IMG/VR virus record: IMGVR_UViG_3300027969_002424
Span: 124,001 to 188,000 of that record
Origin: a virus
Direction: 5' to 3' (one strand)
Length of the DNA: 64,000 nt
Under the pieces are notes generated by a model. That model was not told where the DNA came from, did no database searches, and saw only the letters and a list, made by a program, of their open reading frames with translations. The position numbers and the translations under genes were made by a program. Below, in pieces: positions 1-64,000 of this stretch. Within the stretch, counting starts at the first letter, position 1; the number at the start of each line of letters is the position of its first letter.

Positions 1-2482
1 TAGTTTTTGTCTGATTAGCTTTAGCTGCACTAGTTGTCGCTGCTGTTCCAGTACCTGAATTAGTAGGTTGAAAGACTGGCACAGTTTTTACTTGATTGAA
101 TGCAGCAAAAGGAGATTCAGCTTCTTTACTCTGTTCAATTGGATCATCTGCAAATATACCTGGAACTCCAGTTAAATCTTGCAAGAAAGTTCCTTTATTA
201 AATTTACTTACCACTTTTATTAACATTATTGAGACACCGCCGCCTCGCTCATTAATTTTTGTTTGTATATATTTTGGATGAGGATATATATTTATAGACT
301 GATTAATGTCCATTGTCCCGGTATCATTATTATAATCTTTGGGTTCTTTGAAATTGATTTCAATAAATACTTGCCCGCCGTTTGCACTTACCGTATACCC
401 ATCAGTTCCATAATATTCATCATACAAATCATTTATACTACTAGCTGCTGGTTGCATTAAAAAGTCAGGATCACCTAATATAGTTATGTTAGTTTCAGCC
501 CAAGCTGCCGGATCATATAAACTAGATATATATGAATTTTGTGTTTCCATATTATAATTAGGTCTACCTTGTCTTGCTTGTCCAGTTGGTTGTCCAACTG
601 CCACCGGGAAAGAAAATCCGTTACCGGATGCAGACGGAGAAATTCCAGCACCATCAAGTACTACATTATAAAATGCATTATTAAATGTTTGCTCAAATTT
701 AATTACTTCAGTATTCAATCCAGTGAACCAATACTCATACCTTTTATGTGGTCCATAGTATGGAGTAGTTACATCAGAATATGCGCCAACTGAAACAGGT
801 GTGCTATATGGTTGAATGATAAATTTAGTTTTAAAAACAAAATCATTCTGTTTTTTATCCCACGCTTTGACTACTACTTCAGCACTAATTGTATACCATT
901 TAATGCTCACAGTTTTATTTGAATTGTCAATTACATCAGATGACTCTTGCTTAGATCCAGTATTATCAAGTCGTGATTTTTTTATGATATTCAATGCATC
1001 TTCTAGGTATGCACTTTGTTTAATTATTTCGTCTACTGCTTGAATGATAGGTATGCCTGTGCCAACACTAATTGTTTTTAAATTATTGTTTGGTTTTGCT
1101 CCTGTTTGTGCAGTTACTGCATTAGATTGTTCAGTTGAGGTAGCTGTAGTACTTGTGGGAGTTCTTCTTTTGTCTCTATCTGCTTGACTTAAAAGTGATG
1201 CTTTTGCTATTAAATCTTTTGCTTCACCTAAAAATTCAATATCCCATTCGTTAGCATATTCTATTTCTTTATTATCTAAACGTGTTTGTTGTTCTTTATT
1301 TAAAGTAGATAATAATCCCCATGCTCCTTGTGTAGCATCAGTTCCTGCATGAGCACCATTGGCACCACCTGCTTTAGAAACACCGTTTTGATTTCCTCCA
1401 ATCAATGCATCATATACAGTACTACCAGTTATACTAGCACCTGACCAAACTATACCTTTTTTAGTATCAAATGCTTCAGAGCCAGGAATTGATTTAGCTT
1501 CACAATTGTACACAACTGATTGTCCACCAAGCCTAAAATCCATTTTTGATATTATAATATCATAATATCTTTCATATAATCCAATACCAGTGCCTCCCAT
1601 ATCTTGAAGTTTACTAGGATCAATTACATTTCCTTGATTATCGTACCCCAAAAATCTTATCCCTAAAATATAAAACTGTCTAACTGGGTTTGAAGTATCA
1701 CCGTAACCCGGGGTTGGACACATTTGTTTTAATTGATCTTGCGCTCGTTTTAATCTTGATATAAAAGAAAACCCATATGGTTCAGTTATTTTAAAAGTTA
1801 TGTCTGTTACATTTGTGGCACTTTGTGTTTCTTTTCCAGTGATAGCCTGTGTTATCACCAAATCATCTATGTAAAAATCTACATCGAATCCCGGAGCACG
1901 TTCATTTGGTCCGCTATTATTAACTCCGCCACTTTGTGCAATTAGATATGCTGCTCCTCTTTTTACTGTTTGAACACTAGACGGGGCAGGTGGAGAACTA
2001 TTAGGAGAAGTAGTGCCAATATTAGTGGTACCGTCTGCTGATCTTGGTTGTACTTCAACCGTAGTTTGATTAGCTTGATCTATTGTTGCTTGACCAGCAG
2101 CAGTAATATTTTTAATTGCGTTTAAGTTTTTTCTTCCATCTAAAATAAATGCTTCATAAGCGTCCGGCGTTATCATATACAACGAAAGTTGATATGTATA
2201 ACTTGAAAAATTTGCTAAAGGATTTTTCCATCTTTTATTAGGAGATTCATTTTGTGCTGGTTTTGCTTCTGGGGTATCTGCTTTTCCTGCTTGTGTTGTT
2301 CCTGCTAATCCTTCATCTGCTGGTACAGCAATTGGTTGGCTAGTTGCCATATTTCTTGGATGTGGGCCACTGTTTCCTGGATTTATTCTCTTTTTATTTG
2401 TCTTATCATCATTGGCTCTGTTTTGAGTAGAGGGAGCACCACGTTTAACAAGTCCACCTGGATATACAGTTCTAGTTACCAT
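1..2482 (-). CDS. Large baseplate/tail structural protein, partial (C-terminus outside window)
   Basis: An open minus-strand frame runs from ATG at 2482 to the window edge without a stop (827 codons seen). It begins MVTRTVYPGGLVKRG. The first ~75 residues are polar, with an N/K/P-rich tract and an alanine-rich tract, and look disordered. A globular part follows with stretches such as RQFYILGIRFLGYD and YERYYDIIISKMDF. I do not recognise a named T4 family. Assignment as a baseplate or tail protein rests on being third in a minus-strand operon after another putative baseplate protein and gp53. The ATG lies 3 nt beyond the gp53 stop, with AGGG about 10 nt upstream, so it is probably translated with gp53. 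It could instead be another virion protein. Confidence is high that it is a real gene and moderate for baseplate. Confidence 0.75.
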   Translation of the reverse strand, partial: MVTRTVYPGGLVKRGAPSTQNRANDDKTNKKRINPGNSGPHPRNMATSQPIAVPADEGLAGTTQAGKADTPEAKPAQNESPNKRWKNPLANFSSYTYQLSLYMITPDAYEAFILDGRKNLNAIKNITAAGQATIDQANQTTVEVQPRSADGTTNIGTTSPNSSPPAPSSVQTVKRGAAYLIAQSGGVNNSGPNERAPGFDVDFYIDDLVITQAITGKETQSATNVTDITFKITEPYGFSFISRLKRAQDQLKQMCPTPGYGDTSNPVRQFYILGIRFLGYDNQGNVIDPSKLQDMGGTGIGLYERYYDIIISKMDFRLGGQSVVYNCEAKSIPGSEAFDTKKGIVWSGASITGSTVYDALIGGNQNGVSKAGGANGAHAGTDATQGAWGLLSTLNKEQQTRLDNKEIEYANEWDIEFLGEAKDLIAKASLLSQADRDKRRTPTSTTATSTEQSNAVTAQTGAKPNNNLKTISVGTGIPIIQAVDEIIKQSAYLEDALNIIKKSRLDNTGSKQESSDVIDNSNKTVSIKWYTISAEVVVKAWDKKQNDFVFKTKFIIQPYSTPVSVGAYSDVTTPYYGPHKRYEYWFTGLNTEVIKFEQTFNNAFYNVVLDGAGISPSASGNGFSFPVAVGQPTGQARQGRPNYNMETQNSYISSLYDPAAWAETNITILGDPDFLMQPAASSINDLYDEYYGTDGYTVSANGGQVFIEINFKEPKDYNNDTGTMDINQSINIYPHPKYIQTKINERGGGVSIMLIKVVSKFNKGTFLQDLTGVPGIFADDPIEQSKEAESPFAAFNQVKTVPVFQPTNSGTGTAATTSAAKANQTKT

Positions 2483-2485
2483 CTA

Positions 2486-2794
2486 TTATATCCCTAACAC
2501 TTGATTTATAGTAGTTCCCTTAGGCAAATATATGTTAGTACCTGCTACAAAATCAAAATAAGGATCTTTCAACATATTTGGATTTCTCATTGCAAATACC
2601 CACCACAATGTACTATTTGAATATAAATCATATGCTAATAAATCAGGTCGATATTCGTATACTGGTGTTATTTCCCAATATATATCCGACGGATCCATTG
2701 GTATAGGTCTATTAGACATAGTATCTAAATATTGACCGTTAACAATACTTGTATTGTAATACGGACTAGATGCCGGATATAAAGTGTTTATCAT
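2486..2794 (-). CDS. 53: Baseplate wedge protein, T4 gp53-like
   Basis: This small protein (102 aa from ATG at 2794) carries the typical gp53 core: YRPDLLAYDLYSNSTLWWVF, then AMRNPNMLKDPYFDF and GTNIYLPKG. In T4, gp53 is a baseplate wedge component needed to join wedges around the hub. At 102 aa it is about half the length of T4 gp53 and keeps mainly this conserved block. I chose ATG 2794 over an upstream in-frame TTG at 2800. The ATG overlaps the preceding stop as TAATG and has a perfect GGAGG at 2804-2808, nine bases upstream, while the TTG would sit almost on top of that site. Translation is probably coupled to the upstream baseplate gene. Confidence 0.85.
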   Translation of the reverse strand: MINTLYPASSPYYNTSIVNGQYLDTMSNRPIPMDPSDIYWEITPVYEYRPDLLAYDLYSNSTLWWVFAMRNPNMLKDPYFDFVAGTNIYLPKGTTINQVLGI

Positions 2795-4377
2795 TACCAA
2801 AAACCTCCATCGGATGGTAGTTGACTACCTCTTAGTAGTCTTCCTGTTGAATAATCTCTAAGACTAAAATTATTACTTACATCATTTCTCGTAACAATAG
2901 GAACTGCTGTTATCGATATTTGTATTTTTGTAGGGACATAAGTAGGTTCTTGTACTCTATATGCTCCCGAAAATTGAGGTGGCGCAACAGTTGCTCCTGA
3001 TTGTAATCCAGCATTTTGAATTCTACTATTGCTCCTTGATGATGTTGCACCTGATTTAGGTTGTTCTTGTGTAGAACCTGCTCTAATATAATCCACTTCT
3101 GTTGGCAATGAGTATGTAAAATTAGTTATTGCAAGTGGGTGATTATCAAATTGAAATGCACCTAATCCTGTAAGATAACATAATGGTGGAGGTGTACCTG
3201 GAACTGGACCCGGATCTTGACCGTAAAACATTTTTGTCACGGATCTAAAAAAGTGAATGACTGCTAATAAGTAATTAGCTTCAAAAACATCTTGTGCTGT
3301 AAAGTCACAACTTAGTGTAATTTGATCAACCGAACTACTATTATAAGTATAAAATTTATAATTTGTATGTGTTAATGTAGTAGGATCATACTGTGCTGCA
3401 TATGCAACTGAAATAGCAGGAGTATAGGGAAATATAACCCCGTTAGTTGTTGCCAATGGACTTAATATACCGGGCTCAGATGACTTATATAAATAATCCG
3501 CACCACTTGCTAAACTTAATCGTACACGCCAATCTTCTTTGCTGTTAAAGTTTGATATATCTTGATTTGTCGCTTCTTCTCGTGTATTTTGTTCTGCGGC
3601 AGATGTCCCTCTATAAGTATTATTATTTTCAGCAGCAGCAGCTTCAATTCTAGCATCTTCACGGGCTTCATTTTCACGGGTGATTCTTAATCTTGCTTGG
3701 TCATCAGTTTCTTCGGCTTGTTTTTGTGGTTGTATCACTGCGTTCGGTGCTGGTGCTGCTTCAATCGTAGTTATTGGCGCAGGTGCTGCGTTTTCTACTA
3801 CAGGGGCAGCAACCGGCGTCTCTGCCACAGCAGTAACTGCTGCCGGTACTGCATTTTCTACAACCGGCGTAACTGCGACTGCAGGTTCTGCTGGATTGCT
3901 AGTAGGAAGAACTTGAGCAGGGGTTGCAGCTTGTACTGGTTCGCCTGCTGAATTAGTTGAAGGTTGTTTTGCTGGATTTTCAATAGCACCTGCTTGCTTT
4001 AAATTGTTTATTCCATCATTGGTTTCAGCAACAACCGCGGCTTGTTTTGCTGCTGCTGCTTCAGCTTCACCTTTAGCAATTAATGCATCGGCTCGTTGAT
4101 TATCAAGTGCCACTGCTTGGGCTTTTGCTGCATCTCTTTCTGCTTGACTAAGTGTGGGGTCTGCTGCTTTCTCTTTAGCAGCATTTACTTGTTGTCGAGT
4201 TGGCGCTTGTGCTAACGCTTGAGTTGCTGATTCTACTGCGGCATTTTTTTCAGCTAGCTTACTTTCTTGTATTGTTGATAATTGTTGAGACCAAGCTAAA
4301 GCCGAATCTTTAGACGAAGGCGGCATAGTAGCAACATAACTGCTACTAGCTAAATTATTCGGGGTATAAAATGGCAT
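2794..4377 (-). CDS. Baseplate structural protein with alanine-rich coiled N-terminal half
   Basis: The 527-residue product has two parts. Residues ~1-270 are low-complexity, A/E/Q-rich and then P/V/A-rich, consistent with coiled coil and linker. Residues ~275-527 form a globular domain with conserved-looking blocks (WRVRLSLASGADYLY, PGILSPLATTNGVIFPYTP, FEANYLLAVIHFFRSVTKMF, YLTGLGAFQFDNHPLAITNF). I associate that domain with uncharacterised virion/baseplate proteins of marine T4-like phages; this is recall, not a search. It heads the minus-strand operon that continues with gp53. A late-promoter octamer lies 21 nt upstream and AAGGAT precedes the ATG. The role is probably baseplate assembly or structure; the exact T4 counterpart is unclear. 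Confidence 0.75.
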   Translation of the reverse strand: MPFYTPNNLASSSYVATMPPSSKDSALAWSQQLSTIQESKLAEKNAAVESATQALAQAPTRQQVNAAKEKAADPTLSQAERDAAKAQAVALDNQRADALIAKGEAEAAAAKQAAVVAETNDGINNLKQAGAIENPAKQPSTNSAGEPVQAATPAQVLPTSNPAEPAVAVTPVVENAVPAAVTAVAETPVAAPVVENAAPAPITTIEAAPAPNAVIQPQKQAEETDDQARLRITRENEAREDARIEAAAAENNNTYRGTSAAEQNTREEATNQDISNFNSKEDWRVRLSLASGADYLYKSSEPGILSPLATTNGVIFPYTPAISVAYAAQYDPTTLTHTNYKFYTYNSSSVDQITLSCDFTAQDVFEANYLLAVIHFFRSVTKMFYGQDPGPVPGTPPPLCYLTGLGAFQFDNHPLAITNFTYSLPTEVDYIRAGSTQEQPKSGATSSRSNSRIQNAGLQSGATVAPPQFSGAYRVQEPTYVPTKIQISITAVPIVTRNDVSNNFSLRDYSTGRLLRGSQLPSDGGFW

Positions 4378-4398
4378 GTTGTTCTTATCCTTATATAC

Positions 4399-4406
4399 TA
4401 TTTAGC
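4399..4406 (-). promoter_or_regulatory. T4-type late promoter for the minus-strand baseplate operon
   Basis: On the minus strand the octamer reads GCTAAATA, followed by GTATATAAGGAT and ATG at 4377 (21-nt gap). It matches the NNTAAATA motif found before other late genes here. Confidence 0.7.
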
Positions 4407-4413
4407 ATAAATA
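4406..4413 (+). promoter_or_regulatory. Possible late promoter towards gp55
   Basis: CATAAATA on the plus strand, followed by TAATACG. It has the same form as sites before confirmed late genes but lies 95 nt upstream of gp55. It would allow gp55 to reinforce its own transcription late in infection. Confidence 0.4.
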
Positions 4414-4449
4414 TAATACGCTATTTTTACCGTTTCTGCTAAAAATATG

Positions 4450-4478
4450 TTGCATTTCTGCAACTATTATGCTATAAT
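4450..4478 (+). promoter_or_regulatory. Sigma70-type promoter of gp55, with a dyad repeat over the -35 box
   Basis: The -35 box TTGCAT (4450-4455) and -10 box TATAAT (4473-4478) are separated by exactly 17 nt. The -10 is extended (TGC just before it). Predicted start is near 4485, giving a short leader with AAGGAG before ATG 4509. An inverted repeat TTGCA-TTTC-TGCAA (4450-4463) overlaps the -35 box and could bind a repressor or form a small hairpin. This fits early transcription by host RNA polymerase. Confidence 0.8.
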
Positions 4479-4508
4479 CAGTCAAGCATAATCAAATCAA
4501 GGAGAACT

Positions 4509-5420
4509 ATGTCATTACCCTCAAGAAAACCTGTCAACTATTTAAACAACAAAGATATACTAAAAGAGATACACGAAAGTAAAAACGCATATTGTCATTT
4601 TGCCAAACCAGAATATCATAGATACGATTTTATAGTAGATATGCCCCAATCTTCAATTGAGGATAGTTTAGAATATGCATTTAAACCAGAATCTATTCAA
4701 CAAGCAAAAGAAACTAGGGCTACTAGGTTAGGGATAGAAGCAGGAGCAAAAGATTCAGTTGACCCAGAATCTATTCTAGTGACAGATTTAGTATTTAGAG
4801 TAATGAATTGGGATCATGTCCCAGTAGCCCCAAAAGTTCCCCGTAAAACAGTTAAAAAGAAAACCGCAAAGGATATCTTTGAATTTGAAGAAGTTGATCC
4901 AGATGAGATTTTTGCAGATTTAGAAGATGTGACGACCAAAGCAGAAGTAGATGACATGGTACATGTCAAAGTTAACTTTCCACCATTCCAACATTATATG
5001 ATCGACAAGAACAATACATTCTATTGCGTAGGCAAAAGTCATTGGAAAGGTGATCTAGAGTCTGGGGAATTCAGCAAAGATCATGGACAGGTCACAAACA
5101 AACTAGCCCGTATGTATATTATGATGTGCGAAAAATATGCTATGAAGTATAATTGGCGTGGGTACACATACAATGATGAGATGCGTAATTCAGCTATTCT
5201 TCAACTTACATATGTTGGATTACGATTCAACGAAGCCAAAAGTGCTAACCCATTCGCATACTATACCGCAGCAATTACAAATAGTTTCTGTCGTGTACTG
5301 AATACGGAAAAGCGTAATCAAAATATACGTGACGATATCTTAGAGATTAATGGACTTAACCCAAGCTGGACTCGTCAAGGGCTGGGTGCTGGTATGAGTT
5401 CAGTGGTGTACGAAGAATAA
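4509..5420 (+). CDS. 55: Late-transcription sigma factor, T4 gp55-like
   Basis: The phage sigma factor directs host RNA polymerase to late promoters together with the sliding clamp. The N-terminus NYLNNKDILKEI parallels T4 gp55 (YVNNKELLQAI). Residues ~195-270 form the sigma region-2-like part (KYNWRGYTYNDEMRNSAI, NPFAYYTAAITNSFCRVLN, EKRN). The C-terminal end SSVVYEE resembles the short hydrophobic-acidic clamp-binding tail of T4 gp55. At 303 aa it is much longer than T4 gp55 (185 aa); most of the excess lies at residues ~30-170, including a basic patch (RKTVKKKTAK, ~112-121) and an acidic patch. It precedes gp47 and gp46, as in T4. AAGGAG lies before the ATG. Late-promoter octamers are scattered through this window, consistent with its function. 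Confidence 0.9.
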   Translation: MSLPSRKPVNYLNNKDILKEIHESKNAYCHFAKPEYHRYDFIVDMPQSSIEDSLEYAFKPESIQQAKETRATRLGIEAGAKDSVDPESILVTDLVFRVMNWDHVPVAPKVPRKTVKKKTAKDIFEFEEVDPDEIFADLEDVTTKAEVDDMVHVKVNFPPFQHYMIDKNNTFYCVGKSHWKGDLESGEFSKDHGQVTNKLARMYIMMCEKYAMKYNWRGYTYNDEMRNSAILQLTYVGLRFNEAKSANPFAYYTAAITNSFCRVLNTEKRNQNIRDDILEINGLNPSWTRQGLGAGMSSVVYEE

Positions 5421-5425
5421 TTTTA

Positions 5426-5449
5426 CCAATGTGATTGATTTCACATTGG
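5426..5449 (+). terminator. Hairpin between gp55 and gp47 (weak terminator or processing site)
   Basis: CCAATGTGA (5426-5434) pairs perfectly with TCACATTGG (5441-5449) across a 6-nt loop. The following CTTTACT is a poor U-tract, so it may only attenuate transcription or protect an mRNA end. The gap before gp47 has no strong ribosome-binding site. Confidence 0.45.
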
Positions 5450-5469
5450 CTTTACTATACAATAACTAG

Positions 5470-6483
5470 ATGAGTAACCTTTTTAAAAAAGCCGCGGTGT
5501 TTACTGACATTCACTTTGGCCTTAAGTCAAATAGCCTGCAACATAATCAAGACTGCAATAATTTTGTAGATTGGTTCATAAAGAAAGCAAAGAGTGAGGG
5601 ATGTGAAACGTGTTTCTTCTTGGGTGATTACAATCATCACAGAGCAAGTATCAACATTCATACACTACAGTTTGGATTACAAGCACTGGAGAAACTAAAT
5701 GATAACTTTGATAGGGTATATTTTATACCGGGCAATCACGATCTTTATTATCGTGACCGCAGGGACATTCATAGTGTTGAGTGGGCTAAACATTTACCAA
5801 ACGTACAAATCGTCAATGACTTCTTCAGCCAAGGAGATGTAGTCATTGCACCCTGGCTTGTACAGGATGATTACAAGAAGGTACAAAAACTAAGTGGGAA
5901 ATACTTGTTTGGTCATTTTGAATTACCACGATTCTATATGAATGCTATGGTAGAGATGCCCGATCATGGTGAGATCAATACTGACCACATGAAAAGTTTT
6001 GATAAAGTATTCAGTGGGCATTTTCATAAACGACAAAGCCGTGCTAATGTGTGGTACATTGGCAATGCCTTCCCACATAACTATGCTGATGCAGGGGACG
6101 ATGCTAGAGGCATGATGATATTAGAATGGGGACAAGACCCAGTCTTTCATAGCTGGCCTCGTCAACCATTGTTCCGTGTCTATAAGTTAAGTGATGTGCT
6201 TGAAAACCCAGAGGGTTTGCTATTGATTGATAGTCATGTTAGAGTACATCTTGATATTGATATTTCATACGAAGAAGCTAATTTCATCCGTGAAACATTA
6301 ATTCCAGAACATAAACTAAGGGAGATGGCGTTGATACCAATGAAAGTAGACCAAGTTGAACAAGAGGGTCGTGGTGACTTGAAGTTTGAATCAGTAGACC
6401 AGATCATCATCGACCAGATCAATAGCATTGAGAGCAATAGCTTTGATAAAAAGATATTGTTGGACATCTATAACAATCTATGA
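5470..6483 (+). CDS. 47: Recombination endonuclease subunit, T4 gp47 (SbcD/Mre11-like)
   Basis: This is a metallophosphoesterase of the Mre11/SbcD class. In T4 it pairs with the gp46 ATPase to resect DNA ends for recombination-dependent replication. Phosphoesterase motifs are in order: D13-I-H15, G52-D53-Y-N, G88-N-H90-D91, GHFE, and SGHFHKR. At 337 aa it matches the family length (T4 gp47 is 339 aa). Its stop overlaps the start of the small downstream ORF by 4 nt, giving a tightly coupled 47/small ORF/46 unit. No strong Shine-Dalgarno is visible before the ATG, so translation may be weak or helped by the nearby hairpin. Confidence 0.93.
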   Translation: MSNLFKKAAVFTDIHFGLKSNSLQHNQDCNNFVDWFIKKAKSEGCETCFFLGDYNHHRASINIHTLQFGLQALEKLNDNFDRVYFIPGNHDLYYRDRRDIHSVEWAKHLPNVQIVNDFFSQGDVVIAPWLVQDDYKKVQKLSGKYLFGHFELPRFYMNAMVEMPDHGEINTDHMKSFDKVFSGHFHKRQSRANVWYIGNAFPHNYADAGDDARGMMILEWGQDPVFHSWPRQPLFRVYKLSDVLENPEGLLLIDSHVRVHLDIDISYEEANFIRETLIPEHKLREMALIPMKVDQVEQEGRGDLKFESVDQIIIDQINSIESNSFDKKILLDIYNNL

Positions 6484-6701
6484 TAGAACCAAAAGAATAC
6501 AGAGATTTAGAATCATTGATGAAGGTTAACAAACATTTGGGTATAGCATTATCTGAATTGACTAATACACATTCTTATGTTGGTGTTTTGACTGAGCAAA
6601 GACGGTTGATCAAAGTCAAACTTAGACTGGAAACCATAATAGAACAAACATTAAAAGCTGAAAAAATAGCTAAAGATAAGTTTTTTAGAAAATTAAAATG
6701 A
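6480..6701 (+). CDS. Small hypothetical protein between gp47 and gp46
   Basis: A 73-residue, lysine-rich, mostly helical protein (MIEPKEYRDLESLMKV ...). I do not recognise it. It overlaps gp47 (ATGA-type, 4 nt) and gp46 (4 nt), so all three are translationally coupled. That placement suggests a role tied to the recombination nuclease, but this is inference only. Confidence 0.7.
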   Translation: MIEPKEYRDLESLMKVNKHLGIALSELTNTHSYVGVLTEQRRLIKVKLRLETIIEQTLKAEKIAKDKFFRKLK

Positions 6702-8461
6702 TAGTATTAAAAAATATAACATTACGGAACTTTTTAAGCATTGGTCAAGTAACACAAGCAGTAAACTTTGACAGACAAGAACTAACACTTATCCTAGGTG
6801 AGAACTTAGACTTAGGTGGTGATGGGGCTCGTAATGGTACTGGTAAGACTACATTGATCCAAGGGTTATCCTATGCATTGTTTGGTGTACCTATCAATAG
6901 CATTCGTAAAGATAATCTAGTCAATCGTACTAATGCTAAAAACATGATGGTAACATTAGAGTTTAGTGTTGAGGGTATTGAGTATAAGATTGAGCGTGGT
7001 CGTAAGCCAAATGTGTTACGATTCTATGTTAATAATTCATTGCAAAAAGGAATGGATGACGCACAAGGTGAGAACAAAGAAACACAAGCTGCGATTGAAA
7101 AGGTTATACACATGAGCGCCGATATGTTCAAGCATATCGTAGCATTGAACACTTATTCCGAACCATTTCTAGCACTTAAAAATAACGAACAGCGTGATAT
7201 CATTGAACAATTGTTAGGCATTACGCTATTGTCTGAGAAGGCTGAAGTCATCAAAGGTATGCTGAAAGATACCAAAGATAATATACAACAAGAAGAATTC
7301 AATGTAAAAGCAATTGAAGAAGCCAATAAGCGTGTTAAAGAACAGATTGATGCTACAAAGCGTAGACAGAAGTTGTGGAAAATGAAACATGATGAGGATT
7401 TAGAGCGTCTTGCTATTGATTATCAACGGTTGATTACTATTGATATTGCTGCGGAGTTACAGGCTCACAAAGATTTAACTACATATAATGAAAAGCGCAA
7501 GTCTATTGATGACCTTAACAAGCTGATTGCTCGTTGTGTAGCTGATGAAGCTAAAGAATCAAAAATAGTCAACAAACTAACGAAAGAAATTGATGATTTA
7601 AAAAATCACACTTGTTATGCTTGTGGACAAGAGTTTCACGATACAAAACATGAAAATGTATTGGCAGAGAAGCAAAACGCATTACAAGAAGCCGGGGCAC
7701 AGGTTTTAGCTACTAATAATCAACAACTAGAATATTCTCAATCATTAAAAGAATTGGGTGTATTGGGTACTATGCCTGTAACACATTATGATACAGAAGC
7801 ACAGGCTATTAAACACAACAGCCAACTTGAAAATTTGATTACTCAAATTGAGAACAAGACGGTTGAGGTTGATCCATACGGTGAGCAGATAATTGAGATG
7901 GAAAACAAAGCATTACAAGAGATTAACTTTGATAAGATTAACAAGTTGACACGTACTATGGAACATCAGAAGTTCTTGCTTGACTTATTGACTAGCAAAG
8001 ATAGCTTTGTTCGTAAAAAGATTATTGACCAGAATCTATCATACTTGAATGGTAGACTGACGCATTACTTAGACAAGATTGGATTGCCGCATAATGTAAT
8101 ATTCAAAAACGATTTACAAGTTGAGATTACAGAATTGGGTCGTGAACTTGATTTTGATAACTTGAGTCGTGGCGAACGCAATAGATTGATTCTAGGATTG
8201 AGTTTTGCGTTTAGAGATGTTTGGGAGAACTTGTATAGCCCAATCAATACATTGTTTATTGATGAATTGATTGATAGTGGACTAGACACAATGGGGGTTG
8301 AAAACGCTATTGCTATTCTTAAAGACATGAGCCGTCGTAGAAAGAAGTCTATTTGGCTTGTCAGTCATAGAGAAGAATTAGCTGGTCGTGTTCCAAATGT
8401 GTTGAAAGTTATAAAGGAAGCAGGGTTTACATCATATTCTTCGGCAACTGATATTAATTAA
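6698..8461 (+). CDS. 46: Recombination endonuclease ATPase subunit, T4 gp46 (Rad50/SbcC-like)
   Basis: An SMC-like ATPase that with gp47 processes DNA ends. The Walker A motif is GARNGTGKTT (residues 43-52). Coiled-coil arms flank a zinc hook CYACGQEF near residue 305, with the CxxC that dimerises Rad50 arms. The C-terminal lobe has the ABC signature LSRGERNRLILG (~490) and Walker B TLFIDELID (~518). At 587 aa it is close to T4 gp46 (560 aa). It starts at an ATGA overlap with the preceding small ORF. The downstream HNH endonuclease has its own late promoter, so the 47-46 unit ends here. Confidence 0.94.
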   Translation: MIVLKNITLRNFLSIGQVTQAVNFDRQELTLILGENLDLGGDGARNGTGKTTLIQGLSYALFGVPINSIRKDNLVNRTNAKNMMVTLEFSVEGIEYKIERGRKPNVLRFYVNNSLQKGMDDAQGENKETQAAIEKVIHMSADMFKHIVALNTYSEPFLALKNNEQRDIIEQLLGITLLSEKAEVIKGMLKDTKDNIQQEEFNVKAIEEANKRVKEQIDATKRRQKLWKMKHDEDLERLAIDYQRLITIDIAAELQAHKDLTTYNEKRKSIDDLNKLIARCVADEAKESKIVNKLTKEIDDLKNHTCYACGQEFHDTKHENVLAEKQNALQEAGAQVLATNNQQLEYSQSLKELGVLGTMPVTHYDTEAQAIKHNSQLENLITQIENKTVEVDPYGEQIIEMENKALQEINFDKINKLTRTMEHQKFLLDLLTSKDSFVRKKIIDQNLSYLNGRLTHYLDKIGLPHNVIFKNDLQVEITELGRELDFDNLSRGERNRLILGLSFAFRDVWENLYSPINTLFIDELIDSGLDTMGVENAIAILKDMSRRRKKSIWLVSHREELAGRVPNVLKVIKEAGFTSYSSATDIN

Positions 8462-8474
8462 TTTTTCAAAAAAT

Positions 8475-8482
8475 GATAAATA
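8475..8482 (+). promoter_or_regulatory. Late promoter of the HNH endonuclease gene
   Basis: GATAAATA, 26 nt before the ATG; CAGGAG serves as ribosome-binding site. Confidence 0.65.
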
Positions 8483-8508
8483 AGAAGTGAATCCAAACAG
8501 GAGAACTT

Positions 8509-9159
8509 ATGTTTATCAAAAACGAATCTTATATTAGATATTATGAAATTATAACTCAAGCAAATAATATATGCCCGCGCACTATAAAAAAGTCTGAAGC
8601 TATGGAAATCAGAGGATACATTGAAGACCACCATATCATTCCTAAATGTTTGGGAGGACAAGATATTATTTCTAATAAAGTATGGTTGACTGCCGAAGAA
8701 CATTTTATGTGTCATAAACTCCTAACTGAAATGACAGTAGATAATGCTAACGGTAAAATGTGGAGTGCATTATGGCGTATGATGAATAAACAAAGTAAAA
8801 ATCAAGGACGAGATTATATTATTGATGCCAAAGAGTATGCAACAGCGAGAGAACAAAATGCAAAAAATCATAGCATCAGAATGAAAGGTGAACTAAATCC
8901 ATTTTATAAAAAAACACACACTGATTCTACTAAAGAAGCAATGTCTGTTAGTAAGAAGGGCAAAACTTATGAAGAAATATTTGGAAAAGATAAAGCCGAC
9001 GAGATGAGAGATCGCAGAAGAAGTGAAAGTTTAGGTAAACTAAAGGGCCCACAACTAAAATCTACATGTCCACATTGTGGTGTTGACGGTGGGTTTGGTA
9101 TAATGAAACGATGGCACTTTGAGAATTGTAAATTTTTAGGTAACGTTAAAACATCATAA
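8509..9159 (+). CDS. HNH homing endonuclease with NUMOD3 motif (free-standing)
   Basis: The HNH core is near the N-terminus: DHHIIPKCLGG (residues 40-50), N56 and H65/H69 in LTAEEHFMCHKLL. A NUMOD3-type DNA-binding motif follows at ~127-146 (GELNPFYKKTHTDSTKEAMS), and a zinc-like CPHCG near residue 188 ends the protein. This layout is typical of T4-like mobile endonucleases that cut intron-less or homing-site alleles and spread between related phages. It carries its own late promoter and lies between gp46 and a PD-(D/E)XK gene, as an inserted cassette would. The gene is more AT-rich than its neighbours. Its target site cannot be read from this window. Confidence 0.88.
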   Translation: MFIKNESYIRYYEIITQANNICPRTIKKSEAMEIRGYIEDHHIIPKCLGGQDIISNKVWLTAEEHFMCHKLLTEMTVDNANGKMWSALWRMMNKQSKNQGRDYIIDAKEYATAREQNAKNHSIRMKGELNPFYKKTHTDSTKEAMSVSKKGKTYEEIFGKDKADEMRDRRRSESLGKLKGPQLKSTCPHCGVDGGFGIMKRWHFENCKFLGNVKTS

Positions 9160-9161
9160 GT

Positions 9162-9719
9162 ATGATTATGTCAAGTCCACAGAAAAACAAAGGTTCAGGT
9201 TTCGAAAGAGAAATCGCTAAATATCTATCCGATACTTACGGCGAAAGTTTTATTCGTGCCCCAGGGTCTGGAGCATATGTGGGCGGGAAGAATCAACATA
9301 GAACACAAATATTACATGAGGGGCAAGTTCGTTCATTTAAGGGCGATATTGTACCTGGACAATCATTCAGTAGAATGAATGTTGAGTGTAAGTTTTATGC
9401 AGATTTTCCGTTTCATTTGATACTTACTGGAGAGTGTAAAGTATTAGATGGTTGGCTAACGCAACTAATGGATGTTGCTGATCCAGACGATGTGAATATT
9501 CTTTTTCTGAAGTTTAATCGTAAAGGTCGCTATGTTTGTGTACAAAGCAAACTAACATGGGTTGCGGACAATTTCACTTATTACACCTCTCAAAAACACG
9601 GAGACTGGATGATTTTCGAATTTGATAGTTTCTTCTTACATAATATACCAATATTAAAATCATATTGTTCAACAGACACCAAGTCAAATCAAAGTTCCAT
9701 ATTAACTATTAATGTTTAA
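9162..9719 (+). CDS. PD-(D/E)XK-fold nuclease, possibly Holliday-junction-resolvase-like
   Basis: A 185-residue protein with the order of a PD-(D/E)XK nuclease: FEREI (E15/E17), APGSGAY, GDI (D62) and VECKFY (E75-x-K77). The family cleaves DNA in recombination, repair or host-DNA degradation; the exact role here is unknown. A second in-frame ATG lies two codons downstream (9168) and is an equally plausible start. It follows the HNH gene by 2 nt and sits near gp46/47, suggesting DNA processing. The tail (SYCSTDTKSNQSSILTINV) is polar and runs into the structured noncoding stretch, so the original C-terminus may have been altered there. Confidence 0.75.
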   Translation: MIMSSPQKNKGSGFEREIAKYLSDTYGESFIRAPGSGAYVGGKNQHRTQILHEGQVRSFKGDIVPGQSFSRMNVECKFYADFPFHLILTGECKVLDGWLTQLMDVADPDDVNILFLKFNRKGRYVCVQSKLTWVADNFTYYTSQKHGDWMIFEFDSFFLHNIPILKSYCSTDTKSNQSSILTINV

Positions 9720-10118
9720 AAATTTGTTGGCTCAGTTGTGAGTCCTCCTTGAGTTTGTACAGATTGTGCTGTGCTGACGGATCTGGAGTATGCTTATCAG
9801 TAATGATAAGGAAAACCGAGAAGGCTCTCGTCAAAGCGAACCTTCAATGAGTCTATATCCAACTCTATCTTGCGGATATAGAACATGCGTTGTCGAAGAA
9901 TCAATTGAAAGACATTGGTAGCTTCACTACAGTCCCAAAAACACTACAGGACAACCGGTTGCGTATAATGTCAGAAATAGGCAATTATACGGGGAACAGA
10001 TGGCAAAGGATGACGGGCATGGCAAGTTTCCATTGGTAGTGCAAATTTGCACTACCATGGCTCTCTAAGCGGCAATATATATCCGATACAATAAAGTTTT
10101 TGAGAATACAAAATTGTA
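9720..10118 (+). ncRNA. Gene-free, hairpin-rich region: candidate structured RNA
   Basis: About 400 nt with no convincing ORF. Hand-counted 60-nt blocks are about 42-47% GC, well above the flanking AT-rich genes. Stems read by eye (plus strand): CTCA/TGAG with GTTG loop (9731-9742); CAGAT/ATCTG (9760-9785); CTTATCA/TGATAAG capped by a GTAA tetraloop (9793-9810); CGAGA/TCTCG (9817-9830), competing with GAAGG/CCTTC (9820-9845); CTATATCC/GGATATAG (9853-9881); CGTATAAT/ATTATACG (9962-9991); and a long palindrome at 10034-10057. I could not match it to a group I intron core, RNase P, tmRNA or a known riboswitch. The strand is uncertain because DNA palindromes fold on both. Confidence 0.45.
10034..10057. 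repeat. Perfect 24-bp palindrome
   Basis: TGGTAGTGCAAA is followed directly by its reverse complement TTTGCACTACCA. Allowing one bulged T extends the pairing to CCAT/ATGG (10030-10060). It may be a hairpin tip, an operator or a processing site. Confidence 0.9.
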
Positions 10119-10149
10119 GAAAAATAAGACCGAACGAAGTGAGGTCTTA
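10119..10149 (-). terminator. Terminator of the gp26 operon (minus strand)
   Basis: On the minus strand TAAGACC/GGTCTTA (arms 10143-10149 and 10125-10131) encloses a loop centred on TTCG and is followed by five T residues. This is a good Rho-independent terminator about 60 nt beyond the last minus-strand stop codon. Confidence 0.75.
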
Positions 10150-10167
10150 GACAAACGAAGTTTGTCT
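10149..10167. terminator. Second hairpin of the convergent terminator pair
   Basis: AGACAAAC-GAA-GTTTGTCT, a perfect 8-bp stem with a 3-nt loop, followed on the plus strand by TTTAAAT. It abuts the minus-strand terminator and could end plus-strand transcripts coming from 9162-10118. Confidence 0.5.
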
Positions 10168-10208
10168 TTAAATGGATATCCCGATTTTGATAAATGAATA
10201 ATTACGGA

Positions 10209-10445
10209 TTAGAAGAATGGCATCTGTGTTTTCTTAGTAGTTTCTAAATTATCTTCTACTATCCTGCCAATGGCTTCTCTTTCATTCGGGGACATGTTAA
10301 GTATATCTTCATATGTTACCCCTCCCCGCATGTACCAAGAAAACTTTAACGAAGATTCTTTTATACTAAAGGCTTCTTTTTCCAGATCATCTAATAATTT
10401 TTGTATCTGCTCGTTGTTCAGAGAAAGAAGCCTTAATCGAAAAAA
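10209..10445 (-). CDS. Frameshift extension of gp26 (-1 frame), tail/baseplate assembly protein
   Basis: A 78-codon open frame without any ATG, GTG or TTG at its beginning. Its core reads KFSWYMRGGVTYEDILNM, followed by ETTKKTQMPFF and a stop at 10209-10211. It lies in the -1 frame relative to gp26 and opens just after a TGA at 10446-10448. The gp26 sequence crosses the classic slippery heptamer TTTTTTC (minus strand 10445-10439). A -1 slip there would join gp26 residues 1-272 to 76 further residues, giving a ~348-aa protein. In T4 gene 51 follows 26; this short segment could fill a related assembly role. An internal CTG start cannot be excluded. The gene is small but its coding character is clear. 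Confidence 0.75.
   Translation of the reverse strand, partial: FFRLRLLSLNNEQIQKLLDDLEKEAFSIKESSLKFSWYMRGGVTYEDILNMSPNEREAIGRIVEDNLETTKKTQMPFF
10369..10445 (-). promoter_or_regulatory. Programmed -1 ribosomal frameshift signal
   Basis: Minus-strand order: slippery heptamer T-TTT-TTC in the gp26 reading frame (10445-10439); 4-nt spacer GATT; arm AAGGCTTCTTT (10434-10424); 44-nt loop; perfectly complementary arm AAAGAAGCCTT (10379-10369). The gp26 stop codon TAA is one codon after the slip site. This is the standard geometry of a -1 frameshift element. Confidence 0.75.
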
Positions 10446-11254
10446 TCAGTTACATTTAATGTTAATGTTTGTGTGTATTCATGTGAGCAATTTACACATT
10501 GTATTTTTTGTGGTTTAATATTTGAATCGGATCTTAGATTTACCATAGTAGTACGAATCTTTTCAAATGTACTTCTATCACATGAAGATAAGAATTCAAT
10601 AATAAATTTAGGATCAGTTACTGTTTCTCCAGGAACACTTATAGATTCTATAGTCATAGATATCAAGTTCATATTAAGTGTAGATAGTTTTTTCATTATC
10701 TCGCCGGATTTAGTATTTCGTAAATTATCATCTTGCATTTCTTGCAAAACTGAAATTTCTCTTTGTGCTTCAAACTGTGCTAAGTTAAGTTTGTTACTAT
10801 CATTATATGTAATTGGTTTAAATTTGATTATTAAATCACCAATTGGAAAAGTATTACCATAATCAACATTTTTAATGCTTTGTAGTAAACCACCTAGATT
10901 AATAGCGTAGGATCCTTCATTTTCACATTCTGGACAATTTGATTTTATTTCTAATTCATTTCCATTAGTTGCTGAACGAATAGCAATCAATATAGCGTCT
11001 ATGTCTATATTTGGCATTTTCCATGGATCTTTGATTGCAGGAATACAGCTTTTTATAATCTCAACGACCGCGCTACCGTTAAATAATGCGTCTGGAGTTT
11101 TACTAGTAATTTCATCAATAGCAGTCATGGGGTAAACAGGAAGTTCACCACTTTCAGGCATGTCGATGGATCCCTCAGGGTAATATTGCCCTTTACTAGG
11201 TAGTGTAAGATACAATGCAGGTCTGCGGAAATACTGTTTTAAGGGGTTGTTCAT
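10433..11254 (-). CDS. 26: Baseplate hub assembly protein, T4 gp26-like (T4_baseplate family)
   Basis: The N-terminus PLKQYFRRPALYLTLPSKGQ and the block PVYPMTAIDEITSKTPDALF are diagnostic of the T4_baseplate family (T4 gp26, required to build the baseplate hub). Two Cys pairs, CPEC (~residue 104) and CVNC (~258), may bind a metal. The 273-aa zero-frame product ends DFFD at the slip site, so the gene probably makes a short and a frameshifted long form. It is transcribed divergently from the tape measure gene, from a late promoter 50 nt upstream, with GGAG before the ATG. Confidence 0.88.
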   Translation of the reverse strand: MNNPLKQYFRRPALYLTLPSKGQYYPEGSIDMPESGELPVYPMTAIDEITSKTPDALFNGSAVVEIIKSCIPAIKDPWKMPNIDIDAILIAIRSATNGNELEIKSNCPECENEGSYAINLGGLLQSIKNVDYGNTFPIGDLIIKFKPITYNDSNKLNLAQFEAQREISVLQEMQDDNLRNTKSGEIMKKLSTLNMNLISMTIESISVPGETVTDPKFIIEFLSSCDRSTFEKIRTTMVNLRSDSNIKPQKIQCVNCSHEYTQTLTLNVTDFFD

Positions 11255-11287
11255 TGATAATTCTCCAAAATATTGTATTTTTAAAAC

Positions 11288-11295
11288 ACTAAATA
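11288..11295 (+). promoter_or_regulatory. Late promoter of the tape measure gene
   Basis: ACTAAATA on the plus strand, 44 nt before ATG 11340, placed back to back with a minus-strand late promoter. Confidence 0.55.
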
Positions 11296-11304
11296 CAAGT
11301 AAAC

Positions 11305-11312
11305 TATTTATT
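11305..11312 (-). promoter_or_regulatory. Late promoter of gp26
   Basis: The minus strand reads AATAAATA followed by GT, 50 nt before the gp26 ATG. Confidence 0.6.
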
Positions 11313-11339
11313 GGTTACGGAATAACGGAAAAATAAAGT

Positions 11340-14300
11340 ATGATGAACGAACAAGAATTATTTGAGAGATTTGACAGAATCGCTGAAGCCTTGGAAAGAA
11401 TGGCTACTGGTGTTGATCATTCCACTGAAACCATTGATTCTGAAACTACTGCTAGACGAGAATTAACTCAAGAAGAAAAAGATGCTCAAGACGAATTAAA
11501 CAAGAGAAGAAAGCTGGAAGAATCATATTGGAATCAACAGAGAAAAGAAAAACAAGAGATTGATGCTAGAGTCAGAAGGAATTTTGATGAGTTAGGCGCT
11601 AGTATAAAATATGTCCAAGAAGGCAATGCAATATTAGGAAAAATTGAAAGACAAAGAGTAACTGAAGATAACCTGCGTAAAAAAGCAGAAGAACAACTAA
11701 ACAAAGCACTAGAAGAAAACGATAGTACTTATAAAAAATTAAGCGAGTCTGGTAAAGAAAGATATAAAGCTGAGTTAAGAAACGAAGCAGCAATGACCAA
11801 AGCATATGCTGCAATTGGTAGAACTATTGACCAGTATGGAAAAGTAACAAAAGAAACTGATCATTTAACTTTAGCTCAACGTGCATATCTTGATATACTT
11901 AAGCAGATGGACGAAGTACAAAGACAAATGGCTGGAAATGTTTTAAAATTAGGAGCAGACTTAGGTAAATTAGCAATCAAAGGCACCTTTGATTTGTTTG
12001 TTGCAGGCATCAAAGGTGCATATGAAGGAACAATAGCATATCAAAATGCTATACTTGATGGTGCAGGGGCTAATGCCGCAGCCGCTGCACAAGTATCAGC
12101 CGAAATGAATGCACTAGCGGGTGCATTAGAATCTACTGGTTCTAGTATGGTTAGTTTAGGTGCAGAAGCTGCAAAGACTGCGGTACAGATGATTATATTA
12201 GGTGGACCAATAGGAGCATTAGTTGGCGTAATAATGTTACTAGTAGGTGCTGTAGTAGCATATGAAGGCTATGAGAAAGAAGCACAAGCTAAAAAAATGA
12301 AACGTGATGCTGAACTTCAAGCAAAGCAAGCAGCAATATATGATCAATTATATAAAGACTTTACTCAACTTTCATCAGCATCACTAACTAGTGCAGGTGG
12401 AATGACTACACTGTGGAAACAACTTGGACAAGTATCAATGTCTGTAAAAGACTTTGGTAAATTTAACAAAATTTTAGTAGAAGGCAGCGCAAGTTTAGCT
12501 ACATTTGCTAGTTCTGCGGTAGAAGGTGTACAAAAATTCACAGATGTAGCTGGATCAGTTATTAAATCTGGACTAGGAGATGTATTCCGTCAGATGGGTC
12601 TGACCAATGAGGAAATGGCAGCACATACATTAAAGTACATGGAACAACAGCGTTCACTTGGAACGCTACAAAATAAATCTGCTACTGATTTAAAAATAGG
12701 TACTGCTAACTATATCCGAGAACTAGATAGAGTTGCAGCATTGACCGGGCAATCTAGAAAAGATCAAGAAAAAGGTAGAGATGCGATAAGAGCAATGGCA
12801 CAAGTTAGTGCGGCTAAAAATATTGCAATGCAACGCGGGGATACTAAACAAGCTGGAAAATTAGGAGTTGTTGAAGAACTTGCTGGCGGTTTGAAAGCAA
12901 CTATGCCGGAATTTGCAGCAGCTTTGGCAAAAAGAGTATCAGGTGCTGCTCTTGATTCAGGTCAAGTAGCAATGATGAAAAACCAAGGGGAATTGTTAAG
13001 GTATATAGATAGTGGAGGAAAAGACCAAGTAAAAATGCAAATGCTGGTTGCTCAAGGGTTAGAAAAACAAGATAAAGGAAATGCATTTTTAGTTAGAACA
13101 GTAGGAGAAGTTGCTGGATATACGCAAGACAACTTTGCTGACAGACAAAAATTTGAACAGCAAATAGCAGGTTTAAGAAAAGCAGAAGCTGATGCGAAAA
13201 AAGCTGGAAAACCATTCGATGCTGCTGCGTTCTTAGACAAACAAAGAGAAGTTACGGATCCATTTACAAAGGCTCAAGCAGACGCTGCTCAAAAAGCTAA
13301 AGAAACACAAATAGCATTTGAAAAAAATGTAATGGGATTATCAACGGAATTTCCAAACATTATGAAAGAAATGATTAAAAAATTACCAGAATCTTTATCA
13401 GGTCCAATAATGAAATTCTTTGAATATGTTGAACAGTTTGGCAGATATGTTTTGAAGTTTATTGGTGATCCATCAGACACTCTTAAAGAAACATTAACTG
13501 GAAAAGACAAATCTCAAAGAGATGCCGAGAATTTGATTGATAAACAAAAAGAATTAAAGTCAGTTGAAGAAAGAATAAAGAGTCTCAAAGAGTCAACTGA
13601 AAATCCAGAAAAAGCTAAAAAGCAAGCAGATGAGAAATTTAAGTTAGCTGAACAAGAACTTAAATTAAAAGAACAAGCTGTGACGGATTTGAATATTCAA
13701 ATGAATAAAGAAAAAGATCCAAAGAAAAGAGAGTTACTAGCTATTCAAGGATCTGCAAAATATTTAGAAGAAAAAGAAGCAAAAGAAAAATACAGACTTG
13801 CAAAAAAATCAGTCGAAGATAACGAAACAGGATTTTTTAGTAAAAGTATAGAAACAAAGAAGAAAGAATTAGCAGACTTAGAAAAAAGAAAATTAGGGTT
13901 AGCTAATGAAACAACAAAATTAGAACAACAAGTTAAATCAAATCCGGCATCAACAACTGCTGCAGGGTTTGCTAAAACGTATGGTTCAAGCCCAGCTTAT
14001 AGTATGGCAATGGCTGGCGGTAAAGGCGGAGGTGGTAGTGCAGGAGCTATGGGTGCAGGTGATCCTTCAGGAGGTGGCAGCGGACCAAAACCAGAATTAA
14101 AAAGCGTCACTAGTAAAAGTGGTCCATCAGCACAAGTCAATAAAAATGTTGCAGACAATTTTCAAAATTTGATTAATCATCTTGACATGGCAGGTTATAA
14201 AATTAATGATATGGGCGGGTACAATAATCGAAAGATAGCTGGCACCGATGTTATGAGCGCACACGCCCAAGGTGCTGCGCTTGATATTAATGAAAAAACT

Positions 14301-14765
14301 AATCCAATGGGAAGTAAATTAATAACCGATATGCCTGAAAATATTGGAACAATAGCAGGTAATCTTGGATTAGGATGGGGTGGTAATTGGCAAAGTAAAA
14401 AAGATGCAATGCATTTTAGTGCTACTAGAAGTGAAGGTGGTACTCTTATGGCTAAAACCGGTGGAGTGTTTAATGGTCCTCCGGGAGGATATCCAGTAGA
14501 ACTACATGGTAGAGAAGCGGTAGTTCCACTTCCAAACCCAGGAGACAAAATATCAATTGACAAAGGGCAACAAGATGGTGGAGCAACAAAAAGTGCATTA
14601 TCTTCTGTAGTAGCAGACAACAATACTACATCTTCAAAAGACAACAGTTCTGCTATATTAATGGATTTATACTCAATGATGGAATCAAAATTTGATGACC
14701 TCATTGACAAAGTAAGCACAACCAATACTTACACTAACAAATTATTAAAGTATTCTCAGGTCTAA
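11340..14765 (+). CDS. Tail tape measure protein with peptidase M15 domain
   Basis: A 1141-residue tape measure sets tail length and leads DNA into the host. Residues 1-200 are charged and coiled-coil. A hydrophobic helical stretch lies at ~281-310 (MIILGGPIGALVGVIMLLVG). More coiled coil fills ~560-880, then a glycine-rich linker. A zinc peptidase M15 (D-Ala-D-Ala/endolysin-type) domain follows at ~930-1040, with S973-A-H975-x6-D982 and H1025 as ligands (SAHAQGAALDIN, DAMHFS). The tail end GGVFNGPPGGYPVELHGREA is typical of tape measure C-termini. A murein-cutting domain would help the tail cross the cell wall. It lies beside gp26, as T4 gene 29 lies in the hub cluster. ATG 11340 is followed at once by a second ATG; either may be used. 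Confidence 0.9.
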   Translation: MMNEQELFERFDRIAEALERMATGVDHSTETIDSETTARRELTQEEKDAQDELNKRRKLEESYWNQQRKEKQEIDARVRRNFDELGASIKYVQEGNAILGKIERQRVTEDNLRKKAEEQLNKALEENDSTYKKLSESGKERYKAELRNEAAMTKAYAAIGRTIDQYGKVTKETDHLTLAQRAYLDILKQMDEVQRQMAGNVLKLGADLGKLAIKGTFDLFVAGIKGAYEGTIAYQNAILDGAGANAAAAAQVSAEMNALAGALESTGSSMVSLGAEAAKTAVQMIILGGPIGALVGVIMLLVGAVVAYEGYEKEAQAKKMKRDAELQAKQAAIYDQLYKDFTQLSSASLTSAGGMTTLWKQLGQVSMSVKDFGKFNKILVEGSASLATFASSAVEGVQKFTDVAGSVIKSGLGDVFRQMGLTNEEMAAHTLKYMEQQRSLGTLQNKSATDLKIGTANYIRELDRVAALTGQSRKDQEKGRDAIRAMAQVSAAKNIAMQRGDTKQAGKLGVVEELAGGLKATMPEFAAALAKRVSGAALDSGQVAMMKNQGELLRYIDSGGKDQVKMQMLVAQGLEKQDKGNAFLVRTVGEVAGYTQDNFADRQKFEQQIAGLRKAEADAKKAGKPFDAAAFLDKQREVTDPFTKAQADAAQKAKETQIAFEKNVMGLSTEFPNIMKEMIKKLPESLSGPIMKFFEYVEQFGRYVLKFIGDPSDTLKETLTGKDKSQRDAENLIDKQKELKSVEERIKSLKESTENPEKAKKQADEKFKLAEQELKLKEQAVTDLNIQMNKEKDPKKRELLAIQGSAKYLEEKEAKEKYRLAKKSVEDNETGFFSKSIETKKKELADLEKRKLGLANETTKLEQQVKSNPASTTAAGFAKTYGSSPAYSMAMAGGKGGGGSAGAMGAGDPSGGGSGPKPELKSVTSKSGPSAQVNKNVADNFQNLINHLDMAGYKINDMGGYNNRKIAGTDVMSAHAQGAALDINEKTNPMGSKLITDMPENIGTIAGNLGLGWGGNWQSKKDAMHFSATRSEGGTLMAKTGGVFNGPPGGYPVELHGREAVVPLPNPGDKISIDKGQQDGGATKSALSSVVADNNTTSSKDNSSAILMDLYSMMESKFDDLIDKVSTTNTYTNKLLKYSQV

Positions 14766-14766
14766 C

Positions 14767-14774
14767 GCTAAATA
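14767..14774 (+). promoter_or_regulatory. Late-promoter octamer very close to portal start
   Basis: GCTAAATA only 12 nt before ATG 14787. With T4-type spacing the start would fall about 6-7 nt before the ATG, so the transcript would be nearly leaderless. No Shine-Dalgarno is visible. Confidence 0.5.
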
Positions 14775-14786
14775 CTAGATAATATT

Positions 14787-16574
14787 ATGACCTATAAAAA
14801 ACGTTTTACGAATAAAAGTGGTATTTCCAGTCCAATAGGTGGAGGGAATAGTAATTCCGGTGCATGGAATGGTAGCCCAGGACAAAATGGTTCTGAAACA
14901 GGTGGTTGGAATAACGCTGAAATGGGTTATAAAAACTACATGAGTAGACTTCCTGAAGTCTATACTGGTCACCCAAATCGTATTGAACGATATAATCAAT
15001 ATGAAATGATGGACGTTGATGCTGAAATTAACGCATGTTTAGATATCATTTCAGAATTCAGTACACAGAAAAACGAACATAATGATACCCCATTTAATCT
15101 AGCATTTACTGAGGATCCAACTCCTCACGAAGTAGAATTGCTTAAGACACAATTACAACAATGGTGTAAACTAAACGAATTTGGAACAAGAACATTCAAA
15201 ATATTCCGTAATACTATAAAATATGGGGATCAAGTTTTTGTTCGTGATCCAGAAAACTTCAAGCTATACTGGATTGATAATACAAAAGTTATTAAAGTTA
15301 TTGTAAATGAAAGCGAAGGTAAGAAGCCTGAGCAGTATGTTATCAAAGATATAAACATAAACTTACAAAATCTTACAGTTGCAACTAAAACAAATACAGA
15401 CTTTGCTGCTAACCCAGCAACTGGTATGGGTGGTACAGGTGGTGGTGGAGCAGGTGGTGGATATACAGTACCAAGTATGCCGTATAATACAACTGGTAGT
15501 CGTTTTACATTAGGACAAAGTGAGTCGGCAATTGATTCTAAACATATTGTTCACTTGAGTTTGACTGAAGGACTAGATAAATTTTGGCCATTTGGACAAA
15601 GTATCTTAGAGAACATTTTCAAAGTCTATAAGCAAAAAGAATTATTAGAAGATGCGGTTCTTATCTATCGTGTACAACGTGCTCCGGAACGTAGAATGTT
15701 TAAGATTGATGTTGGCAATATGCCAAGTCACTTAGCTATGGCTTTTGTTGAGCGTATTAAGAATGAGATTCATCAAAGACGTATCCCATCAGTTCATGGT
15801 GGTTCAGCAATTGTAGATGCTAGTTATAATCCTTTATCAATGAACGAAGATTACTTCTTCCCAGTCACAGCAGATGGCCGTGGTAGTAGTGTTGAAGTAT
15901 TGCCCGGCGGACAAAATTTGGGTGAAATTGATGACTTAAAATATTTCAATAATCGTTTAGCACGTGGACTGCGTGTCCCAAGTAGTTACTTACCCACTGG
16001 GCCTGATGACAATACTACGCCATTAAGTGATGGCCGTGTTGGTACTGCCATGATTCAAGAATTCCGTTTCAATCAATATTGCGAACGACTACAGAAGTAT
16101 ATGAGTCATAAATTAGACGAAGAATTCAAGTTATTCTTGCGTTGGAGAGGCTTCAATATCGATAGTGGATTGTTCACATTAGAATTCAATCCACCGCAAA
16201 ACTTTGCTGCTTATCGTCAAAGCGAGTTAGATACAGCTAGAGTTGCTACATTCCAAGCTATGGAAGCGTTTCCTTATATGAGTAAACGTTTTGCATTAGA
16301 GAGATTCTTAGGATTGAGTGAAGAAGAAATCAATAAGAATGAGAAGATGTGGCGTGAAGAAAATGGTAAAGACGATGATGTTGAGCCAGAAAGTAGCGAC
16401 CTTCGTAATATTGGTATTAGTGCAGGTGATATCGATGCTGACTTAGAGACTGCTGATTCACTAGAGAATCAACCAGAAGAAGGCCAAGAAGCTGGTCCAG
16501 AAGTAGCAGGTGCAGTAACAGACGCCGGTAATACTCCTGGTGGAATGCCTGCTCCGTCCGGTAATGCAATGTAA
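14787..16574 (+). CDS. 20: Portal vertex protein, T4 gp20-like
   Basis: The portal forms the dodecameric ring at one capsid vertex through which DNA is packaged. The 595-aa protein shows the gp20 landmarks: YKNYMSRLPEVYTGHPNRIE and YNQYEMMDVDAEINACLDII near the N-terminus, RNTIKYGDQVFVRDPEN in the middle, then RVQRAPERRMFKIDVGNMP, LPGGQNLGEIDDLKYF and RLARGLRVPSSYL. Its acidic C-terminal tail (~510-595) is longer than in T4 (524 aa total). It follows the tape measure gene directly, heading the head-gene block 20-67-21-22-23 in T4 order. An internal glycine-rich insert (~212-228) is unusual. Confidence 0.95.
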   Translation: MTYKKRFTNKSGISSPIGGGNSNSGAWNGSPGQNGSETGGWNNAEMGYKNYMSRLPEVYTGHPNRIERYNQYEMMDVDAEINACLDIISEFSTQKNEHNDTPFNLAFTEDPTPHEVELLKTQLQQWCKLNEFGTRTFKIFRNTIKYGDQVFVRDPENFKLYWIDNTKVIKVIVNESEGKKPEQYVIKDININLQNLTVATKTNTDFAANPATGMGGTGGGGAGGGYTVPSMPYNTTGSRFTLGQSESAIDSKHIVHLSLTEGLDKFWPFGQSILENIFKVYKQKELLEDAVLIYRVQRAPERRMFKIDVGNMPSHLAMAFVERIKNEIHQRRIPSVHGGSAIVDASYNPLSMNEDYFFPVTADGRGSSVEVLPGGQNLGEIDDLKYFNNRLARGLRVPSSYLPTGPDDNTTPLSDGRVGTAMIQEFRFNQYCERLQKYMSHKLDEEFKLFLRWRGFNIDSGLFTLEFNPPQNFAAYRQSELDTARVATFQAMEAFPYMSKRFALERFLGLSEEEINKNEKMWREENGKDDDVEPESSDLRNIGISAGDIDADLETADSLENQPEEGQEAGPEVAGAVTDAGNTPGGMPAPSGNAM

Positions 16575-16582
16575 GATAAATA
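16575..16582 (+). promoter_or_regulatory. Late-promoter octamer before the small head gene
   Basis: GATAAATA begins right after the portal stop codon and ends only 7 nt before ATG 16590, predicting an almost leaderless transcript. Confidence 0.5.
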
Positions 16583-16589
16583 CTATTCT

Positions 16590-16817
16590 ATGAAACTTTT
16601 TGAAATGTTTAATCCAGCTGTAGAAGGTTATCAAGATACCAGCGCGGACAACAGTAAACCAAAGTGGAAAGAAAGTCGTAAAACAAAACTAACACTAAGA
16701 CAGATACGTAAACTTAGAAAAATGTTAGATGTTAGAAATTTTGAAAAAGCAAAATATATCAAAAAAGTGCATGAGCAGTATGGCGCAAAGCCAGATGCTG
16801 AGACTCCTACAGTCTAA
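16590..16817 (+). CDS. Small conserved head-region protein
   Basis: A 75-residue basic protein (MKLFEMFNPAVEGYQD ...; core TKLTLRQIRKLRKMLDVRNF; end YIKKVHEQYG). It sits between portal and prohead core, a slot that often holds a short ORF in T4-like phages. I recognise no function. Its basic helical core next to the very acidic core protein suggests an assembly partner, which is inference. Confidence 0.75.
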   Translation: MKLFEMFNPAVEGYQDTSADNSKPKWKESRKTKLTLRQIRKLRKMLDVRNFEKAKYIKKVHEQYGAKPDAETPTV

Positions 16818-16881
16818 ATCTCTATAGTTTCCCTAAAAACGTAAAAAATACGTGCTTATTGAGCATGTTTGGTGAATAGTC

Positions 16882-16889
16882 ACTAAATA
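16882..16889 (+). promoter_or_regulatory. Late promoter of prohead core gene
   Basis: ACTAAATA, 34 nt before ATG 16924; AGGAGA is the ribosome-binding site. The short gap 16818-16923 holds no gene. Confidence 0.65.
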
Positions 16890-16923
16890 ATTCTACAAAG
16901 CCATTACTTAGGAGAAACATACA

Positions 16924-17745
16924 ATGGATAACAAAAAATTTGAACAACTAATTGATTTAATTATCAATGAAAATGAAGAACAAGCCCGTGCATTATTCCA
17001 TGATATCGTAGTTGAAAAAAGCCGCGAAATCTATGAAGATATAATGAACGATGAAATGGACGAAGGCATGGGTGGTCAAGTAGGTCAGATGATGGATGAA
17101 ATCTCGGCTGAAGAAGAAGGCATGACCGAAGAAGAAGATGAAGAAATTGACTTTGATGATGAAGGTGATGAAGATATCATTGATATTGAAGCCGATGACG
17201 ATATGGAAGGTGAAGGCACCGAAGATCGTTTAGTAAGCATCGAAGATAAGTTAGACCAATTGATGGCTGAATTTGAGCAAATCATGGGCAATGGTGATGA
17301 CGAAATGGGCGATGATGAGTCTGATGCTGAATTTGACGATGGTGCAGAAGAAGCTGGTGCAGATTTAACTCACGACATGGAACAAGACCATGACGAAGAA
17401 GGCGCTATGATGGAAGCTATCACACTAAAGAAAGTTTCTGTAACTCATGGTGACAATGGTCAAAACACAAAAAGCACAAGTTTACAAAACAGTGGACAAG
17501 CTGGAATGGACAGTCGTCCGGTAAAGTTCAGTGGCGCAAGTGAGACAGTTCCTACAAGTCCTAAAGGACCTAGCAACTTTTACTCAAAAGGCGAGACACA
17601 AGTAAAAGACGCTAACAAGTGGAAAAATGCTCCAGCACAAAACAATGCTGATTTAGAAGCTGCACCAAAACCAAAAGCAGGTGATAATGGCTCTAATAGC
17701 AAGAGCGTTATTGAATCACGCAAGCCAGTAAAGCGTAAACTATAA
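16924..17745 (+). CDS. Prohead core protein, acidic (T4 gp67/68-type)
   Basis: The 273-aa protein begins DNKKFEQLIDLIINENEEQA, a short helical domain like that of T4-like core proteins. A very acidic stretch follows (~45-160, D/E-rich), then a polar tail ending in KRKL. Scaffold core proteins of this kind fill the prohead and are degraded by the gp21 protease. Position between portal and gp21 matches T4 genes 67 and 68; it is far longer than T4 gp67 (80 aa), so one protein may do the work of both. SD AGGAG precedes the ATG. Confidence 0.8.
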   Translation: MDNKKFEQLIDLIINENEEQARALFHDIVVEKSREIYEDIMNDEMDEGMGGQVGQMMDEISAEEEGMTEEEDEEIDFDDEGDEDIIDIEADDDMEGEGTEDRLVSIEDKLDQLMAEFEQIMGNGDDEMGDDESDAEFDDGAEEAGADLTHDMEQDHDEEGAMMEAITLKKVSVTHGDNGQNTKSTSLQNSGQAGMDSRPVKFSGASETVPTSPKGPSNFYSKGETQVKDANKWKNAPAQNNADLEAAPKPKAGDNGSNSKSVIESRKPVKRKL

Positions 17746-17761
17746 AAGGAATCTTGGAGCA

Positions 17762-18397
17762 ATGGCTTTGTATCTCAAGGAACACTTAACTTTTGACCGT
17801 GCCAGCATGGTGGTTGAAAGTGTAAGTGAAGGCGATAAGAAGAACCTTTACATGAAAGGTATCTTCATTCAGGGTGGGGTAAAAAACGCCAATGAGCGTG
17901 TTTACCCCGTTTCTGAAATCGAATCTGCTGTACAAACATTGAACGAACAGATTACAGAAGGTCATTCTGTATTAGGTGAAGTAGATCACCCAGATGATTT
18001 AAAGATCAACTTAGACCGTGTATCACATATGATTACTACCATGTGGATGGACGGTGCTAACGGGTTCGGCAAGTTAAAGATTTTACCAACTCCAATGGGG
18101 CAATTAGTTGCTACTATGTTGGAGAGTGGGGTGAAACTCGGCGTTTCAAGTCGTGGTAGCGGTAACGTGGACGACATGAACGGCAAAGTAAGTGACTTTG
18201 AAATAGTCACAGTGGATATTGTTGCACAACCAAGCGCACCTAATGCGTATCCTAAAGCAATCTATGAAGGTATGATGAATATGCGTCATGGTCATAAATT
18301 GATGGATATTGCAAAAGATGCAAATGGCAACAAGAAAGTAGAGAAATACTTGAAGGAGGAAGTAATGCGCCTCATCAATGATCTCAAAATTAAATAA
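17762..18397 (+). CDS. 21: Prohead maturation protease, T4 gp21-like
   Basis: Serine protease that trims the core and capsid proteins during head maturation. Conserved blocks: GIFIQGGVKNANERVYP (~33-49), GEVDHPDDLKINLDRVSHMI with catalytic-type H76, and LGVSSRGSGNV with nucleophile-type S129/S130. The 211-aa length matches T4 gp21 (212 aa). The ATG has GGA about 9 nt upstream. It lies between the acidic core protein and the scaffold, as in T4. Confidence 0.93.
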   Translation: MALYLKEHLTFDRASMVVESVSEGDKKNLYMKGIFIQGGVKNANERVYPVSEIESAVQTLNEQITEGHSVLGEVDHPDDLKINLDRVSHMITTMWMDGANGFGKLKILPTPMGQLVATMLESGVKLGVSSRGSGNVDDMNGKVSDFEIVTVDIVAQPSAPNAYPKAIYEGMMNMRHGHKLMDIAKDANGNKKVEKYLKEEVMRLINDLKIK

Positions 18398-18409
18398 AGG
18401 GGAAACAGC

Positions 18410-19510
18410 ATGTTTGATGCTATCAAGCCATTACTTGAAAGTGGACTTATTAACGAAGATGTAGGCCAGGCTCTTAACGAAGCATGGGAATCTAAGTTAC
18501 AAGAGGCACGTGAGCAAGTACGTGTTGAATTACGTGAAGAATTCGCACAACGTTATGAACATGACAGAATCGTGATGGTTGAAGCCCTAGATAAAATGGT
18601 TACAGAAAGTTTATCAGAAGAAATTTCCGAATTTCAAGCTGAGAAACAAGCAATGAACGAAGACCGCGTACAAGCTAAACAACAACTGCGTGAAAGTGCA
18701 GTTAAATTCAATAATTTTATGGTTACTAAACTAGCCGAAGAAATTAAAGAATTGCGCTCTGAACGCAAACTACAATTAGAAAGTCAGCAAAAACTTGAGC
18801 AATTTATTGTTCATGCACTAGCCCGTGAAATTAAAGAATTCACACAAGACAAGCAAGCAGTTGTAGAAGCAAAGGTTAAGTTAGTTGCTGAAGGTCGTAA
18901 ACAACTTGAAGTATTGAAGTCACGCTTTGTGACAGAATCTGCTAAGAGAATGAACGAAGCTGTTACTAAACATCTTAAGGGTGAATTAGGTCAGTTGAGG
19001 GAAGATATCAAAATTGCTCGTGAGAACAATTTTGGACGTAGAATATTTGAAAGTTTTGCAAGCGAGTTCTCAGTCACTCATTTGAATGATAAAGCTGAAA
19101 CACGTAAACTTATGAATGCTCTACAATTGAAAGACCAACAATTAGCCGAATCCATGACAGTACTTAATCAATCTAAAAAATTGATTGAGACAAAAGAACG
19201 TGAAGTCCGTATGATCAAAGAGTCTAATCAACGTGAAAAAATGATGAGTGATTTACTTGCTCCATTAAACGATGAGAAGGCAAAAGTAATGAAGGACTTA
19301 CTAGAAAGTGTACAAACACCAAAGTTACAAAACACTTTCGACAAGTATCTACCAGCAGTTCTAAACAGTGGAACAGAGAAGAAAGCTAACAAGCCTATTC
19401 TGCGTGAAAGTGTTCAAGAGGTAACTGGTGATAAATCTGCCATTAAACAAGAAGTAGATATGGATCAACGTGATAACGTTATCGATATCAAACGCCTGGC
19501 AGGGCTTTAA
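18410..19510 (+). CDS. 22: Prohead core scaffold protein, T4 gp22-like
   Basis: A 366-residue, almost entirely helical and charged protein (repeated E/K/Q heptads from ~30 to ~290), expected for the internal scaffold that templates the prohead. The N-terminal segment (FDAIKPLLESGLINEDVGQA) resembles T4-like gp22. Several L-x-E sites (e.g. LLES) could be cut by gp21. It is 12 nt downstream of gp21 with GGGGAAA as ribosome-binding site and directly precedes gp23. T4 gp22 is 269 aa, so this scaffold is larger. Confidence 0.9.
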   Translation: MFDAIKPLLESGLINEDVGQALNEAWESKLQEAREQVRVELREEFAQRYEHDRIVMVEALDKMVTESLSEEISEFQAEKQAMNEDRVQAKQQLRESAVKFNNFMVTKLAEEIKELRSERKLQLESQQKLEQFIVHALAREIKEFTQDKQAVVEAKVKLVAEGRKQLEVLKSRFVTESAKRMNEAVTKHLKGELGQLREDIKIARENNFGRRIFESFASEFSVTHLNDKAETRKLMNALQLKDQQLAESMTVLNQSKKLIETKEREVRMIKESNQREKMMSDLLAPLNDEKAKVMKDLLESVQTPKLQNTFDKYLPAVLNSGTEKKANKPILRESVQEVTGDKSAIKQEVDMDQRDNVIDIKRLAGL

Positions 19511-19536
19511 AATAGACATAATTTAGGAGATATAAA

Positions 19537-20733
19537 ATGTCAAAAGTATTATTAGAAGGACGTTGGAACGAGACCAAGGAAGCCCTGTTAGAAGGTCTAA
19601 AAGGAACTCGCAAGTCAACAATGAGTGTTATCTTAGAAAACACTAAAAAGCAACTACTTGCTGAATCTTCAGCAGGTACAACAACTGCTGGTAACATCGC
19701 TACATTAAACCGTGTGATTCTTCCAGTTATCCGTCGTGTTATGCCAACCGTTATCGCTAACGAATTGGTAGGCGTTCAGCCAATGACAGGACCAGTTGGT
19801 CAGATCCATACTCTACGTGTTCGTTATGCTCAGTCATTAACAGACAATAGTGCTGCTCAAACTAGCGTTACAGCTGGTCAAGAAGCATTAAGTCCATTCT
19901 TGATTGCTCAAGCGTATTCACGTACACCTCAAGCTGATACAAGCACAAGTTACTACACTGGTAACGATACTGCTGCGCTTGAAGGTAACGGTGGTAAGCA
20001 AATCTCTGTGCAAATCTTGCGTCAAGCTGTTGAAGCTAAGTCACGTAAGTTACAAGCACGTTGGACATTTGAAGCTGCTCAAGACGCACAATCACAACAT
20101 GGGATTGACGTTGAAGCAGAAATCATGGCAGCACTAGCACAAGAAATTACTGCTGAAATCGACCAAGAGATTCTATTGTCACTTGCTACTCTAGCTACAA
20201 CTGAGTACACATACAACCAAGCTACTGTATCTGGTACAGCTACATACGTTGGTGATGAACATGCTGCACTAGCTGTTCTTATCAATCGTGTTGCTAACTT
20301 GATCGCTCAACGTACCCGTCGTGGTGCTGGTAACTGGGCTGTTGTATCTCCAGCTAGCTTGACAGTATTGCAATCTGCAACTACTTCAGCTTTTGCTCGT
20401 ACAACAGAAGGTACATTCGAAGCACCTACAAACACTAAGTTTGTTGGTACATTGAATGGCGCTATGCGTGTATTCGTAAACTCTTATGCACCTGATACAC
20501 AACCAGTATTGGTTGGTTATAAAGGTTCAAGCGAAACTGATGCAGCAGCATTCTATTGCCCATACATTCCATTGATGAGCAGTGGTGTTGTTCTAGATCC
20601 ATCAACATTCGAACCAGTCGTGTCATTTATGACTCGTTATGGTTACATCGAATTAACTAACACAGCGTCATCTTTCGGTAACGCTGCTGACTACGTTGGT
20701 GAAATCGCAGTTCAAAATCTAACATTCCAATAA
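19537..20733 (+). CDS. 23: Major capsid protein precursor, T4 gp23-like
   Basis: The main shell protein. Landmarks are LNRVILPVIRRVMPTVIANE, LVGVQPMTGPVGQI and the C-terminal FMTRYGYIELTNTAS. A gp21-type cleavage site (L-x-E) lies at L41-A42-E43 before SSAGT, so the mature protein would lose ~43 residues. At 398 aa it is well below T4 gp23 (521 aa). Surface insertion domains present in T4 are therefore probably reduced. TTTAGGAG precedes the ATG, and a strong terminator follows the gene. The codons are more GC-tolerant than those of the neighbours, as expected for a highly expressed gene. Confidence 0.96.
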   Translation: MSKVLLEGRWNETKEALLEGLKGTRKSTMSVILENTKKQLLAESSAGTTTAGNIATLNRVILPVIRRVMPTVIANELVGVQPMTGPVGQIHTLRVRYAQSLTDNSAAQTSVTAGQEALSPFLIAQAYSRTPQADTSTSYYTGNDTAALEGNGGKQISVQILRQAVEAKSRKLQARWTFEAAQDAQSQHGIDVEAEIMAALAQEITAEIDQEILLSLATLATTEYTYNQATVSGTATYVGDEHAALAVLINRVANLIAQRTRRGAGNWAVVSPASLTVLQSATTSAFARTTEGTFEAPTNTKFVGTLNGAMRVFVNSYAPDTQPVLVGYKGSSETDAAAFYCPYIPLMSSGVVLDPSTFEPVVSFMTRYGYIELTNTASSFGNAADYVGEIAVQNLTFQ

Positions 20734-20775
20734 AAACGGAATCAAACTTTTACCCTCGGGATGGGAAGTTTACTT

Positions 20776-20799
20776 AAAGGGCTCTTCGGAGCCTTTTTT
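20776..20799 (+). terminator. Rho-independent terminator after gp23
   Basis: AAAGGGCTC and GAGCCTTTT form a 9-bp stem (one G-T pair) with a TTCG tetraloop, followed by a run of T. It isolates the head operon from the fibre genes. Confidence 0.92.
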
Positions 20800-20806
20800 G
20801 TTTTTG

Positions 20807-20814
20807 CATAAATA
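20807..20814 (+). promoter_or_regulatory. Late promoter of the first fibre gene
   Basis: CATAAATA directly after the gp23 terminator and 21 nt before ATG 20836. Confidence 0.7.
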
Positions 20815-20835
20815 CTATATAACAATGGAATAATT

Positions 20836-22419
20836 ATGGCATCAGAACCTTTTAACAGCGTAGGCGGATACACAGTTGGTATACCACCTACGCCGGTAGT
20901 TAATAATAGTGGAGTGGTAGTCGGAGATGTTAACACTGATTACGTACTAGCTAACACTGTTCTTACAGATAATTTACGCTATGCAAATGGGGCAAGATAT
21001 GTACCAGGAAGCAATACACAACTAGTATTTAATAATAGTAATAGTTTTGGAGCAAGTGCTAATTTAACTTTTAATAGCACAACTAATTTTTTAACAACTA
21101 CTAATCTTAATGTTACAGGAGCTGCATCATTGGGTAATGTAGCAAATGTTTCTATATTGGGTGGATTGAATGGATACTTCTTACAGACTGATGGATTAGG
21201 TCAATTGACTTGGGCAGCAGGTGGTAATGGTGGAGGTGGAAACGGAAATCCAGGCGGCTCTAATACTCAAGTTCAGTTTAATAATGCTGGAAGTTTTGGT
21301 GGAGATGCTGGATTTACTTATGATCAAAACACAAATACTTTAGTTGTACCTAACGTAAATTCACCTAACTTTACTGGTAATCTTACTGGAGTAGCATCAA
21401 CAGCATTAACAGCAAATACAGTTATTAATAGTTCTCAACCTAATATTGTAAGCGTAGGAACACTTGTAAATTTAAGTGTAACTGGTGCAGTAACAGGACA
21501 AAGTTTTGCAGGAGACGGCGGCAATTTATCAAATATCACAGCAGCTAATTTAGTGGGCAGTGTTCCTTTAGCTGCACATGTAACTAGTAATGCTCAGCCA
21601 AATATAACAAGTGTAGGAAATCTACTTGTATTAGAAGTTGCAGGAACTGCGACCGCAGGTAATTTAAATTCAAGCAATAGAATAAGCGGTGGTAATCTAT
21701 TCATTACGGGCAATGTTAGTGTTGGTGGAAATATCTCTTTTGCTTCAGCTAACTCATTTGTAGCAAATGCTAATATCATTGAATTTAATAGTTCAAATGT
21801 TAACTTAGGGGATGCTAGTTATATTCATATATTAGGTGGTTTCAATGGACAAGTACTAGGCACAGATGGTCAAGGAAATCTATCATGGGTCAATGGCGGA
21901 GGCGGCGGAGGTGGCGGCACTCCAGTAGGCCCTAACACAGCAATTCAATATAACAACGGCGGAATATTTGGCGGTACTAGTCGTTTTACTTGGAATAATT
22001 CAAGTAGTACCATGAGCGTAGCAGGAAATTTAATAGCTAATAGCTTAACAGTTGGATCAGGGATTTATCAATTTGCTACAACTTCAGTATACACAGCAAC
22101 AACTGCAAGCACTAGTGCTAATCAAACTATTTGGTCTGTTCCATCGTCATTGGTATCAGCAGTAGAATTTACAATAGTATCAACAAATATAACAGCTAAC
22201 ACAAGAACAACAGTCAAAATTGCATCTACTATTTTAGGTAGTGCAGTTGACTACAACAAATATGCAGGACTAGAAATTAACGGCGGCGTGGGTAATTTTA
22301 ATGTTGCATTTAATGCAGGTAATTTAACTATACCCCCAAGTTTAGTACTTAGGGTTACTCCATTATCAGCTTCATCTTGTAATTATAACATGGTAATCAC
22401 ACAGTACGCCGAGATTTAA
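20836..22419 (+). CDS. Tail-fibre-like structural protein
   Basis: A 527-residue, N/G/S/T-rich protein. The N-terminus PFNSVGGYTVG resembles those of the next fibre genes. It contains fibre repeat motifs such as GSNTQVQFNNAGSFGG and ILGGLNGYFLQTDGLGQLTW. Residues ~410-527 form a C-terminal domain (ANQTIWSVPSSLVSAVEF ... VLRVTPLSASSCNY) that is also present at the end of the next gene. It is probably a trimeric beta-rich fibre or virion decoration. It opens the ~30-kb fibre block and has its own late promoter. No receptor-binding specificity can be inferred. Confidence 0.75.
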   Translation: MASEPFNSVGGYTVGIPPTPVVNNSGVVVGDVNTDYVLANTVLTDNLRYANGARYVPGSNTQLVFNNSNSFGASANLTFNSTTNFLTTTNLNVTGAASLGNVANVSILGGLNGYFLQTDGLGQLTWAAGGNGGGGNGNPGGSNTQVQFNNAGSFGGDAGFTYDQNTNTLVVPNVNSPNFTGNLTGVASTALTANTVINSSQPNIVSVGTLVNLSVTGAVTGQSFAGDGGNLSNITAANLVGSVPLAAHVTSNAQPNITSVGNLLVLEVAGTATAGNLNSSNRISGGNLFITGNVSVGGNISFASANSFVANANIIEFNSSNVNLGDASYIHILGGFNGQVLGTDGQGNLSWVNGGGGGGGGTPVGPNTAIQYNNGGIFGGTSRFTWNNSSSTMSVAGNLIANSLTVGSGIYQFATTSVYTATTASTSANQTIWSVPSSLVSAVEFTIVSTNITANTRTTVKIASTILGSAVDYNKYAGLEINGGVGNFNVAFNAGNLTIPPSLVLRVTPLSASSCNYNMVITQYAEI

Positions 22420-22428
22420 TGGGTAAAT

Positions 22429-22436
22429 GATAAATA
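22429..22436 (+). promoter_or_regulatory. Late promoter of the 1358-aa fibre gene
   Basis: GATAAATA, 18 nt before ATG 22455; AAAGGGGAT is the ribosome-binding site. Confidence 0.7.
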
Positions 22437-22454
22437 ATACAAAGGGGATATTTT

Positions 22455-25400
22455 ATGGCACTTAGAGCACTCAATTCGATAGGCGGTTTCTCAGTTGGAG
22501 ACAATCCGCAACAAAACATCATTTTAGCTAATGGTGATATTACTTCCAACAACTTTTCTGCTAATGGGTTTGCCAACATTAACGGTAATTTAACCGCTAA
22601 CTTTGCTAATTTTAGTGGTAACTTAAACATATCAAATAGTAACGCAAATTGGGGTGTTTTAACTGATAATCTATATTATAGTAATGGTGCACCGTGGGAC
22701 ATGTCAAACCCAGCGGGTGCAAATGGATATATTCAGTACTATGATGATGGTAATTTTGGTGCTAGTGCTAATTTTCAATTTACTGCTTCTACGAATACCT
22801 TACAAGTTACCGGTACAGCAAATGTTACAGGTAACTTAAATGTATCAGACACTCTTGCTGGCAACATTGCCAACTTTAGTGGTAATTTAACTGCTCTAAA
22901 TGCTAATCTTGGTAATCTTGCTACTGCTAACTATGTAAATATAGCACAAACATTAAATGGCAATGTTGCTAACTTTAGTGGTAATTTAAAATCAGCTAAT
23001 GCTAATTTAGGTAATCTAGTTACTGCTAACTTTGCAAACTTTACCAATGATATAGTTGTTCAAGGCAACATCGCTAATGCTAATAATGTAAGTATAACAT
23101 ATGAACTAGCCGGTAATACTGCTAACTTCAGTGGTAATATCACTTCTTTAAATGCTAATTTAGGCAACTTAGCTACTGCTAATTTTGTAAATGTATCTAG
23201 TAATTTAAATGTAACTAATACTGCTAATGTTGGTAATCTAAATGTTACAAATAATGTAACAAGTAATTTAATTCCTAATGTATCTAACACATATACATTG
23301 GGTAATCTTACAAACATGTGGAAAGACTTGTACTTGTCGGGTACAAGTATTTACATCGGTACACAAAACATAACAGCAAATGGCACTAGTATTGCAGTAA
23401 GTAATGATTTTGCTGCAAATAGTTTCTTTGCTACAAATAATGTAACTGCAAATGGTAATGTTTATGCAAATGCAGGTGGTGCTGCCGGTTATATCTATGC
23501 TAACTTTGCAAATGTTCAAAGTAACTTGTATGTTGGTGCTAATGCCAATATTGTTAACACACTAACTGCTGCTAATATCAAAGACACAAACTTAGCAAAT
23601 ACACAAATTGTTTTTGCTAATGCTGCTAATACTTTAAGTGGCAGCGCAAACTTTGTATTCGATGCTACATCAAATACATTGTCCGTTGATAATGCAAATC
23701 TAACAGGCACTTTAAATGGCAACATTGCTAACTTCATTGGGAACTTAACATCATTAAATGCTAACTTAGGTAACTTAGCAACTGCTAACTATGTAAACAT
23801 AGCAACACAACTTAATGGTAATGTTGGTAATTTCAGTGGTAATGTTACTGCTGCTAACTTTATTACAAGTGGTTCAGGTGGTAACATCAGCGGTGCTAAT
23901 GTTGTAAGTGCTAATAGTTTCTTAGCTATCGGTGGTACAGCAAACTTCAGTAATACAAGTAATGTTGCATTAGGTAGTGTAAGTAATTTACATATCACAG
24001 GCGGAAGTAATGGTTATGTATTGACTACTGACGGCACTGGCAATGTAGCGTGGGAAGAAACTGCTCAATCAAATCAAATTTTTAATGGCAATAGTAATGT
24101 AACTATTGCTGATCCAAATGGTAATGTAACTATTACTGCAAATGCAGGTTCTGCTTACACCTGGACATTTGCTAATACAAATGGTTCATTCAATGCACCG
24201 GGCGACGGTAGTTTTGTTGGTGTTATTGGCGCTAATGCTATAACAGCTAACGGTAATATAACTGCAAATGGTAATGTTTATGCAAATTCAGGCGGCGGTG
24301 ATGGTTATGTTTATGCTAACTTTGCAAATATTTCTACTGATTTATTTGTTGGTGCTAATGCCAATATCGTTGACACATTAACTGCTAATACTGCTAACAT
24401 CACTAATCTTAATGTAGCGAATATCAGTACTACTGGCAATATCACAGCAAATAACGCAACAATTAATTTAGAATTAGCTGGTAATACTGCTAACTTCAGT
24501 GGTAACGTTAAATTTAATGGTGCTGAAGCTAATATAGCTAATGCTTTATATGTTGGTACAAATGCTAACATAGGTGGCAACTTGAATGTAGTTGGTAATA
24601 TTGCTAATGTTAATAACATCAGTGTAACAACTAATATTACTTCTAATAGTGCAAACTTCACTGGTTTCTTACAAGGTGCAAATGCTAACTTTACAGGTAA
24701 TGTAAATGCTGTAAACTTCATCGGTAACCTTGCTAATGGTGCAAGTAATGTACAAATTGATAATGGTGGTAATATCAGATTCAGCCCAGGTACTGGATAT
24801 GCAAATGCTGTAATTTTTAGTTCAGGTGGTGTTGATACAATTGGTTATGTAACTGCTAATGGTAATATCACATCAAATACTGGATTTGTTTCTAATACTG
24901 TAACAGCATTTGCTAATACTGCTCTAACTCTTAATGCAGGTACAGCAACTGGTGCAGCTAACATAAATGTTGTTCTTGTACCATCAGGTAATGGTACTGT
25001 TGATGTCTCTAGTAAGAGAATCACAAGTGTAGCAGCTCCAACAAGTGACTCTGATGCTGCTAATAAAGCATATGTTGATAGCGTAGCACAAGGGTTGAAT
25101 ATTAAGGCATCAGTTCGTGTTGCTACATATGCTGCACTTCCAGCGTATACTTATAACAATGGTACAGCTGGTGTAGGCGCAACTATTACTGCTAATGCAT
25201 TTGGTGCATTAGTTGTTGATGGTCAAACAATTTCAACAATAGGCACTCGTGTCTTAGTCAAGAATGAAACTGCTGGCAATGCTCCTTATAACGGTATATA
25301 CACACTAACAACAGCAGGCGGCGTTGCTGATTATTTCGTATTGACTCGTTCATTGGATATGAATGTAGCAATAGAATTTGATGGTGCATTCACTTTCGTT

Positions 25401-26531
25401 TCTGTTGGTACTGAAAATGCAGATACTGGTTGGGTACAAACAGGGGAAATTGTTACAGTTGGTACAACTCCTGTAGTTTGGACACAGTTCTCTGGTGCTG
25501 GTCAATATACTGCAAATACTAGTGCTGGTTTAGCATTAAACGGCACAGTATTCAGTGCTAAGGTTGATGGTAACACTAACCCAACAACTGCGTTTGACGG
25601 TAACGGTAATATTTATGTTCCAGCTGGAGCAGCGTTCACGACACCAAATATTGGTGCTGCAACTGGTACAAGTATTGACTTATCTGGTAATGTATTAGCG
25701 GCTAATATTAATTCTAACGCAATGATTACGACTGCTAATCTTGAAGTTAGTGCTAATATCTTAACTAATAATATTACTGCTAATGCTAGTGCTAACATTG
25801 TTGGTAACTTAAGTGCTAATAATGCTACTGTTACTAACTTATTAACAGTTAGTGGAAATGCCAATGTTGCTTTAACATTAAATGGTAATGTTGCTAACTT
25901 TACTGGTAACTTAACCGCTGCTAATGCTAACTTAGGTAACTTAGCAACAGCTAATTATGTAAATGTAGCAACACAGATTAATGGTAATGTTGCTAACTTC
26001 AGCGGTAACTTAACTGCACTTAATGCTAACTTAGGTAACTTAGCTACTGCTAACTATGTAAATGTAGCTAATGACTTGAATGTTGTTGGTACTGCTAATA
26101 TTGCTAATGTTTCTATAACAGGTAATATCACTGCTAATAATATTACTTCTAATAACATTATAGCAATGCAACAAGCCAATATTGGCAACACATTGATTAA
26201 ATGGGCAAACACTACAACAACTAGTACTGGTGCTAATCAAACTATTGCATATTACACTATATCAAGTACTGATATCGTTGGTGTAGAGTTCTTAGTAAAA
26301 AGTTATGATTCCACTCCCGGCGACACTAAATACAGTGTAGCAACAGTGCAAGCAGTTACTAATGGAACGGCTGCAGATTATGCTGTATTTGGAACAGTTA
26401 GATTAGGTAATACTACTGGTATGCTAGCAGTTAATATGAGTATTGTTGGACCAACAGCAAATATTAACTTGCAAGTTACCCCAGCTAGCAGCAACACTAC
26501 AGTATGGACTACACAGTATAGATTGATTTAA
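22455..26531 (+). CDS. Large Asn/Ala-rich repetitive tail fibre
   Basis: A 1358-residue protein built from imperfect repeats such as NANLGNLATANYVNV and GNVANFSGNLTA, which suggest a beta-solenoid or repeated beta-strand shaft. A distinct module lies at ~855-1020 (ITSVAAPTSDSDAANKAYVD, then TRVLVKNETAGNAPYNGIYT), a type found in phage fibres. The C-terminal ~120 residues (GANQTIAYYTISSTDIVGVEF ...) match the end domain of the preceding gene. The N-terminus LNSIGGFSVG is the shared fibre start. Near-identical repeat DNA makes internal recombination likely. Confidence 0.78.
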   Translation: MALRALNSIGGFSVGDNPQQNIILANGDITSNNFSANGFANINGNLTANFANFSGNLNISNSNANWGVLTDNLYYSNGAPWDMSNPAGANGYIQYYDDGNFGASANFQFTASTNTLQVTGTANVTGNLNVSDTLAGNIANFSGNLTALNANLGNLATANYVNIAQTLNGNVANFSGNLKSANANLGNLVTANFANFTNDIVVQGNIANANNVSITYELAGNTANFSGNITSLNANLGNLATANFVNVSSNLNVTNTANVGNLNVTNNVTSNLIPNVSNTYTLGNLTNMWKDLYLSGTSIYIGTQNITANGTSIAVSNDFAANSFFATNNVTANGNVYANAGGAAGYIYANFANVQSNLYVGANANIVNTLTAANIKDTNLANTQIVFANAANTLSGSANFVFDATSNTLSVDNANLTGTLNGNIANFIGNLTSLNANLGNLATANYVNIATQLNGNVGNFSGNVTAANFITSGSGGNISGANVVSANSFLAIGGTANFSNTSNVALGSVSNLHITGGSNGYVLTTDGTGNVAWEETAQSNQIFNGNSNVTIADPNGNVTITANAGSAYTWTFANTNGSFNAPGDGSFVGVIGANAITANGNITANGNVYANSGGGDGYVYANFANISTDLFVGANANIVDTLTANTANITNLNVANISTTGNITANNATINLELAGNTANFSGNVKFNGAEANIANALYVGTNANIGGNLNVVGNIANVNNISVTTNITSNSANFTGFLQGANANFTGNVNAVNFIGNLANGASNVQIDNGGNIRFSPGTGYANAVIFSSGGVDTIGYVTANGNITSNTGFVSNTVTAFANTALTLNAGTATGAANINVVLVPSGNGTVDVSSKRITSVAAPTSDSDAANKAYVDSVAQGLNIKASVRVATYAALPAYTYNNGTAGVGATITANAFGALVVDGQTISTIGTRVLVKNETAGNAPYNGIYTLTTAGGVADYFVLTRSLDMNVAIEFDGAFTFVSVGTENADTGWVQTGEIVTVGTTPVVWTQFSGAGQYTANTSAGLALNGTVFSAKVDGNTNPTTAFDGNGNIYVPAGAAFTTPNIGAATGTSIDLSGNVLAANINSNAMITTANLEVSANILTNNITANASANIVGNLSANNATVTNLLTVSGNANVALTLNGNVANFTGNLTAANANLGNLATANYVNVATQINGNVANFSGNLTALNANLGNLATANYVNVANDLNVVGTANIANVSITGNITANNITSNNIIAMQQANIGNTLIKWANTTTTSTGANQTIAYYTISSTDIVGVEFLVKSYDSTPGDTKYSVATVQAVTNGTAADYAVFGTVRLGNTTGMLAVNMSIVGPTANINLQVTPASSNTTVWTTQYRLI

Positions 26532-26534
26532 TAA

Positions 26535-28862
26535 ATGGCAACTCAAGCATTCAACGCGGATACCGGGGTTAGCGTTGGAAGCAGTGCTAGTCTTGTAATT
26601 GATGCTAACAGAAACGCAAATTTTGCGAATGTTAGCGCCAACCTTGGAAATTTTTCTGGCAATGTTTCTACCAATAGCTTCTTTGTAGGAGACGGTGGTT
26701 ATTTAACCAATATAAGTTCCGGCGGCTCTAGCTTAAATGTAAGTCAATACACGACTGGAACAATTAGTAATACAGTAACAAGTGTAGCTAATTTATTATT
26801 TGACACCACAACAGGTTTTAGTGTAACTAATTTAGGTAATGGCAATGCATTAATTCAATTAGGTAGTTCATTCAAAACTTGGGAAGTTGCAGGTCAAACC
26901 AGTCTTGTTGCGGTAGGTGAAGATACTGTACAGTTCATAGCCGGCTCTGGTATAGATATCACAACTAATGCCTTAGCATACCCACAACAAATCACATTCT
27001 CTGCTAATTTAGGAAACATCTCAGACAATGAGATTAGCAATGGAACTAGTAATGTTTCTATCCCAACAGCAAATGGTAATGTTTTCATATCAGTCAATGG
27101 TAACGCAAATGTAGCAGTGGTTACTAGCACTGGTGCCAATATCAATGGAACATTAACTGTAAGCAATACAGTAACTATCTCAAATACAGCAGGTGGAGCA
27201 ACGAACATTGCATTAGGTAGTCCTAGTCAAGGAAATCTAGTAAGCAATGCAATATCTTTTACCACGGACTCAACAGTGTCAAACGCCATCGCCCAATTAA
27301 ATACAGTATTAGGGAAATTAGTTCCCCCGTCTCCCCCTAATTTCCCTGCCAGTCAATCAATAACTATTAATAGCTTGTCATCATATCGTATGGCAAACTA
27401 TGTTCAAACTGATAATACTCCTGGCGCAAACAAATCAGTAGCAGGTGGAACAACGGTATCAACCGTAACCAGAGTAGCAACATACACTACAAGCAATATA
27501 GCTAACGCTGGCCCGGGTGATAGTGGAACAATTACTGCATTTCTGAATGGCGCCAATGCAGGAAGTAGAATACTTACTACTAGTTTAAATGGAAACGGTG
27601 TTTATAGTAATTTAGTTATATTCAATAATGCTGACTATAATACAGTCAATGCAAATATTACTGCCGGGTTTTGGAGTGTGTTTTCTTCAAGAGCCTCAGG
27701 TACAGTAACTCAAGGTTGGAATGAAGTATACATAAGAGATTCAGCTACTAGTAACACTAATACTGCAAATTGGTTCTATGATTCAAGTTCACCCGGCACT
27801 CCCACATTCAGTTCACTATCAATAACTGCGCCCGGGTCACCTACTTATACATACTCAAGTACTGTTCCACATTATGCTAATACTAATAATTTTACCATTG
27901 GATTTAACTGTACAAAATTAAGTGGAAACATGTATCCAGTGAGTGATGCGTTTGTAACAGGAACAGCAGGTGGCGCATTTGCTGCACCAACATCAGTAAC
28001 ATACGCTACGGCAGGCGTTACTACACCACTAGCACAAAATTTATATGTAAGTTCTGGTTCGCAAGCAGTATCAACTACTAGTAGTATAATATCAGGATTT
28101 GGTGCAAGTACAACTGGACCAAGTGTTAATGTACTAAACAGTTATGCTACTGGAACACAGTCATTCACTACTACATTAGGTGCCAATGTATTATATAAAA
28201 CAGGAACAGTAAGTTCATTGAGTGTTATACAAGAAGCTAATATTTATATTGGTTCAACGATAGGGGTTGGATCTGGATTAGCATTTAGAATATTAAACCC
28301 AGGTGCAAGTAATACTCCATACTTTACAGGATATGAAACTGCATTTGATAGTCAGTCAAGTTTATTAAGAGTATACGATGCAACCGTAGTAGCAAATGTA
28401 TTAAAACATGATCAAACAAATTACTCAACGGGTTATTTACCAGTTGGCCCTGATTTAAGCACTGGTAGAAGTGGTACACAGTATTTTACTTTTAAAGTTG
28501 TTAGAACATCTGTATCTAAATTTGATGTAGGATGGTCAGGGAACATAGCTGGATTATGGGTAGCTTTGCCTGGAAGTACCATTGATAACACTTCAACTGC
28601 AAATGGTTGGTTAGATATGACAGTTTCGTATGCTGGAGCAGGAGTTCCGGGTGCGAATGTAGCTGCTGGTGGTAATGGAAGTGACGGTTCTGCATTGGGA
28701 GGAACAGCTCCGATAAATATAGTACAGACAAATAAATTCATTACTGCGACCTTTGGAACTGTAAGTAGTTCTAGTACAGCACAAAATGAAATTTATTTAA
28801 GGGTAGGATTAACAAGCGGACAAACTGTTACAGCATTATCATTGAGAGCGGCAAGCAACTAA
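26535..28862 (+). CDS. Tail-fibre-like structural protein
   Basis: A 775-residue protein starting QAFNADTGVSVG, the N-terminal pattern shared by this gene family. After ~100 residues of fibre repeat comes a module with FKTWEVAGQTSLVAVGEDTV and a long Ser/Thr/Gly-rich beta part (~270-775, e.g. GWNEVYIRDSATSNT, LVPPSPPNFP) that may be the receptor-facing portion. It starts 3 nt after the previous stop with no clear ribosome-binding site, so coupling is likely. No known lectin or enzyme motif is visible. Confidence 0.72.
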   Translation: MATQAFNADTGVSVGSSASLVIDANRNANFANVSANLGNFSGNVSTNSFFVGDGGYLTNISSGGSSLNVSQYTTGTISNTVTSVANLLFDTTTGFSVTNLGNGNALIQLGSSFKTWEVAGQTSLVAVGEDTVQFIAGSGIDITTNALAYPQQITFSANLGNISDNEISNGTSNVSIPTANGNVFISVNGNANVAVVTSTGANINGTLTVSNTVTISNTAGGATNIALGSPSQGNLVSNAISFTTDSTVSNAIAQLNTVLGKLVPPSPPNFPASQSITINSLSSYRMANYVQTDNTPGANKSVAGGTTVSTVTRVATYTTSNIANAGPGDSGTITAFLNGANAGSRILTTSLNGNGVYSNLVIFNNADYNTVNANITAGFWSVFSSRASGTVTQGWNEVYIRDSATSNTNTANWFYDSSSPGTPTFSSLSITAPGSPTYTYSSTVPHYANTNNFTIGFNCTKLSGNMYPVSDAFVTGTAGGAFAAPTSVTYATAGVTTPLAQNLYVSSGSQAVSTTSSIISGFGASTTGPSVNVLNSYATGTQSFTTTLGANVLYKTGTVSSLSVIQEANIYIGSTIGVGSGLAFRILNPGASNTPYFTGYETAFDSQSSLLRVYDATVVANVLKHDQTNYSTGYLPVGPDLSTGRSGTQYFTFKVVRTSVSKFDVGWSGNIAGLWVALPGSTIDNTSTANGWLDMTVSYAGAGVPGANVAAGGNGSDGSALGGTAPINIVQTNKFITATFGTVSSSSTAQNEIYLRVGLTSGQTVTALSLRAASN

Positions 28863-28869
28863 CTAAATC

Positions 28870-37899
<9,030 letters not shown>

Positions 37900-37922
37900 A
37901 ATGAAACTAGATAATGGTAACG

Positions 37923-37930
37923 GATAAATA
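37923..37930 (+). promoter_or_regulatory. Late promoter inside the fibre block
   Basis: GATAAATA, 22 nt before ATG 37953. Confidence 0.7.
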
Positions 37931-37952
37931 CTTACTGAAAGATAATTAAAGA

Positions 37953-38849
37953 ATGCCATACGGAACATTAGCGATAGATTCAATAACACCCTCAGCGAAC
38001 GCACTATCTGTCACGGGTAGCGTGTCATCGGTAAATACTTTTGGGTTCAAAAATCGTATCATCAATGGTGGACTATCAATTGATCAAAGAAATAGTGGCG
38101 CAGCACAAACTATAACAGCGGCTGCGGCTATTGCTTATACTGTAGACAGATGGTATGCATATTGTACTGGTGCAAATGTCACTGGTCAACAGATAGCTGG
38201 AACATATCTATCATCACAATATCGCTATCAATTCACAGGTGCAGCGAGTGTTACTGCGATTGGGTTTGGTCAACGCATTGAGCAACTTAATTGTTATGAT
38301 TTAGCAAACTCAACTGCTACCCTTAGTTGTTATATCTCTAATTCATTACTAACAACTGTTACATGGACAGCTTATTACGCTAATACAGCAAACACATTTG
38401 GTTCATTAGCAAGTCCGACAGTGACACAGATAGCTACGGGAACATTCACAGTCACATCATCTAGGGCGCAATATTCAGCGCAGATAGCTATACCATCAGC
38501 GGCTACTACTGGAATTCAAATAGTATTCACAGTGGGCGCACAGACGAGCGGTACATGGGTAATTGATACTATTCAACTTGAAGAAGGAACTCAAGCTACA
38601 TCGTTTGATTATCGTTCAATAATTACAGAATTACAATTTTGTCAGAGATATTATGAAATTGGTGGTGGCGTAAGTAATGCTGATTATGCAATGCAATATT
38701 ATAAAGTCACTAAACGAGTAACTGGTGCAGTAACCACAGCAGGGGTAACTGGATCAGTCACAGTTGGTCCACTCATAAGCACAGATAATTTTTATGCGAA
38801 ATTTAGTAACGTAACTGGATTCAGTTGGATAGCCAATGCGGAGTTATAA
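37953..38849 (+). CDS. Fibre/adhesin protein with carbohydrate-binding-like domain
   Basis: A 298-residue protein. The start INGGLSIDQRNSG, the block YTVDRWYAYCTGANVTGQQ and the end VIDTIQLEEGTQATSFDYR followed by ELQFCQRYYE are common in tail-fibre and prophage adhesin proteins. That order usually describes a jelly-roll (carbohydrate-binding-like) domain. It likely caps or decorates a fibre. The following gene starts 3 nt later. Confidence 0.72.
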   Translation: MPYGTLAIDSITPSANALSVTGSVSSVNTFGFKNRIINGGLSIDQRNSGAAQTITAAAAIAYTVDRWYAYCTGANVTGQQIAGTYLSSQYRYQFTGAASVTAIGFGQRIEQLNCYDLANSTATLSCYISNSLLTTVTWTAYYANTANTFGSLASPTVTQIATGTFTVTSSRAQYSAQIAIPSAATTGIQIVFTVGAQTSGTWVIDTIQLEEGTQATSFDYRSIITELQFCQRYYEIGGGVSNADYAMQYYKVTKRVTGAVTTAGVTGSVTVGPLISTDNFYAKFSNVTGFSWIANAEL

Positions 38850-38852
38850 CAT

Positions 38853-39530
38853 ATGGCAACTATAATAAATGCAGATAACGGTGTAGTCAGCGGTGTTCCG
38901 GGACTGAAGTATGTCTCAGACTCTACTGGTAATCTTCAACTACAGACTAATGGTACTAACGCATTATTGGTAGACACTAGTCAATATCCATCCGCAACGG
39001 TGAATGGATTAGGTACTGGTCGTATTCCAGCAGAACAGTTCTATAGATTGAATAGTGATTTGGTTGGTGCGAATGTGAATACAGCACAAAGCATATTAGG
39101 GGTTGGGGTTACATTGATCGGTAGTACGGTATATCAGTTTGAAGCTGTTTACGCATTAAGCAAAACAGCCGGGACAACATCTCATGCGTACGGGCTTGGA
39201 TTTGGAGGAACAGCTACTATAAACAATATTGGATATGATGTACAAGGGTTGTTTAAAACAGGAGCTTTTGCTGGAGGCGCCCCTGATATGGCGTTGTATA
39301 TACAAACAGCTACAAATACTGCTGTAACTGGCCCTTTGGCCCTTGCTGGTCTTCAGTTTTTTTGTCTAATAAAAGGTACAGTTTCTGTTAACGCCGGCGG
39401 TACATTTATTCCGCAATATACACTAAGCGCAGCGCCAGGTGGCGCATACACTACAGCTATTGGCAGCTATTTCAAAATCTCTCCACTAGGTGCTAGTGGA
39501 TCGAATACAAGTATAGGAACATGGAGTTAA
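38853..39530 (+). CDS. Small fibre-associated protein
   Basis: A 225-aa, G/T/A-rich protein beginning ATIINADNGVVSGVPGLKYV, with the shared N-terminal fibre pattern. The C-terminal ~150 residues (STVYQFEAVYALSKTAGT ... SAAPGGAYTTAIGSYFKI) form a beta-rich domain similar in tone to the next gene. Probably a short fibre or tip subunit; no catalytic motif. Confidence 0.65.
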   Translation: MATIINADNGVVSGVPGLKYVSDSTGNLQLQTNGTNALLVDTSQYPSATVNGLGTGRIPAEQFYRLNSDLVGANVNTAQSILGVGVTLIGSTVYQFEAVYALSKTAGTTSHAYGLGFGGTATINNIGYDVQGLFKTGAFAGGAPDMALYIQTATNTAVTGPLALAGLQFFCLIKGTVSVNAGGTFIPQYTLSAAPGGAYTTAIGSYFKISPLGASGSNTSIGTWS

Positions 39531-39531
39531 T

Positions 39532-40146
39532 ATGGCAGCGATAATAAACGGTGATACGGGAATCACATTTCCAGCTGGTGGTGTTGGAAATCCTACAAGT
39601 GCTGTCGTTGGTACGACTGACACACAAACATTAACGAACAAAACGATTTTAGGCGGAGCAATTAGTTCAGGTACTTCTGTAACTGCTAGTGGCACAAGCG
39701 TAGGATTTCCCAATATCCCAAGTTGGGCAAAAAGAATCACATTGCAATTGTTTGCAGTATCAACAAACGGCACATCTGGAAATTTAACTGCCCAGCTTGG
39801 AACAGGTGGCACGCCGACATACGTTGCATCTGGGTATGCTGGTACATCTTCAATTATTAGAGGCTCAACATCAACTGCAAGCGCAGGCGCTATTAGTACT
39901 GGTTTTGATTTGTTAAGGGCATTGGCTACTACGGCATTTACATCTGGAACATTTGTTTTTACTCTTGTAGATGCGGCAACAAATAAATGGGTTTGTTCTG
40001 CAATAATGGGAAGAAGCGATGAAGCAACTACAATTTTTACCGCAGGTTACATTGAGTTGGGTAGTGCCTTAACTGCCGTTAGGTTAACAACTACTACCGG
40101 TGTAGATAGTTTTGACGCAGGTACTGTAAATATTCTGTACGAATAA
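39532..40146 (+). CDS. Small fibre-associated protein
   Basis: A 204-aa protein beginning AAIINGDTGITFPAG and TQTLTNKTILGG, a motif common in phage fibre and neck-whisker proteins. The C-terminal half (FPNIPSWAKRITLQLFAVST onward) is a beta-rich domain. GGAG inside the end of the upstream gene serves as its ribosome-binding site, and the two genes form a pair. Likely a virion surface protein. Confidence 0.65.
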   Translation: MAAIINGDTGITFPAGGVGNPTSAVVGTTDTQTLTNKTILGGAISSGTSVTASGTSVGFPNIPSWAKRITLQLFAVSTNGTSGNLTAQLGTGGTPTYVASGYAGTSSIIRGSTSTASAGAISTGFDLLRALATTAFTSGTFVFTLVDAATNKWVCSAIMGRSDEATTIFTAGYIELGSALTAVRLTTTTGVDSFDAGTVNILYE

Positions 40147-40180
40147 ATCATACCAACTAGATATTCACTTTCAAAAGACG

Positions 40181-40188
40181 CATAAATA
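40181..40188 (+). promoter_or_regulatory. Late promoter of the 2607-aa fibre gene
   Basis: CATAAATA, 18 nt before ATG 40207; AAGGA follows as ribosome-binding site. Confidence 0.7.
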
Positions 40189-40206
40189 TAAGAACAAGGA
40201 ACATAG

Positions 40207-43200
40207 ATGGCAGTTTTAACGATACAACCGGTAGCAATTGACTCAGCGAATAACTTCACATTCGCTAGTACAACCAGCAACTCAGTAACCGTCTCGGGAA
40301 ACGCTACAGGTAATGTTAATATCGCCACTGTAACTGCAAACTTAGGTTTCCGTGGTGTTTTTGCTACATATACAGATAATTCTGCTGCATCATCAGCGAC
40401 AGTAGCTAATGCAGCTATACACGCATTTGCTGCACCAAACTTAGCAGCGGCGAACACAGGTGTCACGTTCACAAACGCAGCTACTTTCTATATCGCAGGT
40501 GGACCAGTAGCTAATACAAATGCTACGATAACTAACTCATATTCATTATTAGCAGGGGGAAACGCACGTTTCACTGGTAATATCATAGGTACACTAGCGA
40601 ATGGCAATAGTAATATCTATATCGCTACCGCAAACGGCAATGTGACTGTAGCTGCTGCTGGTAACACAACACTAACAATCACTGGTACTGGGGTGAATGT
40701 AGCTGGTACAGGAAATTTTAGTGCTAACGTTGCTGCTGCATATTTCATAGGTAATGGTAGTCAATTGACAGGACTTCCAAGTAGTAGCGGTGCAACAGGC
40801 GCTACTGGATATACAGGTAGTACTGGAGCAACGGGTGCTACAGGAGCAACAGGCAATTCAGGTAGCACAGGTGCAACTGGTTTAGGTAGTACAGGTGCAA
40901 CTGGTGCAACTGGTAATCAAGGTAGCACAGGAGCAACTGGCTTAGGTAGTACTGGCGCTACTGGTAATGATGGAGCCACAGGAGCAACTGGCTTAGGTAG
41001 TACTGGTGCAACTGGTGCAACTGGTGCAACAGGTAATCAAGGTAGCACAGGAGCAACTGGATTAGGTAGTACAGGTGCCACAGGTGCAACTGGTTTAGGC
41101 AGTACGGGTGCTACAGGAGCCACTGGTTTAGGTGCTACGGGCGCCACTGGTGCAACTGGCTTTAATGGCGCAACCGGAGCAACAGGACCAGTTGCAGGCA
41201 GTAATACTCAAATTGTATTCAATGACGCCGGCACTGCGAATGGTAGTGCTAATTTAACATTCAATAAAACAACTAATGTATTAGCAGTAGTTGGTAATGT
41301 AACCGCAAGTAATTTTGTAGGTGCATTAGCGAATGGGAATAGCAACGTATACATAGCAACAGCTAATGGAAACGTAACTATAGCAGCAGTAGGCAACACA
41401 ACATTGACTGTTACTGGTACTGGCGCTAATATCACTGGTACAGCAAACATCTCTGGTAATTTAACTATAGGATCAGCCACTGGTGGTAACTTAACTGGTG
41501 CTAATGTTATTAGTGCTAACACAGGTAATTTTACTGCTAATGTAACAGCAGCATACTTTATTGGCAATGGTAGTCAATTGACTGGACTTACTAGTTTTAC
41601 AGGTTCAACTGGTGCTACTGGTGCTACTGGATATAATGGTGCCACTGGCGCAACTGGTTTAGGTAGTACAGGTGCTACTGGTGCAACTGGTTTAGGTAGT
41701 ACAGGTGCTACAGGTGCAACTGGTTTAGGTAGTACAGGTGCAACAGGTGCAGCAGGCAATGACGGTGCAACTGGTGCAACTGGTCCGATTGCCGGAAGTA
41801 ATACTCAAGTTGTATTCAATGACGCAGGTGTTGCGAATGGTAGTGCTAATCTAACTTTTAACAAAACAACCAACGTGTTAGCAGTAACTGGTAATGTTAG
41901 TGCTACTTACTATATTGGCAATGGTAGTCAATTAACTGGTATTGCAACTGGTACTCCTGCTAGCATCAGCAATGGAAATAGTAATGTAAACATTCCTGCT
42001 GCGAACGGTAACATTACTATGAGTGCTGTGGGTAATAGTAACGTAGTAATTATCACTGGTACCGGCATGAATGTTGCAGGAACTGCAAATATCTCTGGTA
42101 ATTTAACAATAGGTTCAGCTACAGGTGGTAATTTAACTGGTGCTAATGTAATATTTGCAAATGTGTTTACCTCGAATGTAACAACAGGTACTGCTCCGTT
42201 TATTGTTAGTTCAAATACAGTAGTAGCAAACTTGAATGCTGATTTACTTGATGGATATACTACAGCAACAGCAAATACGGCAAATACAGTTGCAGTAAGA
42301 GATGCAAGTGGCAATTTAAGTGCTAATTATTTTATCGGTAATGGTAGTCAATTGACAGGTGTAGGTAGTGCCGGTTCATTGTCAAATGGTAATAGTAATG
42401 TAAATATTCCAGTGGCCAATGGTAATATAACTATTAGTGCTGTTGGTAACGCTAATGTAGTGATAGTAACTGGTACTGGTATGAATGTTGCAGGTACAAC
42501 AAATATCTCTGGTAATTTAACAATAGGTTCAGCTACAGGTGGTAATTTAACTGGTGCAAATGTATTAAGTGCAAATACAGGTAATTTCAGTGCTAATGTA
42601 ACAGCATCATATTTCTTAGGTAATGGTAGTCAATTGACCGGTCTTTCAAGTAGCAGCGGCGCCACTGGTGCTACAGGTGCAGGTGCGACTGGTGCAACTG
42701 GAGCTACTGGTTTAGGTAGTACTGGTGCGACAGGTGCAACTGGTGTAGGTAGTACTGGTGCAACTGGTGTAGGTAGTACTGGTGCAACTGGTGTAGGTAG
42801 TACTGGTGCAATTGGAGCGACGGGCGCTACTGGATTAGGTAGCACGGGTGCTACAGGTGCAGCAGGCAATGACGGTGCAACTGGTGCAACTGGCTTAGGT
42901 AGTACTGGTGCAACTGGTGCAACTGGTGCAACAGGCAATTTAGGTAGCACAGGTGCAACTGGCGCCCAAGGTGCAACAGGTGCAACTGGTTTAGGTAGTA
43001 CAGGTGCAACTGGTGCCCAAGGTGCAACAGGTGATCAAGGTGCAACAGGTGCAACTGGTTTAGGTAGTACAGGTGCAACTGGTGCCCAAGGTGCAACAGG
43101 TACAGCAGGTAATGACGGTGCAACTGGTGCTACTGGTTTAGGTAGTACAGGTGCAACAGGTGCTCAGGGTGCTACTGGTTTAGGTAGCACTGGTGCAACA

Positions 43201-46200
43201 GGTGCAGCGGGTAATAACGGAGCAACTGGCGCTACAGGTCCGATTGCAGGATCTAATACACAAATCATATTCAATGATGCAGGTACAGCAAATGGTAGTG
43301 CTAACTTAACATTTGATAAGACATCTAGCGTATTAACAATCACTGGTAACATAATAACTGGTGCAGGCACTGGCGGCAATATCACCGGAGCTAATGTTTT
43401 AAGTGCTAATTCTGGTAACTTTGCTACTACTTTGAATGTTGTAGGTAATGCTAATGTAGGTAATTTAGGATTTGGTAGTGGTATAATCACTGGTACAGGT
43501 AATGTAACTGCCGGATACTTCTTGGGAAATGGTAGTCAATTGACCGGTATATCTACAAGTAGTAATACTATATTTAATGGCAATAGCAATGTAAGCATCC
43601 CGTCAGCAAATGGTAACATCAACTTAAGTGCTGTAGGCAACGCTAATGTTGTAATAGTTACTGGTACTGGTATGAATGTTGCAGGTACAGCGAATATCAC
43701 TGGTAACATCATAACGGGTGCAGGCACAGGTGGAAACATCAGTGGGGCTAATGTTATAAGTGCAAACACAGGTAATTTTACTGCTAATGTAACCGCATCA
43801 TATTTCTTAGGTAATGGTAGTCAATTGACCGGTATTACTAGCAGCGGGGGTGCTACAGGTGCTACAGGTGCAGGTGCAACGGGTGCTACTGGTTTAGGTA
43901 GTACAGGTGCAACTGGTGCTACTGGATATGATGGTGCTACTGGTGCAACAGGATTAGGTAGTACAGGTGCAACGGGTGCTACTGGTTTAGGTAGTACAGG
44001 TGCAACTGGTGCTACTGGATATGATGGTGCTACTGGCGCTACAGGTCCGATTGCAGGATCTAATACACAAATCATATTCAATGATGCAGGTGTTGCTAAT
44101 GGTAGTGCTAACTTAACATTCGATAAAACTTCCAGTTTATTAACAGTTACTGGAAATATAGTAACGGGTGCAGGCACAGGTGGAAACATCAGTGGGGCTA
44201 ATGTTATAAGTGCAAACACAGGTAATTTTACTGCTAACGTAACAGCAGCGTACTTCTTAGGCAATGGTAGTCAATTGACTGGACTAACTAGTTTTTCAGG
44301 CGCTACAGGCGCTACTGGATTAGGTAGTACTGGCGCGACGGGAGCAGTAGGTAGTACAGGTGCTACTGGTTTAGGTAGTACAGGCGCAACAGGTGCAACA
44401 GGCAATGACGGAGCAACTGGTGCTACTGGTATAGGTAGTACAGGTGCTACTGGCGCTACTGGTTATAACGGAGCGACTGGTGCAACAGGACCAGTCGCTG
44501 GTAGTAACACACAAATTATATTCAATGACGCTAGCACTGCAAATGGTAGTGCTAATCTAACATTTGATAAAACAACCAATCAACTTACAGTAACCGGAAA
44601 TCTTCAAGTAACAAATACCTCAAATTTAGGTTCTGTGAGTAATGTAAAAATTACAGGTGGTTCTAGCACATATGTACTAAGTACAGACGGTGCCGGTAAC
44701 TTAAGTTGGGTAGCACAATCAGGGGGAGGCGGCGGTGGTGCAAGTATCAGTAATGGAAACAGTAATGTAAATATAGCTACTGCAAACGGCAATATCACTA
44801 TGAGTGCTACTGGTGTTTCAAATGTAATGGTAGTAAGTAACACCGGCGTAGTTACATCTGCCTTAACAGTGGGCGGCGGTGTCGGCGGTAATGTTACAGG
44901 TGCTAATGTGATTTCAGCTAATACAGGTACCTTTGGTGCAAATGTAACAGCAGCATTCTTCATAGGCAATGGTAGTCAGTTGACCGGTATCAGTGTAAGT
45001 GCTGGCACATTTGTGTCAAATGGCAATAGTAATGTAAATATTCCAGCAGCAAACGGGAACGTTAATATATCAGCAGTAGGTAATGCTAATATATTGGTAG
45101 TGACTGGAACTGGCGCTAATATCACAGGTACAGCTAACATTGCCGGTAATGCAAACGTAGGTAATTTAGGTACAGCAGGACAGATTATATCTACTGTCGC
45201 AACAGGTACTGCTCCATTAATAGTTACTTCGACCACAGTTGTAGCAAACTTAAATGCTAACGCATTGCAAGGTAATACACCTACATCTGCAAACACAGCA
45301 AATACAATTGCTCAGAGAGATGCTAACGGTAACTTGAGTGCTAACTTCTTCACAGGTAACGGTGCATTCTTAACTGGTCTTACTTTTACTACATTCAGTA
45401 ATGGTAACAGTAATATAAATATACCAGCAGCAAACGGAAACGTAACTGTAGCTGCGGTTGGTAACACAACATTGACAATCACTGGTACTGGCGTGAACGT
45501 AGCAGGTACTGGAAACTTCAGTGGTAATGTAAGTGTCACTGGTAATTTAAGTGCAGCTAACCTATTGGGGTCTCACGCAAATGGTAACAGTAATGTAAAC
45601 ATACCAGCAGCAAACGGAAACGTTAATATATCATCAGCAGGTAATGCTAACATATTAGTAGTAACTGGAACTGGCGCTAATATCAATGGCACATTGAACA
45701 CTGGTAGTGGGAATATTAATACTACGGGTAACGTAAGTGGAGCATTCTTCATAGGCAATGGTAGTCTATTGACTGGCATTTTTCCAACAACATCAAGTAT
45801 AGCTAATGGAAATAGTAATGTAAACGTAGTAGCAAATTCAAATGTCACTATCTCGGTAACAAGTGTACCAAACGTTGTAGTTGTAACATCAACTGGCGTT
45901 AACGTAGCCGGCACATTGAATACAGGCAGTGGTAATATTAATACAACCGGTAATGTCAGTGGAGCATTCTTCATAGGTAATGGTAGTCAATTGACTGGTC
46001 TTACTATCAGTGCTGGCACTTCTTTAATAAATGGTAATAGCAATGTGACAGTCATAGCAAATGGTAACATTACTATGAGTGCCACTGGTACTGCTAATGT
46101 ATTAGTTGTTTCTAATACCGGTGCAAACGTCACTGGAAACGGATTTTATTCTAATACAGTTACTGCACCCTTCTTTGCAGGTAATGGTTCACTATTAACT

Positions 46201-48030
46201 GGTATAGCTACCAGTGGTGCATTGATTAGTAATGGTAGCAGTAATGTAAATATACCAGTTGCTAACGGAAATGTTAATATATCATCAGCAGGTAATGCAA
46301 ACGTATTAATAGTTACTGACATTGGTGTTAATGTACCGGGTAATTTAACAGCTGGTAATTTAATTGGAATTTTTGCAAATGGAAATACTGATTTTAGTAT
46401 TCCAGTAGCAAATGGTAATATACTTACTGATGTTGGTGGTGTAGCAAATGTTATGATAATAGCTAATACTGGTGTTCTAGTACAAGCTGCAAACACTTCA
46501 TTTATTGCTAATACAATTACTGCTAACGGCGTTGCGTACGGTAATATGAATTTTAGTACCACTATACCAGTCGCTAATAACGTTGGTATAAGAGCAACTC
46601 AAGCTACATATACAGATACTATTAGTTTGGCTTCAACTTCTATCACACTAGCAGGCGCACATGGATTTGATATACCAACTATGGCAGCGTCAAATCTTCT
46701 TGTTACGTATGGTAACGCAGCAACGATGGCAATATTAGGTGCACCAACTGCTGGCAGTAATGTAACAATAACTAATAGATATGCATTGTGGGTTGGTGGT
46801 GCATCAACACCGGCTAACTCATACTTTAACGGTAACGTTACTATTTCTGCTAACTTGACAGTTGGTAACTTAATTGGTGGTATTGCGAATGGTAATAGTA
46901 ACATAAATATCCCATCAGCAAACGGAAATGTTAATATATCAGTAACTGGTACAGCTAACGTATTAGTAATATCTAACACGGGTGCTAATATATCTGGTAC
47001 TGCCAACATTACTGGTAACTTAAATGCAGCTAACTTAACTGGTATATATGCAAATGGCAATAGTAACGTAAGTATCCCATCAGCTGCCGGCAATATTACT
47101 CTATCCGTCGGTGGTACTAGTAATGTAGCAGTATTTTCTAATACCGGTGCTAATATATCTGGTACTGCAAACATCACTGGTAATCTTACAGTTCAAGGCA
47201 CAAACGTAACTATTGGTTCTGGTACCGGTGGCAACATATCTGGTGCAAATGCTATAACTTCTAATAGTTATACAGCAAACGGTGCAGTTACTGGTAATGC
47301 TAACGTGAGTACAGTCACCGGTGTTATGGGTATTAGAAGTATATCTTCAACTTATACGGACAATTCAGCAGCGGCATCCGGTACATTGTCAGTTGCAGCA
47401 GCACATGCGATTGCTACCCCAACTTATGCAGCAGCAAATACTACAGTAACAGCAACCAATGCGGCTACTTTCTATATTCAAGCACAGCCAACTGCTGGTA
47501 CGAATATGACAATAACTAACCCATATGCACTATATGTTGCAGCAGGTAACAGCTTCTTTGGTGGTAACATCATTGGTACATTAGCAAACGGAAATAGTAA
47601 TATAAATATTCCTGCAGCTAATGGAAATATAAACTTCAGTTCAGCAGGTAATGCCAATGTAGTAGTTATTACTGGAACAGGGTTACGTGTAAACGGTGCA
47701 GGTGGATTAGGATATAACAGCACTATTGGTGCTAATACTCAAACAGCTAATCGTAATAATTCGGTTACTATCAGTAACATTACTGGTGCTATTACATTGT
47801 TCAGTACAATTACTACAGCAAATACAACCAATGTGTTTACTGTTACTAATACTACAGTAGCAGCAACTGATGTAATTATATTGAGCCAACGATCTGGTAC
47901 TGTTGGTAGCTATATACTCAATGTTGCTAATGTAGCAGCAGGATCGTTTGCTGTACAAATTTATAATGTAGTATCGCCTGCTGTTGCCGAAGCACCAATC
48001 ATTAACTTTGCAGTAATCAAGACAGCATAA
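40207..48030 (+). CDS. Giant fibre alternating collagen-like and beta-repeat segments
   Basis: A 2607-residue protein. Repeats of type [17 protein letters not shown] / [18 protein letters not shown] and the recurring [11 protein letters not shown] alternate with short collagen-like blocks (nt ~40790-41185, 41600-41790, 42655-43245, 43845-44055, 44300-44490; units like [11 protein letters not shown]). A ~90-residue domain (TYTDNSAA ... [20 protein letters not shown] ... YSLLAGG) occurs three times: near the N-terminus (nt ~40345-40590), at nt ~46570-46850 and at nt ~47335-47560. The C-terminal tail (~90 residues) resembles a trimer-end cap. It is presumably a long tail fibre with alternating rod types. 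No chaperone or protease motif seen. Confidence 0.82.
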
Positions 48031-48033
48031 ATA
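48026..48033 (+). promoter_or_regulatory. Late promoter overlapping the end of the giant fibre gene
   Basis: CATAAATA includes the TAA stop of the upstream gene; 20 nt before ATG 48054, with AAAAGG as ribosome-binding site. Confidence 0.7.
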
Positions 48034-48053
48034 TTTTTATAAAAGGAAACAAT

Positions 48054-48377
48054 ATGTCAATATCATATACATGGACAATAGAAAATATGGCTTCTCAAGT
48101 GCAATTAGATGGTTATACAGATGTAGTCGTACAAGTAGCCTGGAGTTGCACTGGAATTGACGGTGCTTATTCAGCAACTATACCAGGATTAACTAGAATC
48201 ACATTTGGCGGTGGACCAGATTTTACCCCATATAGTGATTTAACAGAAGAAGAAGTATTAACTTGGGTATATAGTTCTGGAGTAGATCAAGCTAGTGTTC
48301 AAGCACAGATTGATAATCAAATAGAATTACAGATAAATCCCCCTATCGTAATGTTACCTTTACCTTGGACTAATTAA
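48054..48377 (+). CDS. Small conserved phage protein next to adhesin genes
   Basis: A 107-residue protein: ISYTWTIENMASQ, then VVVQVAWSCTGIDGAYSA and LTEEEVLTWVYSSGVDQAS, ending NPPIVMLPLPWTN. I recall similar short proteins (YTW start, LTEE-V-WV) beside fibre genes of marine T4-like phages, but know no function. It might be an assembly partner of the adhesins. Confidence 0.7.
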   Translation: MSISYTWTIENMASQVQLDGYTDVVVQVAWSCTGIDGAYSATIPGLTRITFGGGPDFTPYSDLTEEEVLTWVYSSGVDQASVQAQIDNQIELQINPPIVMLPLPWTN

Positions 48378-48379
48378 AA

Positions 48380-49288
48380 ATGATTTTATTTGGAATGACC
48401 CTTACCGGCGGATTTACTATATCTAAACCGGACTTGAGTTCTGTTGAATATCTAGTAGTCGCCGGCGGCGGCTCTGGTGGTGGTGGACCAGGTGGCGGCG
48501 GTGGAGGTGCAGGAGGCGTATTATCTAGTAGTAGTTTTTCTATATCATTAGGCACTCCATATACGGTTACAGTTGGTGGTGGTGGCGCAGGTGTTAGTTA
48601 TGGCGCATATGGTAACTACGGAAACGCCAGTGTGTTTAGTTCTGTCACTGCCACAGCGGGGGGACGAGGGGCAGTTGGTGGTATAGGCACAAACGTAGGT
48701 GGCAACGGTGGTTCTGGGGGCGGTGGCGGTTCTGGCCCAAACAGTGGTGTGTTAGGAAGCGCAGGCGGTACCGGGGTATCAGGTCCACCTATTCAAGGAT
48801 ATGCCGGCGGCTACGGTACACAGGTCAGTGGAGCACATCAACAAGGTGGCGGCGGTGGTGGTGGAACAAGCATTGGTGGAAATTCATCTACGTCTGGATC
48901 CGGTCCGGCAGGTGACGGCGGTACAGCCGTGTATAGTACTATCTCTGGTGCAAATGTTTCATATGCCGGTGGAGGCGGTGGCGGTGGACACTATACTGGC
49001 ACGACACGCGGTGGTTATGGTGGCGGAACAAATCCTGCAACAGGCGGCGGAGGTAATGGTGCAAATCAAGATACCAATGGAACCGCAGGCAGTGCTAACA
49101 CCGGTGGCGGTGGAGGTGGTGGTGGTAATGGACCAACATCAGGTCAAGCAGGCGGCTCTGGTGTTGTTATTGTCCGTTATCCAGATAGTTTTGCAGCAGC
49201 ATCAAGTACTACAGGTAGCCCAACTATCACTGTTACCGGCGGATACAGAATATACATCTGGACTAGTTCAGGTTCAATAACTTTCTAA
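48380..49288 (+). CDS. Glycine-rich adhesin (paralogue 1 of 3)
   Basis: A 302-residue protein. A short N-terminal part leads to VEYLVVAGGGSGGGGPGGGG, then long Gly-rich segments, and the conserved end GSGVVIVRYPDSFAAASSTT with YRIYIWTSSGSITF. Long oligo-glycine runs separated by variable segments are the hallmark of polyglycine-helix adhesins, such as the gp38 tip proteins of some T4-like phages (for example S16). This similarity is in composition and layout only. Two close relatives follow. It starts 2 nt after the previous stop without a visible ribosome-binding site. Confidence 0.75.
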   Translation: MILFGMTLTGGFTISKPDLSSVEYLVVAGGGSGGGGPGGGGGGAGGVLSSSSFSISLGTPYTVTVGGGGAGVSYGAYGNYGNASVFSSVTATAGGRGAVGGIGTNVGGNGGSGGGGGSGPNSGVLGSAGGTGVSGPPIQGYAGGYGTQVSGAHQQGGGGGGGTSIGGNSSTSGSGPAGDGGTAVYSTISGANVSYAGGGGGGGHYTGTTRGGYGGGTNPATGGGGNGANQDTNGTAGSANTGGGGGGGGNGPTSGQAGGSGVVIVRYPDSFAAASSTTGSPTITVTGGYRIYIWTSSGSITF

Positions 49289-49295
49289 AGCAAAT

Positions 49296-50282
49296 ATGAT
49301 CATAGGTAATTTATCTGTTGCAGCTGGGGGTGTTGATTTTTCATTCCCGACCATTTCATCTATCGACTACTTAGCAGTAGGTGGCGGCGGTGGCGGTGGT
49401 GTGGGTACTGCTTGGGATACTGACTCGGGAGGCGGTGGTGGCGGTGGTGGAGGATTCATTGAAAGAACAAATATTTCAATCACCCCTGCTACACTTTATA
49501 CTATTACCGTAGGCGCAGGGGGCGCCGGTGGATTAGTAACTAATGGCAGCGGTATTGGCGCTACAGTAGCAGCAGCTACCAACGGGAACACATCATCTAT
49601 AACAACTTTAGTTAATGCACGTGGAGGTGGAAGTGGCGGATATTATACTCCAACAAATGGCCGTACTGATGGCGACGTCGGCGGGTCTGGGGGCGGGGCA
49701 GGTTCAGGTGGTGGTGGTCAAGATCAATTTGGAGGAGCTGGTAATGTACCGGCAGCAACTCCACCTCAAGGTTATGCTGGTGGAAGAAATTACACAAGTG
49801 ATGTACAAGGGGCTGCCGGTGGAGGCGGAGGCGCTGGGGCTGCCGGGGCAAACGGAACCGCAGCAAGGGGAGGAAATGGTGGTATTGGGGCAATCACTAC
49901 ATTTATTAGTACTACATTAGCTACTAGTTTAAGTGTAGGGCAAGTAAGCGGGGGTTCTGTGTATTTTGCAGGCGGTGGAGGCGGATCTACAGGATCCACA
50001 ATTAATCAAGGACTTGGTGGTCTTGGTGGAGGTGGTAACGCAAGATATAATGCTAATGTAGTATCAAGTCTACCTAACACAGGTGGAGGTGGAGGTGGAT
50101 TAGGATTTGGTGCAAATAACATGACCGGGGGAACTGGTGGTTCGGGTATTGTAATCATACGAGTCACAGATTCAGTTTACAACAACTCATCAAACATCAT
50201 TGTTACCGGCACTGTATCGAATACGGTGATAGATGGGTATAAATTATTCATTTTTACCGGTAGCGGAACAATAACTTTTTAA
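49296..50282 (+). CDS. Glycine-rich adhesin (paralogue 2 of 3)
   Basis: A 328-residue protein with the same plan: IDYLAVGGGGGGG near residue 25, LYTITVGAGGAGG, then Gly-rich segments and a divergent end (GSGIVIIRVTDSVYNN, YKLFIFTGSGTITF). The end motif is recognisably the same but less similar to the other two copies. No ribosome-binding site is visible, so translation is likely coupled to the preceding gene. Confidence 0.75.
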   Translation: MIIGNLSVAAGGVDFSFPTISSIDYLAVGGGGGGGVGTAWDTDSGGGGGGGGGFIERTNISITPATLYTITVGAGGAGGLVTNGSGIGATVAAATNGNTSSITTLVNARGGGSGGYYTPTNGRTDGDVGGSGGGAGSGGGGQDQFGGAGNVPAATPPQGYAGGRNYTSDVQGAAGGGGGAGAAGANGTAARGGNGGIGAITTFISTTLATSLSVGQVSGGSVYFAGGGGGSTGSTINQGLGGLGGGGNARYNANVVSSLPNTGGGGGGLGFGANNMTGGTGGSGIVIIRVTDSVYNNSSNIIVTGTVSNTVIDGYKLFIFTGSGTITF

Positions 50283-50292
50283 GGATATATAA

Positions 50293-51216
50293 ATGTTAAT
50301 AACTTCAGGAGTGACTATTGGATTAGGTGTAACGATTATACCCCCTATCCCTACACCATCAACAGTAGAATATCTAGTAGTTGCCGGTGGAGGTGGTGGC
50401 GGTACCATTGGTGGTGGCGGCGGTGGCGGCTACTTAGCCGCAAGTGGCTTTGCAGTTCCTACAGGTTCAGCAATTACAGTAACTGTAGGTGCTGGCGGCG
50501 CGGTACCAGTGGGAAGTTACCGTATCGGTGGCAACGGTGCTAATTCTTCTATAACTGGAACAGCAGTATCCGTTGTTTCCGTTGGTGGGGGAGGCGGCGG
50601 CGCTTACTACTATAACTATGGGGAGATGGACGGGGCTAATGGTGGCTCAGGTGGCGGCGCTGGCGTTACATATGGCGGTGATAGTCATGCAAATGGAAAT
50701 CCGGGTACAGGTGTTGTTGGGCAAGGTAATAACGGAGGAACAGTTTCAGCTACTGCTGGGGGTGGTGCAGGCGGCGGCGGCGGAGCAGGTGCGGTTGGTG
50801 GTGCCGGCTCAGGTAGTACAGGTGGTGCCGGCGGTATCGGTGTCTTAAATGCTATCACTGGTACTAGTTATTATTGGGCAGGCGGTGGCGGTGGCGGTTG
50901 GTCGCCAGCTGGTGCAGGCGGTAACGGTGGCGGACAAGGCGGCGCTGGGCCAGGATCGTCTGGGGCTATGGGGAGCGGACTTAATTCTGCTACCATATAT
51001 GGTGCAGGACAAAATACAGGTGGTGGCGGTGGTGGGAATTACCCATTTTCCGCCGGGCCTGCTGGGTTTACTAATACAGGTGGTTCTGGAATCGTTGTTA
51101 TTCGTTATCCAGATAGTTATCTAGCAGCAACAAGCACTACAGGTAGCCCAACTATTACAACTACCGGTGGATATAGAATATATACTTGGACTAGTTCAGG
51201 ATCGATAACTTTTTAA
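50293..51216 (+). CDS. Glycine-rich adhesin (paralogue 3 of 3)
   Basis: A 307-residue protein: VEYLVVAGGGGGGTIGGGGG, ITVTVGAGGA, Gly-rich core and the end GSGIVVIRYPDSYLAATSTT with YRIYTWTSSGSITF, nearly the same as paralogue 1 in its last ~45 residues while the core differs. AAGGA precedes the ATG by 8 nt. This is the last gene of the ~30-kb fibre block. Three copies suggest tip variants or hetero-oligomers. Confidence 0.77.
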   Translation: MLITSGVTIGLGVTIIPPIPTPSTVEYLVVAGGGGGGTIGGGGGGGYLAASGFAVPTGSAITVTVGAGGAVPVGSYRIGGNGANSSITGTAVSVVSVGGGGGGAYYYNYGEMDGANGGSGGGAGVTYGGDSHANGNPGTGVVGQGNNGGTVSATAGGGAGGGGGAGAVGGAGSGSTGGAGGIGVLNAITGTSYYWAGGGGGGWSPAGAGGNGGGQGGAGPGSSGAMGSGLNSATIYGAGQNTGGGGGGNYPFSAGPAGFTNTGGSGIVVIRYPDSYLAATSTTGSPTITTTGGYRIYTWTSSGSITF

Positions 51217-51232
51217 TTAACATAGTTTAATT

Positions 51233-51240
51233 AATAAATA
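51233..51240 (+). promoter_or_regulatory. Late promoter after the adhesin genes
   Basis: AATAAATA, 21 nt before ATG 51262; AAAGGAG is the ribosome-binding site. Confidence 0.7.
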
Positions 51241-51261
51241 TATATTATAAAGGAGACATAA

Positions 51262-51612
51262 ATGAGTCATTTTGCAAAAGTAGAAAACGGAATAGTCACT
51301 TCAGTGATTGTTATAGAACAAGATGTATTAAATACTGGTTTGTGGGGAGACCCAGCATCTTGGGTACAAACAAGCTATAACACATACGGTGGAGAGCATC
51401 GTCTAGGTGGGACCCCAATGCGTAAAAATTACGCAGGACTTGGATACACATATGATAGTGAACGAGATGCATTCTATGCACCTCAACCTTACCCAAGCTG
51501 GACATTGAATGATGATACATGCCAATGGGAACCACCTACCCCAATGCCAACTGATGATAAACAGTACAGTTGGGATGAAGAAACTGTTTCATGGAAAGAA
51601 ATCACAGTCTAA
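51262..51612 (+). CDS. Conserved small phage protein, fibre-linked
   Basis: A 116-residue, W/Y/P-rich protein. Blocks: MSHFAKVENGIVTSVIVIEQ, MRKNYAGLGYTYDSERDAF, APQPYPSWTLNDDTCQWEPP, YSWDEETVSWKEI. I recognise this family from fibre-proximal positions in marine T4-like phages; function is not established and a virion or fibre-tip role is likely. It has a good ribosome-binding site and a late promoter. Confidence 0.75.
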   Translation: MSHFAKVENGIVTSVIVIEQDVLNTGLWGDPASWVQTSYNTYGGEHRLGGTPMRKNYAGLGYTYDSERDAFYAPQPYPSWTLNDDTCQWEPPTPMPTDDKQYSWDEETVSWKEITV

Positions 51613-51618
51613 CAAAAT

Positions 51619-51626
51619 GATAAGTA
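51619..51626 (+). promoter_or_regulatory. Degenerate late-promoter octamer
   Basis: GATAAGTA (one mismatch to the octamer core) ends 4 nt before the GTG start at 51631; weak. Confidence 0.25.
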
Positions 51627-51630
51627 GAAT

Positions 51631-52065
51631 GTGAATGTATTTCAATTAAACTATGAAACAAGACTTAAGAGTTGGTACGACTTAAGAAAATCCCTAGAAA
51701 ACAGTGATATAGAAACCGTTTGTCTAGCAATAGACAAATGGTGGCAATATGCACCTCTATTAAACCATCATCTACACCCAGATGATGTAGATAACTGGCC
51801 CGGACCATGGGAATTACTAGTAGAAAATAACTACTGTCAACTCAGTAGAGGATTAGGAATGGTATACACACTGCAATTAGTGGGCATCAAAGACATTGAC
51901 TTTTGCCTAGCAATAGACGATAATAGTGAAGAATGTGCCTTAGTCATGGTCGATAACGCAAAATATATACTGAATTACTACCCTAACACGGTAATAAGTA
52001 ATAGTCTACAAGATTTTAAGTTGGGCAATCCAGTGAATATGGATATAATAAATAAAAAAATATAG
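51631..52065 (+). CDS. Hypothetical protein upstream of nrdA
   Basis: A 144-residue acidic protein read from a GTG start (NVFQLNYETRLKSWYDLRKS ...). It contains VCLAIDKWWQYAPLLNHHLH and DDVDNWPGPWELLVENNYC, with many Trp residues. Similar short proteins accompany nucleotide-metabolism genes in T4-like phages, but I do not know the function. No ribosome-binding site is seen. There is no in-frame ATG near, so GTG is the best start. It ends 7 nt before nrdA. Confidence 0.7.
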   Translation: MNVFQLNYETRLKSWYDLRKSLENSDIETVCLAIDKWWQYAPLLNHHLHPDDVDNWPGPWELLVENNYCQLSRGLGMVYTLQLVGIKDIDFCLAIDDNSEECALVMVDNAKYILNYYPNTVISNSLQDFKLGNPVNMDIINKKI

Positions 52066-52072
52066 GTGATGA

Positions 52073-54388
52073 ATGATTAATGTTTTAAAACGCAATGGCA
52101 AAAAAGAGCCATTAATGTTAGAGAAATGGCAAGCACAAGTAGCAAAAGTATGTACAGGAATCGCTGATGTAAGCCCGAGTATGGTTGAGATCAAAAGTCA
52201 ACTACACTTTTACGATGGAATCACTACAAGTCAGATAGATAGTATAACATTACGAGCAATCGTTGATTTGATTGACGTAGAAAGTAACCCTGAAGTTGGA
52301 CATACGAATTATCAGTATGTAGCAGGAAAGCAGCGTATGAGTATGCTGCGTAAGGATGTATATGGTCAATATGAGGTTCCGCACCTCTACGATATTGTGA
52401 AAAAGAATGTAGCTACAGGATTGTATACAAGTGAATTACTAGAATGGTATACTGAGGAAGATTGGAACAAAATGAATGATATTATAGATCATTCTAAAGA
52501 TGAGACTTATAGTTATGCCGCTATTGAGCAACTTATCGAAAAGTATCTAGTAAAAAATCGCAGCACTAAGGAAATATATGAAACTCCGCAAATTCGCTAC
52601 ATGGTTGCAGCAGCTACCGTCTTCCATAGTGAAGAACCAAACACAGCAAGACTCAGATACATCAAAGAATACTACAATGCTGCTAGTGATGGTCTTTTTA
52701 CATTGGCTACCCCTGTGCTTGCTGGCCTGGGAACTCCAACTAAGCAATTCAGTAGTTGTGTGCTTATTCGCAGTGACGATGATCTGGACAGTATCTTTGC
52801 TTCGGGAGAGATGATGGCCAAGTATGCTAGCAAACGTGCTGGCATTGGTCTAGAAATTGGAAGATTGCGTCCGTTAGGCAGTCCCATCCGTGGTGGAGAG
52901 ATCATGCACACCGGCATGATACCTTTTCTAAAGAAGTGGTTCGGTGATCTACGTTCATGTAGTCAAGGAGGTATCCGTAATGCTAGTGCTACTGTTTTTT
53001 ATCCTATTTGGCATCATCAGTTTGATGATCTTATTGTTCTCAAGAACAATCAAGGCACAGAAGAAACCCGTGTGCGACACATGGACTATGGTGTGGTTCT
53101 ATCCGCATTTTTCTGGAAGAGATTCAAGAACAAAGAGAACATAACATTCTTTGACCCTAACGAAGTACCTGACTTGTATGAAGCATTTTATAAAGATACT
53201 AATCTGTTTGAAGAACTTTACTGCAAATATGAAAAGCAGAAAACCCTGCGTAAGAAAACGATGGCTGCGGAGGAAGTTTTCAAGAGTGGTATTCTCAAGG
53301 AACGAACAGACACTGGACGTATATATCTAGTGTTCATTGACAATGTGATGAAGCAGGGTCCATTTGATCCCGAGTATCATACAATTTACCAGAGTAACTT
53401 ATGCTGTGAAATACTTTTACCCACTAGATCCTTTAAGCGTCTTGATGATCCTGATGGTCGCATTGCCCTTTGCACTTTGGGCTCAATCAACTGGGGAGCC
53501 TTCAGAAATCCGGAAGACATGCGTCGGGCTTGCCGTATTCTACATAGGAGTCTTAACAATATATTGGATTACCAGGACTTCTTAAGTATTCAATCTAAAC
53601 TTAGTAACGATGAGATACGCCCATTAGGCATTGGTGTAACTAATTTAGCATACTGGCATGCTAAACGCAGTCTTAAGTACGGCGAGAAAGATGCATTGGC
53701 TGAAGTCAAAATTTGGGCAGAACATCTAGCATTCTATCTAACAGAAGCAAGTGTAGAACTTGCTAAAGAAAGAGGTAAGTGTGAAGGTAGCGACAAGACA
53801 AGATATGGTCAAGGAACATTTCCGTGGGAACTAAGAGCCAAAGGTGTTAATCAACTAACTGACTTTAACCCAGAATTAGATTGGGAAACACTACGCACAA
53901 ATATGAAAGAACACGGTGTACGTAATGCTACGCAAATGGCTATCGCTCCTGTAGAATCAAGTAGTGTAGTTATTAACAGTACAAATGGTATTGAAATGCC
54001 AATGAGTTTGATATCTGTAAAAGAAAGTAAAGCAGGTAGCTTCACTCAAGTAGTTCCAGAATATCACAAATTAAAGAACAAGTATCAGTTGATGTGGGAG
54101 CAGAAAGACTGTGATGGTTACTTAAAGACCGCAGCAGTACTAGCAGCATACATCGACCAGAGCATAAGTACTAACACATTTTATAATCCTGCTCATTTTG
54201 AGGGTCGTAAAGTTCCAACTACATTGATTGCAAAGAATCTGATGCAAGCACATATGTGGGGACTTAAGACTTTCTATTATAGCTTGATTAACAAACAGGG
54301 TAGTAAAGCACCCGATGAGATAGCCCCAACAATGTTGGAACCAATCGACTTTGATAATGAAGAAGATTGTATTGCATGTAAATTATAA
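52073..54388 (+). CDS. nrdA: Ribonucleotide reductase, class Ia large subunit
   Basis: Converts ribonucleoside diphosphates to deoxyribonucleotides for phage DNA synthesis. An N-terminal cone-like region (INVLKRNGKKEPL) is followed by the catalytic barrel. Active-site residues align with E. coli NrdA at a constant +4/+5 offset: C229 (FSSCVLI), N442-L-C444-C445-E446, C467 (LCTLGSIN), and radical-path Y735-Y736. The C-terminal redox pair is CxxC (EDCIACKL, C766/C769), shorter-spaced than in E. coli. The 771-aa length is typical. It belongs with nrdB and glutaredoxin, but a lipoprotein gene separates nrdA from nrdB. No clear ribosome-binding site (AGGTGATG before the ATG is weak). Confidence 0.96.
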   Translation: MINVLKRNGKKEPLMLEKWQAQVAKVCTGIADVSPSMVEIKSQLHFYDGITTSQIDSITLRAIVDLIDVESNPEVGHTNYQYVAGKQRMSMLRKDVYGQYEVPHLYDIVKKNVATGLYTSELLEWYTEEDWNKMNDIIDHSKDETYSYAAIEQLIEKYLVKNRSTKEIYETPQIRYMVAAATVFHSEEPNTARLRYIKEYYNAASDGLFTLATPVLAGLGTPTKQFSSCVLIRSDDDLDSIFASGEMMAKYASKRAGIGLEIGRLRPLGSPIRGGEIMHTGMIPFLKKWFGDLRSCSQGGIRNASATVFYPIWHHQFDDLIVLKNNQGTEETRVRHMDYGVVLSAFFWKRFKNKENITFFDPNEVPDLYEAFYKDTNLFEELYCKYEKQKTLRKKTMAAEEVFKSGILKERTDTGRIYLVFIDNVMKQGPFDPEYHTIYQSNLCCEILLPTRSFKRLDDPDGRIALCTLGSINWGAFRNPEDMRRACRILHRSLNNILDYQDFLSIQSKLSNDEIRPLGIGVTNLAYWHAKRSLKYGEKDALAEVKIWAEHLAFYLTEASVELAKERGKCEGSDKTRYGQGTFPWELRAKGVNQLTDFNPELDWETLRTNMKEHGVRNATQMAIAPVESSSVVINSTNGIEMPMSLISVKESKAGSFTQVVPEYHKLKNKYQLMWEQKDCDGYLKTAAVLAAYIDQSISTNTFYNPAHFEGRKVPTTLIAKNLMQAHMWGLKTFYYSLINKQGSKAPDEIAPTMLEPIDFDNEEDCIACKL

Positions 54389-54397
54389 AGGAAAAAC

Positions 54398-55312
54398 ATG
54401 AAAAAATTATTAGTTATATTAACTGTATTAGTATTAGCAGCTTGTAGTAAAACAACAACTGCTCCTACAGCAACCGTAACAACATTCACCCCTTCTTTTG
54501 TAGTAGACTACAATGGATGTGGAACTGATCCAGTAATATCAGGTAACTCTGTTACATTCGGTTCAGGAACAAATTGTCAAGCAGGTAGACTTGTATCACA
54601 ACAAGGATATGTGAATATCACACAAGTCAAAGCAACGATTGATCTGTCAAAACTATCACAGAACTATGTTAACGCTAGTTTCTACATGGTATCAAACCCA
54701 GTACAACCTAGTGTTCAACCAAAAGGCACTAACTACTGTGATGCAGGTGGTAGCCAGAACCAATGGAACTGCCAAGAGATTGATATCATAGAAACAAATG
54801 GTAACAAAATCACACAATCTACATTACATCTAGGTACAGGTGGTTCTAGTGCTCCACAACGATATGAGTATTCATTCGCATCTACAGCGAATAACAGTTG
54901 TTTCAACTATTCATCAATGACTAGTTCACCTACTGCTACTAACGGATTACACAGTATGGTCAATGTCATTGACATGAGCAAACCATTTGATATGGTGACT
55001 GATTTCACATACGGAACAACTCCTACAATGAAAGTAACATATTCACAGAATGGTAATTTTGTGATAGTATATGATAGTAGTATTGGTACAGGTGCAGAAG
55101 GTAGTGGTAGTGTAGATATGACTTCATTGATAACTAGCATGAAGAATGGTTACTGGTTGAATCTATCATTCTGGCAAGGCTTTAGCCCGACTGGCCCCGG
55201 TAGTGCTCCGTGGTGGAACAACAGTTGTTCATGGGGCGCATTGTGCAATAATACAAGTGGATACTGGAGTATCAGCAACATACAAGTAACTGCTGATAGC
55301 GTAATAAAATGA
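54398..55312 (+). CDS. Lipoprotein with clan GH-B glycosidase-like motif, between nrdA and nrdB
   Basis: The 304-aa product starts with a clear lipoprotein signal (MKKLLVILTVLVLAAC; lipobox LAAC, C16), so it is expected to be lipid-anchored in the host envelope. The segment CQEIDIIETNGNKITQSTLH has E127-x-D129-x-x-E132 and H144. That spacing matches the catalytic E-x-D-x-x-E of GH7 (E-M-D-I-W-E) and the GH16 type of clan GH-B, both concanavalin-like beta-sandwiches. The cysteine count is high (C41, C60, C114, C125, and more at the C-terminus in SCSWGALC), suggesting disulphides and export. Activity on a host glycan is inferred, not shown. It overlaps nrdB by 4 nt (ATGA). AAAGGAAA lies before its ATG. 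It could be a moron or an exclusion factor. Confidence 0.75.
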   Translation: MKKLLVILTVLVLAACSKTTTAPTATVTTFTPSFVVDYNGCGTDPVISGNSVTFGSGTNCQAGRLVSQQGYVNITQVKATIDLSKLSQNYVNASFYMVSNPVQPSVQPKGTNYCDAGGSQNQWNCQEIDIIETNGNKITQSTLHLGTGGSSAPQRYEYSFASTANNSCFNYSSMTSSPTATNGLHSMVNVIDMSKPFDMVTDFTYGTTPTMKVTYSQNGNFVIVYDSSIGTGAEGSGSVDMTSLITSMKNGYWLNLSFWQGFSPTGPGSAPWWNNSCSWGALCNNTSGYWSISNIQVTADSVIK

Positions 55313-56412
55313 GTCAAGCACAATACGATTTACACACAAAGACAGATTACTTAAATCGTAAGATGTTTCTAGATCCGTTGGGTCCAGTTACTATCCAACG
55401 TTTTGAAGAAGTTAAATATAAGAAGATCGCAGACTTTGATAGTACTGCTAGGGGATTCTTTTGGCAACCAGAAGAAATCAGTTTAACTAAAGATGCCAAT
55501 GACTTCAAAGAAGCCAGTGATGCAGTTAAACATATCTTCACTAGTAACTTACTACGACAGACAGCATTGGATAGTTTGCAAGGACGTGGACCAACACAAG
55601 TGTTTACCCCTGTATGTAGCATCCCTGAACTAGAAGCATTGATGTACAACTGGGGCTTCTTTGAGACAAATATTCACAGCAAGAGTTATAGCCATATCAT
55701 TCGCAATATCTATAATGTGCCAAAAGATATATTCAATACTATACACGATACACAAGAGATTGTGGATATGGCTGCAAGTATTGGCAAGTACTATGACAAA
55801 CTACACGAGTTAAACTGTTTCAAAGAAATCAGTCCAAAGACAGTAAGTGAAGAAACTCATATTAAAGCAATATGGTTAGCATTGAACGCAAGCTATGCAT
55901 TAGAAGCATTTAGATTTATGGTATCATTTGCTACTAGTTTAGCAATGGTAGAGAACAAAATCTTTATTGGTAATGGTAATATTATTGGATTGATTTTACA
56001 AGATGAATTACTACACAAAGCATGGACTGCATACATCATCAATCAAGTAGTCAAAGAAGATGAAAGATTTGCTAAAGCAAAACAAGAGTGTGAAGGTGAA
56101 GTATATCAATTGTACTTAGATGTAATCCGTGAAGAAAAACAATGGGCAGACTATTTGTTCAACAAAGGACCTGTAATTGGATTGAATGCTAATGTATTGA
56201 AAGACTTTGTTGATTATACAGCAGTAGGTGCATTGAAAGAGATCGGTATTAAATATCAAGGTAATGCGCCAAAGAGTACGCCTATACCTTGGTTCAACAA
56301 ACATAGTGATACAAGCAAGAAGCAGACCGCACTACAAGAAAACGAATCAACAAATTATGTAATCGGTATTATGAGTGAATCACTTGATTACGACCAATTG
56401 CCAAATTTATAA
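55309..56412 (+). CDS. nrdB: Ribonucleotide reductase, class Ia small subunit
   Basis: Carries the diiron-tyrosyl radical for NrdA. Metal ligands and radical residues: D62, E119, H123, Y127 (FFETNIHSKSYSHI), E199 (YALEAFRF), E233 and H236 (LQDELLHKAW). Relative to E. coli NrdB the first Glu-His spacing has one extra residue (ETNIH against ETIH). The length of 367 aa is normal. It overlaps the upstream lipoprotein gene (ATGA, 4 nt), so nrdA, lipoprotein, nrdB and glutaredoxin form one unit. Confidence 0.95.
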   Translation: MSQAQYDLHTKTDYLNRKMFLDPLGPVTIQRFEEVKYKKIADFDSTARGFFWQPEEISLTKDANDFKEASDAVKHIFTSNLLRQTALDSLQGRGPTQVFTPVCSIPELEALMYNWGFFETNIHSKSYSHIIRNIYNVPKDIFNTIHDTQEIVDMAASIGKYYDKLHELNCFKEISPKTVSEETHIKAIWLALNASYALEAFRFMVSFATSLAMVENKIFIGNGNIIGLILQDELLHKAWTAYIINQVVKEDERFAKAKQECEGEVYQLYLDVIREEKQWADYLFNKGPVIGLNANVLKDFVDYTAVGALKEIGIKYQGNAPKSTPIPWFNKHSDTSKKQTALQENESTNYVIGIMSESLDYDQLPNL

Positions 56413-56423
56413 AAGGAAATAAG

Positions 56424-56654
56424 ATGAAAGCCATAGTATGGAGTAAGTACGACTGCCCTTATTGCGACCAAGCAAAAGCCTTACTAAAAAGTAAAGGGAT
56501 ACAGTTTGAAGAAAAGAAAATTGGTGATGGATACACCAAAGAAGATTTATTAGAAGCAGTACCAACTGCCAGATCAGTTCCGCAGATTTTCCTAGACGGA
56601 GAACTTGTGGGTGGGTTCACAGAACTCAGAAAAAAATTAACAGAAAGCGTATAA
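56424..56654 (+). CDS. Glutaredoxin (T4 nrdC-type)
   Basis: A 76-residue thioredoxin fold with C11-P-Y-C14 active site, VPQIF cis-proline region and GG-turn LVGGFTELRKKL. It reduces ribonucleotide reductase. It sits directly after nrdB (AAAGGAAA ribosome-binding site) and shares one base with the next gene (TAATG). Confidence 0.93.
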   Translation: MKAIVWSKYDCPYCDQAKALLKSKGIQFEEKKIGDGYTKEDLLEAVPTARSVPQIFLDGELVGGFTELRKKLTESV

Positions 56655-56947
56655 TGGAAATTGGAAAAGTATTTACAATTAAATTGAATTCAGGTGAAGA
56701 ATTGATTACTAAGGTAGTTGACATTACTAGAGATAACATCATTATTGAAGAACCAGTGAGCATTGCACCAGGGCAACAAGGTATGCAAATGATACCTAGT
56801 ATGTTTACTGCAAATCCTAAGGGTAAATTTACACTAAATAATACTAGTATTAGTCTTTATGCAGAGACAGATGACAATATTAGAATGAAATATTTAGAAG
56901 CAACCACTGGAATTAAAGTACCGGATAAGAAAATCGTATTAGGATAA
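56654..56947 (+). CDS. Small beta-rich protein, possible Sm-like fold
   Basis: A 97-residue protein: EIGKVFTIKLNSGEELITKV, ITRDNIIIEEPVSIAPGQQG, MQMIPSMFTANPKGKFTLNN. The pattern of short strands with a GEE turn resembles Sm/LSm-like barrels and short phage proteins I have seen beside virion genes. I cannot confirm it. It is coupled to glutaredoxin through a TAATG junction and followed by a PAAR gene. Confidence 0.6.
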   Translation: MEIGKVFTIKLNSGEELITKVVDITRDNIIIEEPVSIAPGQQGMQMIPSMFTANPKGKFTLNNTSISLYAETDDNIRMKYLEATTGIKVPDKKIVLG

Positions 56948-56948
56948 T

Positions 56949-57221
56949 ATGGCAAAAGTAAGCAGATTGGGTGACACAAATCAAGAAGGCGGTAGAATAT
57001 TACGCGGCGCCAAGACGGTTTATGTTAATGGAATCCCAATCGGTTTACATGTTAGTAGATTATCGGGGCATGGCGAAGATGAACACAGTGAGAATGTTGC
57101 GTATACTACAGAAGCTAGTCCAACAGTATTCGCTGAAGGTGTTGCTGTACTAAGAGTTGGGTCGGGTAATAGCTGCGGACATCGTATTGTTAAAGGCAGC
57201 GAGGATGTGTTTGTACCATGA
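56949..57221 (+). CDS. 5.4: PAAR-repeat tail spike tip, T4 gp5.4-like
   Basis: A 90-aa PAAR protein that would sharpen the baseplate central spike. Pattern: KVSRLGDTNQEGG, KTVYVNGIPIGLHVSRLSGH, TEASPTVFAEGVAVLRVGSG, NSCGHRIVKGSEDVFV. Candidate metal ligands are H54, H60 or H66 in the middle and C76/H78 near the end. T4 gp5.4 has a similar size. The stop overlaps the next gene (ATGA). Confidence 0.87.
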   Translation: MAKVSRLGDTNQEGGRILRGAKTVYVNGIPIGLHVSRLSGHGEDEHSENVAYTTEASPTVFAEGVAVLRVGSGNSCGHRIVKGSEDVFVP

Positions 57222-59359
57222 GTGATTCAGGAAAACAAAGTCCTTTGGGCGTTAACGTACTAAGCGGGTTATTGCAAAATACTGGCATAGGAATTAATTC
57301 TACCTCTGCTTCTTATATGGGTTCCAGTACTAGTATTAGCACTTATACCTACGGTACAATAATCTCTAATACTGTACTTAATAACTTAACAAATGCAATA
57401 AGACAAGGATGGGTAAGATATAATGCCGGTGATATATCATTGTCAACCTATACTAATTTATTAGCAATAGGTAGTACAACTATCCCTGCACTAGGCAATA
57501 GCCCACCAAGTACATACTCGGGTAGTCAAAGTTACAACTTTGCTTACACTGGACAAAATGCTAGCTATGGATATTACAGATTATTCGCTTGGCAAGCATA
57601 TAACGAATACAATTATAATTCTAGTTTACCAAGCTATATAGATTTTTTGGGTTCTTTCCAACAAGCTGGATCATATATAAGCCAATCAAATCAATCTATA
57701 ATGACTTTACAAAATTCTCTAGAATTTTTGACAGGCACTTATAGTAATATGAATGACTTGACTACAGCAGATATAACTGGTGTAAGTTTATCAACTACTA
57801 ATTTTGGTCAAGATTTAATTAATTTAGGTAAAGCACTAGACTTAAAAACTATCGCTACATTTGGACTACCTTCTAATCTATTAGCTACTATAAAGAATGT
57901 TAATGGGTTAACAACATCATTGCGTATAGCATTACTCGCAAGTGGATTGTCAGTATCTGATGTAGATAGAGCAACTAGCAATAATAATGTAACAGCAAAT
58001 CAACAACAAATGATTTATGGTGCATTCTTGATAATAGCAGGTGTTGACTTAGATGAAATATTGATTTCGTTAAATTGCAAGACAACAGGATTGGACACTT
58101 TAGCAGATTTATTGAACCCAAGTAAAATGTTTCCTAATAGCTATCTGACACTAACGGTTCCGGTATACAATGTAGGACAAACACAATCTACAAACAGCAA
58201 GACTTACTATCCTATATATACTAGTAGTGGAAGTTTGAATTCAGGTTTAACTGCACCAGCTATAAAAGCACAAATAGGGTCAACATCACCGTCTGGTACT
58301 GCACAAGTATCATATACTGGATATAGTAGTATTAACAATGTACAAGTTATACCACAAGGATTTGGGTCTTATTTACAAGATTTAATACCAGCAGATATAG
58401 CAGTTGCAGCGGGCGCATTCAGTATGTCAATGCAGCAGATAAAAAACATCACTAATGTTCCTATAGAAAAGTTTGCTCAAGTAGCAGCAAACTTAGAAAC
58501 TACTCAAGGATTAAATTTAGTCAATGGAACAACTGTTCCAACTGACACAATCAATGCACAGATAGCATTGACTTCAATAGCATTGGGTAGTGGAGCAAGT
58601 AATACATATACATATAGTGATTTCTTTGGTTCAATGTCTGGATTACCTTATCCATGGGAATTGATGCAAACACTAATACTATCTATTCAAACACCAACAT
58701 TAGCAACTATATACGCAACTTTATATACTGCTACGCAAGGTGCTACTCTTGGATTAGATGCAGCAGTACAAGCACAAATTGATTTGGCAAATGCTGAGAT
58801 ATCAACAATAATGAATTTATCTTCAATTCAAGCAACACAACTTAATAGTTTATATAGTAAAACTGCAACACAATTAAACATAGAACAACGTGCTAGGTAT
58901 AACGGAATTAGTACTGTAGTATACAAGACACCAACTGTATATAGTTTTGTAGATAGTATACCTAATTATGCATTAGATACTCAACCTAATATGGCTGCAC
59001 AAACATTAGAAGCTATTAGTAATTTAACTAATGTAACTGGACAAAGTATAGTGGGTATGATGCGTGAGAATAGAAATCAAACTAGATTGAATTTAGTTGG
59101 AATTCCATTAGATAACAATATACCAGATAATGTTCCATTAAATGCACCAGATGCTGCACCAGCATATCCTGCTGATACAAGTATTATAACAGCACCTGAC
59201 CCAATAGTAATACCCGGAAGTTTAGCAGAACCTGTGAATATCATTCCAATTCCGCTAAATACTATAGACAATTCTTCGGTACTGTTACCTTCAGTACCTT
59301 CAATAGCGCAAGCTATCAATGATGTAATCACATGTAATTGTGATTGCTGGGTTCAATAA
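57218..59359 (+). CDS. Large structural protein following PAAR
   Basis: A 713-residue protein, S/T/N/Y-rich in the N-terminal 220 residues and helical later (YLQDLIPADIAVAAGAFSMS, ARYNGISTVVYKTPTVYSFV). The C-terminus is proline-rich and ends CNCDCWVQ. I do not recognise a T4 gene: it lacks the Baseplate_J features expected of gp6. The ATGA overlap with the PAAR gene suggests it works with the spike, for example as a baseplate, spike or ejected protein. It ends in an AT-rich hairpin (59355-59377). Confidence 0.72.
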   Translation: MSDSGKQSPLGVNVLSGLLQNTGIGINSTSASYMGSSTSISTYTYGTIISNTVLNNLTNAIRQGWVRYNAGDISLSTYTNLLAIGSTTIPALGNSPPSTYSGSQSYNFAYTGQNASYGYYRLFAWQAYNEYNYNSSLPSYIDFLGSFQQAGSYISQSNQSIMTLQNSLEFLTGTYSNMNDLTTADITGVSLSTTNFGQDLINLGKALDLKTIATFGLPSNLLATIKNVNGLTTSLRIALLASGLSVSDVDRATSNNNVTANQQQMIYGAFLIIAGVDLDEILISLNCKTTGLDTLADLLNPSKMFPNSYLTLTVPVYNVGQTQSTNSKTYYPIYTSSGSLNSGLTAPAIKAQIGSTSPSGTAQVSYTGYSSINNVQVIPQGFGSYLQDLIPADIAVAAGAFSMSMQQIKNITNVPIEKFAQVAANLETTQGLNLVNGTTVPTDTINAQIALTSIALGSGASNTYTYSDFFGSMSGLPYPWELMQTLILSIQTPTLATIYATLYTATQGATLGLDAAVQAQIDLANAEISTIMNLSSIQATQLNSLYSKTATQLNIEQRARYNGISTVVYKTPTVYSFVDSIPNYALDTQPNMAAQTLEAISNLTNVTGQSIVGMMRENRNQTRLNLVGIPLDNNIPDNVPLNAPDAAPAYPADTSIITAPDPIVIPGSLAEPVNIIPIPLNTIDNSSVLLPSVPSIAQAINDVITCNCDCWVQ

Positions 59360-59401
59360 CCAAAACATTTGGTTATTAATCAAAACTGTAGTATACTACA
59401 G
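59355..59401 (+). promoter_or_regulatory. Sigma70-like promoter and two dyads upstream of the endolysin
   Basis: First dyad AATAACCAAA-ACA-TTTGGTTATT (59355-59377), a perfect 10-bp stem that includes the upstream stop codon. Second dyad CTGTAGTATACTACAG (59386-59401), a perfect 16-bp palindrome. A promoter lies across them: -35 TTGGTT (59369-59374), 17 nt, -10 TATACT (59392-59397). The -10 is inside the second palindrome, as in an operator. The stem may also end the upstream transcript, though no T-run follows. Confidence 0.65.
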
Positions 59402-59413
59402 AAAAGGAAAATT

Positions 59414-59956
59414 ATGTTTTTATCATTAAAAAATAAAATAGTATTACTGTCCATGATGTTTTTATCATTCATGGTTATTCCTTTGCCAACACAATCATTG
59501 TACAATTTACCAGAGATTAGTATACCTACTCTGAAGAAAATTGACATGAAACAACTTGCGTGTATGGCAAAAAATATATATTATGAAGCGGGCGCTGAGA
59601 TAATGCCTGGTCAAGCCGCTGTCGCCAGAGTAGTAATGAATCGTGTTAATCATGGGTTCGCCGAGACTCCATGCAAAGTAATCTATCAAAAGACTACAAT
59701 CAATGAAAATGTTGTATGTCAGTTTAGCTGGGTTTGCGAGGGCAAAGGTGATCCTAACCCTGCAAGCGCAAGATACAAGCAAGCAGAAATGATTGCGTAC
59801 CAAGTAATGACAGGCATGTATAAAGATGTTGTTCCAAAGACAACATTGTTCTTTCATTCGATACATGTTGATCCATCGTGGCCATACAAGCAAGTAGCAA
59901 AGATAGGTAATCACATTTTCTATAGCAAGCAAAGAGTCAAAAAAACTGATGATTGA
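59414..59956 (+). CDS. Endolysin, SleB/Hydrolase_2-type cell-wall hydrolase with signal/anchor
   Basis: The catalytic domain has the SleB-family order: ACMAKNIYYEAGAE with the catalytic-type Glu in YYEA, PGQAAVARVVMNRV, FAETPCKVIYQ and CQFSWVCEG, with later SIHVDPSW. Such enzymes cut the glycan strand of peptidoglycan. The protein begins MFLSLKNKIVLLSMMFLSF, a hydrophobic segment that is a signal peptide or signal-anchor, so it may be exported by Sec and not need a holin. I chose ATG 59414 (180 aa) because AAAAGGAAAATT precedes it; an earlier ATG at 59369 sits before the promoter -10. It has its own early-type promoter. Confidence 0.85.
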   Translation: MFLSLKNKIVLLSMMFLSFMVIPLPTQSLYNLPEISIPTLKKIDMKQLACMAKNIYYEAGAEIMPGQAAVARVVMNRVNHGFAETPCKVIYQKTTINENVVCQFSWVCEGKGDPNPASARYKQAEMIAYQVMTGMYKDVVPKTTLFFHSIHVDPSWPYKQVAKIGNHIFYSKQRVKKTDD

Positions 59957-60425
59957 TGATAGTAAGCTAGATTGGAATTGGGAAAAGTATCTATCATCAA
60001 AAGAAGATGGCATACTGATTCCTAAACAAGATAACTTAGAATATGATTTACTTACTACTGAGTGGATCATAGAAAAAGTTAAAAGTGATAAAGTCTATGC
60101 CCAACATCTATATGCGGCAATGTGCAACAATGACTTTATGCGTAATGATGTATGGCCTATACTAACTGAGAAAAAATGGAGTTGCAGTTGGAGACATGCA
60201 GGTGGAGTCATTTCTGAAATACGCGGTGAAGGTGATTATTTGGATTGGTACTGTAGTGGTATAGTTGATGCGGACGAAGATCAGTGGGGTATTTTAAGTG
60301 AAGATTCAAAGAAAAGACTACTTGAGACTAAAGCGCATGTAGCTGAAAGTGTTGTTACCGATGAAATACGCAAAGATTTGTTTAAATTAAATTGGATTGT
60401 AGTAGAAGATAAATCGTCCGACTAA
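59949..60425 (+). CDS. Conserved phage protein of unknown function
   Basis: A 158-residue acidic, Trp-rich protein: EYDLLTTEWIIEKVKSDKVY, AQHLYAAMCNNDFMRNDVWP, WSCSWRHAGGVISEIRGEGD, DWYCSGI. I associate this family with T4-like cyanophages; no function is known to me. It overlaps the endolysin by 8 nt. A late promoter octamer sits over its stop codon. Confidence 0.75.
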   Translation: MIDDSKLDWNWEKYLSSKEDGILIPKQDNLEYDLLTTEWIIEKVKSDKVYAQHLYAAMCNNDFMRNDVWPILTEKKWSCSWRHAGGVISEIRGEGDYLDWYCSGIVDADEDQWGILSEDSKKRLLETKAHVAESVVTDEIRKDLFKLNWIVVEDKSSD

Positions 60426-60428
60426 ATA
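60421..60428 (+). promoter_or_regulatory. Late promoter of the small membrane gene and iscU
   Basis: ACTAAATA overlapping the upstream TAA; 18 nt before ATG 60447; ACAGGAG is the ribosome-binding site. Confidence 0.7.
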
Positions 60429-60446
60429 CAACACAGGAGATATATT

Positions 60447-60569
60447 ATGTTAGAAACTTTGTTATATTTATTGTTAGGTGCATTCGTCGGATGGAACTTC
60501 CCTCAACCACAATTTGCTAAAAACATTCAAGCAAAAGTTTTATCAATGTTTAATAAAGAGGCTAAATAA
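60447..60569 (+). CDS. Small single-span membrane protein
   Basis: A 40-residue protein. Residues 3-16 are hydrophobic (LLYLLLGAFVGW), followed by NFPQPQFAKN and a basic tail. A G-W-N-PQP pattern is common in very short phage membrane proteins. It has a strong ribosome-binding site and shares one base with iscU (TAATG), so iscU translation is coupled. Role unknown. Confidence 0.7.
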   Translation: MLETLLYLLLGAFVGWNFPQPQFAKNIQAKVLSMFNKEAK

Positions 60570-60949
60570 TGGCATATTCTCAACAAGTTGTAGATCACTA
60601 TGAGAACCCACGTAACGTGGGTAGTTTTAGTAAAGAAGATGAAGATGTGGGTACAGGAATGGTCGGTGCCCCAGCTTGCGGTGACGTAATGAAACTGCAA
60701 ATTAAAGTAGATAAAGAAACGGGGTTAATAACAGATGCCAAATTTAAGACATATGGGTGTGGGTCGGCAATTGCTTCTTCAAGTCTTGTCACAGAGTGGG
60801 TCAAGGGTAAAACACTGGATGAAGCTGGAGCCCTCAAAAACTCACTCATCGCCGAACACCTCGCCCTCCCACCAGTCAAAATCCATTGTAGTATCCTCGC
60901 CGAGGACGCCATCAAAGCCGCAGTAGCAGATTACCGTAACAGGCACTAA
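60569..60949 (+). CDS. iscU: Iron-sulphur cluster scaffold protein IscU
   Basis: IscU assembles Fe-S clusters received from IscS and passes them to carriers. All scaffold ligands are present: C37 in GAPACGDVMK (D39 next to it), C64 in TYGCGSAIASSS and C107 in KIHCSIL, plus the HscA-binding LPPVK (100-104). At 126 aa it is full-length. The C-terminal VADYRNRH is closest, by eye, to beta/gamma-proteobacterial IscU, so it was probably taken from a host. The 3' part (from ~60825) uses C-ending codons far more than the 5' part and its neighbours, a sign of recent or mosaic transfer. It likely serves a phage Fe-S or diiron enzyme during infection. Confidence 0.94.
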   Translation: MAYSQQVVDHYENPRNVGSFSKEDEDVGTGMVGAPACGDVMKLQIKVDKETGLITDAKFKTYGCGSAIASSSLVTEWVKGKTLDEAGALKNSLIAEHLALPPVKIHCSILAEDAIKAAVADYRNRH

Positions 60950-60950
60950 C

Positions 60951-61247
60951 ATGAGTACAGAAGAAGATAAAATTAAGCACAGTAAACGCTTGCTTAAGGA
61001 CGACAATGCCATCACCAAACAATTGCAAATCGCTAAGGAGATGGGTCATGCAGGTCATGACAAATTCATCAAAGAACCACATCGTCTAGCAAAACATCAT
61101 GCATTGGATTGTGGTAATCCAAAATGTCTGTTATGTCATAGTGAGAAAGTATTTGGTCACAAGACTATTCAAGAACAACGCTTTGACCAAGATGTAGAAC
61201 ATCCTAGAGGAAAACATAGTAATGGTTTGACAATAAAAGAAGATTGA
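60951..61247 (+). CDS. Hypothetical Cys/His-rich protein after iscU
   Basis: A 98-residue, K/H-rich protein with DCGNPKCLLCHSEK (C-x4-C-x2-C) and a C-terminal part HKTIQEQRFDQD. It resembles short phage proteins with a CGNPxC core that I have seen next to other metal or redox genes. It starts 1 nt after iscU ends. Metal binding is plausible; function unknown. Confidence 0.7.
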   Translation: MSTEEDKIKHSKRLLKDDNAITKQLQIAKEMGHAGHDKFIKEPHRLAKHHALDCGNPKCLLCHSEKVFGHKTIQEQRFDQDVEHPRGKHSNGLTIKED

Positions 61248-61262
61248 CTGTTTGTGACCAGA

Positions 61263-61270
61263 TAAATACT
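61263..61270 (+). promoter_or_regulatory. Late promoter of the rubrerythrin-rubredoxin pair
   Basis: GATAAATA, 22 nt before ATG 61293; AGGAGG precedes the ATG. Confidence 0.7.
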
Positions 61271-61292
61271 GTTAGACACACTAGGAGGATTT

Positions 61293-61754
61293 ATGTCACA
61301 AACAATGCAAAACTTAGCCGACGCTTTTGCTGGCGAATCACAAGCACACACTAAGTATCGTTACTTTGCTAAAATTGCCCGAGAAGAAGGTAATGAAGAA
61401 ATAGCAAAACATTTTGAACACACCGCAGATCAAGAGATTCTACATGCATGGGGACATCTAGAGTTAATGATCAAGAAGCCAACTACTGAAGAATGCTTAC
61501 AAATGGCAATTGACGGGGAGACTTATGAATTTGAACATATGTATCCTGAATTCAAAGAAACGGCTGAATTTGAAGGTAATATGGTTTTTGCTAATGAAGC
61601 GAATATGCAAATTCAAGAATCAAAAGAACATGCGGAGCAATTCAAAGCATTGCTAACCAAAGCTGAAAAACGCTTTGGTGCATTAGCTAAGATTGAAAAG
61701 CGTCATGCTGAGGCATATCAAAAACATCTAACAACATATAAGGAGGCAGTATAA
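61293..61754 (+). CDS. Rubrerythrin, diiron domain only
   Basis: Diiron peroxidase-type protein that removes peroxide. The four-helix ferritin-like core is visible: GESQAHTKYRYFAKIAREEG (E15), ADQEILHAWGHLE (E48, H51), and EGNMVFANEANMQIQESKEH with the second half-set of ligands. At 153 aa it ends without the C-terminal rubredoxin-like domain of classical rubrerythrin. That domain follows as a separate gene. It has a perfect AGGAGG ribosome-binding site. The pair would help protect the infected cell or its Fe-S chemistry from oxidation. Confidence 0.92.
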   Translation: MSQTMQNLADAFAGESQAHTKYRYFAKIAREEGNEEIAKHFEHTADQEILHAWGHLELMIKKPTTEECLQMAIDGETYEFEHMYPEFKETAEFEGNMVFANEANMQIQESKEHAEQFKALLTKAEKRFGALAKIEKRHAEAYQKHLTTYKEAV

Positions 61755-61882
61755 TGGAACATATATGCGTAGTATGCGGCCATGTCCACGATGAAACAAT
61801 TGAAGGTAAATGGGAACAACTTCCTGACGACCATGTTTGCCCTGAGTGCGGATGCGGCAAAGAAGATTATGAATTGCTATAA
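61754..61882 (+). CDS. Rubredoxin (separate gene)
   Basis: A 42-residue protein with two Cys pairs: C5-V-V-C8-G and C29-P-E-C32-G, spaced 21 residues apart, with the expected hydrophobic LPDDHVCPECG between. That is a rubredoxin-type FeS4 site. It is translated from a TAATG overlap with rubrerythrin and followed at once by the next ORF. It is likely the electron donor of the adjacent rubrerythrin. Confidence 0.9.
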   Translation: MEHICVVCGHVHDETIEGKWEQLPDDHVCPECGCGKEDYELL

Positions 61883-62098
61883 GTGATAGAAACCCATAAA
61901 AGAACTATACTTAGAATGATCACCTATCGCTTAACTGCATGGGTGTTTACCATAGTATGGACATATTTGTTTACTGGGAATTTAAGTAGTGCAGCTGGAT
62001 TTGCTACTGCTTTACACATTTTATTAAGCATCGACTATTACATACATGAACGTATATGGTTAAAAATAAAATGGGGAATAAGTGATGACAAAACTTAA
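61883..62098 (+). CDS. DUF2061-like small membrane protein
   Basis: A 71-residue protein from a GTG start directly after the rubredoxin stop. Pattern: KRTILRMITYRLTAWVFTIV, WTYLFTGNLSSAAGFATALH, LLSIDYYIHERIWLKIKWG. It has the K-R-T/S, R-x-T and Y-x-HERIW signature of DUF2061, with two membrane segments (~15-35 and ~38-55). Function unknown. Its 3' end overlaps the next gene by ~14 nt. Confidence 0.75.
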   Translation: MIETHKRTILRMITYRLTAWVFTIVWTYLFTGNLSSAAGFATALHILLSIDYYIHERIWLKIKWGISDDKT

Positions 62099-62750
62099 AA
62101 TTCTTATAACAGGTAACCCTGACAAAGATATATCAAAAGAAATTGTCAATATTTATCCAGAAGCACATACTGTTTCAAGATCAGATAATTCAACATATCA
62201 AATGGATTTAACTATTGATACTAATGTTTTTGAATTAGCTAAAATAAGCAAAGACTATGATATAGTAATCAATTCTGCTTTGATACCAAATTTTGGGCAA
62301 ACACGCATATTGCAAGCAGTATGGACCGAATGGAAAGTAGAAAAACATCAAGGGCATATAATTAGTTTTGGTTCAGCAGTTGATTATTTTTATAGACCAG
62401 ACAATAGATTATATCCTATTGAAAAACGTGCGCTTAGAGATTTAAATAGGTCTTTGTCCAAACATGTTACTTGGTACAATTCAAAAATAAAATGTACATA
62501 TTTTAGCTTTGGTGGAGTATCAACAGAAAAAACACTCAATCAATGGGGACATTTTTCACACTTTGATACGGTCGAGATTGCAAATTATACTAAATGGATA
62601 ATTGAATCTCCTTCAACTGCTAATATAGATGAATTGCATATAACACCTATTCAAACTGCAACGAAAGAAGAATTAAAAAAACTAAATAAGAACAATCCTA
62701 TCAAATGGGATTCCGGTGACACCCGTTCTTTTCTTATATCAGCCGAATAA
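62085..62750 (+). CDS. Short-chain dehydrogenase-like protein (SDR, Rossmann)
   Basis: A 221-residue protein starting TKLKILITGNPDKDI, a TGxx-type dinucleotide-binding start. S-F-G-S-A (residues ~93-97) and Y-P-I-E-K provide the SDR S...YxxxK catalytic pattern. It is shorter than typical SDRs. Similar genes occur in marine T4-like phages near sugar or lipid genes. ATG 62085 is chosen over GTG 62082; GGGG lies 8-11 nt before. Substrate unknown. Confidence 0.75.
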   Translation: MTKLKILITGNPDKDISKEIVNIYPEAHTVSRSDNSTYQMDLTIDTNVFELAKISKDYDIVINSALIPNFGQTRILQAVWTEWKVEKHQGHIISFGSAVDYFYRPDNRLYPIEKRALRDLNRSLSKHVTWYNSKIKCTYFSFGGVSTEKTLNQWGHFSHFDTVEIANYTKWIIESPSTANIDELHITPIQTATKEELKKLNKNNPIKWDSGDTRSFLISAE

Positions 62751-62751
62751 T

Positions 62752-63477
62752 ATGAAAAATCTTTGGAAGAAAAAAATTATAGATTTAGCAGCAATGCAAC
62801 TTGATTTTCCTGTGACGGATGAAGATATCTTGATTATGGCTAAGGAAATAGATAATATCCCTGACAAATACTGGTATTGGTGTACATTCAGGGAGTCTTA
62901 TCTACTATGTCTATATGGCAACGAAGATGTAAATAATAAAAAAGATATGTATTGGTTGTCATTTGCTAACAATTGCACAAAGATAAAAGAGTTATGTAAT
63001 AATTTTATTTTTCCAATGACAGATATTAGACCTAGAATAATTATTATTAGAACAATGCCTGGGATGAAGATGAGGTTGCACACAGATTGTTATGCAGATC
63101 AAATGGAAAAATTAGAACCAAAACTTAGACTAGTACTTAAAGGTAGAAACAACACCTTGTATTATGTCAACGATAAAAAAGAACAGATACACATTCCTAA
63201 TTCTTGGAGAGGATACTTAATGTCCGGTGCTGCACTACATGGCATGGACAATGAAACTGAAGAAAAATATACATTATGTTGGGGTGATCCATGGACCGGT
63301 GATGAATTAAATAATGATAAATTTTTTGAGTATATAACATCACAATATACCAAATATAGCAGTGATGCTATTCGTGTATCATCTTTAGGTAAAGTTGATC
63401 ATGCTATCGGAATAAAAGACCCTAACAAAGAAAAAATATATAGCTGGGATGATTGGCATGAACGTAAAAATAGTTGA
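62752..63477 (+). CDS. 2OG-Fe(II) oxygenase-like protein (aspartyl beta-hydroxylase type)
   Basis: A 241-residue protein from ATG 62752 (1 nt after the SDR stop). The pattern MRLHTDCY (H-x-D) and later GAALHGMDN (second His), with WRGYLMSG and TLCWGDPW, resembles a jelly-roll 2OG-dioxygenase with an H-x-D...H iron triad. Phages carry such enzymes for nucleotide or protein modification; the substrate here is unknown. No strong ribosome-binding site is visible. It overlaps the next ORF by 20 nt. Confidence 0.7.
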   Translation: MKNLWKKKIIDLAAMQLDFPVTDEDILIMAKEIDNIPDKYWYWCTFRESYLLCLYGNEDVNNKKDMYWLSFANNCTKIKELCNNFIFPMTDIRPRIIIIRTMPGMKMRLHTDCYADQMEKLEPKLRLVLKGRNNTLYYVNDKKEQIHIPNSWRGYLMSGAALHGMDNETEEKYTLCWGDPWTGDELNNDKFFEYITSQYTKYSSDAIRVSSLGKVDHAIGIKDPNKEKIYSWDDWHERKNS

Positions 63478-64000
63478 TGCAAATAGTATAGATGTTTATA
63501 ACTTTAGAAAAGAAATTATCTGCGTAGATGAAAAATCAATTGAAGATTATCTAACAGACGATATCAAATACAATAAAAATATACCTGAAGAAGTTTGGAA
63601 ATTTAGCAAACTTAAATGGGAATCTCTTGGGTTTGATGCATTATATGCAGTATATGTAAATGACGAGATTGCTGCCATTAGTGGCGCAAAGTTATACGGA
63701 AGATTTCTTAGGGTCGGAATGATGTATTATGTTCTTAAAAGGTTTAGAAAATCCGTTAGGAGTACATTATGGGCTAATGATGGAATGTTAACAACGGCTG
63801 TTAATGATTTTGCTAAACAAATAGATTACAGTTTTGTTTCTATATATGCACATAATACACGATTAGAAGCATGGTGCCGCGCTTTAATTCGCGGGAAACG
63901 GTACGGTCAGATAGGAAACGGGACAGAGCATATTGATTTACTTAAAAGTTATACGATGGATAACGATCTAATCATGTTTAATAATGTTCCTCAGTATATT
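63458..64000 (+). CDS. Unknown protein, partial (continues past window)
   Basis: An open frame from ATG 63458 overlaps the end of the preceding gene and continues to the window edge (181 codons seen). It begins MNVKIVDANSIDVYNFRKEI. The middle, DALYAVYVNDEIAAISGAKL followed by SFVSIYAHNTRLEAWCR, faintly resembles an acyltransferase (GNAT-like) fold, but I see no acetyl-CoA loop that I trust. It belongs to the same close-packed run as the SDR and the oxygenase. Confidence 0.7.
   Translation, partial: MNVKIVDANSIDVYNFRKEIICVDEKSIEDYLTDDIKYNKNIPEEVWKFSKLKWESLGFDALYAVYVNDEIAAISGAKLYGRFLRVGMMYYVLKRFRKSVRSTLWANDGMLTTAVNDFAKQIDYSFVSIYAHNTRLEAWCRALIRGKRYGQIGNGTEHIDLLKSYTMDNDLIMFNNVPQYI

Follow-up and report, generated by a model that had tools for sequence, protein, structure and literature searches.

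The locus raises the question of whether a gene for a homologue of the T4 baseplate protein gp26 and the start-less reading frame behind it are one gene, read into a short and a long product by a -1 ribosomal frameshift. The window, which is the whole 64,000-nucleotide stretch of DNA that was analysed, is part of a 211,612-base virus record, and the ORF in question can be read directly on its minus strand. The encoded 273-aa protein matches PF12322 (T4_baseplate) with an E value of 6.4e-21 and 75.5 bits, above the curated Pfam cut-off of 24.5, and also phrog_150 (baseplate hub, 3.3e-21). Its AF2 model has a pLDDT of 88. Foldseek gave nothing at E 0.001 for this model against solved structures, and the best VIA match was an uncharacterised protein (Z 8.6 across 55 residues); no solved tail assembly chaperone was among the matches listed by the two fold searches. 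A search of the plasmid collection with gp26 gave no match.

The last codons of the gp26 gene are ACT GAT TTT TTC GAT TAA. They place the heptamer T TTT TTC at the 3' end of the short ORF, in the phase of a tandem -1 slip of the X XXY YYZ type, just as the first-pass annotation had described. As a check on chance, 31 ORFs of the window were used; they comprise 18,146 codons and 24 Phe-Phe pairs, and T TTT TTN occurs in frame three times among them, while T TTT TTC occurs solely at the end of gp26. The positions of this site and of the other features of the locus are listed in Table 1.

Table 1. Features of the gp26 locus, in coordinates of the window.
Feature	Position	Strand	Basis or remark
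Candidate structured non-coding RNA, adjoining the 3' end of the frameshift gene	9722-10207, core 9805-9972	+ (tentative)	Covariation
Probable gp26 transcript terminator: two hairpins plus a T-run beyond the -1 stop	10120..10167	-	Sequence; helices 83-95% paired in 43 aligned sequences
-1 frame, 78 codons and stop (10211-10209); proposed to encode TAC-C, the C-terminal part of the long product, as a counterpart to the T4 gp51 tail	10209..10445	-	
3' arm of the downstream stem	10369..10379	-	11 bp perfect; restricted to the close lineage of the window (also L026 and, in shorter form, L027)
5' arm of the downstream stem	10424..10434	-	GGCTTCT part pairs locally in most relatives
0-frame stop TAA, terminates the short product	10433..10435	-	Read directly; +10 nt from slip-site start in all 81 sequences
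Slippery heptamer T TTT TTC (P-site TTT, A-site TTC)	10439..10445	-	Read directly; conservation
gp26 homologue, short product (proposed TAC-N), 273 aa	10433..11254	-	PF12322, phrog_150, AF2
Divergent neighbouring gene for a 1141-aa protein, probably a tape measure protein carrying an M15 peptidase domain	11340..14765	+	PF13539, 1.6e-11

The -1 frame starts exactly at the slip site, since the preceding triplet is a stop codon in this frame, and is translated as FFRLRLLSLNNEQ...SWYMRGGVTYEDIL...QMPFF. Its length of 78 codons and the missing start at its beginning are as first reported: the first 20 codons include no ATG, GTG or TTG, and the earliest ATG is codon 39. When the 234 nucleotides of the frame were mononucleotide-shuffled, they remained open in 29 of 20,000 cases. 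The AF2 model of the -1 domain is all-helical, with a pLDDT of 86. A Pfam search with the domain gave no direct match, and the only PHROG found was phrog_18291, at 0.099, a family that the -1 domains of the phages 121Q and RaK2 do match.

To follow the site through related viruses, viral contigs were scanned with the -1 peptide, which identified 136 relatives, of which the best 80 were kept. These loci were ranked by their likeness to the -1 domain, and the sample therefore favours loci with an intact start; the slip site itself was not covered by any of the six seed peptides. The pattern (G/A)AT TTT TTC GNN TRA is present in the window and in 80 of the 80 IMG/VR loci examined (the best 80 of 136), and all 81 sequences have the 0-frame stop 10 nt past the start of the slip site and 78 open codons in the -1 frame. 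Three further IMG/VR contigs (L018-L020) encode a gp26 identical to that of the window. The 81 sequences represent 54 distinct ones, which form 48 clusters at 95% nucleotide identity, window included; the set A6 consists of 37 of the 47 cluster representatives besides the window. In all 48 clusters, the run of six T is invariant, as are the C and the G that follow it. Phenylalanine is encoded upstream in the same 0-frames by TTT 273 times and by TTC 86 times, so that codon bias does not explain the fixed TTT TTC. This conservation argues strongly that the site exceeds what chance would produce.

Past the overlap, the -1 frame contains no stop codon in any of the 48 clusters, compared with averages of 6.9 and 7.8 stops in the other two frames. 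The codon-level comparison of frames that had been suggested in the first-pass annotation was based on 134 pairs of 70-95% identity and gave a pN/pS of 0.29 for the -1 frame, against 1.18 and 1.83 for the others. The -1 frame is thus under purifying selection, and the protein character ascribed to it earlier, with its QMPFF end, has held up.

An ORF that overlaps gp26 and is under selection might instead be a small gene in its own right, whose translation is coupled to that of gp26 by re-initiation at the gp26 stop or close to it, from a non-standard start in lineages like that of the window. An ATG overlaps the gp26 stop (ATGA) in five of the 48 clusters, where a coupled restart is accordingly possible, and some ATG, GTG or TTG is located between the upstream stop and codon 20 in 23 of them; deposited annotations, moreover, often give a separate ORF, such as gp51 in S-PM2 and gp249 in CBB. 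Against this, no such codon is found in the other 25 clusters, to which the window belongs. Relatives with a start and a ribosome-binding site of their own had been named in advance as evidence against a frameshift, and a start codon behind a Shine-Dalgarno-like string is present in five clusters and absent from 43. The sequence conservation also extends upstream as far as the FFR of the slip site, and re-initiation leaves the fixed codons of the heptamer unexplained. A separate, re-initiated gene is for these reasons improbable.

The window contains the stem that was described initially, with a 4-nt spacer, 11 perfect base pairs and a 44-nt loop. What did not hold is its weight as evidence. 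At least 11 matching bases were reached by 2,415 of 20,000 synonymous codon shuffles (12%), and the fold has an MFE z-score of -2.09, with 6 of 200 shuffles being equally stable. The 11-bp stem is real, but it is not significant beyond the amino-acid sequence and is limited to the close lineage of the window.

Most relatives appear to use another partner for the same 5' arm. Their GGCTTCT, located 6 nt past the heptamer, can pair with AGAAGCT in a local stem over 23 columns, in which 92% of the cells of the outer helix and 63% of those of the inner helix are paired. The covariation score of this stem is higher than in all 500 shuffles and in all slid registers, while the number of pairs with changes on both sides was reached in 31 of the 500 shuffles and the number of pair types in 161; changes on both sides are few in the outer helix. 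RNAalifold with default settings predicted no pairs in the 61-column alignment that includes the T-run. In contrast, positive results came from the count on the named structure and from a RIBOSUM run restricted to the sequence past the heptamer. The comparison therefore supports a local stem in the relatives, short of proving it. Synonymous codons have changed the local 3' arm in the window (CAA AAA TTA, where CAG AAG CTG is common), and the 5' arm matches the distal KEAF codons instead, which creates the 11-bp stem at the loss of the local one. A role of such a stem as a stimulator of the -1 slip is plausible and, for the version in the window, conjectural.

The stem is also of relevance for a second alternative, in which it is the RNA polymerase that slips, on the six consecutive T, and a mixed mRNA yields the same fusion. 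The T6 run, which is extended to T7 in pf16 and XacN1, is compatible with such slippage, and the protein outcome would be identical. However, a run of six bases is short for transcriptional slippage, and the phase T TTT TTC, with its closing C and G, is fixed in 48 of 48 clusters; this phase and the covarying stem 6 nt downstream in the relatives are as expected for slippage of the ribosome, and slippage of the polymerase is very unlikely. That the frames once were one gene, broken by a sequencing or assembly error or by decay, has no supporting point and is contradicted by the 80 IMG/VR loci (with 54 distinct -1 sequences, window included) and the named isolates that share the break, as well as by the purifying selection on the -1 frame, which leaves it a negligible probability.

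The slip site is not restricted to the clade of the window. A tblastn search with the -1 domain matched 21 phage records, in 19 of which the match is directly at the end of a gp26 gene. The E values of these 19 are at most 3e-4 in eight cases, 0.2 in ten and 4 in one, and it is therefore the position at the gp26 end, rather than the score, that carries the weaker matches. The named phages were chosen by hand from the hit lists, and their counts below are not those of random samples. The distant jumbo-phage set consists of the gp26 ends of 17 loci (L001-L017) from phages of at least 287 kb; 15 of these have T TTT TTC (among them L004, L006, L016 and L017), one has T TTT TTT (XacN1, L012), and one, LR756508, has neither. 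Ten further T4-type loci contain a single gene 26. Seven of them (P-SSM7, S-PM2, S13, IC12, phiWae14, Mendera and D527) have T TTT TTC at this position and pf16 has T TTT TTT, while CBA120 and K446 have kept the -1 frame in the absence of the canonical heptamer. Relatives that lack both the heptamer and the stem had likewise been named as counter-evidence; the heptamer is absent from none of the 80 loci of the clade that were examined, and three among the distant loci are without T TTT TTN. An eleventh further T4-type locus, that of IME13, has neither the heptamer nor the -1 frame and contains a separate gene 51. The end of T4 gp26 reads TTC TTT GAG TTA CTA TAA, and gene 51 adjoins it.

The exceptions differ in kind. 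The uncultured LR756508 (L015, 2200-2510) is the sole one of the 17 without the T-run and a long -1 frame, and its +1 frame encodes a C-terminal peptide like those of the other loci (GGYSWYNVYHHMP), which might be reached by a +1 or -2 slip or from a different start. In CBA120 (L114, 3783-3968) and K446 (L115, 3558-3758), TTT TTC is replaced by ATT TTC and CTT TTC, respectively. These two phages possibly have a weaker slip site or use another mechanism.

If the -1 frame adds a domain to gp26, a counterpart might be sought in T4, where both gp26 (8.8e-64) and gp51 (3.9e-52) match PF12322; by these matches, gp51 is a paralogue of gp26. The match in gp51 stops at residue 201, and another 48 residues remain. 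A PHROGs scan of ten -1 domains showed that those of P-SSM7, S-PM2, S13 and D527 match phrog_634, annotated as "baseplate hub assembly catalyst", with values from 1.7e-29 to 3.5e-10, and that of CBA120 weakly, at 0.0027, while none of the five jumbo-type -1 domains matched this family. Residues 147-246 of T4 gp51 also match phrog_634. In profile comparisons, the cyanophage-type -1 domains align to residues 200-243 of gp51, starting from the end of the family domain (P 1.7e-4, probability 50%), and the cyanophage-type and window-type -1 domains align to each other (P 2.4e-5, probability 76%). The window-type profile compared directly with gp51 gave P 0.026 at another place, which is not convincing, and a mixed -1 profile found the right place but weakly (P 0.0094, probability 4%). 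T4 gp26 was not matched by the -1 domain profile in these comparisons. The C-terminal tail of gp51 thus appears to be linked to the -1 domain through the cyanophage-type domains or the weak mixed alignment.

The number of gene copies separates the genomes in a similar manner. PF12322 copies were searched for in 36 records (1 + 10 + 25), some of which may be fragments, as virus records can be, and three of which (G000, G001 and G002) contain the same gp26, which is thus counted three times. Two copies were found in T4 and IME13 and one in 33 records; no copy was found by the profile search in SCTP-2, although tblastn located its gp26. The 33 one-gene records have T TTT TTC in 28 cases, T TTT TTT in two and neither in three (CBA120, K446 and LR756508), while the two-gene genomes of T4 and IME13 have no heptamer.

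These patterns can be combined into an evolutionary scenario, for and against which we find the balance to be even. In the jumbo-phage clade, the covarying local partner of the GGCTTCT arm would have been swapped for one 44 nt away in the lineage of the window. The frameshift would represent the older state in the T4-type superfamily, including the jumbo phages, cyanophages, S13, pf16, Menderavirus and Vibrio phages, and genes 26 and 51 of T4 would have arisen by gene duplication, after which one copy lost the -1 domain and the other fused with it, so that two genes replaced the recoding.

The neighbouring gene provides further context. The divergent ORF upstream of gp26 encodes a protein with a long hydrophobic stretch and, near its C-terminal end, ELHGREAVVPLP, a type of motif that is typical of tape measure proteins. 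All 46 cluster representatives whose sequence reaches far enough upstream contain a divergent ORF of at least 630 aa there, and in 26 cases its product is matched to the protein of the window by BLAST. We consider with moderate confidence that its product is a tape measure protein. Annotations of the gene at this position in other jumbo phages mostly call its product a virion structural protein or hypothetical. The gene past the -1 domain matches tape measure PHROGs in S-PM2 (3.7e-5) and D527 (1.2e-6), and marginally in pf16 (0.0085), while the downstream gene in S13 and Mendera has no tape measure PHROG match. The tape-measure-like gene of the window is adjacent to gp26, yet divergent from it rather than downstream. 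A tape measure gene beside a chaperone gene would fit the lambda plan, apart from this direction.

On the other side of the gene, the 486 nt from the end of the -1 frame to the convergent gene at 9162-9719 contain no ORF of at least 50 aa. The region is conserved in DNA at the same place in relatives, with 57 distinct sequences including that of the window, and this set was reduced to 45, 43 and finally 42 sequences. All of them were taken from loci that had been collected by way of the frameshift gene, and their linkage to that gene is therefore no independent test. RNAalifold predicted -151 and -158 kcal on the two strands, compared with -35 and -37 for 20 column shuffles each. In the core alignment of 42 sequences, 98.7% of the cells are paired and 18 of 30 pairs show changes on both sides; the covariation is 0.405, compared with 0.150 (sd 0.008) when shuffled, for a structure derived from the same alignment. 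The pairs common to the predictions for both strands contain 106 A-C and 28 G-U in the letters of the gp26 strand, which favours the plus strand, while the counts are even over the union of the predictions (244 and 246), so that the strand of the RNA is tentative. A 24-nt perfect inverted repeat at 10034-10057 (TGGTAGTGCAAATTTGCACTACCA) is located inside the structured RNA and is unchanged in many relatives.

A search of Rfam with the region of the window and with eight relatives gave no match of note, and ARAGORN found none in the region. The core RNA model recovers the window and all six further loci of the clade, and it gave no hit at E 1 when applied to 29 loci from distant and T4-type phages; there is one copy in the window's own genome. 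The region thus has the appearance of a family of structured RNA, yet to be described, in this jumbo-phage clade. The phages BF, GAP32, CBB, XbC2 and 121Q (L004, L005, L007, L008 and L010) also have about 770-840 nt without annotated genes after the -1 frame (approximately 2540-3350), and this stretch was not matched by the core RNA model.

The single gp26 gene is very probably a tail-assembly-chaperone gene that provides a short and a long product by a -1 frameshift. This reading, which the first-pass annotation had put forward by comparison with G/GT, is supported by the unchanged heptamer, the purifying selection on the -1 frame, the link to the gp51 tail by way of the cyanophage-type domains, the split between one-gene and two-gene genomes and the tape-measure-like neighbour. 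Most ribosomes would end at the TAA and release the short form of 273 aa, in excess. A minority would slip by -1 on T TTT TTC, with both tRNA-Phe re-pairing on TTT TTT, and would resume with CGN, giving DFFR at the junction, followed by the helical domain, in a fusion product of about 348 aa. The short and long forms together may help to assemble the tape measure protein and the hub or tube, by analogy with lambda G/GT and T4 gp26/gp51. We infer that the slip occurs, as we do its rate, the stimulatory role of the stem and the function as a chaperone.

Several known systems resemble this arrangement. The chaperone frameshifts of lambda G/GT and P2 E/E+E', reportedly described by Levin in 1993, Christie in 2002 and Xu in 2004, resemble the arrangement proposed here in a -1 slip that ends a short ORF, a start-less second ORF and a tape measure gene nearby, which in the window is a probable one. 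Unlike these, the short form in the window has 273 aa and belongs to a T4-type family, and the likeness noted is one of arrangement. The cyanophages and their relatives (S-PM2, P-SSM7, S13 and D527) share the T TTT TTC at the gp26 end and have a -1 domain in phrog_634, but a gene for a large protein is located downstream, tape-measure-like in S-PM2 and D527, where the neighbour in the window is divergent. T4 gp26 and gp51 share PF12322, with a short form and a long form that have the N-terminal part in common, the latter adding a tail that appears to be related to the -1 frame; however, the two forms are encoded by two genes without a heptamer in T4 and IME13 and by one gene with a -1 slip site in the window.

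Tail assembly chaperones of T4-like phages, which are here taken to be T4 gp26 and gp51, were reportedly identified by Vladimirov, Gautam and Davidson in 2022 (Virology 566:9). The principle is thus not new for T4-like phages. A passage of the PRFect paper states that some T4-like phages have one short and one long chaperone gene and no frameshift (PMC10885494, citing Vladimirov et al. 2022), and a passage of the Adele paper cites the same study for poly-T slip signals in T4-like phages (PMC12846349). The chaperone gene of the Vandenendeviridae and Andersonviridae, as presented in that part of the Adele paper (PMC12846349), also combines a conserved poly-T slip signal with a -1 frame across divergent genomes, but these are other phage families, in which the signal is GTTTTT rather than T TTT TTC, and the likeness noted is one of signal and frame. 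According to a section of a T4 review, the published conclusions on hub assembly are contradictory, and gp51 is essential and of unknown function (PMC3004832). A literature search at the level of titles and abstracts, with the content of the Vladimirov 2022 article outside its scope, brought up no recognised report of a gp26 frameshift in these jumbo phages. The initial remark that the frameshift was not known to be described for gp26 in this clade may hold for the jumbo phages themselves, but not for the principle in T4-like phages. Possible novelties are the extension to jumbo-phage lineages, the covarying stem and the rewiring that this stem appears to have undergone.

These results would correct the annotation of a widespread family, in which gp26 is now listed as a part of the baseplate hub and the -1 pieces are hypothetical, called "gp51" or unannotated; gp26 and the -1 piece together look like one chaperone gene. 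The large alignment of -1 sites displays a downstream structure that changes while the heptamer stays fixed. Nature would seem to have found two solutions for the short/long pair, one recoded gene or two paralogues, so that exchanging one arrangement for the other would be a way to probe what T4 gp26 and gp51 do.
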